Shown: in pieces, positions 1 through 64,000 of the stretch | Layout: each line of letters opens with the position of its first letter | Numbering within the stretch: position 1 is the first letter of the stretch | IMG/VR virus record: IMGVR_UViG_3300036851_000176 | Location: 62,001 to 126,000 of that record | DNA: 64,000 nt | From: a virus | Direction: 5' to 3' (one strand) | The notes under the pieces: model-generated | Database searches by the model: none | What the model was told of the DNA's origin: nothing | What the model saw: the letters and a program-made list of their open reading frames with translations, nothing else | Translations under genes and position numbers: made by a program

Positions 1-866
1 GCGTCTACGCTCTTCGCGATGTCGAGAGAGGTCGCAATCCCTTCATCCACGTACTTCTCTGCGACACCCATGCTTGCGAAATGCTTGCGCACCTCCTCTT
101 CGCTCATCATCCACTGAGTCGGATAGGCATAGTCGATCGCAGTCTTATCCTTGTCCTCTTCCTTCTCGGACTTCGTTCCCATGCTCGACCTCATCGCGCG
201 CACGGCTCCCTGAGACAAGCGCCAGTCCTCGTCGGGGTAGTGGGCATCGCACGTCGCCAGCAGCGGAACGCCACGCTCTTGAGCCATAGAAATGATGGCA
301 TCGTTGGCGATGTTCTGTCCGTCGAAATCGTGTGGCTGGATCTCCATGTAGAAGTCATCGCCGAACAGGCCGAGGAATCGGCCGAGGATTTCTTCCGGGT
401 CGCCGTCGATGCGCTGCTCCCACGGCTGGAGGATCAGGCGGGGGATGTACCCGTTCACGCAGCCAGAAGTGCAAATGAGACCTTCCCGGAATTTGGAAAG
501 TAGTTCCCAGTCAATGAGAGGATTCCGGTAGAAGCGATCGTGCTCGAAGCTGACGCTCGACAGCCGCATCAGGTTCTGGAATCCCTGCGCGTTCTTCGCC
601 AACAACAGAAGATGGTGCCCGCGCGTCTGAGTCTCTTTCGCCCATCCCTGGTACGGCTCGAAGTACGTCTCGATGCCGATGATTGGCTTGATGTCCGCGT
701 CGTCGCACGCCTGCGCGTGATACAGCGCACCGGCCAGGTTCTCGTGGTCAGTCAGAGCGAAGGCGTCCTGCTTGATCTCCTTGGCGCGCTCGGCGTAGTT
801 CTCCGCCTTGCCGCAGCCGTCCAGGAGGGAGAACTCGCCATGCAAGTGCAGGTGGCAAAAACTCAA
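1..866 (-). CDS. dnaE: DNA polymerase III alpha subunit (DnaE-like), N-terminal part, cut by window edge
   Basis: The protein begins LSFCHLHLHGEFSLLDG, the signature start of the PHP domain of bacterial replicative DNA polymerase III alpha. It continues with LTDHENLAGALYH, KPIIGIETYF and a LLATCDAHYP segment typical of PHP motifs. The family catalyses template-directed DNA synthesis at the fork; the PHP domain is structural or a proofreading nuclease. The start is a TTG at 866 that overlaps the TGA of the upstream gene and has GGAG about 8 nt before it; there is no ATG in frame at a plausible place. About 288 residues are in the window, so the palm, fingers and beta-binding parts lie outside. 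Primase, helicase and SSB-like genes upstream support a phage replisome operon. Confidence 0.9.
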   Translation of the reverse strand, partial: MSFCHLHLHGEFSLLDGCGKAENYAERAKEIKQDAFALTDHENLAGALYHAQACDDADIKPIIGIETYFEPYQGWAKETQTRGHHLLLLAKNAQGFQNLMRLSSVSFEHDRFYRNPLIDWELLSKFREGLICTSGCVNGYIPRLILQPWEQRIDGDPEEILGRFLGLFGDDFYMEIQPHDFDGQNIANDAIISMAQERGVPLLATCDAHYPDEDWRLSQGAVRAMRSSMGTKSEKEEDKDKTAIDYAYPTQWMMSEEEVRKHFASMGVAEKYVDEGIATSLDIAKSVD

Positions 867-1177
867 CGCTCTGGCTCCGGGGGAATGTCATGAGGGAACG
901 CGACGTGACCAAGACGAAGAGAGCAACCGTCGTAATCACAAACTGCGCTCGCTGTATTGGAGGGGGCGTTCGCCCAGTCGCGAATGTCCTGAAAGATGTC
1001 GTGCTCTGGGTCGTCCCATGGGCGCTCCATCAGTTTCGCCAAGGGATCGTTGATCGGCACGGAGATCGTCGCCGTTCGCGGGCGAGTCAGTCCGCCCTCG
1101 ATCACAACTGCTTCCTCGGGGACGTAACCCATGAAGAGCGTGTCTCCGTTCAGGTTCTGGATCTTGACTGTGAGCAT
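863..1177 (-). CDS. hypothetical protein, 104 aa
   Basis: Begins MLTVKIQNLNGDTLFMGYVP. ATG 1177 overlaps the upstream TAA (TAATG) and is preceded by GGAGG, so this start is preferred to the in-frame codon at 1201. It lies between the ParB-like gene and dnaE with overlaps at both ends, so it is translationally coupled to replication genes. No recognised domain; the N-terminal half looks like a small beta-rich fold and the C-terminus is proline/glutamate rich. Confidence 0.75.
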   Translation of the reverse strand: MLTVKIQNLNGDTLFMGYVPEEAVVIEGGLTRPRTATISVPINDPLAKLMERPWDDPEHDIFQDIRDWANAPSNTASAVCDYDGCSLRLGHVAFPHDIPPEPER

Positions 1178-1626
1178 TACGCGAAATCCTCCTCTCCCCA
1201 CATCGACAAGTGGAGTGCGGGATCCGTCGGGTGAACCAGACGCAAGATGAGGATCGCGAACTCGAACCCACCGAGCATACAGGCGACCGAGCGATGGTTT
1301 CCGTCCATGATCGTATTGCCGAGAGCGGGAAGCACAAGAGCGATCTTCTGATTCTCTCCTTCCATCTCTGCGGCGAGATCAAAGACCTCCTTGCGCCAGT
1401 CCTGACCGAACAAACTCATGTCTCCGATCACTTCGTGCAGAGAGATCTTCTGGCCTCCATCGCCCAGGATGCCACCCTTCGTGACGACGATCTTCCAGTC
1501 TCCTAGAGCCTTTCGATCATCAACCACACAATGAGCCACGCGCCATTGTTCCGCTTTTGCGCGGTCCCAGTTGATCCGGGGCATGCACCCCTTGAACAGC
1601 ATTTCGAATTCTTCGATTGAAAGCAT
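1177..1626 (-). CDS. ParB/sulfiredoxin-fold-like protein
   Basis: 149 aa. The segment LPALGNTIMDGNHRSVACMLGG matches the DGNHR type of motif seen in ParB N-terminal/Srx-fold proteins, where the G-x-R-x-x-A region binds nucleotide. No C-terminal HTH is visible, so it is not a full partition protein. Phages often carry such stand-alone ParB-like domains as nucleases or NTP-binding regulators. ATG 1626; ends 1 nt into the next gene. Function beyond the fold is inference. Confidence 0.6.
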   Translation of the reverse strand: MLSIEEFEMLFKGCMPRINWDRAKAEQWRVAHCVVDDRKALGDWKIVVTKGGILGDGGQKISLHEVIGDMSLFGQDWRKEVFDLAAEMEGENQKIALVLPALGNTIMDGNHRSVACMLGGFEFAILILRLVHPTDPALHLSMWGEEDFA

Positions 1627-1674
1627 GAGAAGTGGGAGCGGAGTCGTGACACTCCGCTCCCTGACGTGCCGGAT

Positions 1675-2433
1675 TTACTCTTCCTTCTTCTTGTTGCGCT
1701 TCAGGAAGGGACTCTCCTCGCCCTCTTCCTCGTCGTCGTCCGGAGCCTCGGCCTTGGACTTCTTTACCTGGCCCCAGTCCTCGACGGACTTCATCGCGAC
1801 GCGCGCGCTCAGGTCCGGCTTCTTCTCGACGAGTTCCTTGTCGTCCTTCGTGAGCGGGGTCTTGACCGCATCACCCTCGTCGTTGGTTGCCGGATTGAGC
1901 GTGTACGTCGTGTCGAAGCCGGTGCCGCGCCGCTTCACGACGAAGTCGCGGGACGTGAGATCCTTGTATGTCAGGTGCGCCTGTTCCAGAGCATCCTGGA
2001 TCGTGACCTGTCGGACCTCCCACACCGCGAGTTGGTCCTTCGTCTCGTCGGTGTCCTCGTACTTGTTCGTCTTCTCGTTCTTCTTGCGCACGGGACCGTT
2101 GCGCCAGAGGACGTTCGCGTACATCACGAGCTTGCGCTTCGCGACCTCGTAGTCCTCGGCGTTCAGTTCGCAGCCGGGGCACTCGGACCCGATGCGATTC
2201 CCGTCCTCGTCCTGATCGAGGCAGATCTCCAGCCTCTTCGGACGCTTCGGCTTCAGCGGCTCCAGTTCGTGGAAGTACGCGGAGTTGGTCAGGATCGTCT
2301 CGATGTCTTCGAGAATCCTGATCTGCTCCTCTCCATCCTCGGGGACGCGGAAGAAATTGCCTCCTCCGCCGCTCGCTGCTGCCCTGGCGCGACGCTCTTC
2401 CTGAGCACCGCGCAACTTCGCAAGTCCACTCAC
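1675..2433 (-). CDS. putative single-stranded DNA-binding protein (gp32-like)
   Basis: 252 aa from GTG 2433, which has AAGGAG 8 nt upstream. An in-frame extension to 2502 would overlap the primase gene and lacks a ribosome site. Features: a basic N-terminus (KLRGAQEERRARAA), a core beginning GGNFFRVPEDGEEQIRILED, a Cys pair in SECPGCELN that may bind zinc, and a very acidic tail (PDDDEEEGEESPF) followed by a lysine-rich end. Acidic tails are typical of phage SSBs for recruiting replication partners. Its place directly after primase and helicase supports the call. It could instead be a related recombination mediator. Confidence 0.65.
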   Translation of the reverse strand: MSGLAKLRGAQEERRARAAASGGGGNFFRVPEDGEEQIRILEDIETILTNSAYFHELEPLKPKRPKRLEICLDQDEDGNRIGSECPGCELNAEDYEVAKRKLVMYANVLWRNGPVRKKNEKTNKYEDTDETKDQLAVWEVRQVTIQDALEQAHLTYKDLTSRDFVVKRRGTGFDTTYTLNPATNDEGDAVKTPLTKDDKELVEKKPDLSARVAMKSVEDWGQVKKSKAEAPDDDEEEGEESPFLKRNKKKEE

Positions 2434-2477
2434 CTTATTCTCCTTCCTTTTCCTGTTTCCTTGGTTTACTGCCACTC

Positions 2478-3518
2478 CTAGGTGGCCCAAGAATTGTACC
2501 ACGAATAAGCCCCGTCAAGCCACTCGGCGACCTCCTCGTCGCTCGCGTCAGCGGGGTCGGAATCGCGCTCGGGAACGATCAGAACTGGCATCACTATCTG
2601 GATCATCTCAGCCGCGCGCTCTGCCTTTTCTTCCTCGTCGAAAAGCAAGACAACCTCGTCGGCTACGCGCGACAAAATCGCGACCTGAGCCTTGGACATG
2701 AACTGTCCAGACATGCCGAGCACTCGCCGGTGACCGTATTGCTTCATCGCCAGCCTGTTCAATTCGCCCTCGCAAAGGATGACTCGACCAGAGGTTCCCG
2801 GGATGTCGTGGATTCCATAGAGGGTCTGAGAAGCATCGAACGTGTCGAAGTTGTACCGGTCCTCCTTGCCTGGCTTGTTGCCGAGGAATCGGTACTTCGG
2901 CTTCGCCTCGGGCCACCAAGCGCGCCCCTTGAATCCAATCAAGCGACCCTCTTCATCTCGATACGGGATGCTAATCATCCTGAGGATCGGGTCGAACCCG
3001 ATCTCGGCATCTTCGAGAGTCTGCTTCGTGAAACCACGCTGGAACATGTACATCGACCACTTCGGAGGCGCCGTATCGTCCATAAGCATGGCATCCCACA
3101 CAGCCTCCCAGTCCACCGCGCGATCCTCCTGTTCCTTCTCGTCGATTGGAACGATCGCTCTCTTCTCGGCAGTCACGTCCTGGTTGATGATTTTCTCGTA
3201 GTCGGACCAAAGATCGATCGTGTCGATGAAAGACGTTCCGTAGCGCTCTCTGAGTGCGGCCTTCGCAAGGAAGACGTGGATGCCCTGCACCTTCGACCAG
3301 AATTCGATCGCCGTGCCGGAGTTGCCGCAGACGAAACAGTTGAACGTATACCAGCCATGCTTGTCCGCAGGGCGAAAGGAGTTGTTGCGGTTCCCGCTCC
3401 CCGGCTTGTGACCAGGGAACGGGCACTTGAACCAGACTTCGTCGCCTTCCTTCTCGATCTCGGAGATTCCGAGAAAGTCGAGCATATCGACGATGTCGAT
3501 CTTGACGTTGTCTGCCAC
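2478..3518 (-). CDS. DnaG-type DNA primase
   Basis: 346 aa. Zinc-ribbon domain with C32, H37, C61 and C64 (CHC2 pattern), then a TOPRIM domain at about residues 240-310 with VILCEGELNRLAMKQYG (the catalytic glutamate) and VVLLFDEEEKAE (the acidic pair). The family synthesises RNA primers on ssDNA. It is shorter than bacterial DnaG (about 600 aa) and lacks the C-terminal helicase-binding domain, as is common in phages. The ATG at 3518 overlaps the helicase stop, and the two are likely made together. Confidence 0.9.
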   Translation of the reverse strand: MADNVKIDIVDMLDFLGISEIEKEGDEVWFKCPFPGHKPGSGNRNNSFRPADKHGWYTFNCFVCGNSGTAIEFWSKVQGIHVFLAKAALRERYGTSFIDTIDLWSDYEKIINQDVTAEKRAIVPIDEKEQEDRAVDWEAVWDAMLMDDTAPPKWSMYMFQRGFTKQTLEDAEIGFDPILRMISIPYRDEEGRLIGFKGRAWWPEAKPKYRFLGNKPGKEDRYNFDTFDASQTLYGIHDIPGTSGRVILCEGELNRLAMKQYGHRRVLGMSGQFMSKAQVAILSRVADEVVLLFDEEEKAERAAEMIQIVMPVLIVPERDSDPADASDEEVAEWLDGAYSWYNSWAT

Positions 3519-4912
3519 TAGGAGACGATTTCTCCGGTAACTGCATCCACCGTCTCGTCGCCGACCTGAACGAGTTCACCGCGAGCGGCCGTGCCGAGTT
3601 TGTACGCGGCCTTCTTGTTGTCCGGGTCAGGCGCCGCCTCGGCCTCCGCCAGTTTGGTCGCCTCGCGAGTCTTGCGGATTTGCTCCATCATGTAATTGTC
3701 GGCGAACCGCATCTTCTTCATGTCCCAGTAGACCTCGGTGTCGAGAATCTCTCCGTCGCGGTTCTTGAGCAGTTTCACGTCCATGATGTTCTGATCGCGA
3801 TCCTCGTCCTCCTGATGAAGACCGATCACGATGTCGGCGTCCGCTCCGATCGAATACGATCCGCCGATGTTGTCCATCTGGGCGCCCTCTTTAGCCGACG
3901 ATCGATTCGTCTGACTGATCGCCAGGATTGGGGTTCCGGTCCGGAGAGCGATCTGCTTGAGGGATCGAGTCAGTGTTGTGAGATTCGCCCACCGCTGCTC
4001 GTCTGCTCTGTTGCTGCTCTCCATGAGCGTGAGGTAGTCGATCGCACACACGTCGGGCCTGTGCTTGAGGATCTCTCCGTGGACACGCTCCGAGGTCCAC
4101 GAACCTCCGTCCGAGACGACGATGATCTCTCGCTGAGATGCAGCCTCTTTCGCCTCCTTGGCCCATGCTCGCCAGCGCTTGATCTCCTCGTCAGTGAGGT
4201 TCAGCATCTTCAGGTGACGGTACGACGCGAACTGCTGGAACATCTGATCCCACTTGCGCATCAGAGCTTCGGCGGTCATCTCCAGCGAGATGTAGAGACA
4301 CTTCTTGTCCTGAAGGTAGAAGTTGCTGAGGATCCATTGCACGAGCGTTGACTTACCTGTGCCCTGCCAGCCGACGATGGCGACGAGTTCGTGAGGTTGG
4401 ATGCCGAGAGTGGCGTCGTCGATTTCCGGAATGCCCATCTTGATTCCGATGTAGGCATCTCCGGACGCGGCGCGCTCTTCGAACAGAGCAATGCGTCGTT
4501 CCGCATCGCTGAATCGCGACACCTCTCCGGTTGGGAGGATCTGCTTCAGTTCGCGCCCGTACTCCAACATGAGTTCGCTGAGACGACCGGCATAGGCTGG
4601 ATCGTTCGTTGCAGGTCCGAGGACTTCGCGGACGAATTCGATCGTCATGCGGCGCTCGACTGATTCGACGAACCGGTCCCGGATGTAATCGATCGGCTCG
4701 TCGCTCAACTCGAAGTTGAACTTGACGTTCTCCTGAATGGTCTGGATGGTCGGCTGCTTCGAATACTTCTCGGTGTGCGCGACCATGAAGTCCCAGCACT
4801 CGATGCAATCCTCGTGGATCATGAGGTCGGCGGTGAGTCCATCAGCGAGAAGATCGGACAGGCCCTTGCCCATATGCGCGACCTTGGAAACCAATGCTCG
4901 TTCTGCGTCCAC
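3518..4912 (-). CDS. DnaB-like replicative helicase
   Basis: 464 aa, GTG start at 4912 with AAAGGAG 8 nt upstream. The RecA-like core has a Walker A GWQGTGKST at about residues 181-189, a Walker B-type segment CAIDYLTLM at about 288-296 and a downstream ILAISQTNRSS motif typical of DnaB/SF4 helicases. The N-terminal 150 residues are helical, as in DnaB N-domains. It unwinds the fork and should recruit the primase encoded immediately downstream. First gene after a 350-bp non-coding stretch with a candidate promoter. Confidence 0.9.
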   Translation of the reverse strand: MDAERALVSKVAHMGKGLSDLLADGLTADLMIHEDCIECWDFMVAHTEKYSKQPTIQTIQENVKFNFELSDEPIDYIRDRFVESVERRMTIEFVREVLGPATNDPAYAGRLSELMLEYGRELKQILPTGEVSRFSDAERRIALFEERAASGDAYIGIKMGIPEIDDATLGIQPHELVAIVGWQGTGKSTLVQWILSNFYLQDKKCLYISLEMTAEALMRKWDQMFQQFASYRHLKMLNLTDEEIKRWRAWAKEAKEAASQREIIVVSDGGSWTSERVHGEILKHRPDVCAIDYLTLMESSNRADEQRWANLTTLTRSLKQIALRTGTPILAISQTNRSSAKEGAQMDNIGGSYSIGADADIVIGLHQEDEDRDQNIMDVKLLKNRDGEILDTEVYWDMKKMRFADNYMMEQIRKTREATKLAEAEAAPDPDNKKAAYKLGTAARGELVQVGDETVDAVTGEIVS

Positions 4913-4941
4913 TTAAACGCTCCTTTCGGTCGGAAGGCTCG

Positions 4942-4971
4942 ACCATAGCGGCGACAGAAATTTACTCACAA
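4942..4971 (-). promoter_or_regulatory. candidate promoter of the helicase-primase-SSB operon
   Basis: TTGTGA (4966-4971), 18-nt spacer, TATGGT (4942-4947) reading into the helicase gene. The spacer contains TTTCTGTCGCC, also present in the promoter before 13061, suggesting a shared regulator or sigma-contact element. The expected leader is about 25 nt and carries the AAAGGAG ribosome site. Confidence 0.55.
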
Positions 4972-5259
4972 GTCCTTTTCTGAACTTTCGTGTCAGGTTC
5001 AGGACGCGTGCTCTTGCGTCGCCCACCCCGCTCGCAACGGGCTGGCGCCCTGCGAGCGCGGAGCCGCGACGCCGCACGCCTATCCCGCGCACACGCTCGC
5101 GCGGAAAGAGAGGACCGAAGTACCATCGGCAAGATCTTCAATCCTCCTGGCCCATCGACATCGCTCCCGTCGCACGGGACCAGTAAGCGGCCAGGTGCGA
5201 CGGGAGCGATACGGGCGTGCGCGCGTATAGCAGGAAATTCACGGTCTGCGCAAGTCCTG
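4972..5259. other. non-coding region with two long perfect hairpins
   Basis: No ORF with a ribosome site was found on either strand. A 16-bp perfect inverted repeat lies at 5160-5175/5195-5210 with a 19-nt loop. An 8-bp repeat at 5228-5235/5255-5262 overlaps the stop codon of the next gene. The stretch 5015-5105 is very GC-rich. It may act as a transcription terminator or an origin-related element just upstream of the helicase operon; neither role is shown directly. Confidence 0.5.
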
Positions 5260-5262
5260 CTA
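5228..5262 (-). terminator. hairpin overlapping the stop of the 5260-5505 gene
   Basis: TAGCAGGA and TCCTGCTA form an 8-bp perfect stem whose distal arm contains the TAG stop codon. No strong T-run follows, so it may be factor-assisted or an RNA-stability hairpin. Confidence 0.4.
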
Positions 5263-5505
5263 TTTCGCCGAGTTTTCGACCATTTCGAGTACGTTCTCCC
5301 GGAAGTATTCCTTCATCCAGGATTCGACCGTCGCCGCGTTTTCCCGAATCCCAGCTGCGATCGTGTCGGGATCATCCTCGACGAAGCGAGTTACGCTTGC
5401 GCCGTAGGTGACGTTCGAGTAGTTCGCCAGACCGACCTTCTCTTCCAAGTGGGTCTGGACCTTCGCGAGCGGTTTCCCGTCCGCTCCTTCTGGCACTTCA
5501 CTCAT
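5260..5505 (-). CDS. hypothetical protein, 81 aa
   Basis: Starts MSEVPEGADGKPLAKVQTHL. A soluble, acidic, helical small protein with no recognised motif. It overlaps the end of the upstream gene by 8 nt, so it belongs to the thyX-side operon and closes it. Confidence 0.7.
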   Translation of the reverse strand: MSEVPEGADGKPLAKVQTHLEEKVGLANYSNVTYGASVTRFVEDDPDTIAAGIRENAATVESWMKEYFRENVLEMVENSAK

Positions 5506-5740
5506 TGGTATCTCCCTTCAGAAGATGTCTATTTTCTAGGTACCAGATGATCTTGGGATTCTTCAGTTCAAAGTCCTTTAGATCCTGGATCGTGTGCTTT
5601 CGACAGATTCCATAACTGCCCTCCTGCTTCATCGAGACGTTACGACACCAACGACCGATCGAGCGATCGTATCGGCAGCACAGGAGTTTTCCGTTCTTGA
5701 TCTCTCGCCCGATTTTGTCCACCTTTGGCGACTTCTTCAC
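5498..5740 (-). CDS. hypothetical basic protein, 80 aa
   Basis: GTG start at 5740 (GTGAAGAAG) overlapping the preceding small ORF. Contains LLCCRYDRSIGRWCRNV and GICRKH, giving four cysteines that could bind zinc. Net basic; possibly nucleic-acid binding. Family unknown. Confidence 0.65.
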   Translation of the reverse strand: MKKSPKVDKIGREIKNGKLLCCRYDRSIGRWCRNVSMKQEGSYGICRKHTIQDLKDFELKNPKIIWYLENRHLLKGDTNE

Positions 5741-5835
5741 GGCGCTGTCCAGTCGTTTCGGACGAACGCATCATGAGTCACCGGCATGACCTTGCCAAGC
5801 GTGATTGCCGCCGCGTTGGCGTAGCAGCGAATCAT
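5737..5835 (-). CDS. small ORF, 32 aa
   Basis: ATG 5835 overlaps the TGA of the endonuclease gene (ATGA), and its own TGA overlaps the GTG of the next gene, so it fits exactly into the operon. Protein starts MIRCYANAAAITLGKVMP. Function unknown. Confidence 0.45.
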   Translation of the reverse strand: MIRCYANAAAITLGKVMPVTHDAFVRNDWTAP

Positions 5836-6290
5836 CGAACGCTCCGATCCCGGCCCTTAGTGTTCAAGGTCTTCAGATCTGACCACAATCTTTCTCGCTC
5901 TGCGTATTGTTCGTCGGACAAGGGACCATACCCGTGCGCGGCTTTCAACTCTACGAACTCTCTCACCACCATCGCCTGCTTTGCTTTGAGAAGAAGATGC
6001 GGCTGAACCACATCCAAGAAGGGAATGATCCTTCGATCGCTGGTTGCCCATGCAAAGGCTGGAGCGTGTTTCGACGAGGCTTGGCGCGCGGTGTTGATTT
6101 TCCAACCGCCAAACTGCTCTTTCCAGATCTCAAGAAGCCACTTTTCCCGAATCGTGATCGATGCTCGGGCCTGAAATGTCCACCCTCGCTTATGCCCGGA
6201 CCCCTTGTGGCGAGCAATGAAAAGAGTCCCTTCTCCATCGAAGAGACCGGCGACATATTTAGGGTCAAGGGGCGATACATCCATTGTCAA
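5832..6290 (-). CDS. LAGLIDADG homing endonuclease
   Basis: About 150 aa; single LAGLIDADG motif YVAGLFDGEGTLF near the N-terminus, followed by the usual long basic helices. A single-motif protein of this size would act as a homodimer cutting DNA to spread its own gene. TTG 6290 has GGAGG 6 nt upstream; ATG 6284 is the alternative. It overlaps the thyX end by about 20-26 nt and has no intron, so it is a free-standing homing gene parked after thyX. Confidence 0.85.
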   Translation of the reverse strand: MTMDVSPLDPKYVAGLFDGEGTLFIARHKGSGHKRGWTFQARASITIREKWLLEIWKEQFGGWKINTARQASSKHAPAFAWATSDRRIIPFLDVVQPHLLLKAKQAMVVREFVELKAAHGYGPLSDEQYAERERLWSDLKTLNTKGRDRSVR

Positions 6291-6939
6291 CGAACGCCTC
6301 CCAGGTGACAGGCATATACCTCTCTAGGACTCGTTCGGCCATATTAGCATATACCCTGATCTCATACATGGCCTGCTCTGCGGTACGCAGACTAAGGAAG
6401 TGCATGAGGGAGCGAGGATTGCATGACCAGTAGAACTTCGTGTAGGTGGCGACCGGAAGCACCATGCGCGCCTGTTCCTTGGCAACTCCGCGCTCCAGCA
6501 GGCGCTCATAGGTCGCGAACGAGTTGATGTTCTCTTGCTCCATCTCCCACTGAGAGATCATCGCTTCTTCGCGTTCAATCTCTTCGAACGTATATGCCCC
6601 AGGCTTGCCGGTCTGGACACGAATGTGGTCGGGGATGTAGAACTCAGGCTCGATCACGGAGTAGCGTCCGGACCACTCATTGTACGAATGGCCGACACGA
6701 TGACGGTGCCACTCGCGGGCGACGAAGAGAGGACACTTCACGATGAAGCGGAAGAATCCATGCTCGAATGGAGTCCCATGCCTATTCTTCATCAGGAACC
6801 TGATCAGACCCTCGTCCTTCTCGGTCATCTTGTCGCTTCCCTGATTCAGGCTGACACGAGCCGCGTTTACTACGGCCAGATCGCTCGCGCAGTGAGCGTC
6901 AAGTTCGAGCGATCCATGATCCAGTACGTTGAACTTCAC
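6265..6939 (-). CDS. thyX: flavin-dependent thymidylate synthase
   Basis: 224 aa. The ThyX signature RHRVGHSYNEWSGRY (RHR-x7-S) lies at about residues 79-93, and the N-terminal ARVSL/GLIRFLMKNRHGTPFEH block is also typical. The enzyme makes dTMP from dUMP using methylene-tetrahydrofolate, FAD and NADPH. The start is GTG 6939, which overlaps the upstream TGA (GTGA) and has AGGAG upstream; the in-frame codon at 6978 would extend into the upstream gene. Supplies thymidine nucleotides for phage replication. Confidence 0.93.
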   Translation of the reverse strand: MKFNVLDHGSLELDAHCASDLAVVNAARVSLNQGSDKMTEKDEGLIRFLMKNRHGTPFEHGFFRFIVKCPLFVAREWHRHRVGHSYNEWSGRYSVIEPEFYIPDHIRVQTGKPGAYTFEEIEREEAMISQWEMEQENINSFATYERLLERGVAKEQARMVLPVATYTKFYWSCNPRSLMHFLSLRTAEQAMYEIRVYANMAERVLERYMPVTWEAFVDNGCIAP

Positions 6940-7187
6940 AGGGAATCGATCTCCTGAAGATCCTTGTGCAGTTTCCACTGGTCTTCGAGACTCACACCGG
7001 CGAGTTCATGACAGGGACGCGTTCCATATCGATCCACTGGTCCGCACTCTCCATCAGCAGAACGACAACCCTCTGGATTCGCGCGACAACAGCCGATCAG
7101 GAGATCAAACCCCTTCTCAGTCAAATCCTTCAGACCTCGACCTTTCGTGTACTTCGGGTCAGCGTATTGATCCGGGGGACTCTTCAC
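6936..7187 (-). CDS. hypothetical Cys-rich protein, 83 aa
   Basis: GTG 7187 overlaps the upstream TGA. Contains LIGCCRANPEGCRSADGECG and a later CHELAG, a possible zinc-binding arrangement. Coupled to thyX through a GTGA overlap. No known family recognised. Confidence 0.65.
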   Translation of the reverse strand: MKSPPDQYADPKYTKGRGLKDLTEKGFDLLIGCCRANPEGCRSADGECGPVDRYGTRPCHELAGVSLEDQWKLHKDLQEIDSL

Positions 7188-7321
7188 GGTTTCGCTGCGA
7201 ACTTGCCGCCCGCCCATTGGGCGACACGGTAGGCGATGCGTTCACGCCAGGTGAGATTGCGCACCTTGCCGCCGTGGAAGCAGACGGTCTTTCCGACGCG
7301 CGTTGCGGGACGAGGGTTCAT
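7184..7321 (-). CDS. hypothetical basic protein, 45 aa
   Basis: ATG 7321 overlaps the end of the DUF3310 gene; protein starts MNPRPATRVGKTVCFHGGK and is arginine/lysine rich. Packed by overlaps on both sides. Unknown function. Confidence 0.6.
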   Translation of the reverse strand: MNPRPATRVGKTVCFHGGKVRNLTWRERIAYRVAQWAGGKFAAKP

Positions 7322-7560
7322 TGTGCCTCCGGTTCTGTTGCTCCGGCGAGCCGGAGATTCTTGATCTTGCGGTCGAGGTACCACAGCGCTTTCTCCAGAT
7401 CCTCAACCTCCTGCGCTGGCCCGCCCTTTTTGCCAGCGCGCGAAATGTACTTCACCGTGTTACCTAGGTGGAAGCCCAGACCCCAGTTCTCGATCACCTT
7501 GATCGCTTCGTAGGGATTGTCTCCACCGCCGTAATGGGCGGGGTGTTCGACGGCGCTCAC
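7318..7560 (-). CDS. DUF3310 protein (SaV-like)
   Basis: 80 aa. Sequence VEHPAHYGGGDNPYEAIKVI followed by ENWGLGFHLGNTVKYISRAG is the classic phage DUF3310 pattern. Members are associated with phage nucleotide metabolism; the molecular role is not established. GTG start overlapping the upstream small ORF. Located among thyX and other DNA-metabolism genes, consistent with the family. Confidence 0.88.
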   Translation of the reverse strand: MSAVEHPAHYGGGDNPYEAIKVIENWGLGFHLGNTVKYISRAGKKGGPAQEVEDLEKALWYLDRKIKNLRLAGATEPEAQ

Positions 7561-7688
7561 GCAGCCTCCGGCCGAGGTAGCAGGTCGCCGTTCCGGTCGA
7601 TGTCGCCCCAGTCAGCCTGTTCGCGATCTTCCGACTCGAACGAGAGTTGATCCTCGTCACGATCGACATCGATTAGCAGCTGATTCAT
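7557..7688 (-). CDS. small acidic protein, 43 aa
   Basis: ATG 7688 has the strong ribosome site AGGAGG 4 nt upstream; its TGA overlaps the GTG of DUF3310. Protein MNQLLIDVDRDEDQLSFESE is strongly acidic. First gene of the thyX operon after a roughly 60-bp gap. Confidence 0.65.
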   Translation of the reverse strand: MNQLLIDVDRDEDQLSFESEDREQADWGDIDRNGDLLPRPEAA

Positions 7689-7747
7689 GATCCTCCTTCC
7701 GCCAGGTCTGCTCTTCAAGAGTTGCGCAGCCTAGCAGTCACAGAACT
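7689..7747 (-). promoter_or_regulatory. intergenic region with AT-rich promoter-like motif
   Basis: Reading leftward it contains GTTCTGTGACTGCTAGGCT, resembling the TTCTGCTAAGGT end of the leaderless promoters elsewhere. A good -35 is not evident. Followed by a 30-nt leader and the AGGAGG site of the 7688 gene. Confidence 0.35.
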
Positions 7748-8563
7748 TTACAGAGGGAACTCTGTCAGAACTTTTGGCTCGAAATTTACGACGACCGTGT
7801 GCTCGAACTGAGCGGCTAGAGATCCGTCCATCGTCCAGATGGTCCATCCGTCATCTCCGATCTTCACTTCGGGCGATCCGAGAGTGATGATCGGCTCGAT
7901 CGCGAGTGCCTGTCCCTGGTACAACTTGGCAATCTCGCCCGCGTAAAAGTTCGGGATCTGAGGTTCGTCGTGGTACTTGCTGTTGATCCCATGGCCGCAG
8001 AGTGCGCGGACAATTCCGTATCCTCCCTCCTCAACAACAGTCTCGATCGCTCGCGAAATCTGGCCGACCGTGTTGCCGGGTATGCACCTTGTGATCGCGG
8101 CTCTTAGGGCCAGATTGCAGGTGTAGATGAAGCGCTGGACCTCTGCGGATACGCCGCCGATCGAGAAAGTGAAGGCTGCGTCGGCGTGCATCCCGTCCAC
8201 TGTCACTCCCATGTCGAACGTAAGAACGTCTCCGTCCCTGAGCGACCGCGAGTTCGGGATGCCGTGGGACACCATGTCGTTCGGCATGAAGCACGTTGCG
8301 GCCGGGTATGGCTCATGGATCTCTCCTCGGTGGCGGTAGCCCTTGTTGGTCGGCGTCCCGCCAGCGGTTAGAACGAGGCGCTCTACGCGCTCGTCGAGTT
8401 CGGCTGTGGTGATCCCCGCTTTGGCGTGCTCGCGAACATACCGTGCTGCCTCGGACCAGATAGCGCCAGCCCGCGCTTGAGCCGCTGCGCGACGATCAAT
8501 GGATCCTCGTCGCCGTTCGGCTCTCGCGGCTTCCTTCTTCGCCTGGACAGCAGCTCTACTCAC
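7748..8563 (-). CDS. map: methionine aminopeptidase, type I
   Basis: 271 aa. All key residues of the pita-bread fold are visible: H100 (VSHGIPN), D117 and D128 (TFDMGVTVDGMHADAAFTF), H191 (CGHGIN), E223 (AIEPI) and E254 (QFEHTVVV). The enzyme removes initiator Met when residue 2 is small. GTG start at 8563 overlaps the upstream stop. A basic alanine/arginine-rich N-terminal extension of about 30 residues precedes the domain. A phage MetAP is notable here because the nearby HslV-like peptidase begins Met-Thr and needs its Met removed. Confidence 0.92.
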   Translation of the reverse strand: MSRAAVQAKKEAARAERRRGSIDRRAAAQARAGAIWSEAARYVREHAKAGITTAELDERVERLVLTAGGTPTNKGYRHRGEIHEPYPAATCFMPNDMVSHGIPNSRSLRDGDVLTFDMGVTVDGMHADAAFTFSIGGVSAEVQRFIYTCNLALRAAITRCIPGNTVGQISRAIETVVEEGGYGIVRALCGHGINSKYHDEPQIPNFYAGEIAKLYQGQALAIEPIITLGSPEVKIGDDGWTIWTMDGSLAAQFEHTVVVNFEPKVLTEFPL

Positions 8564-9005
8564 CTGGAGGAAGCGCTAGTTGTCCCTGTTCGAGCCGAGG
8601 GATCAGGATGTCTCCGACCGTCATGCCGCCCTGCGTTTCGATGAACGAGAGGAAAATGTCCTCGAACTTGATCAGACCGAACTGTGCGGCCTTGATCGTC
8701 CCTTCCAGATAGTGAGCCAGCCCTCGCCACGCCTGGCGCTCTCGCTGCTCCTCAGAGACTCTCCAGCCGCCTCTGGTGCCCCTCTCTGGAGCGAGCGGAC
8801 ATACTTCCAGCCTGACTACCTGCTGTAGGGCACCGTCTACGTTATCGATCGGCCAGATGAATCGGACGCGCATTCGAGGTTCGGGACCCCACTCCTCGTC
8901 AAATTGCACGCCGAGCGCTCCGGCCTGTTTGAGGAACCTCCGGATCTGGTCCTTACTCCGTTCGACGGAGACGGACGTGTCTTCGAATGGCGTGCGAGGG
9001 GCCAC
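8556..9005 (-). CDS. hypothetical protein, 149 aa
   Basis: GTG 9005 shares its last base region with the TAG of the small membrane gene upstream. Protein begins VAPRTPFEDTSVSVERSKDQ and contains a GMTVGDILIPRLEQGQ segment. No recognised domain; mixed alpha/beta. Overlaps the MetAP gene by 8 nt. Confidence 0.65.
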   Translation of the reverse strand: MAPRTPFEDTSVSVERSKDQIRRFLKQAGALGVQFDEEWGPEPRMRVRFIWPIDNVDGALQQVVRLEVCPLAPERGTRGGWRVSEEQRERQAWRGLAHYLEGTIKAAQFGLIKFEDIFLSFIETQGGMTVGDILIPRLEQGQLALPPGE

Positions 9006-9157
9006 TACGTGAACAGGTTGTACGCCAGCACGCCGCCAGCGACGGCTCCGAATGCGTAGAGGAACAGGACGAGCGTGTTGAGCAGTGCAGCGATGCGCCA
9101 CCAGCGCCAATAGCCGGGATCGCTACTGCTTCCGTTGGCTTCGATCAGCCCTCTCAT
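9005..9157 (-). CDS. small membrane protein, 50 aa
   Basis: ATG 9157 with AGGAGGAATC upstream. About 20 soluble residues (MRGLIEANGSSSDPGYW) followed by one transmembrane helix (IAALLNTLVLFLYAFGAVAG). Overlaps both neighbours. Function unknown. Confidence 0.7.
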   Translation of the reverse strand: MRGLIEANGSSSDPGYWRWWRIAALLNTLVLFLYAFGAVAGGVLAYNLFT

Positions 9158-9390
9158 GATTCCTCCTCTGGGACGTTTAGCGTGTCGCCGGGGACGATGC
9201 GGACGGTGATGACGAGCGGGCGACCCAACTCCTCATACGTCTTGCGGCCGATGTAGACCGTCTTGTCGTGCGCGCTTCCTTCATCGTTCGAGTACCCGAT
9301 GAATTCGTCTTCTTCCAGAGAGATTTCGAGGACCGACTCGGTAGCAGCGAGTCTGCCTTCGGTGTCGATGTCCATTCTGATTGCACTCAT
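9154..9390 (-). CDS. hypothetical acidic protein, 78 aa
   Basis: Starts MSAIRMDIDTEGRLAATESV at ATG 9390 with GGAGG 5 nt upstream. Beta-rich acidic protein ending RIVPGDTLNVPEEES. Unknown family. Its TGA overlaps the next ATG. Confidence 0.7.
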   Translation of the reverse strand: MSAIRMDIDTEGRLAATESVLEISLEEDEFIGYSNDEGSAHDKTVYIGRKTYEELGRPLVITVRIVPGDTLNVPEEES

Positions 9391-9418
9391 CGTTCCTCCA
9401 GTTGTTCGCGTAGCAAGG

Positions 9419-10072
9419 TCATCTCTTTCGTAGGATCTCCCTAGCCGTGTCTTTCTCTTCGGCCGTGTAAAGAGATGTTCGGACGACGGTGATGTCTCCA
9501 CCGACGTAGTTGTTGAAGGTGATCGCAGCCTGGACGGCCTTGCGCGCGATGGTCTCCGCTTTCGCTTCCGTCACAAGTTCCTGATTCGGATCATCGCCGA
9601 GCCGCTCGTGCAGCACTCCCATCGCGTTCTCCGCTCCGGAGCCGACTGCTTCGTAGGGGAGTCGATGCATGTTGACGGAAAAGTCCGCCTCCACGAGGAA
9701 CAGCGCTCCGCGTACCGCGAGCAAGAACGCCGACTCTCCGAAGCTCTCGACCTGGTTCTCTTCCAAGATGTGCAGGTGACCGTGCATGTGGGTCACGTCG
9801 CGCAAGTAGGGAATGAACTCTCGCACTGCCCAGTATTGCTCGTCCCGGCCCTCGCGAGGCAAGAACGGATCTTCGAGACTGTCGGTCAGGTGGTACGTGA
9901 GGATCTGGCCGAAACGCCCGGAGCCGCAGTATCCGACCGCAAGGGTTTCAAGCAGAGAGTGAACCTTAGGCTGCGTCACGTCCGCCATGCGGTTGTCGTT
10001 GTCCCACGACCACTGTGCGTCAGCGGCGAGAAGGACACCGTTCTTGTGCCTGACTCCGACTACTACCGTCAT
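9419..10072 (-). CDS. HslV/proteasome beta-type Ntn-hydrolase
   Basis: 217 aa. The protein begins M-T-V-V-V-G-V with LLAADAQ, then QPKVHSL, and later YEAVGSGAENA and YVGGDITVV: the order of T1, D17, K33-like and GSG motifs of the HslV/20S beta family (here T2, D18, K36, S145 counting Met). The family forms barrel-shaped peptidases fed by an AAA unfoldase. There is no propeptide, as in HslV, so removal of Met1 would expose the nucleophile. No HslU partner is visible in the window; the FtsH-like protein at 51505 carries its own peptidase. Target unknown. Confidence 0.8.
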   Translation of the reverse strand: MTVVVGVRHKNGVLLAADAQWSWDNDNRMADVTQPKVHSLLETLAVGYCGSGRFGQILTYHLTDSLEDPFLPREGRDEQYWAVREFIPYLRDVTHMHGHLHILEENQVESFGESAFLLAVRGALFLVEADFSVNMHRLPYEAVGSGAENAMGVLHERLGDDPNQELVTEAKAETIARKAVQAAITFNNYVGGDITVVRTSLYTAEEKDTAREILRKR

Positions 10073-10365
10073 CCGTCCTCGATCTCCTTGATCCCGCCGT
10101 TGTCCGCCTGAAAGATGAAGCGCTCGTCGCTAGTCGGGAAGTTTACCGCCATAGCCTCCTTTGCCCGCTGAATCCAACCCTTCGACTTGACCGGGCGCAC
10201 GACAATCACGGACAGCAGCCTCGTGTCATCCACGTCGTCGGCAGCCACGTTGCCATAGCCGAGTTCGAGCACTTTGTCGCTGATGCCGAGCGAGAGGCGG
10301 GCGATCTCTTCCGGTCCCCAGTCCTCTTCGGGAACGAAGAGATTGACCTCGATAGCCAGGTTCAC
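10069..10365 (-). CDS. hypothetical protein, 98 aa
   Basis: GTG 10365 overlaps the stop of the HAD gene. Protein begins MNLAIEVNLFVPEEDWGPEE and has an LLSVIVVRPVKSKGW strand. Coupled to the HslV-like gene by a 4-nt overlap, so it could be a partner of it; that is only positional inference. Confidence 0.65.
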   Translation of the reverse strand: MNLAIEVNLFVPEEDWGPEEIARLSLGISDKVLELGYGNVAADDVDDTRLLSVIVVRPVKSKGWIQRAKEAMAVNFPTSDERFIFQADNGGIKEIEDG

Positions 10366-10862
10366 TCGATCCCCGTTTTCTCTGCACCGGTGAGAGGGTA
10401 TCGTTTGAGCGCTCGACGCATCAGTTCGTCGAAGACGATGCTGGAATCCGCGTCGAACTTCGCTTTGAGTTCGATCAGTTCGCCGTCGTCCAGTTCTTTC
10501 ACAAGGTCGCCGAGGCGATGGAAGTCGGCGCGGATTCCTGTGTTCGGGATCAACTGGATGGCTCGGTCATCCCAGAGTTGCACCATCTGGTAGTCCTTGC
10601 CGTTCGTGATCTCCAACTCCTGCCCGATGTGCTCGATGCACCATTTGCGGATCACATCAGCTACGACGGCGGCGTCGCGACCTTCCTGCTCGCACACTCG
10701 CGCCGTCAGAATCTTGACCGTGCGTCCTTCTTCCAGCCAACGCTTGACGCGCTCGACCATGCGCGGAATCGGCTCTCCGATGTGGAACTCGTCCACCCAC
10801 TTGTCGTACCTCGCGAGGGTGCCATCGAGGTCTACTCCCCACCAGCCAGGAATCTTGCTCAT
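10362..10862 (-). CDS. HAD-superfamily phosphatase
   Basis: 166 aa. Motif I GVDLDGTLA near the N-terminus; VKILTARVCEQ is a plausible motif II, and VQLWDDRAIQLIPNTG carries the C-terminal acidic motif. The architecture resembles phage polynucleotide 3'-phosphatase or nucleotidase HADs without a kinase domain. Given the two RNA ligases in this genome, an RNA-end phosphatase role is possible but unproved. Confidence 0.75.
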   Translation of the reverse strand: MSKIPGWWGVDLDGTLARYDKWVDEFHIGEPIPRMVERVKRWLEEGRTVKILTARVCEQEGRDAAVVADVIRKWCIEHIGQELEITNGKDYQMVQLWDDRAIQLIPNTGIRADFHRLGDLVKELDDGELIELKAKFDADSSIVFDELMRRALKRYPLTGAEKTGIE

Positions 10863-11110
10863 GCGTTCTTGGCGGCGCGCGCCCGCTCGATGTTGGCGCC
10901 GAGGCGCAGGTCATTGGCGATCATCCACTCACGGATGTGCTCGACCAGTTCCTCGGAGTAGCGACGGTCTCCTCGCGAGTTTCGCTGCGGCCGAAGATTC
11001 TCGGGAAGCCGTGGCCCAGATCCAGTGGCGCGCTCCCATTCTCGAAGGCATCGAGGCGTCCGATTGAGCCTTTTCGCCGCCTCGGAGATCGAGAGGAGGT
11101 ACGTTCCCAT
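10859..11110 (-). CDS. MerR-like helix-turn-helix DNA-binding protein
   Basis: About 83 aa from ATG 11110; in-frame ATGs at 11116 and 11122 are alternatives. The segment LLSISEAAKRLNRTPRCLREWER is a winged-helix MerR/excisionase-type HTH. ATG 11110 is favoured because TATGCT ends 7 nt before it, matching the leaderless arrangement found elsewhere. Likely regulator of this block. Confidence 0.75.
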   Translation of the reverse strand: MGTYLLSISEAAKRLNRTPRCLREWERATGSGPRLPENLRPQRNSRGDRRYSEELVEHIREWMIANDLRLGANIERARAAKNA

Positions 11111-11113
11111 GGA

Positions 11114-11143
11114 CATCAGCATAGCAGAGGGCTATCATGTCAA
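11114..11143 (-). promoter_or_regulatory. promoter before the HTH gene
   Basis: TTGACA at 11138-11143 and TATGCT at 11118-11123 (spacer 14, short) read leftward. The -10 box ends 7 nt before ATG 11110. The -35 spacing is not ideal, so only the -10 is considered reliable. Confidence 0.45.
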
Positions 11144-11262
11144 CTACGGATAACCACAAGGCCACTAGTGACGGTGAGGGCTAGTTGTGGAGGCGCCGTG
11201 GGGTGGGAGTACGGGCCATCGTCGCCCGGTCTCGCAGCAGAGGATGGCCTGGTCTGCGAGGA

Positions 11263-12696
11263 CTACGTGATCGTGAGGCCCTTGCGCCGGTAGACCCGCA
11301 TGCGCTCCTTCAACTGATTGTCGGAGACGCGGAAGGCGTCGAGGTAGTCGTAAACCACCGGACGCTTTTTCTCGGGGTGGTAACGAGCGATCCGACCGAT
11401 CTGCTGCTCGACCAATCCCTCCTGCCTGTTCGGAAAAGGCAGCACTAGAGTGTCAAGACGAGGAATGTCCAACGCTTCGTCCGCCACGGTCGAAAAGATG
11501 ACGATGTTCCCAGAATCGGCCAGATTCTGTGTCTCCGACCGTTCACGCGTCTCCTCTTTCCCGGACATGCGGTACACATCCTCGGGTCCGATCTCCGCGA
11601 TCACGCGGCGAGCGATGTCGTCGATCTGTTTATGACGACGAGAGATGACGAGGATCGTGCGTCCCTCTTTGTACGCAGAGACGATGTCGCGAGCGACGAT
11701 GTCGTTGCGAGCATCGTCCACGATCAACTCGTTCACGAGCGCTGAGTAGTTGTTGCGATGGATGAGACCCTTCGCCGTGCAGCCACGCTGGGCGTGCTCG
11801 CACGTCATCTCTTCCGTGTTCGGATCCTTGTATGCGCGGTGTGTTGGCAGGAAGTTGTACGTAAAGCCGGTCTCGCGGATCACCACATCTCCCTCCATCG
11901 ACTCCTCGAATTTAAAGACGGTCGGGCCGATCGCCGCTCGAACGAGAGCAGCGCGCCCTTTCTGCTTCTTGGGAGTGGCCGAGAGGCCGACGCGGTATCG
12001 AGAAGGGAAGCGCTGAATGATGTCGTAGAATGTCTCGGCGCTCGCGTGATGACACTCGTCCAGGCAAACCAGGCCCCAGGTCTCCCACCAGCCGTCGAGT
12101 GAGTCTCGCCGCGACCACAAGGTCTGCTGCATGGCGATCGTGAGATCATGCTCGACCCACTTGGCGTCTCCGACGAGACCGACCTCGCTGAGACCAAGAT
12201 GCTCACGCGCCCTTGCCCGCCACTGTTCGGCGATCGTCGTGTTGTTGACGATGATGAGTGAGCGCTGTCCGATGCGCCGGATAGCCTCCAGCATCGTGAC
12301 CGTCTTGCCGAATCCCGGCGGGGCTTGGATCACGCCCTGCGCGAAGTCTTGGATCGCCACAACCGCCGCCTCTTGTTCATCGCGCAGAATCGGGTTCTGC
12401 CACAGGGAGGTCTTGACGGGAGCCGAGGTCATCTCGTTCTCCCACTTGATCTTTGAAGCGAGCACTTCGTCGAGATCGTCTCCCACACCACGCGGGATCA
12501 GGTAGCCGATCTCGGTCTCCCGCCAGAGTTCGATCTTGTCCGGCATATCCTCTGCGCCGTAGACGTGCTCGCGCACCGCACGATCCTTGTCCGGGTTCGG
12601 GATCGTCAACGCGTCGGTGAGACGCGCGATCTGTTCTGGCCGGAGATCCTCGCCGTTCAGCTCGATGTGAGACCTCACACGAGCGCGTACACTCAT
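11263..12696 (-). CDS. SF2 DNA/RNA helicase (XPB/UvsW-like)
   Basis: 477 aa. Walker A QAPPGFGKTVT, DEAD-type box CLDECHHASA, SAT motif GLSATPKKQKG and C-terminal motif VI region VEQQIGRIARYHPEKK define a complete SF2 helicase similar to T4 UvsW. Such proteins drive branch migration or R-loop removal in phage replication and repair. ATG 12696 overlaps the upstream TGA (ATGA), so the longer in-frame start at 12795 is rejected. Confidence 0.9.
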   Translation of the reverse strand: MSVRARVRSHIELNGEDLRPEQIARLTDALTIPNPDKDRAVREHVYGAEDMPDKIELWRETEIGYLIPRGVGDDLDEVLASKIKWENEMTSAPVKTSLWQNPILRDEQEAAVVAIQDFAQGVIQAPPGFGKTVTMLEAIRRIGQRSLIIVNNTTIAEQWRARAREHLGLSEVGLVGDAKWVEHDLTIAMQQTLWSRRDSLDGWWETWGLVCLDECHHASAETFYDIIQRFPSRYRVGLSATPKKQKGRAALVRAAIGPTVFKFEESMEGDVVIRETGFTYNFLPTHRAYKDPNTEEMTCEHAQRGCTAKGLIHRNNYSALVNELIVDDARNDIVARDIVSAYKEGRTILVISRRHKQIDDIARRVIAEIGPEDVYRMSGKEETRERSETQNLADSGNIVIFSTVADEALDIPRLDTLVLPFPNRQEGLVEQQIGRIARYHPEKKRPVVYDYLDAFRVSDNQLKERMRVYRRKGLTIT

Positions 12697-13061
12697 CGGA
12701 TTGGTCTGCCCCTTCCCCTCGGCTCCCAGCCGCACTCCAAGATGAAGTCGTCCCACGATCCAAATGCACGGATGCACGTCAGGTACGACGGCCACTTCGT
12801 GCCGGTGACCAACTTCCAGTCCTTCGCAGTCGGGGGAGCACCATGTTGACGCTGCCAGTCGTGGGCTAGATCGATGAGTCTCTGTCGCTTTTTGTCGGCG
12901 ATCGTAGCCACCCGCTCGCCGCGCAGGGATGACAGCACATCCCTGACAAGAGGCGCCACAATGTCCTCGTGTGGCCCTCCCTTCGCCAACTTCATCGCCG
13001 CTTCGAGGCGCGCTTCCGCGTCTGCGATGCGTTCCTTGGCTGTCATCGCGGAGTGCTCCAT
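12693..13061 (-). CDS. homing-endonuclease-associated-repeat-like DNA-binding protein
   Basis: 122 aa. The C-terminal AFGSWDDFILECGWEPRGRGRP matches the FGSW-x-A-x-x-x-AG-x-x-P repeat found next to HNH homing endonucleases, which binds DNA. No HNH nuclease motif is present. ATG 13061 lies 9 nt after a TATGAT box; ATG 13046 with GGAG upstream is an alternative. A second protein of this kind is at 49087. Confidence 0.65.
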   Translation of the reverse strand: MEHSAMTAKERIADAEARLEAAMKLAKGGPHEDIVAPLVRDVLSSLRGERVATIADKKRQRLIDLAHDWQRQHGAPPTAKDWKLVTGTKWPSYLTCIRAFGSWDDFILECGWEPRGRGRPIR

Positions 13062-13070
13062 GCTGTTCCC

Positions 13071-13098
13071 ATCATAGGCGACAGAAAACTTCTGTAAA
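13071..13098 (-). promoter_or_regulatory. promoter with palindromic operator, leftward
   Basis: TTTACA (13093-13098), 16-nt spacer, TATGAT (13071-13076). The perfect palindrome ACAGAA-AAC-TTCTGT occupies 13081-13095, covering the spacer and part of the -35, as a repressor site would. The helicase-operon promoter shares TTTCTGTCGCC. Confidence 0.6.
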
Positions 13099-13167
13099 CC
13101 CCTCTTGCGAAATTTCCCGCCTGCCTGTGTAAGTCTTTGTAAACTCTGTCAGCGGCTCGGAAATACC

Positions 13168-13196
13168 TTGACATCCGGGGTGCTCTCCGCTACAAA
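13168..13196 (+). promoter_or_regulatory. promoter of the plus-strand operon
   Basis: TTGACA (13168-13173), 17-nt spacer, TACAAA (13191-13196). It starts the rightward operon 13232-14543 with a leader of roughly 30 nt containing GAGGAGG. Divergent from the 13071-13098 promoter. Confidence 0.7.
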
Positions 13197-13231
13197 CAGT
13201 CTACCCCATACATCAGATGAGGAGGCTCGCC

Positions 13232-13558
13232 ATGAGCATCTTCGCAGACATGAACGTCGTGGTCATGAACCACGCCGTGTATCAGTTTGCTCTGCGATTT
13301 CCCGAAGACAGCCCGACAACGAAGGAGGATCTGACCGACCGAGACCTCCGCTCCATCAAGACATTGATCGAGTCCGAAGTACGAGAAGCGCTTGACCACC
13401 TCAGGATTTCACCCCACAAGCCATCTTCCCTCTTCCCACCAGATGATCCAGCCTGCACATACGCATGGACACCGGCCGAGCTGCGAATCTACGCGCTTAA
13501 GCCGAACTTGGACTGGACCACGTACTACGTCCACACGGTCATGAGGGCCGAGCGATGA
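13232..13558 (+). CDS. hypothetical protein, 108 aa
   Basis: ATG 13232 follows GAGGAGG by 7 nt. Protein MSIFADMNVVVMNHAVYQFA has a helical acidic middle (TKEDLTDRDLRSIKTLIESE). First gene of the rightward operon. No family recognised. Confidence 0.7.
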   Translation: MSIFADMNVVVMNHAVYQFALRFPEDSPTTKEDLTDRDLRSIKTLIESEVREALDHLRISPHKPSSLFPPDDPACTYAWTPAELRIYALKPNLDWTTYYVHTVMRAER

Positions 13559-13827
13559 GAGTCGAACTCGGGGACTACGGCACGACGATCATCTTGTCGC
13601 GGCGCAACCTGGAATCTCTGCTCGCGAAACTCGACGGCAACCCTCCCGACTCTGTTTGTGAGATCGGGGCGCCGGACATCTACGGCTCGTTCTCCGTCAA
13701 AGCAGAGGAGAATGGCCCTCACTATGCCCATGAGTCAAGAGGCGACGTGAAGGGCATCGCGGGCCAGATGCACCCGGACACCGAAGGGATCATCGGTCAC
13801 GAGGACGTGGAGGTCGAGAAGTGGTGA
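13555..13827 (+). CDS. hypothetical protein, 90 aa
   Basis: Overlaps the previous stop (ATGA). MRVELGDYGTTIILSRRNLE; contains HYAHESRGDVKGIAGQMHPD. Soluble, unknown function. Confidence 0.7.
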   Translation: MRVELGDYGTTIILSRRNLESLLAKLDGNPPDSVCEIGAPDIYGSFSVKAEENGPHYAHESRGDVKGIAGQMHPDTEGIIGHEDVEVEKW

Positions 13828-14030
13828 TCGCCTACCTGAACGGGTGGCTAGAGTTTCTGATCGGCGTCCCAATCTTCCTCGGAGTCATGCTCGTCATCGG
13901 CCTTCTGATTGCCTATGCCTCCGAGAAGGAAATGGAGCGCCACGTCCGCAAGTTCAAGGAAACGCACGGTCGTGCTCCCGATCCGAACGATCCGGCCGAC
14001 TGGCCCGAACCTCCGAGCATGTGGCCGTGA
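13821..14030 (+). CDS. small membrane protein, 69 aa
   Basis: GTG start overlapping the preceding gene. One strong transmembrane helix (FLIGVPIFLGVMLVIGLLIA) then a charged cytoplasmic tail ending in WPEPPSMWP. Unknown function. Confidence 0.7.
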   Translation: MVIAYLNGWLEFLIGVPIFLGVMLVIGLLIAYASEKEMERHVRKFKETHGRAPDPNDPADWPEPPSMWP

Positions 14031-14236
14031 CCCTTCGCGAGTACGACGTAGCTGTCCTCAATGCCCTGGTAGACCATCCAGAGTGGCGTCGGGGTCAGAC
14101 GTACTTCAACGTCCTCTACGACCTCGATCCGGATCTAGCGAACGAAGTTCGCGGTACGGAGTTCGACCCGTTCTACAACGACAGCATTTGCCCTGATTTC
14201 GCGCGCTGGCTGTACGAGAAAGTTGATCACGGATGA
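14027..14236 (+). CDS. hypothetical protein, 69 aa
   Basis: GTG 14027 overlaps the upstream TGA; protein VTLREYDVAVLNALVDHPEW. Contains GQTYFNVLYDLDPDLANEVR, a phrase common in small actinophage proteins of unknown function. Soluble. Confidence 0.65.
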   Translation: MTLREYDVAVLNALVDHPEWRRGQTYFNVLYDLDPDLANEVRGTEFDPFYNDSICPDFARWLYEKVDHG

Positions 14237-14349
14237 AGCGTCGGATCCGCAAGACGATCTTCTTCTTCCGAGTGCGTGCTCAGCGCCGAGGATTGTTCGG
14301 CATCGCTCGCTGGCTCACCTGGCAGGAAGAGAAGTTTCTGACTAAGTGA
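14233..14349 (+). CDS. small basic protein, 38 aa
   Basis: ATG 14233 overlaps the previous TGA and its TGA overlaps the next GTG. Protein MKRRIRKTIFFFRVRAQRRG, very basic. Unknown. Confidence 0.5.
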   Translation: MKRRIRKTIFFFRVRAQRRGLFGIARWLTWQEEKFLTK

Positions 14350-14543
14350 GGCACTCTCAGAACATCGGCAAGCGCGAGCGACTAGAGCGCGCGGCCAAGC
14401 GGGGAGAGAAGCAGCACAACCATCGACAGAAGATCCTACAGGGTCGCCTGATGGTGGCCTGGGGCCGTACGATCGAGGAACATGGCATCACGGACTTCAA
14501 TGACTGGGTCAAAGCTGTGAATGCGGGCCGCGTCAGAGGCTGA
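14346..14543 (+). CDS. hypothetical basic protein, 65 aa
   Basis: GTG 14346 overlaps the preceding stop. MRHSQNIGKRERLERAAKRG, basic helix then HGITDFNDWVKAV. Ends 11 nt inside the convergent tail gene on the minus strand. Last gene of the operon. Confidence 0.6.
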   Translation: MRHSQNIGKRERLERAAKRGEKQHNHRQKILQGRLMVAWGRTIEEHGITDFNDWVKAVNAGRVRG

Positions 14544-16350
14544 ACTCCTGTAGGACGAAGTGTCCGTAGTAGTACACGGTGATCGTGCGCCCAGTATTCT
14601 GCCAGATCTCCATGCGCAGTTGGTGGTTTGCGTCGAGGCTAACGAATCCAGGATAGGCTCCGCTCTGAGAGTCACAATGAAACTGAATCCCCCACGCCCC
14701 TGTTGGAACTAGTGTCCCGTCTGGATTTACGTCTTTCTCGTCCTCGCTCCCGACCACAGTTGCGCCAGCAGTGAGATCTCTAATTCGTCCCTTCCACTGA
14801 CTGTTCGGATACAGGCGAAAATCGACTCCTCCGTTGAAGTTGTTTTGGCTGATCCAGCGAGCATCGGGAAGGAAAAGATAGCCTGTGCAGAGATACTCCT
14901 GGCTCATTGTTGTCCAGAAAGTCTTCCCACCATCTCTGGAGGCGGGGGTGGTGTTGGCGACCCAATAGTCAGGATCGATGTACCCGCTATCCCACTTCGG
15001 AGCAGCAGGACCGATCAGCCGCTCTTGCAGTCCAGTCGGAGCGAACCAATGCTGGAAGCGGGGAATTCCCCCTTGGCCTCCTTCATACTCTGACGCAGGA
15101 ACAAAAGAATCGTAGCGATGAGTTCGATCAGGTCCAAGAAACTCAGGAGGCTCTCTCAGGATGGTTTCTTTATGGCCGTGGTTGAACCCTTCGAAGAAAT
15201 AGTCAACTCCTCGAATGTTGGAGTAAATCTGTTGCAATTCCGGAAACTCCACGGCGGTCCATGTCCCGCTTGGAACAGAGACACTCCGCAATTGGCTGTA
15301 TTTAGGAGCAGCGAACATAGACGCTCCGTGTGCGTCCCGATATGGCCAGGATTTAATGAACTCTCCCTCCGGAAAGTCTTTTGGCAACCGAGAGTCGCTA
15401 GGATCGGCCAAGTAAAATGGAGCGGGGCTGAAGTCACTACCTGCGTCTCGAATTTGCTGGGGAAGAGTTTTGAACGTCCCGGTCGAATCGATCGACTTCG
15501 GTTGAAAGAAGAGAGGGTTGAAGTAAGCGACGCACGGACCTTTGAGGAACACGTTGTTCGAGGCATCCGTGTATGGCTTGAGTTCATTCAGACCAGGAAC
15601 GTCATGCCAAACCTCCCACTGGACCAAATCTCCGGCACTTAGTTGCCCGTAGATTAGCCCCAGTCCAACTCCGCTCGCTTTCTGCCAAGTAACGTAGTCG
15701 GGACCTCCAATTCCCTCGTGCGAATTAGCCAACTGAAAGACCGTTCGAGTTTCTTCAATCTGTGGGACTCCGTTAACAGTCACTCTGGCTTTGAAAACGC
15801 TTGTTTTCGCGATGTCGTACACGAGACGACTGTTCTCATAGTGAGCCAACCTCAATCGAAAATGAAGTTCAGCCACGTATTGCCAGAAATTGTTCTTGGA
15901 CGCGCCCGAACTGACCGTTGCAGTGAAAACGTGATGGTCTGAATCAGGTAGAGTCGTCCACGATCCGGCTGGCCCTGGGACGCGTTCATTGTATCCAAGC
16001 AAAACGTACGTCCCAAAGACGTTCTGAATTCTGATCTCTTCCCTGAAGTCTGTGATACTACCGATCCGAGGAAATGGAACAGCCGTCCAGGTTTCAGGAG
16101 GACAGGAAAACGCAGCCGTGCTATATCCGACAAAACCCCTACCGGGCTGATAGAAATTCTCGGTGTCCGGACTGCTCGGATTGAAGGGATTACTGGTCGG
16201 AACCTTCTGCTTGCGGCCGATGCTGGGCACGAAAATCTCGTCCGAAGGAACAGGTCCTTCTCGGATTCCCGTGAAAATCTCCGCGATAACTGAACTCCCT
16301 CCGTAGGCTCGATCAAGAATCGCGTTTCTTGAATCTAGAGTTCCGCTCAA
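14533..16350 (-). CDS. putative tail appendage / receptor-binding protein
   Basis: 605 aa, beta-rich, aromatic and glycine rich, with no signal peptide. Last gene of the structural module, after the fibre and LamG proteins, the usual place of host-recognition proteins. Three repeats of a short W-T-A-V-x-F-P motif (ETWTAVPFP, GTWTAVEFP and a related GSWTTLPD) suggest repeated beta-sandwich domains. The C-terminus (MEIWQNTGRTITVYYYGHFV) looks like a C-terminal adhesin strand. Function inferred from position. Confidence 0.55.
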   Translation of the reverse strand: MSGTLDSRNAILDRAYGGSSVIAEIFTGIREGPVPSDEIFVPSIGRKQKVPTSNPFNPSSPDTENFYQPGRGFVGYSTAAFSCPPETWTAVPFPRIGSITDFREEIRIQNVFGTYVLLGYNERVPGPAGSWTTLPDSDHHVFTATVSSGASKNNFWQYVAELHFRLRLAHYENSRLVYDIAKTSVFKARVTVNGVPQIEETRTVFQLANSHEGIGGPDYVTWQKASGVGLGLIYGQLSAGDLVQWEVWHDVPGLNELKPYTDASNNVFLKGPCVAYFNPLFFQPKSIDSTGTFKTLPQQIRDAGSDFSPAPFYLADPSDSRLPKDFPEGEFIKSWPYRDAHGASMFAAPKYSQLRSVSVPSGTWTAVEFPELQQIYSNIRGVDYFFEGFNHGHKETILREPPEFLGPDRTHRYDSFVPASEYEGGQGGIPRFQHWFAPTGLQERLIGPAAPKWDSGYIDPDYWVANTTPASRDGGKTFWTTMSQEYLCTGYLFLPDARWISQNNFNGGVDFRLYPNSQWKGRIRDLTAGATVVGSEDEKDVNPDGTLVPTGAWGIQFHCDSQSGAYPGFVSLDANHQLRMEIWQNTGRTITVYYYGHFVLQEFSL

Positions 16351-17597
16351 AATCCTACCGACCCTCCAATCGATCTCGGACCATCCATCACATCGTTGTA
16401 GATGAACAACTCGTCGAGCAAGCCTCGGAAGTAGCAGACAGTTCCGGAGAGATTGAGATTGAAGTCTCCCGCACCGACATGGAACTTAGCATCAGAGTGG
16501 TACTCCTCCAAATATGACGATCCGAAAAATCCTCCCACTCCCGTGTCGTAAACCCGACCGACCTCTCCCCCGTCCAGGTACATGCGATGATAGAAGCCAT
16601 CGTAAGTCGCAACTACATGATGCCATCCGCTGCCGAGCATCGTTGGCCCATAAATTGTTGATCCGTGCTGAGGAGCGGCCTGGGGACACATGCGCTGACT
16701 GACCACTTGGTACGACCCGTTTGGTCCTAGTCCATATCCACCCAGGGGCTTGATCCACAGACGATATCCATTTCCGTTCTGAAGTCCCGTATCGAATCCG
16801 CCAGCGCAGACCAAAGGTCTCGCGCTAACCGTGTTGTGCTGGAAAAAATCTCGTTCGTCCGGGGATCCCTCCGGAGGCTGCGTGATCGAGTTAGTGTCGA
16901 TGAGGAACCAGATTCCGACAGTGAATTTGCCCAGGTCCTTTGGATCAATCGGATGAAGTACCGATGATCGGTCTCCCATTCGAGACCCATCCAGGAACTG
17001 CTCCCCCGTCATGAAGAATCTTCTTGTGAAATGGCCTCTTCCGAATTGTCCAATTGATCGGTCAGTTACTCCAGGCAGTTTTGTACTACCCGGTTCTAGC
17101 GGAACCCAAGTTCCTCTCCACCCGTTGGTACCTCCCGCCGTTCCGGGAGCATTGATCGGGCTTGAAACGTGACTTCGAATGCAGTACCAGTAATTCGAGT
17201 ATCTGCCATCTCCTCCGAAACTCAGCCCCCCTCCGCCAGGATCGGTTGGGACCAATTTGTGATGCACAATGTCGCGCACATCATGATGGTTTCCTCGATA
17301 GACCTTGCCCTCTTCCCACTCCCCTCGATCGTTCTTGTCCTGTCCGTAGAGAGTTTCCGCCCACGACGTATTCGAAAATCCGCGCCTCGCCCCCGAGTAA
17401 TAGGTCTCCCCGCTACCGTCGTATCGCCAATCCATGTCGTAGTTATTGCCGGAGATGTCGTAAGCGATTCCGGACGCGTCCGGGTCCTTCAGCGTTTCGC
17501 CCAGGGGCCACCATCCCCACAGATCCGGGATGTTGATTCCCTCCCCCTCGGTCGCGGGATTGCGGAACGAGATTCCCCTGAAGTCGCCATCAGGCAT
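16347..17597 (-). CDS. tail protein with LamG/concanavalin A-like domain
   Basis: 416 aa. The region from about residue 320 (GWHHVVATYDGFYHRMYLDG) to the end (GLLDELFIYNDVM) is a textbook LamG-type jelly-roll, and WGWWPLGETLKDPDASGI near the N-terminus also belongs to this fold. Such domains bind sugars on the host surface. Overlaps the preceding and following genes by 4 nt or less. Likely a minor tail or fibre component. Confidence 0.75.
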   Translation of the reverse strand: MPDGDFRGISFRNPATEGEGINIPDLWGWWPLGETLKDPDASGIAYDISGNNYDMDWRYDGSGETYYSGARRGFSNTSWAETLYGQDKNDRGEWEEGKVYRGNHHDVRDIVHHKLVPTDPGGGGLSFGGDGRYSNYWYCIRSHVSSPINAPGTAGGTNGWRGTWVPLEPGSTKLPGVTDRSIGQFGRGHFTRRFFMTGEQFLDGSRMGDRSSVLHPIDPKDLGKFTVGIWFLIDTNSITQPPEGSPDERDFFQHNTVSARPLVCAGGFDTGLQNGNGYRLWIKPLGGYGLGPNGSYQVVSQRMCPQAAPQHGSTIYGPTMLGSGWHHVVATYDGFYHRMYLDGGEVGRVYDTGVGGFFGSSYLEEYHSDAKFHVGAGDFNLNLSGTVCYFRGLLDELFIYNDVMDGPRSIGGSVGF

Positions 17598-17785
17598 TAA
17601 GACTCCGTTGGTCTAGCTGAACGAAATCGGATATCTACGAACTGACGAGGAATGCTCGCCCAGATATCTTCGTCGGTGTGAGGAGCGGGAGGGTTGTTGT
17701 CGTTGACGTTCTCCACCTCACGCGATCGATGATGGTGGTAGAAAGCGTTAACGTGTCCGGGCGGTCCAGTCTCTCCTGTCGGCAT
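17597..17785 (-). CDS. small protein, 62 aa
   Basis: ATG 17785 with GAGGTGA upstream. MPTGETGPPGHVNAFYHHHR has a Gly-Pro start and histidine run, then polar sequence. Located among tail genes; may be a small virion or assembly component. Confidence 0.6.
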   Translation of the reverse strand: MPTGETGPPGHVNAFYHHHRSREVENVNDNNPPAPHTDEDIWASIPRQFVDIRFRSARPTES

Positions 17786-17788
17786 AAA

Positions 17789-17926
17789 TCACCTCGTAAA
17801 GACCGAGACGGCTGCCGAAACGCGAGCAGGAAGATATCGCCAAATGGCGGATGCGGTGATGGTGATCTGGAGGAAGACAGAGTTTTTCGCCTTGAAACTC
17901 GTTCCGATGGCTCCCAGATCAGCCAT
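17789..17926 (-). CDS. small protein, 45 aa
   Basis: ATG 17926 overlaps the upstream TGA (TGATG). MADLGAIGTSFKAKNSVFLQ with a hydrophobic C-terminal half. Unknown; kept because of exact fit between neighbours. Confidence 0.5.
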   Translation of the reverse strand: MADLGAIGTSFKAKNSVFLQITITASAIWRYLPARVSAAVSVFTR

Positions 17927-18897
17927 CAGTTCGTCTCCAGAGTGTTACTCGTTTCGACTGCGCAAGCCCAGTTGATTGGTGTTGATCCTGTCTTCAGGTT
18001 GTTGACGATCATGAAGGTCTTCCCGGCCAAGTCTCCGGTGCCCGAAAATGTATCTCCGTCCGAAAAGGATGTTGGCAAATGCGCCATCGTCCACAGGCCG
18101 CGCAAGCGTCCTCGAATCACACGCGCAGTCGCTCCTTCGTGAACCCAAATGGGTGACATGTAAAGACCGCCATCTGCTCCGTTTGGGTAAGTCAAGTCCG
18201 ATCCAGCTGAGGCAAGCCCCAGTTCATCCGTACCACCCGGAATGATCGGAAGAGTATGCCGCTTACCGGCTCTCAAAATTGTTGTTGCTCCGTTGTGATT
18301 GCGCGCCATCGTATTGTTGTTTCCCGCTGCTGTGCCGAGATTGGAAGCGCGTCCGATTCCTTCCGACATACCAGCGACCAAAGCCGAGTTGCTTGTCTCC
18401 TTTGCCATCAGGATCGTGTTGTAAGAATCCGCGCTCGACTTAATCGAGTAAATCTCTCCGAAGCCATACCCGATTCGGAATGAACCGGAGTCGCCAGTAG
18501 TGATGAAGAGATAGAAGGTGCGTGCGTCTGCAAACATGACCCATTCTCGTGCAGTTGTGTCCGCCGAAAATGACTTGCGGATGGTGAGCGCGGACCCTGT
18601 TGCTGGAAACTGATTTGTTCCCGTGTCCCATGCCGTCATCGCCTCGAATCCCCAAACGCTTGCCTCTTTCACGGTCACGGGCTGATTGTCATTCACCTGG
18701 AGATAATGGCGAAGGCCGCTGGGCGCGCGGTAATCCGCTGCGTTCGTGGATGAGTATTCCTTCGTCCACCCGGCTGCCGCTTTCGATCCATAGCCGTTGA
18801 CCAAGACGGCATCGAGCAGTGCGACGAGTTTCCCCACCTCACCCGTCAGAACGGGAGCGCTGGTATCCGAGCTTCTGTATACGGTGAACTGAGCCAT
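17926..18897 (-). CDS. putative virion/tail protein
   Basis: 323 aa, beta-rich with no recognised domain: [20 protein letters not shown]. Ser/Gly/Thr-rich composition and position right after the collagen-like fibre suggest a minor tail protein. Contains GWTKEYSSTNAADYRAPSG and FADARTFYLFITTGDSG, motifs seen in phage proteins annotated as tail appendages. TAATG coupling to the upstream gene. Confidence 0.6.
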   Translation of the reverse strand: MAQFTVYRSSDTSAPVLTGEVGKLVALLDAVLVNGYGSKAAAGWTKEYSSTNAADYRAPSGLRHYLQVNDNQPVTVKEASVWGFEAMTAWDTGTNQFPATGSALTIRKSFSADTTAREWVMFADARTFYLFITTGDSGSFRIGYGFGEIYSIKSSADSYNTILMAKETSNSALVAGMSEGIGRASNLGTAAGNNNTMARNHNGATTILRAGKRHTLPIIPGGTDELGLASAGSDLTYPNGADGGLYMSPIWVHEGATARVIRGRLRGLWTMAHLPTSFSDGDTFSGTGDLAGKTFMIVNNLKTGSTPINWACAVETSNTLETN

Positions 18898-21557
18898 TAC
18901 GACATTGTACCTTCCAATTGGACGCTCCAGGTATCTCCGCCAACACCCATCGCCGAAACACGAATCCGGATCAAGTTTCCAGTTGTCACTGAACCGAGGC
19001 TGGTTGAGACGGCTACCTCGTTCTGTCCGGTCGTCAGCGAGAGAGTCGTGACTGTTGTGGCCGAAAATTCTCCCCCTCCCGCTGATTTCTCGATCACGAA
19101 ACTGTACGTTCCGGAGTCTGGCGAGTCCTCAAGACGCAGGATCGCCTTGTCGAGATTGAATGTCTTGGACACTCCTGCCACTTCTGGGACGCGTAGGATC
19201 GCCGGAACGACCTGCGGGTATCCGACCATGCCGCCCTGCCAATCGAACGAGATTGCGGTAGCTCCTGCCGCCCCGGTGGCTCCGGTGGCTCCGACGCTTC
19301 CCACTCCTCCCGCCCCAGTGGCTCCAGCGGGTCCAGTGGCTCCTGTCGCGCCACCTGCTCCTGTTGAGCCTGTGGCTCCTCCTGCTCCGGTTGCTCCGGT
19401 GGCGCCGTTCGCTCCGGCTGCTCCGGAAGGCCCGGTCGGACCCGTAGATCCAGAATCTCCGGGAAGTCCATCCAGTCCAGGCAGACCCATCTCGGCCATC
19501 AGGTCCCAGTACGTCTCCCAATCCACCCCGACTCCAGGCTCACTCGCGGCCGATGCTGTATGAGCCAGGATGCAAATGTAACTGGATCCTCTATTGAACA
19601 CGGCATCATTGACCGCATATACTGTTCCGGTTGCGCCCTTGATTCCGACGATCGCCGTTGCAGATGATTCTCCGGAGGCCGTAGAGCCAGTCGTCGCGGT
19701 CGGCGTTTCGGAGATCGATCCTGCGGTTGTCTGGACTTTGTCAGATGCCTCAAACGCTGTAGCGAACTGCGCACTGTTCTGGTCGAAACGCTCTGTGTAT
19801 CCAGAAGGCGGCGTGACTGCCGATCCGGATCCTCGGAACGCACAGAAGACGACGATCATCTCGCCGTCTTCGGTTGTCACAATCGAGTTTGTGGGGAAAC
19901 TGGATGTTGCTCCATTGTGCTTCTTGCCAGCGTCGTAGACATCGACATCGCTGGCGTCCTGATATGCAAGGATGTGAATGTTCCACGAGGTTGCCTGCGT
20001 GTTATCTGACCACGTATAGTCACCGGATTCTCCGGAGGCGACCTTCTTCCAGATCTGCTGTCTAGAATCTCCGCTCGCCGTCGCCCGGAAACGCACGTCG
20101 GAGAGTTTCGTCCAGCCAGTCGGTCCGGTAATGTCGTCAGTTCCGTTGGCATCGTAAACGACGACATCGGCGAGCATCACATCGCCATTTGAAAGCCCCG
20201 CTGGCGGCGATACTGCTTGTGTTGTGCTAGACGCGCTTGCGGCAGACGACACGTTTCGAAATGTCGGACTCGTTTCTGATCCGCCAACTGCTGTCCAGCC
20301 ATCTCTCCATACGATTCCACTTCCGGCTGCGCCGGATGCTCCGGTTGCGCCAGGAGGTCCGGTCACTCCAATCGAACCGGTTGCTCCCGTAGCCCCGGTT
20401 GCTCCCGTTACTCCAAGCCCCGTGGCTCCCGTGTTTCCGCGAGGTCCAGTGGCTCCAGTGGCTCCAGTGGCTCCACTCGCGCCGGTGGCTGGAACGATTC
20501 CGGTCCCGTTCTGATATGTCGCTAGAAGAACATCACCCGATTGCGGCTTTTCGCTCGCAATGAAAACGATCGTATCTCCGGTTAGGTTGTACTCGTTTCC
20601 GTCTTCGAGCAGAAGTCCATTCAGGTACAACTCCAAGGAATTCGTTGGATCGGGAGACATGTCGAGCACGAATGTGTCGTTGACTCCATCGATTGTCCCA
20701 GCAGGCGTCTCGTTCCAAATGATGTCTGACCGTGACAACGGACCAGTTGCGCCAGTGGCTCCTCCCGGTGATCCGGTAGCTCCAGCAGGGCCAGTTGATC
20801 CTGTTGCCCCAGAACCGCCAACCGCTCCTGTCGCCCCATCTTCGCCTTGCGCTCCGGCTGGCCCTGATGGCCCCATGAGTCCATCGAGACCAATGTCTCC
20901 CGGAGGTCCTGCCGGTCCTGTCGGTCCCGTGGCTCCTGTTGCGCCGCCAGGGCTTCCTGGGTCACCTTGAGGTCCGGTGGCTCCTGTGGCTCCTCCGGGG
21001 CTACCAGAGGCTCCTGCGGGGCCTGTGGCCCCTGTGGCGCCCGATCCTGTTGCTCCCGTTGCTCCCGTTGCTCCGGCAGACCCCGTGGCGCCAGTCGATC
21101 CCTTGGCACCAGGAGTTCCGGCCGATCCTGTCGCTCCCACGTTCGAAGTCGAGAGATACCACACCGAACCATCCGGATCGATCTGGACGTGTGCCACGAA
21201 TCCATCGACGGCAGGGATGACGAACTGTTCGCTCTTCTCTGGTCGGAACCCAACTGGAAGGACGAACACGACCGTATTCGGATCTCCATTCTGGAAGGCT
21301 CCTCGAATTCGAATCTCGCCATCGGCAGATCGATAGAACGACACTGCCACGTAATCTCCGCCAACATTTCCCCACCCGTTCTTGAAAACGGCGGTAAATC
21401 CCCCATTTTCTGATCCAGGATCTCCATCAGGCAAATCTGCCGTGCTGTCAACAACAGGGATCCAGCCCGTGTCCGGGAGTTTGCGAGGTCGGCGAAGTTC
21501 CTTGATCGTGTCCGTCAGGTCACGATTGAAGTGCCGAAGATCGGGACTCTTGCTCAT
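18897..21557 (-). CDS. collagen-like tail fibre protein
   Basis: 886 aa. Several long tracts of G-x-y triplets, mainly [10 protein letters not shown] types, alternate with beta-rich globular segments; a carbohydrate-binding-like block follows [20 protein letters not shown] and an [19 protein letters not shown] module sits between tracts. Triplet tracts form trimeric triple-helix shafts in phage fibres. The N-terminus ([20 protein letters not shown]) probably docks to the tail tip. The long open plus-strand frames here are shadows of this low-complexity sequence. Confidence 0.88.
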
Positions 21558-22819
21558 GACTCTGGAACCTTACTGTGGAAGTCACTGGCGATTCGGAGAG
21601 ATGCCGTCTCAACACAGTTGTCAGAGAGCGACAAGATGACCTCGTAAATGCGCTGCTTCACATTCGAGACCGAGAGCGCGCCCTTGCTGGCGTTAAGCAT
21701 GACAAGATCACCGAGTCCGTAGTGATACCCGTAATAGGGAGGCTTCAGCGCCGCCTGCTCAATTGCGTACACGACTGGTTTGTCTCCGAGGCGCTGCAAT
21801 GCTTCCTTGGCCTGCTTGTCGAGGATTCCAGTCTCGTCCACCATGTCCTCTGAATCCGAGTCCACGATGAACATGTAGTTACCGACAGAGTTGACTGAGT
21901 AGTCGCCAGTGTCCTGGTTGAATCGAACCTTGCGATGCGTTTCGGGGTCGTTGTTTCCGACCGCCCAGACGAAGTTCGAGAAGTTACCGTCCTTTCCGAC
22001 AACGACCTCTTCCGTTTCTACGAAATCGTCCAGGTTCGACGCACCTGTGCAGAAATCGAAACTGACGCTACTGCTCACATCACTGCCCCTCTGTGGCGAA
22101 GTCTTGAAGTACATAAGCGCGTAGTCTCCGCGATTGATGTACTCAGGAATCAAATCAGGAGCCGGGTTGCCGTCCTCGTAGGTGAATATCATCTCCTGAA
22201 TCTCGTCCCAAACCCAATTTCCTCGACGCACGTTTCTGCCATTAGCGATCTGGATCGTTTTCTCCCAATAGGGAGGCCCAGTCGTTGGCTTGATGATGCC
22301 GGTTAGGGCTACATCTGTCTCTGATCCCAACTGATGATTTACGAGATCGATCAGGCGCCAGCAGAGAGCGGACACATCCCACTTCAGTCCGTCCATGTTT
22401 CCGCCGTCCCAGCCGTGACTGAGGTTCTGTCCCGCGTAGTCGATGACCAGTTTCCAGTTGTTGCGGTGGAATCGTCCCTGAAGACGCCAGAACGGTGACT
22501 GAGCAAGCACGGACAGAGTGTTGGCCTGTCCAGCCTTCTCGCATCTGGTGATGATCCCCGCAAAGCACGGAGTTCCTGGCGGGTCGGTATAGAAAACCGA
22601 GTTGATTGGATCGTTGATCGTGCGCCACACCTTCACAGTGCGTCGAAGCGCCTTCAACTCGTTCGCGTTCTCGTTGTCCAACCATACCGTGAACGAGCAC
22701 GAGTCGATTCCGTTGAGAGGAAGCGAGAGCGTCTGGTCTGTCGCGCCCTCGATCGTGCAGACCTCCGTTCCGTCCAGTTCGAAGATCTTGATGAGCCAGG
22801 TGAGGGTGATCTGCGCCAC
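21554..22819 (-). CDS. minor tail protein, ReqiPepy6 Gp37-like
   Basis: 421 aa, GTG start. [20 protein letters not shown] with [20 protein letters not shown] and [11 protein letters not shown] resembles the siphovirus ReqiPepy6 Gp37-like family, hub-like proteins at the tail tip. It directly follows the Dit-like gene, matching the Dit then hub order in siphoviruses. Confidence 0.65.
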
Positions 22820-22824
22820 TCAGA

Positions 22825-23313
22825 TCACATCCAGGACTGAAACTTAGTGGTGCCTCCGACGTAATAGATGGTCGGATCGTCCGCGCGCAAGCCAACAGTC
22901 CAATCCTGTCGCCAGTTGCCGGTCGCGTCGTTCCACTCATCTGTGATCACCAGCGGCTGATTGCAGTATGCGGTGATGTATACCTGTGCGTACTTTGGAG
23001 AGAAGTAGAACGCGAGCTGATGTTCTTGAAGGTCATAGAACATTCGCATCAGTTCCAATTCTCCGTCACGAAGGTCGGTGAGGTTGCGCGCATAAATCCT
23101 TCCGGTGAGGACAACCTGCTTGCCGGAGCGCTGCACCTCTCCGTGGACCTCTCCCGGGCCGCACGGGTTCGGGTGTGTCTCGGTGCGGATCTCGTCTCCG
23201 AAAAGACCATCCGCGTTCGTAACCGGGATCCAGTAGTAGGGGCTAACCATCAGACTTGCTTTAGCGCCATCGTTGAGAGTGCCGCTGTTGAAGGTGATTG
23301 GCTTTTCGATCAT
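22825..23313 (-). CDS. distal tail protein (Dit-like)
   Basis: 162 aa. MIEKPITFNSGTLNDGAKAS, then GGTTKFQSWM at the end; gene follows the tape measure as Dit does. The family forms the hexameric ring joining tube and fibre. Assignment rests on position and size more than on motif. Confidence 0.5.
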   Translation of the reverse strand: MIEKPITFNSGTLNDGAKASLMVSPYYWIPVTNADGLFGDEIRTETHPNPCGPGEVHGEVQRSGKQVVLTGRIYARNLTDLRDGELELMRMFYDLQEHQLAFYFSPKYAQVYITAYCNQPLVITDEWNDATGNWRQDWTVGLRADDPTIYYVGGTTKFQSWM

Positions 23314-23316
23314 CGC

Positions 23317-26300
23317 TTATCCGCTCTCCGCATGGATCTTGGCGACGCGCATCACATAGTCGATGTCCACCTTCGGTGATGCCGTGATGATCTCGAACGT
23401 CTGATTGGTCTGCTTCGTTGCCCCCGTGGCCTTGGGAGTCGCTCCTCGTGCCACCACTCCCCCGGCTGCAAAACTCTGGTGAGGCACGGACGCGGGCTGG
23501 AATCCAACCACGCCGCCGCTGCCGTAACTCCACAACTTGCTGCGCATGATCGCTCCGATCGCCGCCTGTCCTCCTTCTCCTTCATGGATCCCCAGGCCGC
23601 GCATGACGTGTCCTCGCTTCCAGGCATTGATCTGCGCACGCGTCGCTCCCGCATAACCCTGTGCGCGCTTCACATACTCAGGGATCCAGAATCCCTTGCT
23701 CTTGATGATGTATTGGAGATCGTTTCGCGCAAGGTTGACGTACTGACCCAGAGGCGTGTCGATGAACAGGGGTGATCGGGCTTCTCGTGCCTTCTGCTGC
23801 GCAGCGGTCCCTTCTCCGCCGGGAACTCCCAACTCTGTTCCGGCCCAATCGTCGATGTCAGGACTGAATCCGAACCACTGTCCCATGCGATCGTTGTCGA
23901 ATCCATGAGCGAGATTTCCGACGCCAGCCAGGAGTCTTCGTGCCTGCTTTCGCTTGCGGATATGCTCAGACATCGACTCGCCCCTGCTCTTACCGAACAA
24001 GAACTCCTTGATGAGTCCCACTGGCAGGCCGAGAGCGTGAGCAATCTGCGACTGCTGTCCCTGATTGAGCACCCATTCTCCAACGTGAGCAGTGATAGGA
24101 ACAGCTGCTCCCAATCCGGCGCCTCCGACTTCTCCGCCCTGGTCGTAACTTCCTCCGTATCGCTCAGCGAATCGTTTGAAGGCATCCTGTCTCTGCTTAG
24201 CCGTTGCGTGCGGGTGTGCGCGTGACCAGGCTCGATACGCCTGCATCGCTCGTGGCGACAGAGTTGCTTCTCCGCCGCTATCTCCTTTCCCGAACAGATC
24301 GGCTGCGAGTCTTCCGGGTGCTCCCAGCGGGCTATCGGCGGCTGCCTTCGCCACTCTTTTTGTCCACTGAACTGCGTCGTAGGCGAGGCTGCCAAGGATC
24401 TTTCCCAATCCCTGCAAGGCTCCTCCGAGGATGGGAATCCTTCGAATGACCTTCGAAAGTTCGTACCCCGCGATGAGCGCAACACCTGCGAGACCAGCAC
24501 GCAGACCAAGTTTCAGGATGAGGCTGTTCGTTGCTGGCAACAAGTTTCTCGTCATGATTCCACCAACGATCGGCAAACGCGCTCCCCACCTGTTGAGAGC
24601 ACCACGAAGGCGTCCGAGTCGAGTTGTAGTAGTCACGGTTTCTCGGCCCAGCGCTCTTTCGGCATCGCGAGCCTTCCAGTATGCGTCTCCTTCTGCCTTG
24701 CCCATCTTGCGTCCACTGAAACCTCCGCCTGCGCCTCCGAGAGTAATCGCCTCGACAAGAGTCGCAGTCTGAGCAGCCTTGGCGGCAAGTTCGGCTGCCG
24801 CAGTTTGCTCGATTGCTGTCACTTCTGGATTCAGAAACTTGCCAATCGCTCCTGAAATTCGAGAAGCGCCTACACGAGCGGCAAGAGCGGCTGTTCCTCT
24901 AGCCAGTCCTCTGATGATCTGTCGCAGCGCGAATCCCACGCCCGGAACGATCTTGGAAGCGAGGACCAGAGCGACAAAGATCTCTGTGATTTGCTTGAGA
25001 CCTGGCTGTGAAGCAGCGACTGCCAGAATGCGGAACAATCCTCCGTAAGCCTCTCCAACGTGCTTGAGCGCAGGAAGGCCAATCGTCTCCAGGTCAGTCA
25101 GGAATGTCGTGAAGGCCGAGTTCTGCGACAGATCGAACAGTACCTTGATCAACTTTCCGAAGAATTCGAGAATCTGACCCGAAATTTCGATTGACTTCAA
25201 GAAGAATTCGCGAGCCGCCTGGTGTTTCGGTCCGTTGAGTTCGTCAGCCCATCTCTGGAATGCTGCCGTCATTCTCTCCAGAGCCGTACCTCCCGGACCA
25301 GCAGCGACCCCGATCACGGCTCCGAGGAAGTGGAAGAACGCCCCCAGGAACTTCATGAACTGGTCCAGGAAGCCCTGCGATCGTTCGGCGAATGCTCCGA
25401 GACGATTCTGCTGGAACCCGGCACCTGCCCGGGCTGGCTGACCTGCGCGCTCATTCTGACGACCCAGGAAACCACTCACTCCGCCAAGGATGTGAGAGAA
25501 TACTGGTGCGAACGCCAATGCGATCTTTTCGACCAGAGTGAAGATCTGCTCGAAGATGCGGACGATCGTCGGCAGATTTTTGTTCGCGAGGTTGATGAAG
25601 CTCGTGAAGAAGGCTCTCTGTTCTGGACTCGTGAAAAATCGCGCCAGTTCTCGGATAGAGTTACCAATCGTCGTCGCGAGTCCTCTCCACGCCGCCATGA
25701 AGTTCTTGTCTGCGAACAACTTCTCCAGGGTTTGAATCGCATCCCCGATCGCGTCAAGGATCGCGTCTGTCAGGGGACGAGTTGCTTTCTTCCACAGAGC
25801 CTTGAATCTGTCTACGATTGCCAGGAGCCGACGCTCGGTCGGGTCCAGCCCCTTGAGTGCCTGCTGAGCCGCGTCTTCTCCGGCTGCTCCCTGAGGTTTC
25901 GTGACGTACCCTGTTCTCTTTGCTCGCGCCGCATCCTCAACAGCGCGCTGCCTCGCAATCGTCGCCTCTTTCTGACGCTGCGCTGCCTCCTGAACAGCCA
26001 ATTGTGCTCGACGCTTTTCGAGATCCTGAGTGTTGGCCGCTGCTGCGTTTTTGGCCGCGTTGAACTGCTGTTGGGCTGTGGCGAGTTGGGATAGCGCTGC
26101 GGAGATTGCCGCAGGATCTCCGGTGGCCTGTGCCAAAGCCAGAGCCTGCTGCGCCTGGGTGACGTTTCCCTTGAGGACACCCAGTTCACGCTGATCCTGA
26201 GCCTCTGCTCTAGCCATGTCGCGGAGCCGCTGCTTGGCTTCGAGCAACGACAGGCGTGCGCTCTTCTCTGCAAGGATCGCATCGATCTTCTGGTTCTGAA

Positions 26301-27078
26301 TGTCAACCAAATCGCGCGCATTCTTGCGTTCCTCGCCAGCAAGATCGCGAGTGGATCTGATGTGTTCCTTCTGGAGCAAGGTCGAAGCGTTCAGAACAGC
26401 CTTGAGGCGACCGACAGCGGCGACGAGCAGACCGACCACGGGGATAGCCTGCATCACGCCTGCGACGAGGGCACCGCCGATCGCCGCCGCTGCCAGTGTT
26501 GCCGCCGAGGCCACAGAAATCAGCGCTGCGGCTAGGTTCAATACCGCCGTGACCAGCGAGAAGATCACGGGAGCCAGAAGGGCTGCTACCGTGTTCATTC
26601 GCGTCAGGCTCTTGACGGCGTTGTCAAATCCTCTCGAAGCGTTGTAGGCGAAGTTGAAGAATGCTCCCTGCGCCTGACGAGTCGCGTAGTCCATATCGCG
26701 GACGCCTCGCCTCAGATCGAAAAACTGACGCTGGATACCGAGCGCTGCCTGGCGAACTCGTCCAAATCCCTTTTCGAGAGCATTGTTGCTTCTCAGGAGG
26801 CGCTGAGTCTCCAAGTCGAGCATGTGCATCGTATGCACCTTGTCTTTGATCACGGCCACTTCTCTGTTGGCCGCAATGACCGCTCGCTCCGCAGCCTGAG
26901 ACGAATTTCTGGAGGCTCCGGCCTGTCTGGTCTGCGAAACCGTCACCCGGTCCGTGGCACTGGACAGCCCTTCGGCTTCGGCCTTGAACGCCCTCAATTC
27001 CGCGCTCGCCTTGGCAAGCGTGGCCGTGAGGTTGTCGCGCCCCTGGAGAATAATTTCAATGAAGTATTCTGCGTCCAT
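23317..27078 (-). CDS. tape measure protein
   Basis: 1253 aa, the longest gene. Coiled-coil N-terminus (LTATLAKASAELRAFKAEAE), a strongly hydrophobic segment at about residues 165-225 with alanine/valine repeats, a long heptad region around 235-400, and a second hydrophobic block in the middle. A late NLARNDLQYIIKSKGFW segment and Gly-rich tail follow. It sets tail length during assembly. Directly downstream of the tail-assembly chaperones and two small genes. Confidence 0.9.
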   Translation of the reverse strand: MDAEYFIEIILQGRDNLTATLAKASAELRAFKAEAEGLSSATDRVTVSQTRQAGASRNSSQAAERAVIAANREVAVIKDKVHTMHMLDLETQRLLRSNNALEKGFGRVRQAALGIQRQFFDLRRGVRDMDYATRQAQGAFFNFAYNASRGFDNAVKSLTRMNTVAALLAPVIFSLVTAVLNLAAALISVASAATLAAAAIGGALVAGVMQAIPVVGLLVAAVGRLKAVLNASTLLQKEHIRSTRDLAGEERKNARDLVDIQNQKIDAILAEKSARLSLLEAKQRLRDMARAEAQDQRELGVLKGNVTQAQQALALAQATGDPAAISAALSQLATAQQQFNAAKNAAAANTQDLEKRRAQLAVQEAAQRQKEATIARQRAVEDAARAKRTGYVTKPQGAAGEDAAQQALKGLDPTERRLLAIVDRFKALWKKATRPLTDAILDAIGDAIQTLEKLFADKNFMAAWRGLATTIGNSIRELARFFTSPEQRAFFTSFINLANKNLPTIVRIFEQIFTLVEKIALAFAPVFSHILGGVSGFLGRQNERAGQPARAGAGFQQNRLGAFAERSQGFLDQFMKFLGAFFHFLGAVIGVAAGPGGTALERMTAAFQRWADELNGPKHQAAREFFLKSIEISGQILEFFGKLIKVLFDLSQNSAFTTFLTDLETIGLPALKHVGEAYGGLFRILAVAASQPGLKQITEIFVALVLASKIVPGVGFALRQIIRGLARGTAALAARVGASRISGAIGKFLNPEVTAIEQTAAAELAAKAAQTATLVEAITLGGAGGGFSGRKMGKAEGDAYWKARDAERALGRETVTTTTRLGRLRGALNRWGARLPIVGGIMTRNLLPATNSLILKLGLRAGLAGVALIAGYELSKVIRRIPILGGALQGLGKILGSLAYDAVQWTKRVAKAAADSPLGAPGRLAADLFGKGDSGGEATLSPRAMQAYRAWSRAHPHATAKQRQDAFKRFAERYGGSYDQGGEVGGAGLGAAVPITAHVGEWVLNQGQQSQIAHALGLPVGLIKEFLFGKSRGESMSEHIRKRKQARRLLAGVGNLAHGFDNDRMGQWFGFSPDIDDWAGTELGVPGGEGTAAQQKAREARSPLFIDTPLGQYVNLARNDLQYIIKSKGFWIPEYVKRAQGYAGATRAQINAWKRGHVMRGLGIHEGEGGQAAIGAIMRSKLWSYGSGGVVGFQPASVPHQSFAAGGVVARGATPKATGATKQTNQTFEIITASPKVDIDYVMRVAKIHAESG

Positions 27079-27245
27079 TACTGCTTAGCCCTTAGGCGTT
27101 CCAACTCCCTTCGCTTCGCTGCGATCTCTCCTTCGATCTGCGCTCGTCTTGGGAGGAGATCTGCCTCTGCTGCTAGCGCCTGATGCTGCGCCTCCAGCAA
27201 GCGGATCTCCTCCCGCACTCTGTCGATGCGCTCCTTCCGGTTCAC
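27078..27245 (-). CDS. small coiled-coil protein, 55 aa
   Basis: GTG 27245 overlaps the upstream TGA, and its TAA overlaps the tape-measure ATG. The whole protein is a charged helix (VNRKERIDRVREEIRLLEAQ). Likely a tail assembly accessory, by position. Confidence 0.6.
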   Translation of the reverse strand: MNRKERIDRVREEIRLLEAQHQALAAEADLLPRRAQIEGEIAAKRRELERLRAKQ

Positions 27246-27676
27246 TCTGAGTCGAGTTCCCCTTCCCGGCCAGCCGCTTTGTAAGCGACGACCAGAGCGG
27301 CATCGATTGTCTCCAGACCCTTACGGGCCGGGTCGAGAGCGGCGACGGTGTCCAGGAAATCCTGGGACATGCCGAGCGCCCCGATGTTCTTCTTGCGCAG
27401 TTCCAGGCGCTTGATCTCTGCGATCTGACGCTCCTTCGCTTCGCTGAGACCGACGATGGTTTTGTTCGCCTGCATCTTGGTCTTGAGTTCAAGCAAGATG
27501 TCGGCGTCCACCTGAACGGTGTCGATGCCGTCCATCGGCGTGACAGCCTTCGTCGTCTCCAGCTCGCGCACCGCGTCCGCCGAGAGCTGCGCGTGGTTAA
27601 GCGACTTGAACTTCTTCCAGTCGCTGTACACGACGCGCTTCGTCTTCTTCAGGCCCCTTGCGGTTCCTGTGGTCAT
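27242..27676 (-). CDS. hypothetical helical protein, 144 aa
   Basis: ATG 27676 (MTTGTARGLKKTKRVVYSDW) follows GGAGG; the longer in-frame start at 27859 is rejected because it overlaps the next gene. Mostly helical. Between chaperones and tape measure, so probably tail-related. Confidence 0.6.
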   Translation of the reverse strand: MTTGTARGLKKTKRVVYSDWKKFKSLNHAQLSADAVRELETTKAVTPMDGIDTVQVDADILLELKTKMQANKTIVGLSEAKERQIAEIKRLELRKKNIGALGMSQDFLDTVAALDPARKGLETIDAALVVAYKAAGREGELDSE

Positions 27677-27695
27677 TCGGGCACCTCCTTCGTTA

Positions 27696-27989
27696 CTAGT
27701 CGAGACCCGACATACCGAGTCCCGTGGTGAACGCCTTGCGGCGCTTGTGCTTACGGATGTATCTGCGTGCTGCTTCGATCTGTTCTGATGCTCTCCGAAG
27801 GGCTTCCTCTGCTTGCAATTCGGCGTATCCGTTCTGACCCTTCGCCAGGTCTTTGGCATGGATCAAAAGATCCTCAGCGGCATCCAACTCATCTCCGAGT
27901 CGGCTGACCTCTTTGGACAGACCAGAGACTAGAGATTCGAGTTCTCGCTCTCGTCTCCGACACTCGTCATGCACGCCTGATTTGCTCAC
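27696..27989 (-). CDS. coiled-coil protein, 97 aa
   Basis: GTG start at 27989 overlapping the end of the frameshift ORF. MSKSGVHDECRRRERELESL; heptads throughout and a basic C-terminus. Unknown role in the tail module. Confidence 0.55.
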   Translation of the reverse strand: MSKSGVHDECRRRERELESLVSGLSKEVSRLGDELDAAEDLLIHAKDLAKGQNGYAELQAEEALRRASEQIEAARRYIRKHKRRKAFTTGLGMSGLD

Positions 27990-29010
27990 GTCTGGTCGAT
28001 CTCCTTCTTGAAATCCTTCATGAGTCTCTCCGAGCGATCTTGTCGGACTGCTGCCTCTTCCATCATCCCTGCGATGATCGCGTCTTCTGTGCCGATGCGC
28101 GGCGATTTGATGGCTGCGAAAAACGGATCTGTCCAGTCGATCTCGTTATCCTCTGGCTTAACGCCGGTACGGATTTCGACGACCGCTCTATTGAATCCAT
28201 CTTCAATCTGTTGCAGCATTCCTGTCCTTGATCCCTCCTTGCCTTCCTCCTGGGGGTCGTAGTTCGAGTTGCCCCAGACTCCAGCGATCATCATGTTCTT
28301 CACTTCGATGAGTTGTGCGATTGCTTTGCGCTTCGCGTGAGCCTCGAACATTTTCTCGAACAGTTTCCAGTAGGTCTCCTTCAGTTGTTCGATTGTCTCG
28401 GGGTGTTCGCTGCTGTACTCCTCCAGAGCCTCTACGACTGTGATGGCGGGGACTTCATCTTGCTTCCCGCCTTCTCCGCTAGTGGCGCGATCTGCTCCTT
28501 GAAAAAATCCCGCAGCACTTCCCAGTTCTGATCGAAGAAGGTGTCGAGGATCGCGGCGCCATCGGCGTCACTCAGCCCGCCTTTCTCTTCGTCCAGTTCG
28601 AAGATCTCCTTCACGATCTCGCGCTGTCCGCGCGGAACGTTCAGGATCGTGCAGTACAGATCTCCGACGATCTCTGGGGCATACGAGATCAGTTTGGCGA
28701 CACCGCGAACGAACGTGTCGGCGTCCTTTACGTCCTCGATCAGATTTCCGGATCGCTCCGGAGTATCGAGAAGGTCTCCGACCGAGATGCCGGTCGGTCC
28801 GGTCATCGCACGGTCGAGCGCACGACCCAGGACGGCGAAGAAATCGAGCTTGCCGAAGAAGGTCAGTGGCTTCTGCTGAAACGTGAACTCGTAGTCGTCT
28901 TTACCGACGACCTGAACACGCGTGGCGACACTCGGCACGAGAATCTCTGCGGGATCCACAGCCTCTGTCTCCTGGTCTTTGGTTTCTACTGCTGATGCTA
29001 CTGCGGTCAC
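27986..29010 (-). CDS. tail assembly chaperone fusion (gpG-gpT type) by -1 frameshift
   Basis: The gpG-like frame (29010-28432) and a second frame that stays open down to 27986 are linked by a -1 slip at T TTT TTC (28501-28507), where the reading frame is GAT TTT TTC. The fusion is 170 + 171 = 341 residues. The downstream frame has no good start of its own before 28351 but is open all the way from the slip. This is the standard way siphoviruses make the two chaperones before the tape measure. The second half contains EEYSSEHPETIEQLKETYWK. Confidence 0.8.
28432..29010 (-). CDS. tail assembly chaperone (gpG-like)
   Basis: 192 aa. MTAVASAVETKDQETEAVDP, then a segment (LTFFGKLDFFAVLGRALDRAM) typical of actinophage tail assembly chaperones. 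Most ribosomes end here at the TAG; a minority shift at 28501-28507. The order gpG then tape measure is conserved. Confidence 0.8.
   Translation of the reverse strand: MTAVASAVETKDQETEAVDPAEILVPSVATRVQVVGKDDYEFTFQQKPLTFFGKLDFFAVLGRALDRAMTGPTGISVGDLLDTPERSGNLIEDVKDADTFVRGVAKLISYAPEIVGDLYCTILNVPRGQREIVKEIFELDEEKGGLSDADGAAILDTFFDQNWEVLRDFFKEQIAPLAEKAGSKMKSPPSQS
28501..28507 (-). promoter_or_regulatory. -1 ribosomal frameshift slippery site T TTT TTC
   Basis: On the minus strand the heptamer T TTT TTC lies in frame (codons TTT TTC) in the gpG-like gene. Both P- and A-site tRNAs re-pair after a -1 slip. It is a canonical X XXY YYZ heptamer. Confidence 0.8.
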
Positions 29011-29028
29011 TTTGTGACTCCTTTCTGT

Positions 29029-29562
29029 TTACCTGGCAATCTGACGAGCCAGTCTATGAATGCGAAGCGGAATTTCTGAGCGCTTCGCGATTTCGAACGC
29101 TTCAGTCAAGAAGGGCTGTGGTCTCTGTCCCTTGTTCTCAACCCTCTTTCGGAAGTACACCTCTCCATCTCCCGCCGTCAGTTTGAGGACGTTGCCGACC
29201 GCTGGATTTCTTCGTCCTAGTCGATCGATTCCCCAGTTCGGCGGGAAGTTCGTCTGCTGCTTCTCGATCACGAACGGCCGATGAAGCGGGCCGTAGATAC
29301 CGGTTCCGCCATGAACGAACTTCGCGTGCTTTGGAAATCTCCGAACGCCAACGCCGCCTCGGTAGTGTCCTCCGCCCATCGGATGGGCCGGTGTCTCCCC
29401 GACTGCCTCTCCAAGTGCTCCCGGAGCCGCAGCGCGAGCCAGCCTCCCGATGGTTCCGCTGATGTCATCCATCGCTTCCATGAGGTAGTGCCCCGTTCGA
29501 GCGATGGTCGCATCAACGTCACGGTAGAACCTCTGTTCCCCGACGACCTTGACTTGGATCAC
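29029..29562 (-). CDS. HK97 gp10-like tail component
   Basis: 177 aa. HGGTGIYGPLHRPFVIE, GRRNPAVGNVLKLT and KGQRPQPFLTEAFEIAKR are characteristic of the HK97 gp10 head-tail/tail completion family. GTG start overlaps the upstream gene. Located between connectors and chaperones as expected. Confidence 0.75.
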   Translation of the reverse strand: MIQVKVVGEQRFYRDVDATIARTGHYLMEAMDDISGTIGRLARAAAPGALGEAVGETPAHPMGGGHYRGGVGVRRFPKHAKFVHGGTGIYGPLHRPFVIEKQQTNFPPNWGIDRLGRRNPAVGNVLKLTAGDGEVYFRKRVENKGQRPQPFLTEAFEIAKRSEIPLRIHRLARQIAR

Positions 29563-29750
29563 GCCGCCGATGTCCCTTCGTTGGCTGTCGTACTGTCGGG
29601 ACGCTTGTACGTGACCTTGCCTCGATTGATGACAACGGGAGAAGCGGGAACGATCCGCTCGTAGAAGTCGTCTCCGTCCGAGTCGGTCATGTTCGGCTCC
29701 GCCTCATAACTGTCATCGTTGTCGGCGTTATGCGGAATCACTTTCGCCAT
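29559..29750 (-). CDS. small acidic protein, 63 aa
   Basis: MAKVIPHNADNDDSYEAEPN; acidic with PASPVVINRGKVTYKRPDST near the end. Starts at ATG 29750. Unknown connector-region protein. Confidence 0.6.
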   Translation of the reverse strand: MAKVIPHNADNDDSYEAEPNMTDSDGDDFYERIVPASPVVINRGKVTYKRPDSTTANEGTSAA

Positions 29751-29765
29751 GGCTTGCCTCCTTCC

Positions 29766-30407
29766 TTACGTTGTCGCGATCGACCCCGGATACGTGACCC
29801 ACTGATCGATCCTGTAATCAAGACGCGCTCCCTGCCAGAACCAGCGGGGTCCGTGTCCTTTCTCCTGACGACGAACAAAAACGTCAGTCTTGATGATGTT
29901 CGGTTGGTTACCGATGCGCGGCACGATCTTTCCAAGGGAGCGAGCATCGTCGCTCATGAGCACTTTGTGAGCTGCTGCGATCGTGCGGTCAAGACGGCTG
30001 CCAACAAGGATACAGGCATTGACGTTTTCGTCAACGTCCAGTCGGTCATCCGTTCCGACAGCCTTCACCATGATCTCGATCGCCAGGTTCACGAGATACC
30101 TGTCCTGGTGGTCGCTGTTAGTCGCCTGAGCATCGGCTCTCCAAGCAAACGCGGAAACGTTCGGGTAGCGCTCGATCGGAGCGTCCAGTAGCGAAGGCTG
30201 GATCCCCGGATAGAAATTCCGAGCCTCGATCTCCTCCACCTCGATTGTCGGGAGAGCACGACCAGTAAACGCCTCGAAGTCGGCGTCCTCTTCCGCCCAG
30301 TTGGCAGCGTCACTGATGACCTGGTCGTTAAGGTAGGCAAGGAGAAACCGCAGCGCTCCACGCTGGATTCGCTCGAACTCGATCTGATCAGTGATGATCC
30401 GCCCCAA
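29766..30407 (-). CDS. putative head-tail connector/tail terminator protein
   Basis: 213 aa from TTG 30407, which directly follows the upstream TAA and has GAGGAG upstream. MGRIITDQIEFERIQRGALR. By position between the connector and gp10-like genes it may be a tail terminator or stopper. Confidence 0.55.
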   Translation of the reverse strand: MGRIITDQIEFERIQRGALRFLLAYLNDQVISDAANWAEEDADFEAFTGRALPTIEVEEIEARNFYPGIQPSLLDAPIERYPNVSAFAWRADAQATNSDHQDRYLVNLAIEIMVKAVGTDDRLDVDENVNACILVGSRLDRTIAAAHKVLMSDDARSLGKIVPRIGNQPNIIKTDVFVRRQEKGHGPRWFWQGARLDYRIDQWVTYPGSIATT

Positions 30408-30959
30408 TTACACCAACTCCTCTCCGAGGAAATGGTCCAGCGAGGGGATGACACCAGGGACACGAGGTCTACTCTTGATGACCGGTCCGAACTCCTGGGG
30501 ATCCGGGGTGATGAGGATGCCGCGACCGTTGTCTCCGTATGAAACTCCTGGCGCCCAACTGGTCTTGCCAGAGATGCCGAGAACCTCGTCCCACTCGTCC
30601 GCGACTTCTGCGCTGAGGCGCTTGAAGAGTTCCTGAAGGTGGGCCAGTCGGCTCGGGAAATCTTCCGACTCCTCCGGTCCATGAGTTTCCACGGTCTCAG
30701 ACTGATCCATCCAGTAGTCGATCGCAGCAGGGATGAACTTGAGGGTTGTGACCTTCCCGATGAACTCGATTTGTCGCGGGTTGAACTCGGCTTCCTCAGT
30801 TGGATTTGCCAATTCCGTGCTGAACAGCCGGAAGATGACGTAGTTAGCCAAGGTCTGAAGGTCGTTCAGGGAGTAGTAGTCCGTCGTTTCGGACGGCCCG
30901 ATCATGGCCTTGTAGGTCGCCGGGACGTGCCGACGCACGGATTCTGTGATTGCTCCCAT
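30408..30959 (-). CDS. putative head-tail connector protein
   Basis: 183 aa. MGAITESVRRHVPATYKAMI with an all-helical middle resembling small connector proteins (DNA-packaging adaptors). The assignment is from position after the tail-tube/capsid block. Confidence 0.5.
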   Translation of the reverse strand: MGAITESVRRHVPATYKAMIGPSETTDYYSLNDLQTLANYVIFRLFSTELANPTEEAEFNPRQIEFIGKVTTLKFIPAAIDYWMDQSETVETHGPEESEDFPSRLAHLQELFKRLSAEVADEWDEVLGISGKTSWAPGVSYGDNGRGILITPDPQEFGPVIKSRPRVPGVIPSLDHFLGEELV

Positions 30960-30991
30960 CTACCCTCCTTTCCGCTTACGAATCCGTGCTG

Positions 30992-31462
30992 TTAGGACCT
31001 TGCTGCCGCGCCGACGAGAAAGGTGTTGGCGCCTGTCTTGCCGATCTGCTTCTCCGCTGTGTAGTACACGCGACTCGGAGTGACGAACTCCTGCTGAGTC
31101 TGAGCCTCCATGGTGACGATCTTCACGTCACGCTCGTCCTCGGCATACACGAGTTCCTCGACCTCTCCCGCCTGGACCGCTTCGACCAGTTCAGGCTGGA
31201 CTTCGGCGACCGCGACATACTGGCCGAGAGCGAGAACCTTCGATCGAACCTCATCGACGCGAGGTGCTTCCGCGTCACGAGCATCCTTTTCTCTTTCCTC
31301 GTCCTCGTCCTTGATCAGATGGATCTGAATCGATCCGTCTTTCTTCGTGCAGACGAGAAAACCCGTCGTCGATGTGACTTCGGGCTGTGTCTGCGAATCC
31401 TGTTCGGGGACTTCTGCTGCCGTCGTCTCGGCTGTCTTCTTCGTATCGGTGCTCTTGGGCAC
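30992..31462 (-). CDS. hypothetical structural-module protein, 156 aa
   Basis: GTG start with AAAGGAG. Disordered N-terminus (PKSTDTKKTAETTAAEVPEQ), acidic core, and GKTGANTFLVGAAARS end. Follows a UUCG-loop hairpin, so its level may be lower than that of the tail-tube gene. Function unknown. Confidence 0.6.
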   Translation of the reverse strand: MPKSTDTKKTAETTAAEVPEQDSQTQPEVTSTTGFLVCTKKDGSIQIHLIKDEDEEREKDARDAEAPRVDEVRSKVLALGQYVAVAEVQPELVEAVQAGEVEELVYAEDERDVKIVTMEAQTQQEFVTPSRVYYTAEKQIGKTGANTFLVGAAARS

Positions 31463-31487
31463 TGTGTCTCCTTTTCATTGGGGTGAA

Positions 31488-31507
31488 GCCACCCCCGAAG
31501 GGGTGGC
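31488..31507 (-). terminator. hairpin between tail-tube and following gene
   Basis: GCCACCCC-TTCG-GGGGTGGC on the minus strand: 8 bp with a UUCG tetraloop. Flanking TGA/TCA bases extend it. It lacks a strong U-run, so it may attenuate or protect mRNA. Confidence 0.6.
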
Positions 31508-31545
31508 CTCACTGATGACGATTTTCTTCACTTCTTCGGCCTGGC

Positions 31546-32163
31546 TTAGACCTCGTTCGTCACGTCCGTGTCGAAGATCATGAAGTACCGCTGGAGCTGG
31601 TCCGGGATGCTGGTGTCGGCCAGTGCCTTGAAGCGAACTGGCACGGTCTGCTGCTCCCCGGTCTTCGCGTACACGATTGACGACTCCTGCGGAGTGCGCT
31701 GTGTCTTCCGGAAAACGTACGCACGAATGTTTCCGTTCTCCTTCTGGAACAGCACCGCGAGGCGACGCCGCGTGTACGTGAGTGGGTTACCGACACCCAT
31801 CGTGGTCTGACCCGCTGCCGCGTCTACGACAGGAGTCGAACCTTCCCAAGCCAGCGCGAGGTGCTTCAGGCTCATCTCGGCCAGTGCGGTCGAGACTTCA
31901 CACGTCCAGCCCGTAGGCCGCGAGTCGATGTCGCCGTAGACCTGGTCCACGTCGAACGTCTCCTCCGTGTTGTTCACGGTGATGGTGATTCCGGTCTTCG
32001 TCGCTCCGAGGTCATGCCAAGCAGTCTTGGCGTTGTAGACCGTCGTATCGATGATGTCCTCGATCTCACTCGGGAACGCCACCGTAGCGCCAGCCCACAA
32101 GAAGCGGGCGGCGCCACGGATGAAGTTGTCCTCGTTGAGCTCTACTCGATGGAAGTCAGTCAT
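31546..32163 (-). CDS. putative major tail tube protein
   Basis: 205 aa. Beta-rich; VELNEDNFIRGAARFLWAGA and GDIDSRPTGWTCEVSTALAE resemble tube proteins. Located after the major capsid gene, a common position in lambda-like modules with short connectors. Confidence 0.6.
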   Translation of the reverse strand: MTDFHRVELNEDNFIRGAARFLWAGATVAFPSEIEDIIDTTVYNAKTAWHDLGATKTGITITVNNTEETFDVDQVYGDIDSRPTGWTCEVSTALAEMSLKHLALAWEGSTPVVDAAAGQTTMGVGNPLTYTRRRLAVLFQKENGNIRAYVFRKTQRTPQESSIVYAKTGEQQTVPVRFKALADTSIPDQLQRYFMIFDTDVTNEV

Positions 32164-32176
32164 TCAGACCGCCCCC

Positions 32177-33268
32177 TTACGCGACTGTCGCAGCGATCAC
32201 TGCGTCCGGGTAGTTCAGGCGCGGGATGCGCGCGCTGGACGCCCGAAGGTAGTGAGTCCGCGACATTCCGTCGAGAAGCACCTCGGCCTGGAAGCCCTGG
32301 CGATTCTCTGTCTTGTTCCAGTCCGTCAGGACCATGACCTGGCCGTCCAGGGTCTGCGCGATCGGCACACCCTCGATTGCCAGCGGGCCGAGCACGAGCA
32401 CCTTGTTGTCGGGCAGGTACTTCGTGAGCGACGGCCGACCGACGCCAGCCTCGCCCTCTGCTCGGTATCCGTTGTCGTAGATCGTGATGTCCTGGTTGAC
32501 CGCGAACGACGTGAACATCTCCAGGATGTCCTGCTTGCGTGGGCGCTGGATCGGTGCCGCGCCCTGCGCGAAGAAGTTGATCGTGTTGATGATCTTCGTG
32601 TTGCGGATCAGGTAGTCGAACGTCTTCGAGGTCATGTACAGATGGCGCGCGTAGAAGCCCGCGTCGTCTGCCATGAGTTCCGACCACGTCTGGATGTCGG
32701 CGACCGGATCGGCCGTCGCGACCTGACTCCATCGAGCACCTGCCGTCAGGGTTGGCAGGTGGTCAGCGGCCACGTCGTAGTCCACCTGGAGAGTGTTACC
32801 TCCGGGGTACGTGATCGTGAGCTTGCCGTTGAGCAGCATGTCCCAACGCATCGCCTCTGTGAGGCGCTCGTTGCGGAGCCGGAGAATGCGCCCACGCTCG
32901 ACCAGTTCGACACCGGCCGACCGCAGAACGTTCTCGTCGTCGCTCTCGAGCTTCATCCACTCTTCCTCCTCGATGGGGTGGATCTCTTCGAGGATGACGA
33001 GTCCGATGATCTTCTCCTGCCACGACAGCTCGGGGCTGTACACGGCAGGCGAACCGTCGGGAGCGCGGAACTGCCCAACGCCGAACGGCTTCAGCTCGCG
33101 CACGCGCTGCTTGACCGTCCGCGTCGTGACGCTCTTGTTGGGAGCGAGGGTCTCACCGAGACGAGTCTCGGCATCCTCCGCCGCCCCGGGATCGCGGCCA
33201 GCCGCCGGACGAGTGATCTCCTCCGTCAGCGCTGCCTGATCCCATACGTCAAACACTTGCATAGGCAT
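32177..33268 (-). CDS. major capsid protein (lambda gpE-type)
   Basis: 363 aa. The order WSELMADDAGFYARHLYMTS, NINFFAQGAA-like segment, and TLDGQVMVLTDWNKTENRQG resembles the phage major capsid protein E family. Flanked by a decoration protein and tail tube, as in lambda. Forms the icosahedral shell. Confidence 0.8.
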   Translation of the reverse strand: MPMQVFDVWDQAALTEEITRPAAGRDPGAAEDAETRLGETLAPNKSVTTRTVKQRVRELKPFGVGQFRAPDGSPAVYSPELSWQEKIIGLVILEEIHPIEEEEWMKLESDDENVLRSAGVELVERGRILRLRNERLTEAMRWDMLLNGKLTITYPGGNTLQVDYDVAADHLPTLTAGARWSQVATADPVADIQTWSELMADDAGFYARHLYMTSKTFDYLIRNTKIINTINFFAQGAAPIQRPRKQDILEMFTSFAVNQDITIYDNGYRAEGEAGVGRPSLTKYLPDNKVLVLGPLAIEGVPIAQTLDGQVMVLTDWNKTENRQGFQAEVLLDGMSRTHYLRASSARIPRLNYPDAVIAATVA

Positions 33269-33291
33269 GGTTGTTCACACCTCCTTTCGGG

Positions 33292-33759
33292 TTACGAGAG
33301 CGGCGAACCGCTCGGGTCATGTGCGAGGAACTCGCACGTTGGGAGCGCGGTGGCAGCGCGGGTCACAGCGGGGCTGTTCTCCGACACTTCGACTCCACCT
33401 GCGATCTTGAGCTTCGACACGTCGAACGAGACCAGACGGTAGAACGCTCCGAAAGGCTCGTCGCCCTCCGTGACGTTCCCTGCAAGGTCCACGTTCTCGA
33501 TCAGCACGCCGACGATCTCGGCAGCGCTGTCTCCAGCGGAGTTGTCTCCGCCGTAGGCCGTCACCTTGCCATCCCGTGTCGAGTTGACGAGGATCGTGCC
33601 TGCCGGAGCGAAGAAGCGCGAGCCGTCAGTCGGCGACGCGAACGCACCGTCGTCCGTGGCGTCGAGCACGACGTTCTTGCGAGGCGTGCCCACCGGCGCC
33701 GCGAAACGCAGCGGCGAAACGCTGCCGTAGCTTGCCTTCTTCACGATGTTTGCTGGCAT
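33292..33759 (-). CDS. head decoration protein (lambda gpD-type)
   Basis: 155 aa. Middle has GTILVNSTRDGKVTAYGGDN and VGVLIENVDLAGNVTEGDEP, the pattern of gpD-like trimeric capsid-stabilising proteins, located directly before the capsid gene in transcription order. Longer than lambda gpD (110 aa). Confidence 0.8.
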   Translation of the reverse strand: MPANIVKKASYGSVSPLRFAAPVGTPRKNVVLDATDDGAFASPTDGSRFFAPAGTILVNSTRDGKVTAYGGDNSAGDSAAEIVGVLIENVDLAGNVTEGDEPFGAFYRLVSFDVSKLKIAGGVEVSENSPAVTRAATALPTCEFLAHDPSGSPLS

Positions 33760-33779
33760 TTGGACTTACCTCCTTTCGA

Positions 33780-34310
33780 TTACTCGGACTTCTTCTCTGC
33801 CTTCGCCTCGGCCTCGGCCTTGGCGACAGCCTCGTCGGACGACAGGCCCTCCTCCAGGAAGAGCTGGCGTGCCCGACGCTGAACGTCAGCCGAAAGTTCG
33901 ACCTCTTCGGTCGTCTCCTCGGGCTTCGTTCCCTCGGTCGTGTCCTTGTCCGTGACCTGCTTGTCTTCCAGGTTCACGGCCCCACTGAGATCGACGAGAG
34001 CCTCGACCACATCGGACAGCGTGAGTCCGGTCGTCTTGGACTTCGGATCGTCGGAGAGCGTGATCTTGCCCTCGGACTTCGATCCCGGAACCTCGGCGAT
34101 CACCGTTCCGTCGTCGGCGAGCATGAACGCCTCGGCCGCTGCGAGAATGGCAGGAGCCTTCTTCTCCTCTGCCCACTCGCTCAGCTTCGCCTCCACCTTC
34201 GCCTTCTTCTGGGACTCCTTGAGCGCCTCGCGCTCTTCCAGAGCCGCGCGGATCTCGTCCTCCGAGAGTCCGAACGTCTCCACGTAGTCCACCGTTGCTT
34301 CGTCTGGCAT
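33780..34310 (-). CDS. nested scaffolding protein from internal start
   Basis: 176 aa, same frame and stop as the protease. ATG 34310 (MPDEATVDYVETFGLSEDEI) is preceded by GGAGGGAGGTAACGAA, a ribosome site stronger than that of most genes here. The product is an acidic, helical protein ending KAEAEAKAEKKSE, typical of scaffold. Same design as lambda C/Nu3. Both starts are supported. Confidence 0.75.
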   Translation of the reverse strand: MPDEATVDYVETFGLSEDEIRAALEEREALKESQKKAKVEAKLSEWAEEKKAPAILAAAEAFMLADDGTVIAEVPGSKSEGKITLSDDPKSKTTGLTLSDVVEALVDLSGAVNLEDKQVTDKDTTEGTKPEETTEEVELSADVQRRARQLFLEEGLSSDEAVAKAEAEAKAEKKSE

Positions 34311-36389
34311 TTCGTTACCTCCCTCCGATGCAGTCGATGTCACCTCCTGACTCAGTAGAACCAGAAGGTTCTCGCGGGTCAGTCTTGCGTCGCTCATGTT
34401 CACCTTGACGCCGTACTTCTTCAGCGCGGCGCGGATGCGAGCCTTGATCTTGCTGAGTTGCCCGCTGCTGTACTGCGCAGCGTTCTGTGCCTGGTTGATG
34501 TACGACCAGGCGGCTCGACAGTGCTGCTCGGTGTCGAGCGGGTATCGCTTCTTGCCGTCCTTCTGGTAACCGGGGTCGGCGTACTTCACGTCGCCGTACG
34601 GTTTCTTCGGGTCGGCGGCGAGATCAGCCTTCTCTTCGGATTCCTCGGTCTCCTCAGCAGCGGCCTCTTCCTCTGCTTCGGTCACCTCAGTCTCCTCAGC
34701 GACAACTTCCTCGCCCTCCGGGGCCTTCTCTTCGTCAGAGAGTTCGACATCCGCCTTACCCTCAGCGGCCCCGTCGTCCGTCTTCTCGACCTCCTTCTCC
34801 TCGGGCTTCTCTTCGGCGAGCATCGCCTCCAATTCCTCGTCGGAGATTTCGGTCACTTCCTCTGAGAACGTCACGACTGTCTTCACCTCCTCATCAGTTG
34901 CGGCCATACCGAAGGGCTTCATCCCACTCAGCCACGGCCGGTTCGTGAGCGCGACGTGTTCGAGCACGGCGTTGAAACGCTTGCCGTCTTCCTTACGCGG
35001 GTAGTCGAAGAGGACTCCTGCGCTGGTGTTGGCGATCGTTCCGTTCTGTGCCTTGCCCTTCACGTCAGGCTCCGTGAAGTCATGCGCCGCCTGAAGCGTC
35101 ACACGACCCTTTCCATCCTTCTTGAGCCGCAGCCCTCGGATGAAACCTGTATTTTCGAGAACTTTGTTGTCGTGCGATGTCGGGATCGTGACATGCTCAA
35201 CCGCCCCGTCCTCGTAATTCTTGAGCAACTCGCTCATCGAGATGACGAGCTTCGCGGGATCAGACTTGCCCTTCGCAATTACCGTGATCGGCTTCGAAAC
35301 CGGGCGCTGTCCAGGGCCAGGAGACAACTTCCACCTGCCCTCGCGCATGATCGTCTTCCAGATGTACCCATCCTTGTCCGCAGCGAGTTCGATTTCTCCG
35401 CGCGCGGTCTTATCATCGAAGAAGAACTCTCCCATCCATGGCTCGTCGTCCGACAGGCTCATTCCCATCGCGCGTGCCGGGTGGGGAGCCTTGTCGAGCG
35501 CCTTGTCCGCTCGATCCTTGGCAATGAGACCGTGGATGCGGCGGAAAATGTCCTTCATCTCGAACCGATCGCTGTCATCGGTCTCGACCTTCAAGTAGGA
35601 CAAAGCCGCGTCGGCGACGTGCTGAAGGATCTGGATGTTCGTCTCGGCAGCGAGATTCACACGCTCGGCAGATTCGGAGAGCAGCGTTTCGACCTTCTCC
35701 TCGTCGAGCGACTCGACGAACTTTGCGAGGTCGGTGTACTCCTCTTCTGTCCAGTCGAAATATTCGCTCAGAACAACCGGCTTCATCTTGGACTCCGCCT
35801 CCGCGCTCTTGCGCCAAGCGGTCGAGTGGTAGATGAGATCCTTGATGATTCCGGCATACCGCTGAGCATTCTCCTCTCCGAACTCTTCCTTGTAGTCGGC
35901 GAAGCACTGAGCAAATGGGTGCGAGAACTTAGCGTAGTAACGGAGCAGCGGGAGCAATTTCTGGTAGTCCTCCGCGCTCACGTTCGCCGTTCCGGGACTG
36001 AAGCCGCCCTGGAGGTTCTCGGCGCTGTACTTCTGGAAGTCTTCATCGCTCAGATCCACTTCGAGAGACACGATCGGGTCTTCGATCTCCGAGAGGCGGG
36101 CCTTTGCCGCGCGACTTGCTGCGGCCTTCGCCTTCAGCGCCTCCCACTCAGCGACAGCCTTGAGTGCCGCCGCGCGAGTCTCGGGCTTGACGTTTCCTCC
36201 GCCGCGCGCCCATCGCTTCACGGTGTTGATCGCCGTAGCGATGGCTCGCGATTCCGTCATACCCTTCTTCTTCAGCTCGTTGGCGATGTGCTGAATGTAG
36301 GCAGGAAGTTGCCAACCTTTGTGCTTCCACAGGGGCTTGGTGCCTACTGGCTCGTGGATCGTGGCTTTGGCGAGACTGCCTACTGCCAT
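33780..36389 (-). CDS. capsid maturation protease with C-terminal scaffold region
   Basis: 869 aa. Start ATG 36389 overlaps the upstream TGA (TGATG). N-terminal GWQLPAYIQHIANELKKKGM/KRWARGGG region is common in actinophage proteases. The middle (residues about 300-520) has HVTIPTSHDNKVLENTGFIR and NAVLEHVALTNRPWLSGMKP, matching Mu gpI-like proteases. The C-terminal third is acidic and helical and is also made separately from ATG 34310. Cuts itself and scaffold during capsid maturation. Confidence 0.8.
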   Translation of the reverse strand: MAVGSLAKATIHEPVGTKPLWKHKGWQLPAYIQHIANELKKKGMTESRAIATAINTVKRWARGGGNVKPETRAAALKAVAEWEALKAKAAASRAAKARLSEIEDPIVSLEVDLSDEDFQKYSAENLQGGFSPGTANVSAEDYQKLLPLLRYYAKFSHPFAQCFADYKEEFGEENAQRYAGIIKDLIYHSTAWRKSAEAESKMKPVVLSEYFDWTEEEYTDLAKFVESLDEEKVETLLSESAERVNLAAETNIQILQHVADAALSYLKVETDDSDRFEMKDIFRRIHGLIAKDRADKALDKAPHPARAMGMSLSDDEPWMGEFFFDDKTARGEIELAADKDGYIWKTIMREGRWKLSPGPGQRPVSKPITVIAKGKSDPAKLVISMSELLKNYEDGAVEHVTIPTSHDNKVLENTGFIRGLRLKKDGKGRVTLQAAHDFTEPDVKGKAQNGTIANTSAGVLFDYPRKEDGKRFNAVLEHVALTNRPWLSGMKPFGMAATDEEVKTVVTFSEEVTEISDEELEAMLAEEKPEEKEVEKTDDGAAEGKADVELSDEEKAPEGEEVVAEETEVTEAEEEAAAEETEESEEKADLAADPKKPYGDVKYADPGYQKDGKKRYPLDTEQHCRAAWSYINQAQNAAQYSSGQLSKIKARIRAALKKYGVKVNMSDARLTRENLLVLLSQEVTSTASEGGNEMPDEATVDYVETFGLSEDEIRAALEEREALKESQKKAKVEAKLSEWAEEKKAPAILAAAEAFMLADDGTVIAEVPGSKSEGKITLSDDPKSKTTGLTLSDVVEALVDLSGAVNLEDKQVTDKDTTEGTKPEETTEEVELSADVQRRARQLFLEEGLSSDEAVAKAEAEAKAEKKSE

Positions 36390-36574
36390 CAGAGCGCCTC
36401 CCTTCCTAGGAGCCATTCCTTGATGATCTCTTCATCGATGCAAGGCGCAAACTGCCAACGACAGTGTGGGCACTTGTAGATGGGAGTTGTCTCCCTCGCG
36501 TATTCTTCGATCATTCGCATGCGGGTGTACTGAAGAACATCGTGCTGCTGCTTGCATCGAGGGCAGCGCATCAT
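36389..36574 (-). CDS. zinc-ribbon protein, 61 aa
   Basis: MMRCPRCKQQHDVLQYTRMR with CPRC and CPHC pairs 32 residues apart; a small zinc ribbon. Codons 36574 and 36571 are both ATG. Overlaps the protease start. Confidence 0.65.
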   Translation of the reverse strand: MMRCPRCKQQHDVLQYTRMRMIEEYARETTPIYKCPHCRWQFAPCIDEEIIKEWLLGREAL

Positions 36575-36755
36575 TCGCCCTTCGATCAGTGGGCGGCGGG
36601 GGCGTGCTGGTGACTGGCCGTCCGTCGCCACTAGCCCAATGTAACCATTAGAGGGTATTTCTGGCTGGATTTGGCAAGGGTTCGCGCAGGTAACAGACAG
36701 TTTCCTGCTTATCTTGTCAACCCGGACAATTTCACCTACGATTCGAAGTGGTAAA
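36575..36755. other. divergent non-coding region
   Basis: No ORF with a ribosome site. Contains TTGACA on the minus strand at 36713-36718 and an extended -10 TGGTAAAAT on the plus strand at 36749-36757. It separates the leftward structural module from the rightward metallophosphoesterase operon. Confidence 0.5.
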
Positions 36756-37109
36756 ATGATCGACGTGCCCCCTAAGGATCTGACGCGATGCCGCAAAGGT
36801 CATCGCAAGGCTCAAACAAGCGGTCGGTGTCGTCAGTGCAAGCGAGAAGCCGACCTTCGCTATCGCCATTCCGAGAAAGGTAGGGCGCAGAGGGCTGTCT
36901 ACGAACAAAGCGAGACGGGGAAGACTCGCAAGGCTCGTTTTCGATCTACCGAGACCAATGCCGTCATCCAGTCCCGGTACAGTCATTCCGAGAAAGGGCA
37001 TGCTCGCAGGGCGCGCTACCAACACAGCGATAAGGGACACGCGACGGCAAGCAGATTTCAACAGTCTGAGCGGGGGCGAAACATCGCCGCTCGAAATCGA
37101 CACAAGTAA
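36756..37109 (+). CDS. SEKG-repeat protein with zinc ribbon
   Basis: About 117 aa. N-terminal CRKGHRKAQTSGRCRQCK looks like a zinc ribbon; then five repeats about 15-20 residues long of R-x-x-x-S-E-K-G-x-A type. Start is uncertain: ATG 36756, or GTG 36765 positioned 7 nt after the extended -10 (leaderless). Repeats of this kind occur near HNH or DNA-binding proteins; role unknown. Confidence 0.6.
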   Translation: MIDVPPKDLTRCRKGHRKAQTSGRCRQCKREADLRYRHSEKGRAQRAVYEQSETGKTRKARFRSTETNAVIQSRYSHSEKGHARRARYQHSDKGHATASRFQQSERGRNIAARNRHK

Positions 37110-37118
37110 GGAGGTCTA

Positions 37119-38243
37119 GTGGCTGAAACAAGACAGTGCGGTAAGTGTCGAGAAGACAAGCCCGTGACCGACTTCGACGACACGCGAGTGTCCAACGGAG
37201 TCAGTCGCAAGTGTGAGGCTTGCTACGAAGCAGAGGGCAGAGGCCGACGACCGAACGTCGCCGAGCCAAGCGAGATCGAGAAGTCAACTCTCGAAGCCCT
37301 CAAGAAGCTGGGAGATACGGCGTCAATCGAAGAGATCGCCGACTACGCCGACATCGCGCCGAAGCGAGTGCGCGAGGCTCTGGAATCCCTTGGGCATCAA
37401 GGATTCCGTCTGGAGCACGAGGGAGATCACAAGGTTACCCTCCAGAAAGTCCCCCGACCGAGCACCATGGAGCACAAGGTGCTGTTCAAGGGCGAGACCT
37501 ATCGGTTCGCCATCATCTCCGACGTACACCTCAACTCGAAGCACTGCCGACTCGATGAACTCCACATCGCGTATGACATGGTGGCCTCCGAAGGAATCTC
37601 CGACGTGTACAACCCGGGAGACATCGTGGCCGGTCGCGGCATCTTCAAGGGCCAGGACCACGAGATCATCAACCACACGTTCGAGGCACAGAAATCGTTT
37701 GCGATCGAGAACTACCCGGTGCGTGATGGGGTCACGACCTACATCATCTCCGGGAACCACGACTGCGAAGGCGACTTCGGCAAGGCCGGAGCCGATGCCT
37801 GCCTCGGAGTGGCAAACGAGCGCGAGGACCTGATCTGGGGCGGAATGTATGCCGCCGACTATGTTCTCCCGAACGGAGCCGTGATGACGATGCGGCACCC
37901 GATGGGCGGATCGTCCTACGCGAAGTCGTACAAACCTCAGAAGTTCGCTGAATCGTTCGAGGGCGGCACGAAGCCCGCGATCGTCCTCTTCGGCCACTGG
38001 CACAACTTCGAGGTCGGTTTCCACCGCAACGTGTACATGATCAACTGCGGCACCTTCGAGGGATACGGCGGGACCTTGGGTCTCCGCGTTCCTCTCGGAG
38101 CGCCCGCTGTCGGCTTCACGATCGCCGAAGCAACTCTCGGCGATGACGGATCACTCGTCCGCTTCAAGCACGAGTGGTTCCCGTTCTACGCGGGCCGACG
38201 CATGGGCAAAGGAAAGAGCCGTTCCGGCCGCAAGGCTGCGTAG
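37119..38243 (+). CDS. metallophosphoesterase with zinc ribbon and winged helix
   Basis: 374 aa, GTG start after GGAGG. N-terminal CGKCREDKPVTDFDD zinc ribbon, a winged helix at about 50-110 (EEIADYADIAPKRVREALES), then a calcineurin-like core: SDVHLNS, NPGDIVAG, SGNHDCEG and LFGHWHN. Domain order suggests a DNA- or RNA-bound phosphatase/nuclease. Mn/Fe-dependent. Confidence 0.85.
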   Translation: MAETRQCGKCREDKPVTDFDDTRVSNGVSRKCEACYEAEGRGRRPNVAEPSEIEKSTLEALKKLGDTASIEEIADYADIAPKRVREALESLGHQGFRLEHEGDHKVTLQKVPRPSTMEHKVLFKGETYRFAIISDVHLNSKHCRLDELHIAYDMVASEGISDVYNPGDIVAGRGIFKGQDHEIINHTFEAQKSFAIENYPVRDGVTTYIISGNHDCEGDFGKAGADACLGVANEREDLIWGGMYAADYVLPNGAVMTMRHPMGGSSYAKSYKPQKFAESFEGGTKPAIVLFGHWHNFEVGFHRNVYMINCGTFEGYGGTLGLRVPLGAPAVGFTIAEATLGDDGSLVRFKHEWFPFYAGRRMGKGKSRSGRKAA

Positions 38244-38641
38244 TGGGCGGTCTATCCATCCCCGACCGGATTCTCAGTGAGGATGCCACCGAAAGGTGGT
38301 GTCCTTGCTGTGAGACCTGGAAGTTGATGGACCGCCAGCACTTCTATGTCGCCTCGAACACGAAAGCAGGATTTCGTCGGACGTGCAAGGCGTGCCAGAA
38401 ATTGAAAGATGCACGCAATCGACATCTCGAATACAACGGGTATGTCTACATGAATAGAGTCCGGCCGTGGCTGCGCGCTCTCGTCGAGAAACTCGGCTTC
38501 ACCGGTGCAGCCGAAGCCCTCGGCGTCTGGAAAGGCCAATTGGCCGGATGGATGAGCAAGCGCCGCAGACGTATCCAGCGGCGCAACGCGGCCCGCATTC
38601 TCCGCGTGTGCGGAGAGCATGGGATTCGCATCGCTGTTTAG
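38243..38641 (+). CDS. zinc-finger/HTH protein
   Basis: 132 aa, GTG 38243 overlapping the upstream TAG. Two CxxC pairs (CPCC and CKAC) and a C-terminal RALVEKLGFTGAAEALGVWK HTH followed by basic residues. Likely DNA-binding. Confidence 0.65.
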   Translation: MGGLSIPDRILSEDATERWCPCCETWKLMDRQHFYVASNTKAGFRRTCKACQKLKDARNRHLEYNGYVYMNRVRPWLRALVEKLGFTGAAEALGVWKGQLAGWMSKRRRRIQRRNAARILRVCGEHGIRIAV

Positions 38642-38642
38642 G

Positions 38643-38713
38643 CTGGCACGGAAGGAATCGAACCTTCATCACTCGGTTAACAGCCGAGGGTTTTACCGTT
38701 AAACTACACGCCA
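38643..38713 (-). tRNA. tRNA-Asn (GTT)
   Basis: Acceptor TGGCGTG/CGTGCCA, anticodon loop CTGTTAA, T-loop TTCGATT. Cloverleaf complete; 3' CCA not encoded. Confidence 0.93.
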
Positions 38714-38806
38714 TCGATTTACTGCTGTCGCAGTAGTTATTTCGTCAAACCGGCCAATTCCCTGGTCCAGGAAATTAGCCTTCGTGCAACGTTTCCGTTC
38801 AAATGG

Positions 38807-38879
38807 GGGGTCGCCAGGGACTTGCACCCTGCTCAACCAGAGTCACAGTCTGGGATCTCGCTGCCTAGATTTACGACCC
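38807..38879 (-). tRNA. tRNA-His (GTG)
   Basis: Acceptor GGGTCGT/GCGACCC, anticodon stem CCAGA/TCTGG with loop CTGTGAC. T-loop is TGCAAGT rather than TTCAAAT-like. Confidence 0.9.
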
Positions 38880-38881
38880 AG

Positions 38882-38950
38882 CTGGAGAGGCAGGGGTCGA
38901 ACCTGCGCTACGAGGTTCAGAGCCTCGCTGTCTACCATTAACACCCTCCA
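38882..38950 (-). tRNA. tRNA-Gln (CTG)
   Basis: Acceptor TGGAGGG/CTCTCCA, stem CGAGG/CCTCG and loop CTCTGAA. Complete. Confidence 0.9.
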
Positions 38951-38955
38951 ATGTA

Positions 38956-39041
38956 GGGAGACCACTCGCTTCCCACCCCGGCTTGGAGACCCCGGTTTGA
39001 TGGGGGTTTATCCTCACGGGCCTTAGCCTTGTCCGTCTCCC
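38956..39041 (-). ncRNA. degenerate type II tRNA-like RNA, possible Leu (CAA)
   Basis: 86 nt bounded by perfect GGGAGAC/GTCTCCC arms and occupying a normal tRNA slot. The central stem-loop has a loop ATCAAAC (U33, anticodon CAA, A37). No canonical T-arm is present, so it is probably decayed or a specialised RNA. Confidence 0.35.
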
Positions 39042-39042
39042 A

Positions 39043-39115
39043 GTGGACCGAGAAGGAGTTGAACCTTCACCTCCCGCGCTTCAAGCGGGCGCTCTACCTC
39101 TGAGCTACCAGTCCA
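39043..39115 (-). tRNA. tRNA-Phe (GAA)
   Basis: Acceptor TGGACTG/CGGTCCA, stem CCCGC/GCGGG, loop TTGAAGC. Complete. Confidence 0.92.
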
Positions 39116-39126
39116 TGTCTTGCTAG

Positions 39127-39195
39127 CGGGCCAGGAAGGAATCGAACCCTCTCCTAACGGGTTGGAGCCGTTTTGGACACCATGTCCTCTCGCCC
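39127..39195 (-). tRNA. tRNA-Trp (CCA)
   Basis: Loop CTCCAAC on stem AACGG/CCGTT; T-arm GAGGG-TTCGATT-CCTTC. Acceptor has one G-G mismatch and the D-loop is only about 5 nt, so it may be weakly active. Confidence 0.75.
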
Positions 39196-39263
39196 AAGTT
39201 GGACGATCGTGCGCACCGGGGGAATGCTCTTATCACCGGTGCCCAGTGCGCGCGTCGTCCGAT

Positions 39264-39334
39264 CAGGCTGAGAGGATTCGAACCTCTACCGCTCGCTCCC
39301 AAAGCGACCGTGCTGCCGTTGAACACTACAGCCT
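39264..39334 (-). tRNA. tRNA-Pro (TGG)
   Basis: Acceptor AGGCTG/CAGCCT, loop TTTGGGA. Complete. Confidence 0.9.
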
Positions 39335-39408
39335 GTTGTGACTGTCTTCGCGGCTCGAACTTCGGTGCTTATGTGATGGTGCTTGAAGAGAGACGCGCAG
39401 ACAGCGAA
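39335..39408 (-). other. hairpin with tRNA-like arms
   Basis: CTGTCTTCGCG (39342-39352) and CGCGCAGACAG (39394-39404) pair, with a GTTCGAG near the T-loop position, but no anticodon arm. Possibly a tRNA remnant. Confidence 0.3.
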
Positions 39409-39471
39409 TTAGACCCCTGGAAACCAGGGGGTATTCGGCTGATGCTGTTGCGATGTCATCTCGATCTTCAT
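39409..39471 (-). CDS. 20-aa ORF at head of the tRNA-Pro to Asn unit
   Basis: MKIEMTSQQHQPNTPWFPGV from ATG 39471, 10 nt after a TAACGT -10 box. Its end overlaps a 7-bp hairpin (39414-39430). May be a leader or spurious. Confidence 0.35.
   Translation of the reverse strand: MKIEMTSQQHQPNTPWFPGV
39414..39430 (-). terminator. CCCCTGG hairpin
   Basis: CCCCTGG-TTT-CCAGGGG on the minus strand, perfect 7 bp. No U-run follows. Confidence 0.4.
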
Positions 39472-39481
39472 TGCGCCACCA

Positions 39482-39510
39482 ACGTTACATGAATGGTCGT
39501 GGTCTGTCAA
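39482..39510 (-). promoter_or_regulatory. promoter of the tRNA-Pro to Asn unit
   Basis: TTGACA (39505-39510), 17-nt spacer, TAACGT (39482-39487), reading into tRNA-Pro, Trp, Phe, Gln, His and Asn. Confidence 0.75.
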
Positions 39511-39667
39511 GCCGAGGCCGCTTGCTCAACCGCCAGTTTCCCAAGCGGCTCAGCGAAGCGGCCCAACACAAGGCCGATATTCCCAGTCGCCGCTGACACG
39601 GCTCCTGACTGCCTCGGATCCGGTGTCAGCCGGAGAGCCGAGCGGGCGCTTGCGCCTCGGACACGCT
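39511..39667. other. non-coding, nothing recognised
   Basis: GC-rich sequence between the 66-aa gene and the tRNA promoter, with no convincing ORF; short inverted repeats only. Confidence 0.4.
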
Positions 39668-39868
39668 TCAAACGTCTGGCATCGAGAGGAAGTCCTGGTA
39701 ACTCTCCTGCATGTCGGCCAAGCGTTCCTCGAAAAACTCCCGAATCTCTTCTTCGCTGGCGCGAGGGATCAGAGCAGCAAGGGCATGGTTCATCTCGTCC
39801 GCTGCGTACTCTCGTGTTCTGTCGGGGATCTTCATGATGTGGGGTGGCAGACTATTTGAACGGCTCAT
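39668..39868 (-). CDS. hypothetical protein, 66 aa
   Basis: MSRSNSLPPHIMKIPDRTRE with GGAGG 8 nt upstream; helical acidic C-terminus (EEEIREFFEERLADMQESYQ). Sits between tmRNA and the tRNA-Pro unit. Unknown. Confidence 0.65.
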   Translation of the reverse strand: MSRSNSLPPHIMKIPDRTREYAADEMNHALAALIPRASEEEIREFFEERLADMQESYQDFLSMPDV

Positions 39869-39963
39869 GTGATGCCTCCGCTTAGCGGCCTGCCAGCGAC
39901 CTTACGCACTGGTTCTGTTCCCACGCCAGCGTGCGCCCCGCGCGGCCCCGAAGGGCATTTCAG

Positions 39964-40283
39964 TGGAGCCGCCGGGTATCGAACCCGGGTCCGTCTCGTC
40001 CGTACAAACAGATCTTCTAGCAGCTTCGGGGTGGTATACGCCACCTCCACCAGGGCAGACCTTTGGTCTCCGCGTCACCGTTGAATGGGGTCGGTGTCCC
40101 GTCCTACTGGTACATCATCCCGGACTTCTGTTCCTACCGGCCGGGGCGGCGCTCGTGGCCGTTAAGCCGCGAGAGGAAGCACGTATGCTTCGTCGTTTCG
40201 TTTGCCCTCCGGGCCGGTGCGGTAGGCCGCAACCCGCTGCGATCTCCTTGCCGTTTTCGAGGCGTCGAATCCAATTCGGCCCC
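39964..40283 (-). ncRNA. ssrA: tmRNA (transfer-messenger RNA)
   Basis: 320 nt. The 5' end GGGGCCGAATTGGATTCGAC and 3' end GGGTTCGATACCCGGCGGCTCC with acceptor GGGGCCG/CGGCTCC give the tRNA-like domain (A discriminator; CCA not encoded). The tag frame (40162-40206) reads GKRNDEAYVLPLAA then stop. It rescues stalled ribosomes and tags the nascent chain for proteolysis. Driven by its own promoter; plus-strand ORFs across it are shadows. Confidence 0.95.
40162..40206 (-). other. tmRNA tag reading frame
   Basis: Codons GGC AAA CGA AAC GAC GAA, then GCA TAC GTG CTT CCT CTC GCG GCT TAA: 14 residues GKRNDEAYVLPLAA. The ND-E-x-Y and LAA ends are typical of SsrA tags. Resume codon is probably GGC (Gly). 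Confidence 0.85.
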
Positions 40284-40290
40284 ACACGGG

Positions 40291-40318
40291 ACTATACACA
40301 TTCCGGGCGTTTTGTCAA
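40291..40318 (-). promoter_or_regulatory. tmRNA promoter
   Basis: TTGACA (40313-40318), 16-nt spacer, TATAGT (40291-40296) preceded by TGTG, an extended -10. About 7 nt to the mature 5' end. Confidence 0.85.
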
Positions 40319-40572
40319 CCCACCTCGCGCCATATCCCTCGTTCGAGGTACCCGTGCCAGCCATCCTTGTTATCGGCCAACTTCTCCAGGATCGATGGAG
40401 AGACGGTCACGGTGCCGTCCTGGTGCTCGGTCACGTCCCATTCTTCGAGACGTGCGGGGCCAGATCCGTTCGGGAGGCAAACCCACAGGAATCTCGATGG
40501 GCCTCGGAAACAGTAGTCGCCCGCTTCGAGTTCCCACGGCAGCGTGTTATCTGGGCGTCGTCGTCCTTTCAT
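40315..40572 (-). CDS. DUF6527-like protein
   Basis: About 85 aa from ATG 40572 (MKGRRRPDNTLPWELEAGDY). GPSRFLWVCLPNG, TVTVSPSIL and GWHGYLERGIWREV match the family pattern. Stop overlaps the tmRNA promoter. A GACGACCCGC hairpin lies just upstream of the start. Confidence 0.6.
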   Translation of the reverse strand: MKGRRRPDNTLPWELEAGDYCFRGPSRFLWVCLPNGSGPARLEEWDVTEHQDGTVTVSPSILEKLADNKDGWHGYLERGIWREVG

Positions 40573-40633
40573 GTGTTTACCGCAGACGACCCGCGCAAGG
40601 CGGGTCGTCGCGAGACTCAGGATCACCTCCCCG

Positions 40634-40693
40634 TTAGAAGGGCCACTCTTCCTGTACGGCCACCGCTACGGGGAGGCCGTTGAGTCTTGCCAC
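40634..40693 (-). CDS. 19-aa leader peptide candidate
   Basis: GTG 40693 after AAGGAGGTGG; VARLNGLPVAVAVQEEWPF. An inverted repeat CCTCCCCGT/ACGGGGAGG (40668-40676 and 40626-40634) could mask downstream sequence. Could be a translational attenuator of the 40572 gene; unproved. Confidence 0.35.
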   Translation of the reverse strand: MARLNGLPVAVAVQEEWPF

Positions 40694-40739
40694 GTAGACC
40701 ACCTCCTTCCTCCAACAAGGTGAGTCTACCGCAAAGTTT

Positions 40740-40768
40740 TTGGGCACAAAACATTGCAGTGGTACGCT
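40740..40768 (+). promoter_or_regulatory. leaderless promoter, plus strand
   Basis: TTGGGC (40740-40745), 17-nt spacer, TACGCT (40763-40768), 6 nt before ATG 40775. Confidence 0.45.
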
Positions 40769-40774
40769 AAAGGG

Positions 40775-40912
40775 ATGCCAATCGACCCCGAAACTGGACG
40801 CTACTGGACGCCGCGCTATCGATCGAAGTTTGAGGCGGTTCGAACCGTTGCCTCGTGCGTGTCTGCGGTTGGAACGATCTTCGTTCTGCTCAGAGTTTTC
40901 GGCAAGATCTAA
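40775..40912 (+). CDS. small membrane protein, 45 aa
   Basis: MPIDPETGRYWTPRYRSKFE then a hydrophobic helix (VASCVSAVGTIFVLLRVFG). AAAGGG precedes the ATG. Only plus-strand gene inside the tRNA array; ends next to tRNA-Ser. Confidence 0.55.
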   Translation: MPIDPETGRYWTPRYRSKFEAVRTVASCVSAVGTIFVLLRVFGKI

Positions 40913-40913
40913 G

Positions 40914-40998
40914 CGGCGGGTGAGGGGATCGAACCCCCACAGGTGTTACCCCATCACCGGGTTCAAGCCGGATAAGCACGCCAGCCATGCGACCCGCC
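40914..40998 (-). tRNA. tRNA-Ser (TGA)
   Basis: 85 nt with long variable arm. Acceptor GGCGGGT/ACCCGCC; loop CTTGAAC. Confidence 0.92.
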
Positions 40999-41070
40999 GA
41001 GTGGACGATGTAACGCATTTTGCGTCACTCTGTCCATTCAAACCATTCCGCAATCGGAACAATTATGAAA

Positions 41071-41151
41071 TGCGCACCCCGGGATTCGAACCCGGACGCC
41101 TCGCGGCACCAGCCTCTCAGACTGGCGTGTCTACCGTTCCACCAGGCGCGC
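41071..41151 (-). tRNA. tRNA-Leu (GAG)
   Basis: 81 nt type II. Acceptor GCGCGCC/GGTGCGC; stem CCAGT/GCTGG, loop CTGAGAG. Confidence 0.92.
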
Positions 41152-41155
41152 AAGT

Positions 41156-41183
41156 GTCAAGTTTTATGGCAAGAAAACTTGAC
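41156..41183 (-). repeat. 10-bp inverted repeat between tRNAs
   Basis: GTCAAGTTTT-ATGGCAAG-AAAACTTGAC, perfect 10-bp arms. AT-rich; possible RNase processing or regulatory hairpin between tRNA-Ser(GCT) and tRNA-Leu(GAG). Confidence 0.6.
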
Positions 41184-41187
41184 AAAG

Positions 41188-41271
41188 CGGAAGGCCGAGG
41201 TCACGATCCCCACGCCTTTCGGCGCGATCCGGCTAGCAACCGGTCCCCGGGCCATCCCAGGTTGACCTTCC
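41188..41271 (-). tRNA. tRNA-Ser (GCT)
   Basis: 84 nt type II. Acceptor GGAAGGT/GCCTTCC; loop TTGCTAG. T-loop ATCGTGA is unusual. Confidence 0.85.
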
Positions 41272-41275
41272 GTAG

Positions 41276-41349
41276 TCCCCACGCCAGGATTCGAACCTGG
41301 ATCCCTCCGGTTTGAGCGGAGTGCGTCTGCCGGATTGCGCCACGCGGGG
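41276..41349 (-). tRNA. tRNA with CAA anticodon (Leu), short variable loop
   Basis: Acceptor CCCCGCG/CGTGGGG; stem CTCCG/CGGAG with loop CTCAAAC. Only 74 nt with a 5-nt variable loop, unlike bacterial tRNA-Leu (type II), and it has a C1-G72 pair. Confidence 0.8.
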
Positions 41350-41359
41350 CTATGTCGAG

Positions 41360-41446
41360 TACGGGAGGCGGGAGTCGAACCCGCACGTCCTTTCGGACAC
41401 CGATTTCTGAGACCGGCGCGTCTACCGAGATTCCAGCCACTCCCGT
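41360..41446 (-). tRNA. tRNA-Leu (CAG)
   Basis: 87 nt type II with long variable arm. Acceptor ACGGGAG/CTCCCGT; loop CTCAGAA. Confidence 0.92.
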
Positions 41447-41453
41447 ATGTCGA

Positions 41454-41528
41454 GAGCCGATGGCAGGAATCGAACCTGCGTGGACGGGGTTGCAATCCGT
41501 CGCCTGGGACCACTCGGCCACATCGGCT
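41454..41528 (-). tRNA. tRNA-Cys (GCA)
   Basis: Acceptor AGCCGAT/ATCGGCT; loop TTGCAAC. Confidence 0.92.
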
Positions 41529-41530
41529 TG

Positions 41531-41603
41531 GTGGGCGCCCTAGGATTTGCACCTAGTCCTGCGGGGTTACGGCCCGGAATGCTCTAACTACACCAGACGC
41601 CCA
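41531..41603 (-). tRNA. tRNA-Tyr (GTA)
   Basis: Acceptor TGGGCGT/GCGCCCA; loop CCGTAAC. Position 33 is C instead of the near-universal U. Short variable loop. Confidence 0.75.
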
Positions 41604-41610
41604 AGTAGGT

Positions 41611-41630
41611 CAGTCCGCCGAGGCGGACTG
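41611..41630 (-). terminator. hairpin upstream of tRNA-Tyr
   Basis: CAGTCCGCC-GA-GGCGGACTG perfect 9-bp stem. Could be a processing hairpin in the tRNA precursor. Confidence 0.45.
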
Positions 41631-41676
41631 GCTAAGACTTAGGCAATACAACTGGTGCGCGAACATAACGTGCCGG

Positions 41677-41705
41677 AGTATAGACGAAGATTGCTGATTT
41701 CGCAA
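41677..41705 (-). promoter_or_regulatory. promoter of the tRNA-Tyr to Ser unit
   Basis: TTGCGA (41700-41705), 17-nt spacer, TATACT (41677-41682), reading into tRNA-Tyr, Cys, Leu, Leu, Ser, Leu and Ser. Confidence 0.75.
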
Positions 41706-41796
41706 GTATCTTCTCTACTTGAGCAATCAGAGGTACTCGACGTGAAGAGTTCCGCCGAAGGGGAGGGTGCCATCGAAGAGGAACATTCCAAGTTCG

Positions 41797-41928
41797 TCAC
41801 CTTGGTAGGCCAGAATCGAGGGTATTTTCCTCGCGATCTTCTTGCTCCAGCGCCCACGCCGAGATGATCTTTCCAAGAGGAGGATCCGGAAAGAGGGGAC
41901 GACCCAGTTCGTCTCGATCGTCGGGCAC
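41797..41928 (-). CDS. possible 43-aa protein
   Basis: GTG 41928 immediately after the TAA of the upstream gene; VPDDRDELGRPLFPDPPLGK. The region 41604-41928 otherwise holds only a promoter and a hairpin; ORFs on both strands compete here, so confidence is low. Confidence 0.35.
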   Translation of the reverse strand: MPDDRDELGRPLFPDPPLGKIISAWALEQEDREENTLDSGLPR

Positions 41929-42189
41929 TTACTTCGCCTGGAACATCGGCTTCAGCCGAGGTCGCGTCTCTGGCTTAGGGTCTCCCTCGTCCTCTGGGTA
42001 ATCCACCGGCTGGCCCGAGATGCTGATGTCTCCTGTCCCGTTTTCTACAATCCTGTTCACGTTGTATCGGACGCGAAAGTCGTTCGAGTAGACATCGTTG
42101 TCGATTTCTAGGGTCTCTCCTTCTCCCGGAAGCAGCACATACCCAACCGCGAAGACAAAGCAGTTATCCGTGTGGTTCGTGAGGATCAT
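41929..42189 (-). CDS. hypothetical protein, 86 aa
   Basis: MILTNHTDNCFVFAVGYVLL; beta-rich. Follows the 42193 gene by 3 nt, and is in its operon. Unknown; could be a small structural protein. Confidence 0.65.
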   Translation of the reverse strand: MILTNHTDNCFVFAVGYVLLPGEGETLEIDNDVYSNDFRVRYNVNRIVENGTGDISISGQPVDYPEDEGDPKPETRPRLKPMFQAK

Positions 42190-42192
42190 GAC

Positions 42193-42579
42193 TCAGGCCG
42201 GGTAAGGAACGATGTTGTACAGGACCACCAGAATCCCGCTGGCTACCGATCCTCCCGTCACATGAGCACTGATCTTTCCATCCTCGCTGGCAATGGATTT
42301 GATCCCGGATCCGAGTTCCGCCAAAACCGCGTAAGACGTGGCCGGAATGGAAGAGCCGGATGTGATCGAGTTGTCGGCTCCGATCCCTACACCCAACGAT
42401 CCAGATCCAGAGAACGCTTTCAGGACGACTACGGTGCTGACGATTGCCCAGCCCTTCGGAATCAGATCTCCGAATTCGTAGGTTCCGGCAGAAAGACCGG
42501 GGCGAGCATCGAAGGTGGCGACCTTTGAGGTTTGTCCACCCTTCATCAGGGCGTAAATCTCTGAAAGGGGAGCAGTCAT
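42193..42579 (-). CDS. hypothetical beta-rich protein, 128 aa
   Basis: MTAPLSEIYALMKGGQTSKV, then GSLGVGIGADNSITSGSSIP: a glycine/serine-rich beta fold like virion decoration or fibre-tip proteins, but no family recognised. ATG 42579 lies 6 nt after TACACT, suggesting a leaderless mRNA. Confidence 0.65.
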   Translation of the reverse strand: MTAPLSEIYALMKGGQTSKVATFDARPGLSAGTYEFGDLIPKGWAIVSTVVVLKAFSGSGSLGVGIGADNSITSGSSIPATSYAVLAELGSGIKSIASEDGKISAHVTGGSVASGILVVLYNIVPYPA

Positions 42580-42585
42580 GGTGCG

Positions 42586-42591
42586 AGTGTA
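42586..42591 (-). promoter_or_regulatory. extended -10 promoter (leaderless)
   Basis: TGGTACACT with TACACT at 42586-42591, 6 nt before ATG 42579. No clear -35. Confidence 0.45.
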
Positions 42592-42606
42592 CCATGCAAA
42601 ATCAGG

Positions 42607-42679
42607 AGCCGGGGAGAGGAGTCGAACCCCCACCGCAACCGTACAAAGGGTGCATGCTAGCCATTAACACCACCCCGGC
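42607..42679 (-). tRNA. tRNA-Thr (TGT)
   Basis: Acceptor GCCGGGG/CCCCGGC; loop TTTGTAC; one mismatch in the anticodon stem. Confidence 0.85.
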
Positions 42680-42733
42680 TCGATCGTTCACTGGTGCAAG
42701 AAACTACGTTATGACTTAGTTTTCCGCACCAGT

Positions 42734-42808
42734 AGAGGCCCTAGGAGGATTCGAACCCCCGACTCACGCGGTAGAAACGCGCAGCTCTGTCCCCTGAGCT
42801 ACAGGGCC
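42734..42808 (-). tRNA. tRNA-Arg (TCT)
   Basis: Acceptor AGGCCCT/AGGGCCT; loop TTTCTAC. Confidence 0.92.
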
Positions 42809-42893
42809 TTGGTAGTCATTACACGTACGATGTATCTGTCAGGCGCTAGTCTCCCTTGACCACTCCTGCCTCTCGTCCGCTGGTACCCGCTCG

Positions 42894-42930
42894 CGAGCGC
42901 ACGCCGGAATCGAACCGGCCGTCTCCTGAA
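42894..42930 (-). pseudogene. tRNA 3' fragment (T-arm and acceptor strand only)
   Basis: CCGG-TTCGATT-CCGG T-arm followed by CGTGCGC, but no 5' half or anticodon arm: tRNA-Lys ends 2 nt away. A remnant of a deleted tRNA. Confidence 0.6.
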
Positions 42931-42931
42931 G

Positions 42932-43003
42932 TGGATCCCCGAGGACTCGAACCCCGATCTCATGGCTTAAAAGGCCAGACTCTGCCTGTTGAGTTAGAGA
43001 TCC
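42932..43003 (-). tRNA. tRNA-Lys (TTT)
   Basis: Acceptor GGATCTC/GGGATCC; loop CTTTTAA. Confidence 0.92.
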
Positions 43004-43044
43004 ATGTGCCGCAATTGGAAGGGGATGCGGCCAACCGTCTTCGA

Positions 43045-43119
43045 GTGGACCGGCCGAGATTCGAACTCGGATCGCACGCGGTGCAAGCGCGGCAGGTTCC
43101 CATTACGCCCACCAGCCCA
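43045..43119 (-). tRNA. tRNA-Ala (TGC)
   Basis: Acceptor TGGGCTG/CGGTCCA (with G-U pairs); loop CTTGCAC. Confidence 0.85.
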
Positions 43120-43129
43120 GGTGTTGCTA

Positions 43130-43204
43130 TCGGCCGAGGAGGATTCGAACCTCCGACTGACACGGGTTCGAAGCCCGCCGCTCTGTCCACTGAGCTACCA
43201 GCCG
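43130..43204 (-). tRNA. tRNA-Arg (TCG)
   Basis: Acceptor CGGCTGG/TCGGCCG; loop CTTCGAA. Confidence 0.9.
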
Positions 43205-43212
43205 TTATGTAG

Positions 43213-43285
43213 TGCGGCGAGCAAGAGTCGAACTTGCGTCCTCCGGGTTCGCAACCCGGCGCTCTGTCCTCTGAGCTATCGTCGC
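43213..43285 (-). tRNA. tRNA-Arg (GCG)
   Basis: Acceptor GCGACGA/TCGCCGC with one A-C mismatch; loop TTGCGAA. A G34 Arg anticodon is unusual because bacteria mostly use ACG (inosine). Confidence 0.88.
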
Positions 43286-43334
43286 GCGTGTCATGCAATA
43301 CACGTTTTTCATGTACAACGTGACAGTCTTGCAG

Positions 43335-43407
43335 TGGCGCCCCGAGGACTTGCACCCCGTTCGCGCGGCTTAAGAGGCCGGACTCTGGCTCGTTGAGTTA
43401 GAGCGCC
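43335..43407 (-). tRNA. tRNA-Lys (CTT)
   Basis: Acceptor GGCGCTC/GGGCGCC; loop CTCTTAA. T-loop TGCAAGT. Confidence 0.9.
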
Positions 43408-43414
43408 ATATGTA

Positions 43415-43487
43415 GTAGGCATCCAGAGACTTGAACTCCGATCTCCTGGGTGTAGGCCAGGTGTCCTCCCATTGGACGAGACGCCTA
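43415..43487 (-). tRNA. tRNA-Val (TAC)
   Basis: Acceptor TAGGCGT/ATGCCTA; stem CCTGG/CCAGG with loop CCTACAC: C33 instead of U33. Confidence 0.85.
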
Positions 43488-43498
43488 TGTTGTTTCGA

Positions 43499-43573
43499 GT
43501 GGACCGGGGAGCGATCGAATCTCCCGCCTCTCCTTTATCAGAGGAGCGCTCTGCCGTCTGAGCTACCAGTCCA
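43499..43573 (-). tRNA. tRNA-Ile (GAT)
   Basis: Acceptor TGGACTG/CGGTCCA; stem CTCCT/AGGAG with loop CTGATAA. Confidence 0.92.
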
Positions 43574-43593
43574 TGTTCCGTGCTGGACTGCGG

Positions 43594-43689
43594 CTATGCG
43601 ACGGTAATGCGCGTCGCGGCCAGCACGGTGCGGACGACGGTTCTCGTCGTTCGCTTGAGTTTCCTCTGTGCTGTCCGCGTGAAGTTCAT
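43594..43689 (-). CDS. 31-aa basic peptide in the tRNA array
   Basis: MNFTRTAQRKLKRTTRTVVR then TVLAATRITVA, very basic. ATG 43689 is 7 nt after TAAGGT with a TTGACT -35 at 16 nt: a complete leaderless promoter. Its transcript would run into tRNA-Ile and later tRNAs. Peptide may be real or just the lead-in. Confidence 0.5.
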   Translation of the reverse strand: MNFTRTAQRKLKRTTRTVVRTVLAATRITVA

Positions 43690-43696
43690 GATCGTG

Positions 43697-43724
43697 ACCT
43701 TAGCAGGTTTCGAGAAAAAGTCAA
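43697..43724 (-). promoter_or_regulatory. promoter, leaderless class
   Basis: TTGACT (43719-43724), 16-nt spacer, TAAGGT (43697-43702), 7 nt before ATG 43689. Also serves tRNA-Ile and downstream. Confidence 0.75.
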
Positions 43725-43725
43725 G

Positions 43726-43798
43726 AGCCACCGATCGGATTTGAACCGATCCTACAACGTTGGCAACGTTGCGTGCTACCGCTAGACACTACGGTGGC
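43726..43798 (-). tRNA. tRNA-Gly (GCC)
   Basis: Acceptor GCCACCG/CGGTGGC; stem CAACG/CGTTG with loop TTGCCAA. Confidence 0.92.
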
Positions 43799-43802
43799 AA
43801 AT

Positions 43803-43897
43803 GGAGAGCCTAGGTCCTCAGTTATTCCCCGCCGGGGAGGACTCCACGGCATCACTCCTAAGAGTGGCGGGCCAGATGTCTCCGATGTCAACTCTCC
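43803..43897 (-). ncRNA. tRNA-like folded RNA, uncertain
   Basis: GGAGAG/CTCTCC ends enclose CACTC-TTAG-GAGTG and a nested GTCCTC/GAGGAC hairpin over a CCCCGGCGGGG. No T-arm. Occupies the gap between two tRNA-Gly genes. Confidence 0.3.
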
Positions 43898-43927
43898 TGG
43901 GAGACCCACGGTCTTTGGTTTTTCCAG

Positions 43928-44001
43928 AGCGCCTGCTCGGATTCGAACCGAGACTGCCAGCTTGGAAGGCTGGCGTGCTGACCGTTAAACACTACGGGCG
44001 C
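43928..44001 (-). tRNA. tRNA-Gly (TCC)
   Basis: Acceptor GCGCCCG/CAGGCGC (one C-A mismatch); stem CCAGC/GCTGG with loop CTTCCAA. Confidence 0.9.
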
Positions 44002-44029
44002 GTGCTTGCCATGGTACCTGAAACGAGAG

Positions 44030-44101
44030 CGGGTCTACGGAGGATCGAACTCCGATCTGTGCCTCGACAGGGCACCGTCCTAGCCATTGAACGACAGACC
44101 C
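44030..44101 (-). tRNA. tRNA-Asp (GTC)
   Basis: Acceptor GGGTCTG/TAGACCC; stem GTGCC/GGCAC with loop CTGTCGA. Confidence 0.92.
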
Positions 44102-44194
44102 AAGGATGAGGAGTGAGCGGTGCAAATCGACCACCCTCATCAGCAACTCCTGTCCGGATGCATCCCCGGCTCAGGTCAGCAGCGTCCTACTGAG

Positions 44195-44268
44195 TGTCCC
44201 GACCGGGATTCGAACCCGGGTCGCCGCCGTGAGAGGGCGGTATCCTAGACCAACTAGACGATCAGGAC
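44195..44268 (-). tRNA. tRNA-Glu (CTC)
   Basis: Acceptor GTCCTGA/TCGGGAC; stem CCGCC/GGCGG with loop CTCTCAC. Confidence 0.92.
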
Positions 44269-44320
44269 GTATCGGGGTTCTTCATCTCCGGGCCTGAACC
44301 CGAAGCGAGTGCTACCCCAG

Positions 44321-44394
44321 TGCCACCGGCGGGATTCGAACCCGCATCGCCGAGCTTGAAAGGCTCGCATCCTAAGCCATTAGACGACGTTGGC
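44321..44394 (-). tRNA. tRNA-Glu (TTC)
   Basis: Acceptor GCCAACG/CGGTGGC with one A-G mismatch; stem CGAGC/GCTCG with loop CTTTCAA. Confidence 0.9.
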
Positions 44395-44397
44395 AAG

Positions 44398-44644
44398 TCC
44401 CCTTGCGGGGAGCGCCCAGTCCGCTTGCCCTCTACCGGGGGCCGACCGGGCAATGATTGAGGCACCTGCGGGCCGTGCCTCCCTGCGCCCTCCGGAGAAT
44501 CCATGAGGCTGCGAGCGGTGGAGAGTCGATCGCGCCTGGGATGTCAATTCGGGAGGGTCATGACTCCCTCCCGACCTGGCCGTCGCCAGGATTTCAGTGT
44601 TGCTCCGTCGAGCACCCCTCGGCCCGGACAACCGCCGGGACGGA
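44398..44644 (-). ncRNA. hairpin-dense non-coding RNA candidate
   Basis: 289-nt gap between tRNA-Glu and tRNA-Met without ORF. It holds a series of perfect stems: TCCCC/GGGGA (44398-44411), TTGCCC/GGGCAA (44425-44453), GAGGCAC/GTGCCTC (44459-44481), TCGGGAGGG/CCCTCCCGA (44549-44574), CCTGGC/GCCAGG (44575-44590) and TCCGTC/GACGGA enclosing CCCGG/CCGGG (44604-44644). Function unknown. Confidence 0.5.
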
Positions 44645-44683
44645 AACGCGAGAGGCCACTGTCTCCGGGTTTCCCCTTCGAGT

Positions 44684-44754
44684 AGCGGGTACGGGAGTCG
44701 AACCCGCTGTCTTCGGCTTATGAGGCCGCTGTGGAAGCCGTTTCACTCCCCCGC
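44684..44754 (-). tRNA. tRNA with CAT anticodon (Met)
   Basis: Acceptor GCGGGGG/TACCCGC (one mismatch); stem GCGGC/GCCGA with loop CTCATAA. Lacks initiator features, so elongator Met; lysidine-modified Ile cannot be excluded. First tRNA after the promoter. Confidence 0.85.
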
Positions 44755-44761
44755 TCGTCGG

Positions 44762-44789
44762 AGTATACATGCCGGAGATGGCATGTCAA
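44762..44789 (-). promoter_or_regulatory. promoter of the tRNA array head with operator
   Basis: TTGACA (44784-44789), 16-nt spacer, TATACT (44762-44767). A perfect inverted repeat ACATGCC-N6-GGCATGT (44767-44786) fills the spacer, a repressor-type site. Confidence 0.8.
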
Positions 44790-44793
44790 GGGC

Positions 44794-45162
44794 TTACTTG
44801 CAGTTCTGTGGATCGACCGCCTGGACGTTCTCCGGCTTCACGACTCCGTTGGGGATCTGAAACAGGAAGTCTCCACAGGCCGACTGACTTCCGTCTGCGT
44901 TCGACACGACGGCCAGGCACTCGAAGCGAATGGAGTTCTTGGGATCCTGAGCACACTTCACGATGCGCGCGATCTGGATTCCTTCGGCTGCCTCGGCCTT
45001 GTTGAAGTCTCGCTTCAGCGCGATCCCGGCTTTCTGCGTCACCGTCAGGGGTTTCGGCTTGGGCTTCGAGTCACCGCCCGTCGTCAAGACGATCGCGGCA
45101 ACAACGGCAGCTACTACGACCACGGCGAGTACGGCGTAACTGACGATCTGGTTGCGCTTCAT
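44794..45162 (-). CDS. single-pass membrane protein, 122 aa
   Basis: N-terminal helix (IVSYAVLAVVVVAAVVAAIV), then an extracytoplasmic part with four cysteines (KCAQ, ECLA, ACGD, NCK). AAAGGA precedes ATG 45162. Last gene of the ExbB/ExbD-like module. Confidence 0.7.
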   Translation of the reverse strand: MKRNQIVSYAVLAVVVVAAVVAAIVLTTGGDSKPKPKPLTVTQKAGIALKRDFNKAEAAEGIQIARIVKCAQDPKNSIRFECLAVVSNADGSQSACGDFLFQIPNGVVKPENVQAVDPQNCK

Positions 45163-45668
45163 GGCTTTCCTTTCTCTTGAGGGATAGGTGGCGGCAATGC
45201 GTAAAAGACGAACTTACCGGGCTTGTTCGACCGTCCCGATCTATGAACCGCTACCGGAGCGGCTCCTTGTTGCCGACTCTGCGTGGTTGCTTCGACACAC
45301 TGCTTATGCAAGTCACGGTCGTACGGCAATTTGTACCCTCGCGGCTCGTCCGGGATCGACGAATACCCAAACGGACTTGCGTAATGCTTCTGCGGAATGA
45401 GCCAGAGATAGATCGCTCCGGTGCTGGGATCGGATTGGTCCTGTGGTTCGACGACATGACAACCCGCGAAAATGCTCTTCCTTGGCGGCTCGTTCGGAGT
45501 CGGCCATCCCGTGCCAGTGACTCTATAGTGGATCACAGTGAAATTGAGGCCGACGACGACCAGGATGGCGGCAAGTTTCAGCCCCCAGTACCCCCATCCC
45601 TTTGCACAAATCGCCCAGAGCAGAATCGCGTCTAGGATCGTCAGGGAGAGAAAGAGGCTAGAGATCAC
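45159..45668 (-). CDS. two-pass membrane protein, 169 aa
   Basis: Two hydrophobic helices (LFLSLTILDAILLWAICAKG and LKLAAILVVVGLNFTVI) followed by a soluble domain with CHVVEPQ and CVEATT. Overlaps the ExbD-like gene and the next by 4 nt. Unknown partner of the channel-like proteins. Confidence 0.7.
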   Translation of the reverse strand: MISSLFLSLTILDAILLWAICAKGWGYWGLKLAAILVVVGLNFTVIHYRVTGTGWPTPNEPPRKSIFAGCHVVEPQDQSDPSTGAIYLWLIPQKHYASPFGYSSIPDEPRGYKLPYDRDLHKQCVEATTQSRQQGAAPVAVHRSGRSNKPGKFVFYALPPPIPQEKGKP

Positions 45669-46321
45669 GGGGCGCCCCCGCCGTAGTAGTCAGGAGCGCG
45701 CGTACCGTTTCCGCCGGAGGAGTCATAAGACACTCCTGCACTTGGATCAGCGGAGTAAACGACGTTCTTGGGAAGTTCGTTGTGTCCCGTCATTCTCCCC
45801 TTGGCATCGAGAGTGAAACGGAAAGGAGTCAGCGCCTGTCCCTCTCGGACAAGGACTACGTTGCGAGAGATCAGAGACTTGTCGTTGCCACGCAATCGCC
45901 ACAGTTCGACATGTACCTTGATGCTTCCTCGATCACTCTTCATGTAGAGATGAACGTTGACCGAATACTCACCCACGACCGCTCCCCTGATGACGACTCG
46001 TTCTCCGTTCTGAACCACCCTGACGGATCCTTCGGTCTCGGACGCTGCGGTTCCGAGGTCGTCGTGCTCAAGGTGCATGAGACCGACGCTGTCGGAACCG
46101 AAGTAAACGACGTTTCCTTCGGGATCCTCGACGTAAAGATCCACGTCATCATTCGATCCGTCCTTCCATGAGATCGTGACCGCGTACACACCCAGCGTGT
46201 CCACGGCCGTCGTCTTCTTGGGTGGCGGCTGAAGAAGAACGAGGATGATGAGAAGGAGACAGAACAGCGTATCGATCGCTGCCCATGCGACCGCCGCCCT
46301 AGCGCTGTCGCGGTGTGGCAT
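45665..46321 (-). CDS. ExbD/TolR-like membrane protein with extracytoplasmic DUF2135-like domain
   Basis: 218 aa from ATG 46321. Short cytoplasmic end, one membrane helix (AAIDTLFCLLLIILVLLQPP), then VTISWKDGSNDDVDLYVEDP, EGNVVYFGSDSVGLMHLEHD. The single-helix topology after an ExbB/MotA-like gene is that of ExbD/TolR; the D-V-D-L-x-V-x-D-P-x-G motif resembles DUF2135-type beta domains. Conserved Asp in the helix is present (AIDTLF). Confidence 0.6.
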   Translation of the reverse strand: MPHRDSARAAVAWAAIDTLFCLLLIILVLLQPPPKKTTAVDTLGVYAVTISWKDGSNDDVDLYVEDPEGNVVYFGSDSVGLMHLEHDDLGTAASETEGSVRVVQNGERVVIRGAVVGEYSVNVHLYMKSDRGSIKVHVELWRLRGNDKSLISRNVVLVREGQALTPFRFTLDAKGRMTGHNELPKNVVYSADPSAGVSYDSSGGNGTRAPDYYGGGAP

Positions 46322-46733
46322 GATCTTTGAGGGGAAGCTGAAGCAACACGAGCACGACCGCGCAAGAGATTCCCACGAACGTCGCAAGCAATCCGCTTGA
46401 AGCGCCCGCGACCTTCTGCTGGAAATTCGTCACGTCACTCGAATCGCTGCTGAGCGCCATGAGGAATCCAGCGACCGTCCCGAGCATCGCCACCATCGGG
46501 CAGAGACCGATCGCCTCAGAGAGATGATGCTTCTCGTCCTTCTGCTCGTCCCATGCCAACTTCCCCGCGTATGCGCTAGCAACAGCGAACACACTGAAAA
46601 CAGCGCCAATCGCCAGTTTGGCCGGAGTGGGGATGCTGCCCGAATAGGAAATGTCTGCTGTGACAAGGCTTGCTACGAAGAGCACGTTGATCAGTGCCCA
46701 ACGGAGGAAGAGTTTCCTGTCACGAACCCTCAT
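46299..46733 (-). CDS. MotA/TolQ/ExbB-type proton channel-like protein
   Basis: 144 aa, three to four membrane helices: WALINVLFVASLVTADISYS, AIGAVFSVFAVASAYAG, and AMLGTVAGFLMALSSDSSD followed by LLATFVGISCAVVLVLLQ, the paired helices of the ExbB/MotA fold. Would form a proton-driven stator with the ExbD-like protein. Starts at ATG 46733, 6 nt after TAAGGT. Confidence 0.65.
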   Translation of the reverse strand: MRVRDRKLFLRWALINVLFVASLVTADISYSGSIPTPAKLAIGAVFSVFAVASAYAGKLAWDEQKDEKHHLSEAIGLCPMVAMLGTVAGFLMALSSDSSDVTNFQQKVAGASSGLLATFVGISCAVVLVLLQLPLKDHATPRQR

Positions 46734-46739
46734 TTACTC

Positions 46740-46767
46740 ACCTTACCAGAATGACCCGACTAGTCAA
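46740..46767 (-). promoter_or_regulatory. promoter of the ExbB/ExbD-like operon, leaderless class
   Basis: TTGACT (46762-46767), 16-nt spacer, TAAGGT (46740-46745), 6 nt before ATG 46733. The -35 overlaps the end of the LuxR-type gene. Confidence 0.75.
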
Positions 46768-47050
46768 TTTTCGGAAGCATCGACTGCGGTTGGGAGATTC
46801 CTTTCTCGTCAACGGGCGTAATCAAGCCGTTCTGACAGGCCAGGAGAACGGCCTGGGCCAGATTCCGCGCTCCGAGTCGATCCTTAAGATCGCGGGTCAC
46901 TCGATTGATCTCGCTGAGCGAGAGATACTCCTCCTTGGCGATTTCCTTCAACTTCACCCCTGACGCTGTGCGCGCGAGGATGCGAGTTTGAAGGACCGTC
47001 AACGTAGGCTTTCGAACAGCTCGATCCACTGTGGTGCGATCAGGCGCCAT
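46760..47050 (-). CDS. LuxR/GerE-type HTH regulator
   Basis: 96 aa. TVLQTRILARTASGVKLKEI, then LSEINRVTRDLKDRLGARNL: a full GerE-type DNA-binding domain with no receiver. Start ATG 47050 with AAAGGAG; lies inside the 3' end of the glycosyltransferase gene (51-nt overlap). Confidence 0.85.
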   Translation of the reverse strand: MAPDRTTVDRAVRKPTLTVLQTRILARTASGVKLKEIAKEEYLSLSEINRVTRDLKDRLGARNLAQAVLLACQNGLITPVDEKGISQPQSMLPKID

Positions 47051-48090
47051 TGTCTCCTTTCTGCGAATGATCTGCCCGCCGTCGCGAGAGCCATGTATGT
47101 GTCGCGATCTTCCAGCACGTCCGTAAGCGCTCCAAGATAGTCGTCGTCTCGGAATGGAAGTGGAACGATTACCGCCGCTTCCGAAAACTCTTCTTCAAGA
47201 CAATCGCAGTTCGTTGTAACTACCGGCTTGCCCGCTGCCATGGCTTCGATGACTGTAATGCATCCAGTCTCGGTCGGAGACATAGTGTCACACGGATACG
47301 CAAGAGCGCTGCTCTGTCGATGCAAACGTGCGATCTCTGACTGTGGGAGACGACCAACATCCTCGACTCCATCTTGTCGAAGTCGGTGCCCGATCTCGAC
47401 AGCCATTGCTCCTCCCTGCGAGTGTCCCCAGATATTCGCCGCGACCCAATTGGACACTCCATACGCCACCTTCAATTCCGCTCCCGGCCAGCGCTCTCTG
47501 ACCTTGGGCCAGATACGCAGGAGATGGATCAGTCCACGATCGGGACTTGACGTATAGACGAAGCGCTTTTTGCGAGGCAACGTCAGGGTCTTGGGCCAAG
47601 GGAAGTGCTCCAGATCGACCCCGTTCGGAAGGACATAAAACGGACCGTCATTTCCCTCGTGAGCCAAGAAGTCAACATGCCACTGACTGAGTCCGATGAT
47701 GCCCGTTGCGAACTCCTGCGCGGCCTCTTTCCGCATGCCGGGAAGGTGCGCGCATTGCATCTCTACGAGACGGATGGGGTTTCTCTCGACAACGCGAGGG
47801 TCGGCAAATACGTCCGGGCATTCCCACGCGACGCAAGAGTCGTACTCGAACGTAGCCATACAGGTCATCGCCAATTTGTACGGCACGAACTCGAAGAACC
47901 CGCCGCTATCGTCGTAGACACGAGAAGGGGTCGTGGTAGGAACGAAATTTGTGACCTCGTGCCCTAGTTTCGCCCACTCCCGGGAAAGACGAATTAGGGC
48001 ACCTTCGCGACCGCCGACTCCGCGTTCGAGCGTCTCGTTGTTGATCTCTCCCCAGGCGTCAGATCCAGAGAGTGCCTGCGCGATCTTCAT
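46999..48090 (-). CDS. GT4-type glycosyltransferase
   Basis: 363 aa. Nucleotide-sugar binding region with GSDAWGEINNETLERGVGGR at the N-terminus and E-x7-E-like PTETGCITVIEAMAAGKPVV, typical of GT-B glycosyltransferases. May modify phage DNA or host surface sugars. ATGA overlap with the 52-aa gene. Confidence 0.85.
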   Translation of the reverse strand: MKIAQALSGSDAWGEINNETLERGVGGREGALIRLSREWAKLGHEVTNFVPTTTPSRVYDDSGGFFEFVPYKLAMTCMATFEYDSCVAWECPDVFADPRVVERNPIRLVEMQCAHLPGMRKEAAQEFATGIIGLSQWHVDFLAHEGNDGPFYVLPNGVDLEHFPWPKTLTLPRKKRFVYTSSPDRGLIHLLRIWPKVRERWPGAELKVAYGVSNWVAANIWGHSQGGAMAVEIGHRLRQDGVEDVGRLPQSEIARLHRQSSALAYPCDTMSPTETGCITVIEAMAAGKPVVTTNCDCLEEEFSEAAVIVPLPFRDDDYLGALTDVLEDRDTYMALATAGRSFAERRQWRLIAPQWIELFESLR

Positions 48091-48245
48091 CCGACGAGTC
48101 GAACCTTCCTCTTGCCGATGACGGTTTCGTGCAGGACATTCTGGCTAGTGAGCGGAGTCCGCACATTCGCGTAGTAGCAGAGCAACGTGAATGGACCTAC
48201 CTGGCGCGTCCACCACGTTCTCTTGGTCGTCTTGAGTCGCTCCAT
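48087..48245 (-). CDS. small protein, 52 aa
   Basis: ATG 48245 overlaps the upstream TGA; MERLKTTKRTWWTRQVGPFT. Basic. Fits exactly between the 126-aa basic gene and the glycosyltransferase. Confidence 0.55.
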   Translation of the reverse strand: MERLKTTKRTWWTRQVGPFTLLCYYANVRTPLTSQNVLHETVIGKRKVRLVG

Positions 48246-48625
48246 CACGCCGCTCTCCGGTTGTTGATCTTCTGGCGTCGGCGACGAGCCTGCGCCGCGA
48301 TCTGCTGGTTTCTGCGACGAGAGGCACGCGCTCTCTTGTTCTTTGCCCGTCTTCGTTGTCTCTCTGCTTCCGGAGTTGACGCACGACGAGCGCTGCGAAG
48401 CAAGGCCGCGAACTCTGGCGAGTACCCGATTGCTGCGTTGAGAAGTTCGAGAGGGATCTTGTCTCCTGGCTCGACCTGGGCCAGCGGGCCTCTGGCCTCT
48501 TGCTCCTTCCGCACCTCTTTGGCGCGAGAGATGATATCGAACGCCTTGCTGCCCATCACGCGATCGAGGAACGACTTCTCGTTCTCTTTCGGATCGCGCT
48601 CCCAGAATGGTCTGCCGTCGCTCAT
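48245..48625 (-). CDS. basic C-terminal protein, 126 aa
   Basis: Acidic/helical N-terminus (MSDGRPFWERDPKENEKSFL), then a lysine/arginine-rich tail (RRRAKNKRARASRRRNQQ). Possibly nucleic-acid binding. Unknown. Confidence 0.65.
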   Translation of the reverse strand: MSDGRPFWERDPKENEKSFLDRVMGSKAFDIISRAKEVRKEQEARGPLAQVEPGDKIPLELLNAAIGYSPEFAALLRSARRASTPEAERQRRRAKNKRARASRRRNQQIAAQARRRRQKINNRRAA

Positions 48626-49083
48626 GCTACTTGCTCCTTCGCGAGTAGGGTTTGTTCTCCCGCTAGTTTATCAGCCTTTTCGTTGTGCTCGACGTGATGA
48701 GCCTTCGCGGGGTCGTCGTTCTTCTTGTGGCCGCGAACGTGGATGAACGCCACCGACTTGTGACGATCGGCGGCTTCAATGAGTTCTTTCCACAGGTCCT
48801 GGTTCTTGACGTGACTCGGCCACCCGTTCGGGATCCAAAGACGTTGCATCCACTGGGTGTATCCGAGGACGACGTACTGTGCGTCTGAAACTACGGTAAC
48901 GATCGATCCCTCCGGAAGTGCATTAAGACCACCGATGACGGCAGTCAACTCCATGCGCCCGTTCTTCGTTTCGGTCTCGTAACCGACCGAAGTCAAGGAG
49001 TCATCTTCGATGCACACAGACGCCCAACCGCCGGGACCTCCCGGTTTCGGGCACGAGCCATCCGTGTAGATCGTGAAGCGCAA
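48622..49083 (-). CDS. rnhA: ribonuclease HI
   Basis: 153 aa. Catalytic D8 (YTDGSC), E45 (MELTAV), D67 (SDAQYV) and the C-terminal NEKADKLAG. Cleaves RNA in RNA-DNA hybrids, removing primers. TTG start at 49083; there is no ATG nearby. Confidence 0.92.
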   Translation of the reverse strand: MRFTIYTDGSCPKPGGPGGWASVCIEDDSLTSVGYETETKNGRMELTAVIGGLNALPEGSIVTVVSDAQYVVLGYTQWMQRLWIPNGWPSHVKNQDLWKELIEAADRHKSVAFIHVRGHKKNDDPAKAHHVEHNEKADKLAGEQTLLAKEQVA

Positions 49084-49086
49084 CGC

Positions 49087-49296
49087 TTACGCGGTTTTCT
49101 TCGGACGACCGCGAGGCTTGGCCTTCACGCCAGCTGCCTTGCATGCTGCGCGCCACGAACCAAACTCACGCTCGGCCGCGCCTCGGAGTCCGCCCCCGAC
49201 CGTCTTGTAGCCGACGAAACCGTTCTCGTCAGCCTCGGCCTTGAGCGCCTCCTTGATGCGGTCCTTCGTCCACTCCTTCGGTCTTCCCCTAGCCAT
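49087..49296 (-). CDS. DNA-binding protein with homing-endonuclease-associated repeat
   Basis: 69 aa. EREFGSWRAACKAAGVKAKP is the same FGSW...AG repeat as in the 12693 gene; basic ends (RGRPK). No nuclease motif. Preceded by the phosphatase gene and overlapping it. Confidence 0.65.
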   Translation of the reverse strand: MARGRPKEWTKDRIKEALKAEADENGFVGYKTVGGGLRGAAEREFGSWRAACKAAGVKAKPRGRPKKTA

Positions 49297-50038
49297 TCAA
49301 CTCCACCTCCAGGATGTCGATTTCGCCGTCGCGGATGAATGCACCCGCAATTCGATTCGAATGGCGACCGCTCCCGAGGTCGATGCAATACGAGCCAGCA
49401 GCCGGTGAGCCATGCGTTCCGAACTGTCTAACTGTATCACCCACAGAATGACCGATCAGTTGACGTATCTTCTGGTACTTGGGTTCGCTGTAATCCGACC
49501 AGAGAATTCCACCCTGAGGATAATTCCCTCCCCTGATTGGGCCGCATGCGTCGAACAGTTCTCCAGTAGCGTCCCGGCGCCAGCGCTCCTCGATCAGGGC
49601 GCACGCCTCATCTGAGTCATTCGAACCAAGAAGGGTTCCGAAGTAGTGGCTGAGTCCCGCATGAGAGACCAGAATTCCGTCGATTGACGCCGAGGCTGCA
49701 ATGTACCCGGACTGTTCGAGATCGAACATCATTGAGGCGATGCGATCGTCGTGAAAGAACCCTCCGAATGGGTGTCCTCCCCAGTATGGGTGCTCGTGAT
49801 TTCCGACGATCAGCAGATCGATCCAGTCTCCAACGCGCTTGAGACATTCGAAATCATTCTCGGTTCCATCACGGTAGGGATCCTCCGCGCAGTTGGCAAG
49901 GTCTCCAAGACTGATGACATCGATGTCCCAATCCTTGCGTTGGCCGGTTTTGGGGTCAACGATTCCCGCGTCTTCCAGCAAGGCACGCAGGTTCAGGTGC
50001 ATGCCATGAATGTCAGGTACGACGAAGACATTACTCAC
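49289..50038 (-). CDS. metallophosphoesterase (Ser/Thr phosphatase-like)
   Basis: 249 aa. Calcineurin motifs VPDIHGM, ISLGDLAN, IVGNHEHPYW and LVSHAGLS are all present. GTG start. Resembles lambda-type protein phosphatases. Confidence 0.88.
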   Translation of the reverse strand: MSNVFVVPDIHGMHLNLRALLEDAGIVDPKTGQRKDWDIDVISLGDLANCAEDPYRDGTENDFECLKRVGDWIDLLIVGNHEHPYWGGHPFGGFFHDDRIASMMFDLEQSGYIAASASIDGILVSHAGLSHYFGTLLGSNDSDEACALIEERWRRDATGELFDACGPIRGGNYPQGGILWSDYSEPKYQKIRQLIGHSVGDTVRQFGTHGSPAAGSYCIDLGSGRHSNRIAGAFIRDGEIDILEVELNG

Positions 50039-50120
50039 CGGAGAACCACCACTTGAGGTCTCGCCAGGCTGCGCCCATCACAACGAGCGAAGCGATCAAA
50101 AGTGTGCTGAGTTTCTTCAT
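50031..50120 (-). CDS. small membrane peptide, 29 aa
   Basis: MKKLSTLLIASLVVMGAAWR; one hydrophobic helix. ATG overlaps the upstream TGA and GGAG precedes it; its stop overlaps the phosphatase start. Confidence 0.5.
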   Translation of the reverse strand: MKKLSTLLIASLVVMGAAWRDLKWWFSGE

Positions 50121-50344
50121 GTAATTGGTTCTCCGCGTTTCTTACGCCAGCGCCGAATGGCTGCGGTTGCACGATTGTCACGGAAGACCTGAAAGAATAC
50201 CCGGTACTTTCCATCGACGCGTTTCACGGAGAAGTTGAAGGTGTGGACCAGTCCACAATCACAGCAGGACATCTTGTATCCCTCCATAACGGGACGAACC
50301 CACTCTCCCGCCTCCGGCTCGTAGTAGCGCTCTTTGACGGCCAT
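50117..50344 (-). CDS. conserved phage protein with CxxC, 75 aa
   Basis: MAVKERYYEPEAGEWVRPVM; GYKMSCCDCGLVHTFNFSV and NRATAAIRRWRKKRGE follow a pattern common in actinophages. Unknown function. Confidence 0.65.
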   Translation of the reverse strand: MAVKERYYEPEAGEWVRPVMEGYKMSCCDCGLVHTFNFSVKRVDGKYRVFFQVFRDNRATAAIRRWRKKRGEPIT

Positions 50345-50348
50345 CACA

Positions 50349-50552
50349 TCAGAAGGCCGTTCCGCAGTTCGTACAGAGGAATCTCTCGTCATCATTGCCG
50401 ATTCCCTGGTATGGAATGATCACCAGGCTTCCGCACGAAGGGCACGGTCCTGAAACACGACCGCAGCGGCAGCCACAGTAGTTGCCGCCGCAGTCGTAAC
50501 GAACGACATGCCCTCGCCTAGAGCAGATCCAGTCCGAAAGCCACGCCGTCAT
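50349..50552 (-). CDS. zinc-ribbon protein, 67 aa
   Basis: Three Cys clusters (CGGNYCGCRC, CPSC, CTNC) typical of small zinc ribbons. ATG 50552 overlaps the upstream stop (ATGA). Confidence 0.65.
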   Translation of the reverse strand: MTAWLSDWICSRRGHVVRYDCGGNYCGCRCGRVSGPCPSCGSLVIIPYQGIGNDDERFLCTNCGTAF

Positions 50553-50731
50553 TCGCGCTCTTCCAGCGCGCGAGCGGCGCGATCTTTCAGGAACACCGCG
50601 CCGTCGCGAAGTTGCTTCAGTTCGTCCTTCGTGAACTGCCGAAGATGATCCTCCAGGGCGAGAGTGTCGGACTCGCACGCCATCAGAAAGGCGTCGCTCT
50701 CGATATATTTGCTGTCGTAGATCGACGACAT
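50549..50731 (-). CDS. hypothetical helical protein, 60 aa
   Basis: MSSIYDSKYIESDAFLMACE; acidic coiled-coil. Unknown. Confidence 0.6.
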   Translation of the reverse strand: MSSIYDSKYIESDAFLMACESDTLALEDHLRQFTKDELKQLRDGAVFLKDRAARALEERE

Positions 50732-50955
50732 CAGTCGGGTAGTTTGGTCTCGTTCTCTGACCGAAACGTCTCGAACGCTTCGATCTCTGCATCGACGCTC
50801 GCGACGATGGAATCCAGGCCGAGTGCGAGCGCACGAGAGCGATAGTCCTTGATCGCCAGGAGTGCGGTTTCGTCGCGCGCTCTCAGAACGAACACCGGCT
50901 CGTCATCTGCGATCTTGCCGATGTCTAGCTTTCCGTACTTGGTTGAAACAGCCAT
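50731..50955 (-). CDS. hypothetical protein, 74 aa
   Basis: MAVSTKYGKLDIGKIADDEP with GGAGG upstream of ATG 50955; VFVLRARDETALLAIKDYRS. Unknown, resembles small actinophage beta/alpha proteins. Confidence 0.65.
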   Translation of the reverse strand: MAVSTKYGKLDIGKIADDEPVFVLRARDETALLAIKDYRSRALALGLDSIVASVDAEIEAFETFRSENETKLPD

Positions 50956-51191
50956 CAGTATTTCCTCCTTGTATCTTCCCATTTTTCGAGGTAATCGAGG
51001 GCCGCTCTGAACTCCTTGAGACTCAGTTCCGGCACTTCGATTTCCTTCTTCCTGCTCTTGGACAGATCGTCCACACTTCCGTCGAAAACGCTGATGTAGA
51101 GCGAGTCACCAACGATCGACACTTCTATCTCTCGATCGGGCGGCTCGTAGCGTTCGTCAACTCCTTCGAGGATTACCTTCCTGACGCTCAC
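50955..51191 (-). CDS. hypothetical protein, 78 aa
   Basis: GTG 51191 overlaps the upstream stop; VSVRKVILEGVDERYEPPDR. Unknown. Confidence 0.6.
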   Translation of the reverse strand: MSVRKVILEGVDERYEPPDREIEVSIVGDSLYISVFDGSVDDLSKSRKKEIEVPELSLKEFRAALDYLEKWEDTRRKY

Positions 51192-51520
51192 TCTTCGTCC
51201 TCCAGGAGCCGCAGCCCTCCGTCCCACTCCATGCTGTAGGGATCGTAGTTGCTGAATGCTTCAATCTGGAACTCTCCGGCCGCTAGTGTTGTCCAATCCG
51301 GATAGAGACCATCGAGTCCAACGTGGTAAACCTCGTGCGCGACCATGCAGTCGTACGCTTCTGTCTTCGTTCCGGGAATCAACGGATCCTCTTCCTCGAA
51401 CTTCGGGCAGTCGTCCGGATGAACAACCTCCCACTCGCGGTACGGAATGTGAGTCTCCGGATCTCTTGCTTCCAGTTCGGTGATGATCAGAAGATGGGGT
51501 TTGCTTACAGATTCGGCCAC
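51188..51520 (-). CDS. hypothetical protein, 110 aa
   Basis: GTG 51520 start; MAESVSKPHLLIITELEARD. Contains EAYDCMVAHEVYHVGLDGL. Overlaps the FtsH-like gene by 16 nt. Unknown. Confidence 0.6.
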   Translation of the reverse strand: MAESVSKPHLLIITELEARDPETHIPYREWEVVHPDDCPKFEEEDPLIPGTKTEAYDCMVAHEVYHVGLDGLYPDWTTLAAGEFQIEAFSNYDPYSMEWDGGLRLLEDEE

Positions 51521-53643
51521 TGATGCGTCCCTTCTGGCTTCTTCAGTCCGGCGCCTTTGAGCAGATCCATCACATCATCTCCAAACACTTCCTTCTCCTC
51601 GACCATGCGTGAAGCAATCTCCCCCACGGCGTTCTTGTTCTGAAGGATCGTGTTGTACGCGATCAGGAAAGCGTGACCGAGCAGAAGAGCCTCATCTCTG
51701 CGCTTGTCAGGAGGTAGTGGGATGTCGCCGGGATTTCCGATCGTAAGGAGTTGCTTGCCGAGTTTCTCCATGCTGCGCAGATCGTCTCGCGACAAGTTGG
51801 GCGGGAGGATCGGAGCCATGCCCCACCGACCTACCATTGTTCCGGCAAGCGCCGAGGCGCTGCCCAGGTCTCCTCCAACTCCCTGCGTGTTGTGACCGTA
51901 GAAGACGATCTCAGCTGCGTAGGCGCCCAGGCCCCAGATCAGATTCGAGAAAAGTTCGTCTCGCGTACGGAACGTGCGCTCCTCGGTTCCGATCGCCTGG
52001 TGGTGACCGCCAGTCTCGCCTCGTCTCCTGATACTCAGCCGTGTACTCTCGTGATCCTCCATGAAGAGGTAAGAACAAACTGCGTGACCGGCTTCGTGGA
52101 TCGCCGTCGAACGCTCCTCCATTTCAGACTCGTATCCCCATCCGAGAGCGGTTCCGGCCTCGTTCGTGACCATCGCTTCTGTCAGATCTTCCCGCGAGAA
52201 GGCGTGGCGACCGTCGTGGTGCGCATACGTTAGAGCCAACGAGCACGCCTGCTCGATCTGAGCAGGGGAATACCCTTCCATCATGCGTGCGAGTTCGTCG
52301 CGGGCCTCTGATGAGTCCAGAGAGTCCTCGTGTGCGACCTTGCCGAGGTACAGATCCAGGATGTCGATGCGGTCTTTCTTGGTCGGAGTTCGGAAATGAA
52401 TGTGGCGTCCCATGCGTCCGGGACGAACGAGCGCCGGGTCGAGTGCGCTCAGTGGAACGTTCGTCGCGCCGACAAAGTAGATCTGATTCCCAGTGGGCTT
52501 GGCGTGCGGAAGACGTAGGGGTACGTCGCCCAGACGACGCGGGACGATGTAACTGGCATCGAGCCAAGTGTTGACCTTGTTCGTCATGACCCGCTTCATG
52601 AACGGGGGCGAATCGATACCGTCCATGACGACGAGGAGCTGGTTGATCGCCATGCCGCCTCCGTACATGCCGCCCATGGCACCACCGGGGATCTGAGGCT
52701 TCGTAAACCCTCCCAATCCGCCGCCGCCCAGGCTACCTCTTCGCATTCCCACGGCGTCGATTTCGTCGATGAAAACGATGCACTGTCCACCCCACTTCGC
52801 GGCCAACTTGCGCGCCTTGCGCGCCATGTAGCGGACGATGATGACATCCATGCCGATGAAGGTCTGCGCGAAGCCAGAGCCGGGGATCGTCACGAGCGGG
52901 CAGTTGAACCCGGTCGCGATGGCCTTGGCGAGCATCGTCTTACCGACGCCAGGGGCGCCGAGGAAGAGGATGCCGCGCTCGCGCTTGCCGCCAGCGCTCA
53001 CGAACTTCTCGCCGGACTGCCAGAGCGTGATGACCTTGTGGATCTCTTCCTTCGCTTCCTTCTGGCCGCGCACGTCCTCAAGACGCACGCCCCAGTCTGC
53101 GTCACCCGGCTCAAAGCCTCGGATCTGCGACACACCCATCATCATCATGGGGCCGAAGAACAGGAGAAAGTTCGCGAGGAAGAAGATCGGCAGGATGATC
53201 AGCTGCATCAGGACCTGCGGATTGGAGAGCAGAGAAAGGCCGCTCCATAGCCACTCGGCGTTGCTTCCCCACGTCCCGCCACGCTTGAGCCAGGTCAGCG
53301 TGATCAAGGACAGCACGATGACGATCCAGCGCAACTTCTTGGACCAGAAGTGAATGCGTCTGCGGTTGAGCGCATCCTCGGCTCTCAATTCGTCCGAGTT
53401 CGTTCCATACAGGCTCGCAAAGGGGACCAACTTGCGGTACACCAGATCGAGAAATCCACGCAGAACGAGCACGCAAGAGGCCAGCGCCAAAGACCCGGTG
53501 GCGGAACGTCCCTGATGGAGGTAGAACAAGAACACCATCGGGAATGTAAAGGCCGTGATCAGGTTCGCGACGAGATTGAAAGAGCGTCGCTGGCGGCGCA
53601 GATACTCCTGCTGGTCTACCGAATCAATCGCAACGTCAGACAC
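51505..53643 (-). CDS. ftsH: FtsH-type membrane AAA protease
   Basis: 712 aa. N-terminal membrane helices (about four, to residue 180), AAA domain with Walker A GAPGVGKT (about 227-234), Walker B IVFIDEIDA, SRH, and a zinc peptidase with HEAGH (about 516-520) and the third ligand in QGVGGDLGSA (about 590). All catalytic residues are present. Longer N-terminal region than E. coli FtsH (two helices). Degrades membrane or tagged proteins. Confidence 0.93.
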   Translation of the reverse strand: MSDVAIDSVDQQEYLRRQRRSFNLVANLITAFTFPMVFLFYLHQGRSATGSLALASCVLVLRGFLDLVYRKLVPFASLYGTNSDELRAEDALNRRRIHFWSKKLRWIVIVLSLITLTWLKRGGTWGSNAEWLWSGLSLLSNPQVLMQLIILPIFFLANFLLFFGPMMMMGVSQIRGFEPGDADWGVRLEDVRGQKEAKEEIHKVITLWQSGEKFVSAGGKRERGILFLGAPGVGKTMLAKAIATGFNCPLVTIPGSGFAQTFIGMDVIIVRYMARKARKLAAKWGGQCIVFIDEIDAVGMRRGSLGGGGLGGFTKPQIPGGAMGGMYGGGMAINQLLVVMDGIDSPPFMKRVMTNKVNTWLDASYIVPRRLGDVPLRLPHAKPTGNQIYFVGATNVPLSALDPALVRPGRMGRHIHFRTPTKKDRIDILDLYLGKVAHEDSLDSSEARDELARMMEGYSPAQIEQACSLALTYAHHDGRHAFSREDLTEAMVTNEAGTALGWGYESEMEERSTAIHEAGHAVCSYLFMEDHESTRLSIRRRGETGGHHQAIGTEERTFRTRDELFSNLIWGLGAYAAEIVFYGHNTQGVGGDLGSASALAGTMVGRWGMAPILPPNLSRDDLRSMEKLGKQLLTIGNPGDIPLPPDKRRDEALLLGHAFLIAYNTILQNKNAVGEIASRMVEEKEVFGDDVMDLLKGAGLKKPEGTHQWPNL

Positions 53644-53809
53644 GTTTGATTTCCTCGGCCTCTTCTTTCGTTACAGTCGGGCCAGGAGCCTCGTCCTGAA
53701 TCGATTTCGCCCAAATGACATAAGCGGCGGCGATCTGTCCCAGTGACACTCGGATGCCGATCAACTCGAATAGAGCGACGACAATCACGATGGTGTAGAT
53801 GATGTTCAT
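53636..53809 (-). CDS. small membrane protein, 57 aa
   Basis: ATG 53809 after GGAGGAC. MNIIYTIVIVVALFELIGIR, one helix, then a charged tail. Coupled to FtsH-like gene; could be an FtsH adaptor, unproved. Confidence 0.6.
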   Translation of the reverse strand: MNIIYTIVIVVALFELIGIRVSLGQIAAAYVIWAKSIQDEAPGPTVTKEEAEEIKRV

Positions 53810-54204
53810 TTGTCCTCCGGAGGGATTGGATGGGGCATCTCGTATTCGGATTCCGGCTCTGTTGCGCCTCGTGGCACTGGAGCCAACCCGGCGTCTTCGA
53901 GTTCGAGTTGAAGCAACGCCAGCGCTCGCCACGCCAACTCAGCCGAATGCCGTAGTCCGGTGTCGGGGTCAATACCACCACGATCGATCAGATGGCGACC
54001 GATGGCGTCTGCCTGATCGGTGGACTTTCCGCGCGCCCAATGAATCGGCTCGCCGGGATTGTGCTTGTCGTTTCCCGCCTTCGAGACACGCGCAACTTCC
54101 GCAAGAGCCGCCGGGAAGTAGTCGATCACTCCCGAAACGATCGGAGTGTCCTTTCGGGCTTGCGAGTCACTCGGCAGCGTGTCAGTTCGGGATGTTTGGC
54201 TCAT
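53806..54204 (-). CDS. DUF5664 protein
   Basis: 132 aa. NDKHNPGEPIHWARGKSTDQ then DAIGRHLIDRGGIDPDTGLR and HSAELAWRALALLQLEL match DUF5664, related to dATP/dGTP diphosphohydrolase regions of phages. Likely nucleotide-related. Confidence 0.75.
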   Translation of the reverse strand: MSQTSRTDTLPSDSQARKDTPIVSGVIDYFPAALAEVARVSKAGNDKHNPGEPIHWARGKSTDQADAIGRHLIDRGGIDPDTGLRHSAELAWRALALLQLELEDAGLAPVPRGATEPESEYEMPHPIPPEDK

Positions 54205-54514
54205 ACTCGTCCTCCTCGAATCGAGACGGCGGAGGTTCCGGAAGGTCTCGGCGCGCTAGTTCGAGTTGCCTGGCCGTGACCAGAGAAGTCGGCGCTGCGT
54301 TCTTCGGCACCCCGCCAATCGCGCGCTGGTTTTCCAGCACTTCAAGATGGCCGTTCAACTTGTCGTAGATCGCCAACTCTTCTTGACGCAATTCAAGGTC
54401 GTGTTCCAGGGCCAACTCGAAGAGAAAGTTGTACGAACTGACGATCGTTCGCGTCTCTTCCTCTGTCAAGGCGTACAACGAATCGGGAGAGCGGTCCGTG
54501 CTCGTATGCCTCAT
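54182..54514 (-). CDS. hypothetical protein, 110 aa
   Basis: MRHTSTDRSPDSLYALTEEE; helical, acidic. Overlaps the DUF5664 gene by 23 nt. Unknown. Confidence 0.6.
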   Translation of the reverse strand: MRHTSTDRSPDSLYALTEEETRTIVSSYNFLFELALEHDLELRQEELAIYDKLNGHLEVLENQRAIGGVPKNAAPTSLVTARQLELARRDLPEPPPSRFEEDEYEPNIPN

Positions 54515-54660
54515 AAGCCGAGAGCCTTGGTCACAAGACTGAACACCGGAGCCTTCTCCCAGATGACGTGCTCGACAGGGAAGCCAAGGGTGAACAGGAC
54601 GCAGCGAAAGCAGATCTTGCCGTGCTTCGTGCAGTAGAACCTATGCGCCAATCTCTTCAT
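54511..54660 (-). CDS. small Cys-containing protein, 49 aa
   Basis: ATG 54660; MKRLAHRFYCTKHGKICFRC. Its TGA overlaps the next ATG, and it overlaps the upstream gene by 20 nt. Possible zinc knuckle. Confidence 0.5.
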   Translation of the reverse strand: MKRLAHRFYCTKHGKICFRCVLFTLGFPVEHVIWEKAPVFSLVTKALGL

Positions 54661-54823
54661 CTGACCTCCAGAACGGACAGTGGGGCTGCATGACGTGGAC
54701 GACTCCGTAGTTGTCGCAGTCGCAAGGAACGTGGATCGACTGCGGAAACGGCTTCTTGAACTTCGGAGGTTCGAGCGCAGCCACTCGTTCCTCCAGAGCC
54801 TCTATTCTCTCTTCGAGGGTCAT
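54641..54823 (-). CDS. coiled-coil protein, 60 aa
   Basis: MTLEERIEALEERVAALEPP followed by a Cys-rich tail (CDCDNY, HCPFW). Unknown. Confidence 0.6.
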   Translation of the reverse strand: MTLEERIEALEERVAALEPPKFKKPFPQSIHVPCDCDNYGVVHVMQPHCPFWRSDEEIGA

Positions 54824-55035
54824 GTTTCGGTCAGAACACGCTTCTTACGGATGCCTGCTTTGACCTCGATAGGAAGTTCGTTGCGGCCGTTGAACTCCTG
54901 GGCCAGAGCCTTGCGACGGGCCTTGACGGGCTTCCACTCGTCAAGGTTCTCGACGTTGCGCGGGAGCGAGTCGTACTCACGCTCGAGCTCGTCGAGCGTC
55001 ATCTCGCTAACCGGCCGGGTGCTGATCTCTGTCAT
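54820..55035 (-). CDS. hypothetical protein, 71 aa
   Basis: MTEISTRPVSEMTLDELERE; helical with a KARRKALAQEFNGRN basic part. Coupled to RNA ligase by 1-nt overlap. Confidence 0.6.
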   Translation of the reverse strand: MTEISTRPVSEMTLDELEREYDSLPRNVENLDEWKPVKARRKALAQEFNGRNELPIEVKAGIRKKRVLTET

Positions 55036-55811
55036 TACAGATCCTCTCGCTTGAGTTTGAAGAATACGCGGCTGCGGTTGTGATCGAATAGATAGGGATC
55101 GGTGCGCGCGATCACTCCTTCTGCGTACGGAAGATCGTTTGCGTTCTCGAATTCGACACCCGAATCCTCAGCCGCTACAGCGGAGCGCAATTCGGGTACT
55201 CGTTCGACGATCTCTTCGAGGGGAGCCGTCGATGACAGAACGGGAACGGTCTTGATTCCGATGACTTCGGCTGCGTCGGCGACATCATCCCACCGACGCC
55301 ACATCGGCGAACCCCAGTGTCCGTGCTCGGCCTGGCCGCGATAGGTCGTCGCGTCGAATGCGCGAAACTGCTTGGTCGGTGAGTAGTAGCCACCCTTCTG
55401 GATGCCAGCGCCGTATCCCTCTCCGTAGATAACCAGCATCGTCGGATCGCGCGTGATCTTGTCGGTGAGTTCCTCGTCGGACTCACCGCCGTGGATGATC
55501 ACCTTGAGAGCGCGAAATACGCGATCGGTCAGTTCATATGCCTCTTCGACACCGAACGCCTCCTGCAAGAATCCCTTAGGGACCGTCGCCTTGTCGCTCC
55601 GCCCGCGAACATCCACGATTGGACGCCAACGATCCTCTTCCTCGTCGTAGGCCCAGTCGAGGATGATCCGCATGTTCGTCCCATCGATCTTCTCGGTGAC
55701 AAGCCAGTCCTTGATCTGGCGCACGTAGGGGTTGCGGAAGTCGCCGATGTTCAACTTGTGCGTCTCTTCGTTGCGAGTGAAGAGGTTCTCGGTCTTGCCG
55801 TACTCCGTCAC
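55035..55811 (-). CDS. RNA ligase, T4 Rnl2-like
   Basis: 258 aa. Nucleotidyltransferase motif I EKIDGTN with K41 as the adenylated lysine, then motif IIIa-like LVIYGEGYGAG, motif IV EGVIART and motif V VFFKLKRED. Seals 3'-OH/5'-P nicks in RNA, with ATP. Short, lacking the C-terminal domain of T4 Rnl2. GTG start. Confidence 0.85.
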   Translation of the reverse strand: MTEYGKTENLFTRNEETHKLNIGDFRNPYVRQIKDWLVTEKIDGTNMRIILDWAYDEEEDRWRPIVDVRGRSDKATVPKGFLQEAFGVEEAYELTDRVFRALKVIIHGGESDEELTDKITRDPTMLVIYGEGYGAGIQKGGYYSPTKQFRAFDATTYRGQAEHGHWGSPMWRRWDDVADAAEVIGIKTVPVLSSTAPLEEIVERVPELRSAVAAEDSGVEFENANDLPYAEGVIARTDPYLFDHNRSRVFFKLKREDL

Positions 55812-55996
55812 ACCAGCACCTCGACAGCCTTGACGACACCGACGATGCCCCAGAACACGACGTTGATCCAGATGAGCATCATCGCGAGCAGAGTCATCCA
55901 GATCGAAAGGCTGTACGTGCCGGTCTCGCCGCTCGCGTTCTTGCGTGTGACGTAGACGGGCGCGGCGAATGAGAGGTTCCCGTTGAACATGCTCAT
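55808..55996 (-). CDS. small membrane protein, 62 aa
   Basis: MSMFNGNLSFAAPVYVTRKN; one or two hydrophobic helices (IWMTLLAMMLIWINVVFWGI). ATG 55996 follows AGGAG; -10 TAAGGT only 9 nt away. Confidence 0.65.
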   Translation of the reverse strand: MSMFNGNLSFAAPVYVTRKNASGETGTYSLSIWMTLLAMMLIWINVVFWGIVGVVKAVEVLV

Positions 55997-56005
55997 GATT
56001 CTCCT

Positions 56006-56034
56006 ACCTTATCGATTTTGTGGGCGTTTGTCAA
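56006..56034 (-). promoter_or_regulatory. strong promoter before 55996
   Basis: TTGACA (56029-56034), 17-nt spacer, TAAGGT (56006-56011). The transcript start would fall 2-3 nt before ATG 55996, near-leaderless. Confidence 0.75.
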
Positions 56035-56091
56035 AGTGGAGAAGGGCCAGGGTGGCGGTCCCGGCCCCTCTCCTCGCGCGCGGCGCGATCC

Positions 56092-56514
56092 TTACGGACG
56101 ATCGAAGTTCGGAATGAGCGCCTCGGGCTTGAAAATCACGCGATAGCGCGATGTTGAGACCTGGACGGGTTCGAGCTGCTCCACGACGAAAGACACGTTG
56201 TCGGAGAGGCCGAGGAAGGTCTTTTTGTAGCCGACCTTGCCGGTCTTGGCGTCCACCACTCGGCAGGTCACTTCGAGAGCACCGGCGAGTCCTGAGTCCG
56301 TCGTCTCGACGGAGCAGTATCCGACAACCTCGAACAGGTACTTGTCCGTGATGCCGTTGATGCCGACGATGTGACGCGGAATTTCGAACTGCTCAGCCGC
56401 GACCGAGAGGTTGTGTGCCGCCACGTCTGCGTCGGACGGACCGCAACCGGAAATCACGAGTGATGTCGCCAGTGCTGCGAGGGCGACAAGGATGACGGTG
56501 ATGCGCTTTCTCAT
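56092..56514 (-). CDS. lipoprotein, 140 aa
   Basis: ATG 56514 after AAAGGA. Signal peptide with lipobox LVISGCG (cleavage before Cys), then a soluble beta-rich domain. Anchored outside the host membrane; possible superinfection exclusion or lysis role, unproved. Confidence 0.75.
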   Translation of the reverse strand: MRKRITVILVALAALATSLVISGCGPSDADVAAHNLSVAAEQFEIPRHIVGINGITDKYLFEVVGYCSVETTDSGLAGALEVTCRVVDAKTGKVGYKKTFLGLSDNVSFVVEQLEPVQVSTSRYRVIFKPEALIPNFDRP

Positions 56515-56537
56515 TTGATTCCTTTCGTCGAGGGGTT

Positions 56538-56888
56538 TCAGAAGGGAATTGTTCCTTCGATGCGCTCGTAGCGAGCTGTAACGGGGAGACAGGATCTGAT
56601 CCACGAGCCGCGACCGAGAGCCTTGACCTGCGCCACGTTGTGTTCCTCGTACTGCGTAGGCACGTCTACGAGATCACCGATTTTGAGATCGAGACCGGGA
56701 TCCTCGTAGCAGTAGAGAGACGAGGAATAACTGCCCCCGATGAACTCGACGCGGACATACGTGCCGAGGTCCTCTTCTTCGAGATCGAATTCACCCTCGA
56801 TTACGAGGCCGACGATCTCCTTGCCTTCGAGCAGTTCGTAAAACTCGAACCCCTCTCCGGCGTCTTCGATGATGAACTTGCGCTTCAT
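56538..56888 (-). CDS. hypothetical protein, 116 aa
   Basis: MKRKFIIEDAGEGFEFYELL; beta-rich acidic, resembles small RNA- or DNA-binding barrel folds but no motif. Overlaps upstream gene by 4 nt. Confidence 0.65.
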   Translation of the reverse strand: MKRKFIIEDAGEGFEFYELLEGKEIVGLVIEGEFDLEEEDLGTYVRVEFIGGSYSSSLYCYEDPGLDLKIGDLVDVPTQYEEHNVAQVKALGRGSWIRSCLPVTARYERIEGTIPF

Positions 56889-57178
56889 TCGTCGTCCCTT
56901 CTGAGCAGGAGTGTTGTCGATGAGTCCTGATCGATCTGTCCGAACAACTCGCGATCGGCGAAGATCGATCCTTCGGTGGCCTCGAACAGTTCGATGATGA
57001 TGTCATCGAGGTCCATCCATTCCTTGATGTCGATCACGTCAGGATTGTCGTTGACGAACACCAACACCTTGTCCCGGTCGTATTCGTACTCCTCGGTGAT
57101 CGTGCGCTTAAGGATGTACTGCATCACGGACCCATCTTCGGGAAGAGGGGAGGGCCGATCCAGACTCCGTGAATCCAT
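56885..57178 (-). CDS. hypothetical acidic protein, 97 aa
   Basis: ATG 57178 lies 6 nt after TATGTT (57185-57190), suggesting a leaderless start; ATG 57124 is an alternative. Core MQYILKRTITEEYEYDRDKV. Unknown. Confidence 0.55.
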   Translation of the reverse strand: MDSRSLDRPSPLPEDGSVMQYILKRTITEEYEYDRDKVLVFVNDNPDVIDIKEWMDLDDIIIELFEATEGSIFADRELFGQIDQDSSTTLLLRRDDE

Positions 57179-57211
57179 CTCCCCAACATAGGCTTCGGCT
57201 TCTTCTTCATC

Positions 57212-57595
57212 TCAGCCGTCACAGTGAAGGTCGGCTCGATGAGAGTCGAGTCTGCTTCCGATGCTCAGGGTGCGCCAGTAGGACGGCGCCACGCAGACTA
57301 GGGAGTACGTCTCGTACCACCCGTCGTACGTGTAACGATTACCTGGCAGCGGCTCGATGTAGAGGGCATAGTCGTAGTTGCCCGCCTCCGAGCACTGCTC
57401 TACGTATGGAACGGCAGAGAGCATCGTGCATTCCTCATGCGAGCCCTCAGGAGCGATCCGCGCGGTGACGATGCCGACGTAGTGCGGAGTGTAGTTCGGA
57501 CTCCGAATGTCCCTCTCGGGTCTGCCGTTATCGTTGCTACCGCCGCACCCGGCGAACAGGAAGGTGATCGGAACGAGAAGCAGCAGCCGCTTCAT
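57212..57595 (-). CDS. lipoprotein, 127 aa
   Basis: Signal peptide MKRLLLLVPITFLFAGCGG with lipobox LFAGC. Five cysteines in the soluble part. Second predicted lipoprotein in this region. Confidence 0.75.
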   Translation of the reverse strand: MKRLLLLVPITFLFAGCGGSNDNGRPERDIRSPNYTPHYVGIVTARIAPEGSHEECTMLSAVPYVEQCSEAGNYDYALYIEPLPGNRYTYDGWYETYSLVCVAPSYWRTLSIGSRLDSHRADLHCDG

Positions 57596-57843
57596 GACTG
57601 CTTGAGATCTTCGAGGTCGATTCGAATGTCCGAGAGCGTCTGCTGAACGCTCGCCAGGTCTGCCTCTCGGATCGAATCGTTCATCTTGGTCCAGACGCCA
57701 CCGTCCGGGTTGCCCTCTTCGAGGGTGAAGTGGCGGTGGCGATAGACCATGTCATGAAGGTTGCCGACGAGGCTTGAGAGCACTACCACCGCGTCGATGA
57801 TCTGGTCCAGAGCCGGGTCGCTGATGGTGACCTTGCGCTCCAT
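57592..57843 (-). CDS. hypothetical protein, 83 aa
   Basis: MERKVTISDPALDQIIDAVV; helical, acidic C-terminus. Unknown. Confidence 0.6.
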   Translation of the reverse strand: MERKVTISDPALDQIIDAVVVLSSLVGNLHDMVYRHRHFTLEEGNPDGGVWTKMNDSIREADLASVQQTLSDIRIDLEDLKQS

Positions 57844-58268
57844 CAGCCCACCATCTCCTCTGCTTCTAGTTCCTCGCGGATCTCGTCGAGGTCGAGGCCG
57901 TATGCGTCGGCGATCTCTTGTGCCGATCGATCCAGGAGTTCTTCGATCCCGACAGCGATGTCCATGCCATCGATCGGCTCCTTGATCTCTGCACCGCTGA
58001 TGATGTCCTCGCCGTTGACCGCTACGACGAAGTACGACGTGCCGGGGTGGGCGAGGAAGTTGATGAGGCTCAGGCGAGTCTTGGTCTGATTCAGACCCTC
58101 GTCGAGAAAGCTCGCGGCGTCGTACGCCTCTTCGCGTTGCTTGATCAGCGAGATCGCTCGCTCCTGTTCGTAATCGACCATCTCGTAGAGGTGGTCCCGA
58201 TCTGCCGCCACGACGTTGAGTTGATCCTCCAAGTCGATGAGGAGACTCTTGCGTACGAATCCGAACAT
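57843..58268 (-). CDS. hypothetical protein, 141 aa
   Basis: MFGFVRKSLLIDLEDQLNVV; coiled-coil first half, acidic second half. Unknown. Confidence 0.6.
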   Translation of the reverse strand: MFGFVRKSLLIDLEDQLNVVAADRDHLYEMVDYEQERAISLIKQREEAYDAASFLDEGLNQTKTRLSLINFLAHPGTSYFVVAVNGEDIISGAEIKEPIDGMDIAVGIEELLDRSAQEIADAYGLDLDEIREELEAEEMVG

Positions 58269-58504
58269 CAGATTGCCTTTCTGTAGTGGAGCGTTCCGTG
58301 AACGTTGAGTCTGCCGAGAAGGTAAGGTCTGTACTTCAGGTTGCGCCCGATGTTGAGTTCATCCTCTCGCTTCAAGTTGTCGAACTGGATCTGAGACATC
58401 TCTCGATAGACCGCTCCGAGGATGCGGCCGATCTCTTCGTAACTGCCGTCCAGTTCCAGCGTGAAGCCAGAGATCGGCGTGTCTTTCAGAGGCTCTGATT
58501 CCAC
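58268..58504 (-). CDS. hypothetical protein, 78 aa
   Basis: GTG start; MESEPLKDTPISGFTLELDG. Small alpha/beta protein; unknown. Confidence 0.6.
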   Translation of the reverse strand: MESEPLKDTPISGFTLELDGSYEEIGRILGAVYREMSQIQFDNLKREDELNIGRNLKYRPYLLGRLNVHGTLHYRKAI

Positions 58505-58812
58505 TCCTCTTCCCTCTTCTCTAGTCGCTTGATCTCGGCCCAGATGATGCCGCGCTGCCTAGGCGTCTTGGCTTTGTCGTACTTCTTCATCAACTCAGTT
58601 CGACGATCGATCAGCTTCTTCTGCTCGTCGTGCATCAGGCCGACAGGGAACTTGCCACGGCACTTCGAGCAGACGATGTACATCTCCCACAACACTCCCG
58701 TAGGCTTCCGCCGCTCGACCTGAATGAGCGCCCCGGCTGCATTGCAGTTCGGGCAGTCATCCGTGCCGAGTTTCTCTACGGTTGGGTTCGCCACAGGTCT
58801 TGAGGAGACCAT
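58486..58812 (-). CDS. zinc-ribbon/helical protein, 108 aa
   Basis: MVSSRPVANPTVEKLGTDDC; CPNC and CSKC pairs form a zinc ribbon, followed by a basic helix (RTELMKKYDKAKTPRQRG). ATG 58812 is 7 nt after TAACCT with TTGACT 16 nt further: leaderless. Confidence 0.7.
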   Translation of the reverse strand: MVSSRPVANPTVEKLGTDDCPNCNAAGALIQVERRKPTGVLWEMYIVCSKCRGKFPVGLMHDEQKKLIDRRTELMKKYDKAKTPRQRGIIWAEIKRLEKREEEWNQSL

Positions 58813-58819
58813 CGAACGG

Positions 58820-58847
58820 AGGTTAGCAGAAAGGCCCGGAAAGTCAA
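58820..58847 (-). promoter_or_regulatory. promoter, leaderless class
   Basis: TTGACT (58842-58847), 16-nt spacer ending TTTCTGC, TAACCT (58820-58825), 7 nt before ATG 58812. Confidence 0.75.
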
Positions 58848-59041
58848 GAGGCGGGCGGCAAGATCGTCGTCCCGGGTTCGTACTCGTTGAGTCGAGGACG
58901 AAGGCAAGTTGCACACTGGCTTCGATAGCCAGGCTGGGGGCCATGTTCCGGGCAGCACCAGGGCTGAGGGGCTGGCTTCATCTTCTTCTTCTGGATCATG
59001 TTGCCTCCAAAGCCGCGCTTGCTCTCGCTGTACTCAGTCAT
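58844..59041 (-). CDS. small Cys protein, 65 aa
   Basis: MTEYSESKRGFGGNMIQKKK; CCPEHG and CATC clusters. ATG 59041 overlaps the upstream end. Its end overlaps the -35 of the next promoter. Confidence 0.55.
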   Translation of the reverse strand: MTEYSESKRGFGGNMIQKKKMKPAPQPWCCPEHGPQPGYRSQCATCLRPRLNEYEPGTTILPPAS

Positions 59042-59357
59042 CCCGCTCTCGAAGCATCCCTTGCAACTTGTCGGCCAGGTCTGCTGCACTCATGTTCGGC
59101 TGATTGAAAGGGAGGTAGTGCTGCTGAAGTTTCGATCGCAGTTGCTCGAACCAATCTCCATTCATCAGCGGGTAAAGTCTGGCTTCTCGAATCGCGTCGA
59201 GTGCCGCCTTCAGGTTCGCGATCTCGTACCCGTCGAGCCAAACGTGCGCTCCGTTCCCGTCAGCGAACGAGCACGGTCCAAGATGACCCTCCTCGCGACC
59301 GCATACCTGCGCGTGAACAGTCTCGGTGTAGCGCGTGCTCTGGCAGAGTCTTCTCAT
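59034..59357 (-). CDS. hypothetical protein, 107 aa
   Basis: ATG 59357 overlaps the upstream TAA. MRRLCQSTRYTETVHAQVCG, then GREEGHLGPCSFADGNG, a phage pattern seen in small uncharacterised proteins. Unknown. Confidence 0.6.
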   Translation of the reverse strand: MRRLCQSTRYTETVHAQVCGREEGHLGPCSFADGNGAHVWLDGYEIANLKAALDAIREARLYPLMNGDWFEQLRSKLQQHYLPFNQPNMSAADLADKLQGMLRERDD

Positions 59358-59575
59358 TACCCGCAGGCACAATCGCCGCAACCGCCAACACACGAGCCGG
59401 GAAGCGACTTCGTTCCGACGATCAGAGAGAAAACCTGATCAGCGATATTTTGCGCGGGCGTCAAGATAACATAGCCCTCTTCGTCCTCTTCGAGATCCTC
59501 GATCTTCGGATCAAAATCAGCGTGGAACTCTACGCCCGCATCGGAATCTTCGAAGGTGAAGGTGACTTTTGCCAT
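59357..59575 (-). CDS. hypothetical protein, 72 aa
   Basis: MAKVTFTFEDSDAGVEFHAD; ends CVGGCGDCACG, a Cys-rich tail. ATG 59575 lies 6 nt after TATACT. Confidence 0.65.
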   Translation of the reverse strand: MAKVTFTFEDSDAGVEFHADFDPKIEDLEEDEEGYVILTPAQNIADQVFSLIVGTKSLPGSCVGGCGDCACG

Positions 59576-59581
59576 GCGATC

Positions 59582-59587
59582 AGTATA
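59582..59587 (-). promoter_or_regulatory. leaderless -10 box
   Basis: TATACT (59582-59587), 6 nt before ATG 59575; a weak TTCTCG-type -35 at 17-nt spacing. Confidence 0.6.
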
Positions 59588-59592
59588 GACGA

Positions 59593-60015
59593 TTAGGAGG
59601 GGAGCGAGAAGGTCAGGGCGTATGGCTCGGGACCAACTTCGATCTTCCAGCCCGCACTCGCGTACGAATCCTTGATCTTTCCGATGTCGTCGTCTTCGAG
59701 CATGAACCGAAGAAGATCAACGATCACGCTCGCCTCTCCGTCGTCGATGATTGCTCGACCGATCAGAGCTTCGATGTGATCGTAAGCAGGCTTAATCCTT
59801 TGCTGCTCGCGCTTCATTTGTTGCATCGCACGCGCCATGCTGGCGGAGGTCACTTTTCCCTTCGACTGAGGAGGATCGATCTCGATGACATCAGGAGGCC
59901 CGCCCACATCTGCCGATCCCCGACCGGTGATGGGGGTGCTGAGCAAGCGCTCCTCTTCATCAAACAGTGCCTCGTTCGCTCCGATAACCGGGATCACATC
60001 ATCGTCTTCGTCCAT
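59593..60015 (-). CDS. hypothetical acidic protein, 140 aa
   Basis: MDEDDDVIPVIGANEALFDE; acidic N-terminus, helical middle (ASMARAMQQMKREQQRIKPA). ATG 60015 lies 6 nt after TAAGGT. Unknown. Confidence 0.65.
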   Translation of the reverse strand: MDEDDDVIPVIGANEALFDEEERLLSTPITGRGSADVGGPPDVIEIDPPQSKGKVTSASMARAMQQMKREQQRIKPAYDHIEALIGRAIIDDGEASVIVDLLRFMLEDDDIGKIKDSYASAGWKIEVGPEPYALTFSLPS

Positions 60016-60021
60016 GCGCTT

Positions 60022-60049
60022 ACCTTAGCAGAAAAGGGGCGAAAAGTAA
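60022..60049 (-). promoter_or_regulatory. promoter, leaderless class
   Basis: TTACTT (60044-60049), 16-nt spacer ending TTTCTGC, TAAGGT (60022-60027), 6 nt before ATG 60015. Confidence 0.65.
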
Positions 60050-60050
60050 T

Positions 60051-60099
60051 CGCCCCGGGGGCGTCAACAGCTCGAAAGCCGGACTGCAACCCCGGGGCG
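60051..60099 (-). terminator. terminator hairpin
   Basis: CGCCCCGGGG (60051-60060) and CCCCGGGGCG (60090-60099), 10-bp perfect arms; followed by ATTACTTTT on the minus strand. Ends the 60321 transcript before the next promoter. Confidence 0.65.
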
Positions 60100-60144
60100 C
60101 TGTCCCCTCGTCCGGAATACTACACGAAGGTTTACTTGTCTGCA

Positions 60145-60321
60145 CTATCCGCGACAGATGTGGGTGTACCGGCTCTTGCTGCTGTTGATTGTGATGATCC
60201 GGTAGCACTGTGCGCAACGGCCGGTTGTGCGCTCGATTCCGAGCCTCTTCATGTAGGCGGCGCGCGCCTTGTCCTTCGCGCTTCGACGCGCGGCGGCGCC
60301 GCCCTGACTGGACTGAGCCAT
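60145..60321 (-). CDS. small basic zinc protein, 58 aa
   Basis: MAQSSQGGAAARRSAKDKAR, with CAQC and HIC ligands. Strong ribosome site AGGAGGTGA. Preceded by a 13-aa leader peptide and hairpin. Confidence 0.65.
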   Translation of the reverse strand: MAQSSQGGAAARRSAKDKARAAYMKRLGIERTTGRCAQCYRIITINSSKSRYTHICRG

Positions 60322-60338
60322 GCGTGTTCACCTCCTTC

Positions 60339-60362
60339 CTAGCGACTTCTGGTCGTCGCTAG
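60339..60362 (-). promoter_or_regulatory. hairpin spanning the leader-peptide stop
   Basis: CTAGCGAC-N8-GTCGCTAG, 8 bp, with the TAG of the leader peptide in the distal arm. Lies just upstream of the AGGAGGTGA of the 60321 gene. Confidence 0.55.
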
Positions 60363-60380
60363 GCGCTCAACAACACGCAT
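60339..60380 (-). CDS. leader peptide, 13 aa
   Basis: MRVVERLATTRSR from ATG 60380, preceded by AAGGAGGTGA. Translation could control access to the next ribosome site. Four arginines, one near the end. Confidence 0.5.
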   Translation of the reverse strand: MRVVERLATTRSR

Positions 60381-60415
60381 ATGTGGCTCACCTCCTTAGA
60401 ACTCGCGGGCGTAAA

Positions 60416-60445
60416 GAGGGGCCACCCCGCTAAGAGCGGCCCCTC
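60416..60445 (-). terminator. GAGGGGCC hairpin in the leader
   Basis: GAGGGGCC/GGCCCCTC 8-bp stem followed by TTTACG on the minus strand; potential attenuator in the 60585-60380 leader. Confidence 0.5.
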
Positions 60446-60582
60446 GACACTGGCTGACGAACCTTCTCTGGTGCGCCTACGAGATTCCTCTGCCTCGGCT
60501 GCCCTCAGAAAGCGCGGCTCTGCATGACCCGGTGACCAAACCGGCCGTAGGACGAGTGTTCGTGGCCCTGTGCTGTTGTCAG
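60446..60582 (-). other. untranslated leader region, no gene seen
   Basis: No ORF. Contains CCGGT/ACCGG and other short stems; forms the upstream part of the minus-strand leader. Confidence 0.4.
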
Positions 60583-60610
60583 AGTATCATCTTGCGTTTC
60601 CCTTGTGCAA
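60583..60610 (-). promoter_or_regulatory. leftward promoter
   Basis: TTGCAC (60605-60610), 16-nt spacer, GATACT (60583-60588). It overlaps the rightward promoter below on the other strand. Confidence 0.5.
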
Positions 60611-60619
60611 GACTATGAT
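60592..60619 (+). promoter_or_regulatory. rightward leaderless promoter
   Basis: TTGCGT (60592-60597), 16-nt spacer, TATGAT (60614-60619), 6 nt before ATG 60626. Confidence 0.65.
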
Positions 60620-60625
60620 CAGAAC

Positions 60626-60862
60626 ATGCAACCAGACCTGAGCGATCCATATTTCCAGGCTGGCCTCATTTCAAGCGGCTATGCGCAACTCGCCGAACAG
60701 CTCAAGTGTCTGACGAAGCGCATGAAGGAAGATCTAGAGTGGACGGAGACCGAGGCGCGCTCTGTCCTCTACCTCGTCGGCGTCCCCAAGGATCTTGCCG
60801 ACGCTTCGCTCGTCATCACGTATCACCGCGAGGAACTCCTCGCAGAATGCAGCGGGCGCTAG
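60626..60862 (+). CDS. hypothetical protein, 78 aa
   Basis: MQPDLSDPYFQAGLISSGYA; helical. Alone on the plus strand in this region, with its own promoter. Ends 4 nt into the convergent gene. Unknown. Confidence 0.65.
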   Translation: MQPDLSDPYFQAGLISSGYAQLAEQLKCLTKRMKEDLEWTETEARSVLYLVGVPKDLADASLVITYHREELLAECSGR

Positions 60863-61098
60863 GGACCTAAGATCACGTAAGGCGTCTCTGGCGGTTCAGG
60901 GCCGTCGTATTTGTCCACCCAGTCAATGATCGCGAAACGGCGCCGCTGCCCCCAGCATCCCGGAAAAAGCGCCACAGAGTAGTCAAGCAGCGCTCCGTTC
61001 GCGATAATCGTTGCGTCGAGTTCGTCCTGAGCCTCGACAATCACCGAAGCCCGCTCTTGTGTGCGCCGCTGGTCGTTGTACGCGATCCAGAGACTCAT
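60859..61098 (-). CDS. hypothetical protein, 79 aa
   Basis: MSLWIAYNDQRRTQERASVI, then FAIIDWVDKYDGPEPPETPY. Alpha/beta; unknown. Confidence 0.6.
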   Translation of the reverse strand: MSLWIAYNDQRRTQERASVIVEAQDELDATIIANGALLDYSVALFPGCWGQRRRFAIIDWVDKYDGPEPPETPYVILGP

Positions 61099-61382
61099 GC
61101 CCAGGCGGGGATGCAGTTACAGTCCGCGCTGTTTTGAGTCTTGACCGCTCGACACTTCGGATTGTGAAGAGGCACAGCCGGTCCGCGCATAGGCTCTTCC
61201 AAGACTCGTTTCGCCATATCCCTGATGTCCTGAATCGGATCAGCGTCTGGCCGCGACCAGGAAAGAGTCTCGAACTTCAAGTCCTTGAAATCGATCGTCA
61301 TCGGGATCAGTTCGATCTCACCGCGCTCGATTTTCTCGCGAACCGCACGCTGCGCGTCTGTCTCAGGAGGTACGAGTGGCAC
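61095..61382 (-). CDS. hypothetical protein, 95 aa
   Basis: GTG start; MPLVPPETDAQRAVREKIER with Cys-rich end (CRAVKTQNSADCNC). Unknown. Confidence 0.55.
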   Translation of the reverse strand: MPLVPPETDAQRAVREKIERGEIELIPMTIDFKDLKFETLSWSRPDADPIQDIRDMAKRVLEEPMRGPAVPLHNPKCRAVKTQNSADCNCIPAWA

Positions 61383-61605
61383 CTGACCTCATATCCACAG
61401 CTTCGGGGAACCACCGCCAGGGAACGTCCGTGCGGTAGACCTGGAAGTCTTCTTCGTCTCGATCGATCTCCAAAAGGTCCCCGTTGGGCTCTTGCTCGTA
61501 GTAGATCTTTTCCGGCCAAAACACGACGATGTAGTCAATCCCGCCGAAGTTGAAGTCTCCGACGATGCGTGGCCGAACGTCTCGCTCAGGATCCAACATC
61601 GACAT
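61363..61605 (-). CDS. hypothetical protein, 80 aa
   Basis: MSMLDPERDVRPRIVGDFNF; small beta-rich domain. Overlaps the previous gene by 20 nt. Unknown. Confidence 0.6.
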   Translation of the reverse strand: MSMLDPERDVRPRIVGDFNFGGIDYIVVFWPEKIYYEQEPNGDLLEIDRDEEDFQVYRTDVPWRWFPEAVDMRSGATRTS

Positions 61606-61801
61606 CCTCTGCTGTGTACTGCGAGTCGTCCATAACTTCGAGCGTTACCGCGACCCTACAGCGCAGGCCATCGAGCAAGAATTCTACGCACCATGTCGGC
61701 CCGTACCATCCCTGATTCAAGAGGGTTGCTCCTTTAGGAATCAAGCAGTCGCGGGTCACCTTCGGCAACCTAATCTCTCGATACTGAACGAGGTTAGTCA
61801 T
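61586..61801 (-). CDS. hypothetical protein, 71 aa
   Basis: MTNLVQYREIRLPKVTRDCL; beta-rich. Unknown. Confidence 0.6.
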   Translation of the reverse strand: MTNLVQYREIRLPKVTRDCLIPKGATLLNQGWYGPTWCVEFLLDGLRCRVAVTLEVMDDSQYTAEDVDVGS

Positions 61802-61988
61802 TCTTCCCTCGACAGAGATGCATTGCCGCGCCGATCAAGTATATGACCGCGATGGCCTGATGTCTTCGATGCATGCGAGTGACGCTCGTGATCTTCGGCA
61901 GCATCCCTCGATAAGCCAGCGCTTCCCACGCACCAAGAGCGATCACTGTCGCTCCGTAGAACTCACGACGTGCGCGGTCCAGGCTCAT
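61794..61988 (-). CDS. small membrane-type protein, 64 aa
   Basis: MSLDRARREFYGATVIALGA; hydrophobic parts near IALGAWEALAYRG and QAIAVIYLIGAAM. ATG 61988 lies 6 nt after TGTAGAAT; TTG 61994 is the alternative. Confidence 0.55.
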   Translation of the reverse strand: MSLDRARREFYGATVIALGAWEALAYRGMLPKITSVTRMHRRHQAIAVIYLIGAAMHLCRGKND

Positions 61989-61994
61989 TCTCAA

Positions 61995-62000
61995 ATTCTA
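61995..62000 (-). promoter_or_regulatory. leaderless -10 box
   Basis: TAGAAT (61995-62000) with TG two bases upstream, 6 nt before ATG 61988; overlaps the end of the methyltransferase gene. No clear -35. Confidence 0.35.
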
Positions 62001-62606
62001 CACTTGGTCAAAGACGCCGTAGTAAGCCTTGCCGACGCAGCCGCCCTCGTTCATGTACTCGACGAATCCGCGAGACCCGAACCACTCGTTCAGTTCGTCG
62101 GCCGTGAGGGTGTGCGGGTGGCCGGTATGGGGCGGTGTCTCGATCCAGTCGAAGATGCGCACTCGCTTCGCCATGCGGCGGGCGTTGGCGATCACCTTCG
62201 CTGGGTTCTCGACGTGCTGCAAGACGTTGTAGATCCACGCCTCGTCCCAGAAATGCTTGGTCCGCTTGACCTTCGAGTTGAACTCCTCGGCGGGCAAGTG
62301 ATTGACCGCGATTCCGCAAGTCTCGTAGCGATGGTCAACCCATCCCGGGAAGCGGCAAGGATCGATGATCAGACCCTCTCGCAGGTTCTTGCACTTGAGG
62401 AGCAGCGAGGCCGGTCCACCGCCGATGTCCACGATGCGACGATCCATGGCGTCGAACACCGGCCAGTGGCCCTCTGGGTCCTGGTACGGATCGCCCAGGC
62501 CCATCTTGCGCGCGTAGACGAGTTGCTTGAGTTCCTCGTTGAGCGTCCACTGGCACTTACCCCACCAGTTGCGCTCCCAGTCCTGAACGCTCTCAGGCAT
62601 CGCCAT
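61998..62606 (-). CDS. SAM-dependent methyltransferase-like protein
   Basis: 202 aa. Motif I RIVDIGGGPASLLL, then LIIDPCRFPGW and YNVLQHVENPAKVI, a class I methyltransferase fold. No substrate motif; similar proteins next to glycosyltransferases modify sugars or small molecules. Confidence 0.75.
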   Translation of the reverse strand: MAMPESVQDWERNWWGKCQWTLNEELKQLVYARKMGLGDPYQDPEGHWPVFDAMDRRIVDIGGGPASLLLKCKNLREGLIIDPCRFPGWVDHRYETCGIAVNHLPAEEFNSKVKRTKHFWDEAWIYNVLQHVENPAKVIANARRMAKRVRIFDWIETPPHTGHPHTLTADELNEWFGSRGFVEYMNEGGCVGKAYYGVFDQV

Positions 62607-62916
62607 CGAAGACGTGCCACACTGTGCCGTTGTCGTGGACTGCTGTTCCGATGAACCGTCCGTGCCCGTAGCGCGGCGCGTCGAACTTCTCGCCAGTGTT
62701 GACGACGATCAGGCGTCGGCGTTCGTCGTGGATGCTTGAGATTCGGTCAGCTACGAGCATGACCCACAGAACCATCTCGTCTCCCTGAAAACCGACGCTG
62801 AGAATCTCGGAGCGCGGCGGGATCTCCACATAGGAACGCCCGCGCGAGTCGGGGCGCTCGATCGGGAACTTCCAGACGACGGCCGGTACCTCTTCGCTGT
62901 AGTGAATGTCGCTCAT
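62593..62916 (-). CDS. hypothetical protein, 107 aa
   Basis: MSDIHYSEEVPAVVWKFPIE; beta-rich, ends VHDNGTVWHVFDGDA. ATG 62916 overlaps the upstream end. Unknown. Confidence 0.6.
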   Translation of the reverse strand: MSDIHYSEEVPAVVWKFPIERPDSRGRSYVEIPPRSEILSVGFQGDEMVLWVMLVADRISSIHDERRRLIVVNTGEKFDAPRYGHGRFIGTAVHDNGTVWHVFDGDA

Positions 62917-63020
62917 CGTGTCAGGAGGTAGATGGTTCCGCCGAGCAGCGCTCCGCCCCAGAGGATCACGGCCCACCGGACGATTCGCTCGAAGAGTGCG
63001 ATCAGTTCGCCGGGAATCAT
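62913..63020 (-). CDS. small membrane protein, 35 aa
   Basis: MIPGELIALFERIVRWAVIL; one transmembrane helix. ATG overlaps the upstream TGA. Unknown. Confidence 0.5.
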   Translation of the reverse strand: MIPGELIALFERIVRWAVILWGGALLGGTIYLLTR

Positions 63021-63136
63021 CTGTGCGCTCGGTTGTCGGGGACAAGCCAAGCGTGGTAGTCGTTCTCTTCCTCGTGGTACGACGCGAGATCGTTGGTGAG
63101 TAGGCGACAGAGCCAGCGAGCGAGTCGTAGTCTCAC
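63017..63136 (-). CDS. small basic protein, 39 aa
   Basis: GTG 63136 overlaps the upstream stop. VRLRLARWLCRLLTNDLASY. Unknown. Confidence 0.45.
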   Translation of the reverse strand: MRLRLARWLCRLLTNDLASYHEEENDYHAWLVPDNRAHR

Positions 63137-63318
63137 CACCAGCCTCCATCTTCGTCGGTCTCCCGATCTTCGTCCGCCGTCACTTCGACGTGATGATCCC
63201 AGGCCCGATCGGCAGCATCTTCGTCCTCATGCCCGCCGCTGAACCACTTGCAGTAGTGACAACCGATCTCGATCGTGTCATCGTCCATGTAGTTCTCGTA
63301 GCGAGAGTGGTCGGTCAC
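63133..63318 (-). CDS. acidic protein with CxxC/HH, 61 aa
   Basis: VTDHSRYENYMDDDTIEIGC; CHYCKWFSGGH and DHHVEV give a possible C2H2 zinc site. GTG start overlapping the upstream TGA. Unknown. Confidence 0.5.
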   Translation of the reverse strand: MTDHSRYENYMDDDTIEIGCHYCKWFSGGHEDEDAADRAWDHHVEVTADEDRETDEDGGWW

Positions 63319-63446
63319 GGCTCGATGCTCTGATCTGCGCACAGAATCTCGTAGATCTGGCGCGTCCAGTCCTTCGAGACCTTCTTCGCCTGGCCCGCCA
63401 ACCTCCAGCGGAGACGCCAGAGCGCGAAGCGAGACATCTCTCTCAT
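63315..63446 (-). CDS. basic protein, 43 aa
   Basis: MREMSRFALWRLRWRLAGQA; very basic. Overlaps both neighbours by 4 nt. Unknown. Confidence 0.45.
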   Translation of the reverse strand: MREMSRFALWRLRWRLAGQAKKVSKDWTRQIYEILCADQSIEP

Positions 63447-63613
63447 GAGTTTCTCTTCCGCAGTTCGTCACGGATGTCCTTGAGCATGTCCTTGACTCCG
63501 TACAAAGACGGGCTGGCCGCGCTGGCTACGAACAGCAGGACGAAAATGATGAGCATCCCATGATGCAGATAGACCTCTCCGTCGTGGTACGAGAGGATGT
63601 GGACGGCGATCAC
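63443..63613 (-). CDS. small membrane protein, 56 aa
   Basis: GTG 63613; VIAVHILSYHDGEVYLHHGM, one helix (LIIFVLLFVASAASPSLYGV), charged tail. Unknown. Confidence 0.55.
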   Translation of the reverse strand: MIAVHILSYHDGEVYLHHGMLIIFVLLFVASAASPSLYGVKDMLKDIRDELRKRNS

Positions 63614-63777
63614 TCGGGCACCTGAATGTACACGCGGTGCCAGTTGGTGTGATAACCGCCGTCTAGGACAGCCTCGACCGACACGATCGTCTCGCCCTCG
63701 TTCAGTTCCACGTCGTAGTCCTTCGTGGTGTCGTCGGCCCCGTTCAGGGCCTCGAAGTATGCGATGCGGATCTTCAT
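63610..63777 (-). CDS. hypothetical protein, 55 aa
   Basis: MKIRIAYFEALNGADDTTKD; beta-rich acidic. ATG 63777 overlaps the RtcB-like stop (TGATG). Unknown. Confidence 0.55.
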   Translation of the reverse strand: MKIRIAYFEALNGADDTTKDYDVELNEGETIVSVEAVLDGGYHTNWHRVYIQVPE

Positions 63778-64000
63778 CAGTCTTTGTACGGATCGAAGGT
63801 GTCGGGCGACGCCATCACGACGCCGAGAGGTCGCAGCACTTCGAGCACTTCGATGTTCGAGTGCGCCTCGATCACGTCAGCCAGCGGCTTGTACACGCCC
63901 GGGCTTTCGTCCGCCCCCGCTCCGAGCACGCAGATTCCGCGACCCTTGAGGTCGTCGCGCGCGAAATCCCAGTCGATCGCGGCCGTGCTCTTGTCGCGCG
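63777..64000 (-). CDS. rtcB: RtcB-type RNA ligase, C-terminal end
   Basis: The visible C-terminus reads TAAIDWDFARDDLKGRGICV, then ESPGVYKPLADVIEAHSNIE and VLRPLGVVMA, the conserved end of RtcB. The family joins 2',3'-cyclic phosphate or 3'-P ends to 5'-OH ends, as left by anticodon nucleases. Catalytic His/Cys residues lie outside the window. Confidence 0.75.
   Translation of the reverse strand, partial: RDKSTAAIDWDFARDDLKGRGICVLGAGADESPGVYKPLADVIEAHSNIEVLEVLRPLGVVMASPDTFDPYKD

Follow-up and report, generated by a model that had tools for sequence, protein, structure and literature searches.

The tRNA genes considered here form an array on the minus strand of an uncultivated phage genome of ~147 kb (146.6 kb), at positions ~38641-44755 of the window, i.e. 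the 64,000-nucleotide stretch of DNA that was analysed. All 28 tRNAs that a preliminary description had read by eye fall within this array, as does a one-piece tmRNA, which it had overlooked. The genes are listed below with the support obtained from ARAGORN, Rfam and the covariance model R1, which was trained on 21 of the array's own tRNAs with short variable arms; where no support is given, the gene was found by both ARAGORN and Rfam and folds as a cloverleaf.

44682..44755, minus: tRNA-Met (CAT), at the start of the array; A1-T72 paired, elongator-like; Rfam 42.9 bits, cloverleaf
44320..44394, minus: tRNA-Glu (TTC)
44194..44268, minus: tRNA-Glu (CTC)
44029..44101, minus: tRNA-Asp (GTC)
43927..44001, minus: tRNA-Gly (TCC)
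43725..43798, minus: tRNA-Gly (GCC)
43499..43572, minus: tRNA-Ile (GAT)
43415..43486, minus: tRNA-Val (TAC), C33 in place of U33
43334..43407, minus: tRNA-Lys (CTT); held-out R1 match 50.6 bits, cloverleaf
43212..43285, minus: tRNA-Arg (GCG)
43129..43204, minus: tRNA-Arg (TCG)
43045..43118, minus: tRNA-Ala (TGC)
42931..43003, minus: tRNA-Lys (TTT)
42735..42808, minus: tRNA-Arg (TCT)
42605..42679, minus: tRNA-Thr (TGT)
41529..41602, minus: tRNA-Tyr (GTA), C33 and G55 variants, CCA encoded
41454..41527, minus: tRNA-Cys (GCA)
41359..41446, minus: tRNA-Leu (CAG); Rfam 41.0 bits, R1 32.6 bits
41275..41349, minus: tRNA-Leu (CAA)
41187..41271, minus: probable but doubtful tRNA-Ser (GCT); cloverleaf with aberrant T loop, R1 5.0 bits
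41070..41152, minus: tRNA-Leu (GAG)
40913..40998, minus: tRNA-Ser (TGA); ARAGORN, R1, cloverleaf
39961..40283, minus: one-piece tmRNA (SsrA); ARAGORN, Rfam 54.6 bits, alignment
39262..39335, minus: tRNA-Pro (TGG)
39126..39195, minus: tRNA-Trp (CCA), short D arm; ARAGORN, Rfam 29.7 bits, R1 40.3 bits
39043..39114, minus: tRNA-Phe (GAA)
38881..38950, minus: tRNA-Gln (CTG)
38804..38879, minus: tRNA-His (GTG), G55 variant, CCA encoded; ARAGORN, R1, cloverleaf
38642..38713, minus: tRNA-Asn (GTT), at the end of the array

Twenty-seven of the 28 tRNAs claimed are firm, and the coverage of all 20 amino acids was confirmed by ARAGORN, Rfam and R1. It had been suggested that rejection of several genes by tRNA scanners could remove amino acids from the set; with ARAGORN and Rfam none was lost. 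Leu and Arg have three genes each, Lys, Gly and Glu two, Ser one or two, and the other 14 amino acids one each, so that with CAT counted as Met the array is complete for all 20 isotypes. With 27-28 tRNAs in 6.1 kb (~4.5 per kb) it falls under the definition of a phage tRNA gene cluster given by Morgado and Vicente 2019, which asks for no fewer than 15 tRNA genes and a density of 2 per kb or higher (PMC6409571). No tRNA was found in the rest of the genome.

ARAGORN reported 24 tRNAs and one tmRNA. Rfam at gathering score likewise gave 24 tRNA matches and the tmRNA, and its matches included Met(CAT) and Leu(CAG), both missed by ARAGORN. Lys(CTT) lies under the thresholds of both programs and was found by R1, which also recognised the other firm genes scored outside its training set: Leu(GAG) (42.8 bits), His (41.5 bits), Trp, Leu(CAG) and Ser(TGA) (21.8 bits). 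The 27 firm genes have 6-7 of 7 pairs in the acceptor stem and 4-5 of 5 in both the anticodon stem and the T stem. Support is thinnest for Trp, which ARAGORN accepts and which passes the Rfam cut-off of 29 narrowly, and for the assignment of CAT to Met and not to Ile2, which was made because ATA accounts for only 6 of 30658 codons. Ser(GCT) folds (acceptor 7/7, anticodon stem 4/5, T stem 5/5, long variable arm) and has the 'CT' 3' of the discriminator base that is common to most of its neighbours; its T loop, ATCGTGA, is aberrant, and its low score comes from R1, which represents tRNAs with short variable arms. Ser is served by Ser(TGA) in any case. Candidates for further tRNAs at 38955-39042, 42885-42935, 43803-43918 and 44395-44680 were folded and rejected, since none combined a sound T arm with a sound anticodon arm.

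Only the His and Tyr genes encode the CCA end. Unusual residues occur at position 33 (C in Val and Tyr) and at position 55 (G in His, Tyr and Lys(CTT)). Changes at anticodon-nuclease sites are known from other phage tRNAs (PMC10264068), and the C33 of Val and Tyr is a hint, but no more than a hint, of resistance to anticodon nucleases. A convergent C33 in phage tRNA-Val, striking across five phages, is mentioned in passing only, as two others have U33.

The tmRNA matches RF00023 over model positions 1-374 (cut-off 47 bits), with both tRNA-like ends present. Its acceptor stem, GGGGCCG/CGGCTCC, has G-T at 3-70, corresponding to the G3-U70 pair used for alanylation. The likely tag is of the LAA type, ...NDEAYVLPLAA*, encoded by codons at 40162-40197 with the stop TAA in the helix 5 loop. 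The tag proposed by ARAGORN (ETTKHTC...) was rejected because its frame overruns this loop, whereas the alternative frame ends in LAA within it. No viral contig, and none of 84,980 species genomes, matched the tag pattern.

Two sigma-70-like promoters and five spacer hairpins accompany the genes:

44762..44789, minus: promoter TTGACA-16-TATACT, 11/12; predicted start coincides with or adjoins base 1 of tRNA-Met
42680..42734, minus: spacer hairpin in the Arg(TCT)/Thr gap, z -4.4
41153..41186, minus: spacer hairpin, perfect 11-bp stem, z -4.9
40999..41069, minus: spacer hairpin, z -5.7
40291..40318, minus: promoter TTGACA-16-TATAGT, 11/12; predicted start at the tmRNA 5' end
39196..39261, minus: spacer hairpin, z -5.3
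38714..38805, minus: spacer hairpin, z -4.5

The two promoters are near-consensus and are the only sites of at least 11/12 in the 146.6-kb genome, compared to 0.18 expected; each abuts the 5' end of a mature RNA, tRNA-Met at the head of the array in one case and the tmRNA in the other. Promoters placed to the base, a tmRNA stop in the expected loop, 27 intact cloverleaves and the near absence of anticodon duplicates all speak against a neutral accretion, in which the array would have grown by tRNA capture, like a genomic island, and have little present function. The odd T loop of Ser(GCT), the C33 and G55 variants and possible remnants in the spacers would agree with such an origin, but we consider it highly improbable. 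It is instead fairly probable that this is the tRNA/tmRNA array of a large tailed phage, that it is transcribed and that, in a joint reading of all features, it protects elongation.

How far the phage could decode its own genes depends on the wobble rules assumed. If U34 reads whole four-codon boxes, the array reads 57 of the 61 codons, i.e. 99.1% of codons used; under strict wobble rules the share is 83.7%. ATA, TTA, CTA and CAA have no phage tRNA, and at least one of the four occurs in 94 of the 129 confidently called genes. TTA, with 5 occurrences, is as nearly absent as ATA. No initiator-type tRNA was seen in the array, and no aminoacyl-tRNA synthetase was found among the proteins scanned, a subset of those of the genome. 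The set is thus not self-sufficient in the sense of serving all sense codons that are used and including an initiator tRNA. The near independence from host tRNAs that had been proposed holds for elongation but has to be limited to it, because four codons are unserved, most genes use them and an initiator tRNA was not seen; complete loss of host tRNAs would therefore still block most genes. The phage presumably still requires the initiator tRNA, synthetases, and modification and CCA-adding enzymes of its host, as well as host tRNA for CAA and CTA.

Codon use also bears on the possibility that the array merely boosts codons used more by the phage than by its host, unconnected to tRNA cleavage. 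The anticodons do track phage codon use: the second tRNAs with C34 fit the G-ending codons that dominate (AAG 84% of Lys, GAG 67% of Glu, CTG, TTG), and the uncovered ATA and TTA are hardly used. However, a tRNA for every amino acid, including the single-codon Met and Trp, exceeds what rare codons would need, CAA lacks a tRNA although it is not avoided (15% of Gln; compare AAA, 16% of Lys), and no codon-frequency signal was found in an analysis of C1 mycobacteriophages (PMC10264068). Such compensation is possible, but we regard it as doubtful as the explanation of the array.

Two RNA ligase genes lie outside the array, ~10 kb and ~20 kb distant:

55035..55811, minus: Rnl2-type RNA ligase; PF09414 E 2.8e-16 (over cut-off), motif EKIDGTN
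63777..64000 (genome 125777-127171), minus: 3' end of the gene for RtcB RNA ligase, which runs past the window; PF01139 E 3.3e-56

The first has the KxDG motif and the RNA_ligase domain, and is called Rnl2-type and not Rnl2 proper because its score against the TIGR02307 equivalog is under the curated cut-off. RtcB contains VGYDIACG, GSGNH, SRGLGH and GSAPHGAGR, with the catalytic Cys and His motifs, and scores under the curated cut-offs of the NCBIfam RtcB equivalogs. Both kinds of ligase can also act on other RNAs. Judged from their sequences, their presence in the same genome would fit a defence against tRNA cleavage.

Given the tRNA set, the tmRNA and the two ligases, the phage is probably able to go on synthesising protein after cleavage of host tRNAs. 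Host RNA polymerase would read the array early into long precursors, to be cut into tRNAs by host nucleases and perhaps by RNase III at the spacer hairpins. These tRNAs may sustain elongation where tRNA-targeting defences cleave those of the host or where host tRNAs are lost in host collapse; retrons defeated by phage tRNAs have been described (PMC11555353). Cut tRNAs could be resealed by RtcB at 3'-phosphate or cyclic phosphate and 5'-OH ends, and by the Rnl2-type ligase at 3'-OH and 5'-phosphate ends, while the tmRNA would release ribosomes that have stalled at starved codons or on cut mRNAs; the three roles would be replacement, repair and rescue. It is also conceivable that degradation of host tRNA or DNA is the work of the phage itself and that the array replaces the losses, the trigger being viral and not host defence. 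Coverage of all amino acids and host-type promoters, which would permit early expression, are compatible with such a takeover, but no tRNA-degrading enzyme was recognised among the scanned phage proteins, many of which are of unknown function, and we find it quite unlikely. Within the protective reading, it is unlikely that the parts form one integrated kit for elongation nearly independent of host tRNAs, in which leaderless host-type promoters supply the full tRNA set, the two ligases cover both break chemistries, and products carrying the unusual PLAA tag are perhaps cleared by the HslV-like protease of the phage.

The reason for the many tRNAs of phages has been under debate for decades. 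A full set with a tmRNA and two ligases is one more independent example in favour of the idea that phages have to withstand host tRNA loss, and it sets a limit to this idea, since some codons and all initiation remain host-dependent.

Hardly any relatives of this phage lineage have been sequenced. Capsid protein patterns found none, terminase patterns matched one 9.2-kb contig (61% identity, without tRNAs) and nothing in genomes, and DNA polymerase patterns matched 28 contigs (27-34% identity), none of them with more than two tRNAs in the neighbourhood of the gene. Comparable systems occur elsewhere. The combination of many tRNAs with ligases recurs in Streptomyces phage Karimac and its relatives (Stanwilliamsviridae), which have a tmRNA and an RNA ligase; the ligase of the Karimac relative Faust and others is homologous to the one described here (32-33% identity), and their tRNA genes, like those here, have C but hardly any CCA after the discriminator. 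Unlike here, their tRNAs are scattered among protein genes, there is no close DNA similarity, and Karimac has a polynucleotide kinase. Dense arrays of ~17-29 tRNAs are found in C1 mycobacteriophages of the ScoobyDoobyDoo type and in Reyvirus Nanosmite. In Nanosmite RtcB adjoins the array, but several amino acids have no tRNA, while ScoobyDoobyDoo has an annotated initiator tRNA and, in the region read, none for Leu, Asn or Ser; the published C1 phage Momo has 34 tRNAs and a tmRNA (PMC4472892). Virus Rctr197k (KX853510, partial genome) similarly has ~34 tRNAs, most in one dense array, but no Leu or Tyr tRNA and no tmRNA annotated in the part read. Bacteriophage DSS3_MAL1 (MN602268, 149.6 kb), of similar genome size, has ~32 annotated tRNAs that serve all 20 amino acids, together with a tmRNA, in one region. 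It differs in its permuted tmRNA (ARAGORN tmRNA*), in encoding CCA in nearly all tRNAs, compared to almost none here, and in carrying a peptidyl-tRNA hydrolase and a nucleotidyltransferase. Complete sets for 20 amino acids are indeed rare in phages, as had been stated (8 of 228 viral tRNA clusters in a 2019 survey; PMC6409571), yet already known, and the present array is a further case of this known kind.

The tRNA array on the minus strand contains 27 firm tRNA genes and one doubtful gene, Ser(GCT) (anticodons in brackets), and all 20 amino acids are covered. The preliminary description had listed 28 tRNAs for the complete set of amino acids, and this list was borne out by ARAGORN, Rfam, an array-specific covariance model and the predicted cloverleaves. 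ARAGORN reported 24 tRNAs and one tmRNA on the minus strand between 38641 and 44394, and Rfam gave 24 tRNA matches in addition to the tmRNA, with Met, the first gene of the array, and Leu(CAG) as the two beyond the ARAGORN list. The covariance model was trained on 21 tRNAs of the array and recovered tRNAs outside this training set. One of these was Lys(CTT), which scored 50.6 bits and was listed by neither ARAGORN nor Rfam. Ser(GCT), at 41187-41271, scored 5 bits with the same model; its cloverleaf is plausible and has a long variable arm. No tRNAs were found outside the array when the rest of the genome was searched.

The decoding capacity was assessed from the codons of 129 confident genes (30,658 codons), taken from the 165 genes given by a simple gene caller. 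If U34 is allowed to read four-codon boxes, the array serves 57 of the 61 codons and 99.1 % of the codons used, while under strict wobble rules it serves 47 codons, or 83.7 % of those used. Two of the uncovered codons are almost absent from the counted genes (ATA, 6 occurrences; TTA, 5), but CTA (109) and CAA (147) are not, and at least one uncovered codon occurs in 94 of the 129 genes. Initiator tRNAs are marked by an unpaired position 1-72 and by three consecutive G-C pairs. In the tRNA with the CAT anticodon, A1 is paired with T72 and no run of three consecutive G-C pairs is present, and no initiator-type tRNA was found in the array or elsewhere in the genome. The suggestion that the phage would be nearly independent of host tRNAs was therefore supported only in part: judged from its gene content, the phage is predicted to be nearly self-sufficient in amino acids, but not in codons or initiation, because of the uncovered codons in most of the genes and the missing initiator-type tRNA.

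Some of the tRNA genes stand out by sequence. A CCA end is encoded only in His (38804-38879) and Tyr (41529-41602), and these two, together with Lys(CTT) (43334-43407), have the T loop TGCAA with G55. The G55 T loop, with the encoded CCA unique to His and Tyr, suggests another origin. C33 replaces U33 in tRNA-Tyr and in tRNA-Val (43415-43486); of the six tRNA-rich phages used for comparison, four show the tRNA-Val replacement as well. Directly 3' of the discriminator base, 21 of the 28 tRNA genes, as well as the tmRNA, carry the dinucleotide CT (38642-44755). CCA is encoded in nearly all tRNAs of alphaproteobacterial phage arrays and is mostly absent from the actinobacteriophage arrays compared; its scarcity here is a weak hint of a host that adds CCA.

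Besides the tRNAs, the array contains a tmRNA, which was not in the preliminary list, and several putative elements of expression and processing.

Non-tRNA features in and next to the array
39961-40283, minus strand: tmRNA, found by ARAGORN and Rfam, within the array
44762-44789: near-consensus sigma-70 promoter, -10 box ending 7 bases before position 1 of tRNA-Met
40291-40318: near-consensus sigma-70 promoter, -10 box ending roughly 8 bases upstream of the tmRNA body
38714-38805, 39196-39261, 40999-41069, 41153-41186 and 42680-42734: stable spacer hairpins, by folding z

The tmRNA matches RF00023 over its full length (model positions 1-374, 54.6 bits) and has an acceptor pair of the G3-U70 type. 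The tag reported by ARAGORN was rejected as being in the wrong frame, running through helix 5. The frame ending in GKRNDEAYVLPLAA has its stop inside the helix 5 loop, matching the family consensus. The NDE-Y part of this likely tag is similar to the E. coli tag. The tag pattern NDEAYVLPLAA gave no matches in the species genomes and viral contigs searched.

The two promoters are the only sigma-70 matches at 11 of 12 positions in the whole genome, where 0.18 would be expected in random sequence with the same dinucleotide content. As predicted from their spacing, they would start transcription without a leader, at the mature 5' end of tRNA-Met and at that of the tmRNA. A 9/12 site is present upstream of tRNA-Tyr (41705-41677). 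Hairpins with z < -4 occur in five of roughly 15 spacers (27 to 287 bases long); among the controls, 6 of 250 stretches of non-coding DNA and none of 250 coding ones gave such hairpins. The five differ in sequence from one another; they may be processing sites, possibly for RNase III. Just beyond the 3' end of the array, on the plus strand (37119-38243), lies a gene for a metallophosphoesterase-like protein, the N-terminus of which has weak HNH/endonuclease VII-like similarity.

The phage also encodes two predicted RNA ligases, and further enzymes were identified.

Genes outside the array
Genome positions 125777-127171, same strand as the Rnl2-type ligase: RtcB, motifs present
Window 55035-55811, same strand as RtcB: Rnl2-type RNA ligase, motifs present
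Window 7748-8563: type I methionyl aminopeptidase, near the HslV/proteasome-beta-like protease
Window 9419-10072: HslV/proteasome-beta-like protease, starting MTVVVG

RtcB joins a 3'-phosphate or cyclic phosphate to a 5'-OH, and Rnl2-type ligases join a 3'-OH to a 5'-phosphate. Because these end chemistries differ, the two predicted enzymes could jointly mend both kinds of tRNA break. In the HslV-like protease, the threonine of the MTVVVG start is a possible nucleophile. An IMP dehydrogenase domain protein is also encoded by the phage (20714-21649 in the coordinates of sequence G000).

The virus record is 146,625 bases long, the window being its bases 62001-126000, and it probably represents a complete, circularly assembled genome because the same 174 bases, save for a single mismatch, stand at both of its ends. 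Only one near relative of this phage lineage was found, a 9.2-kb contig.

Phage tRNAs as a response to tRNA-cutting defences have already been published (PMC10264068, PMC11555353). Morgado and Vicente found all 20 isotypes in 8 of 228 viral tRNA clusters (PMC6409571). DSS3_MAL1 is annotated with all 20 amino acids and a tmRNA, as is the case here, Karimac combines many tRNAs with a tmRNA, an RNA ligase and a kinase, and in Nanosmite RtcB adjoins the tRNA array. An array for all 20 amino acids is thus already known in phages, and the present phage adds a new and well-equipped case.
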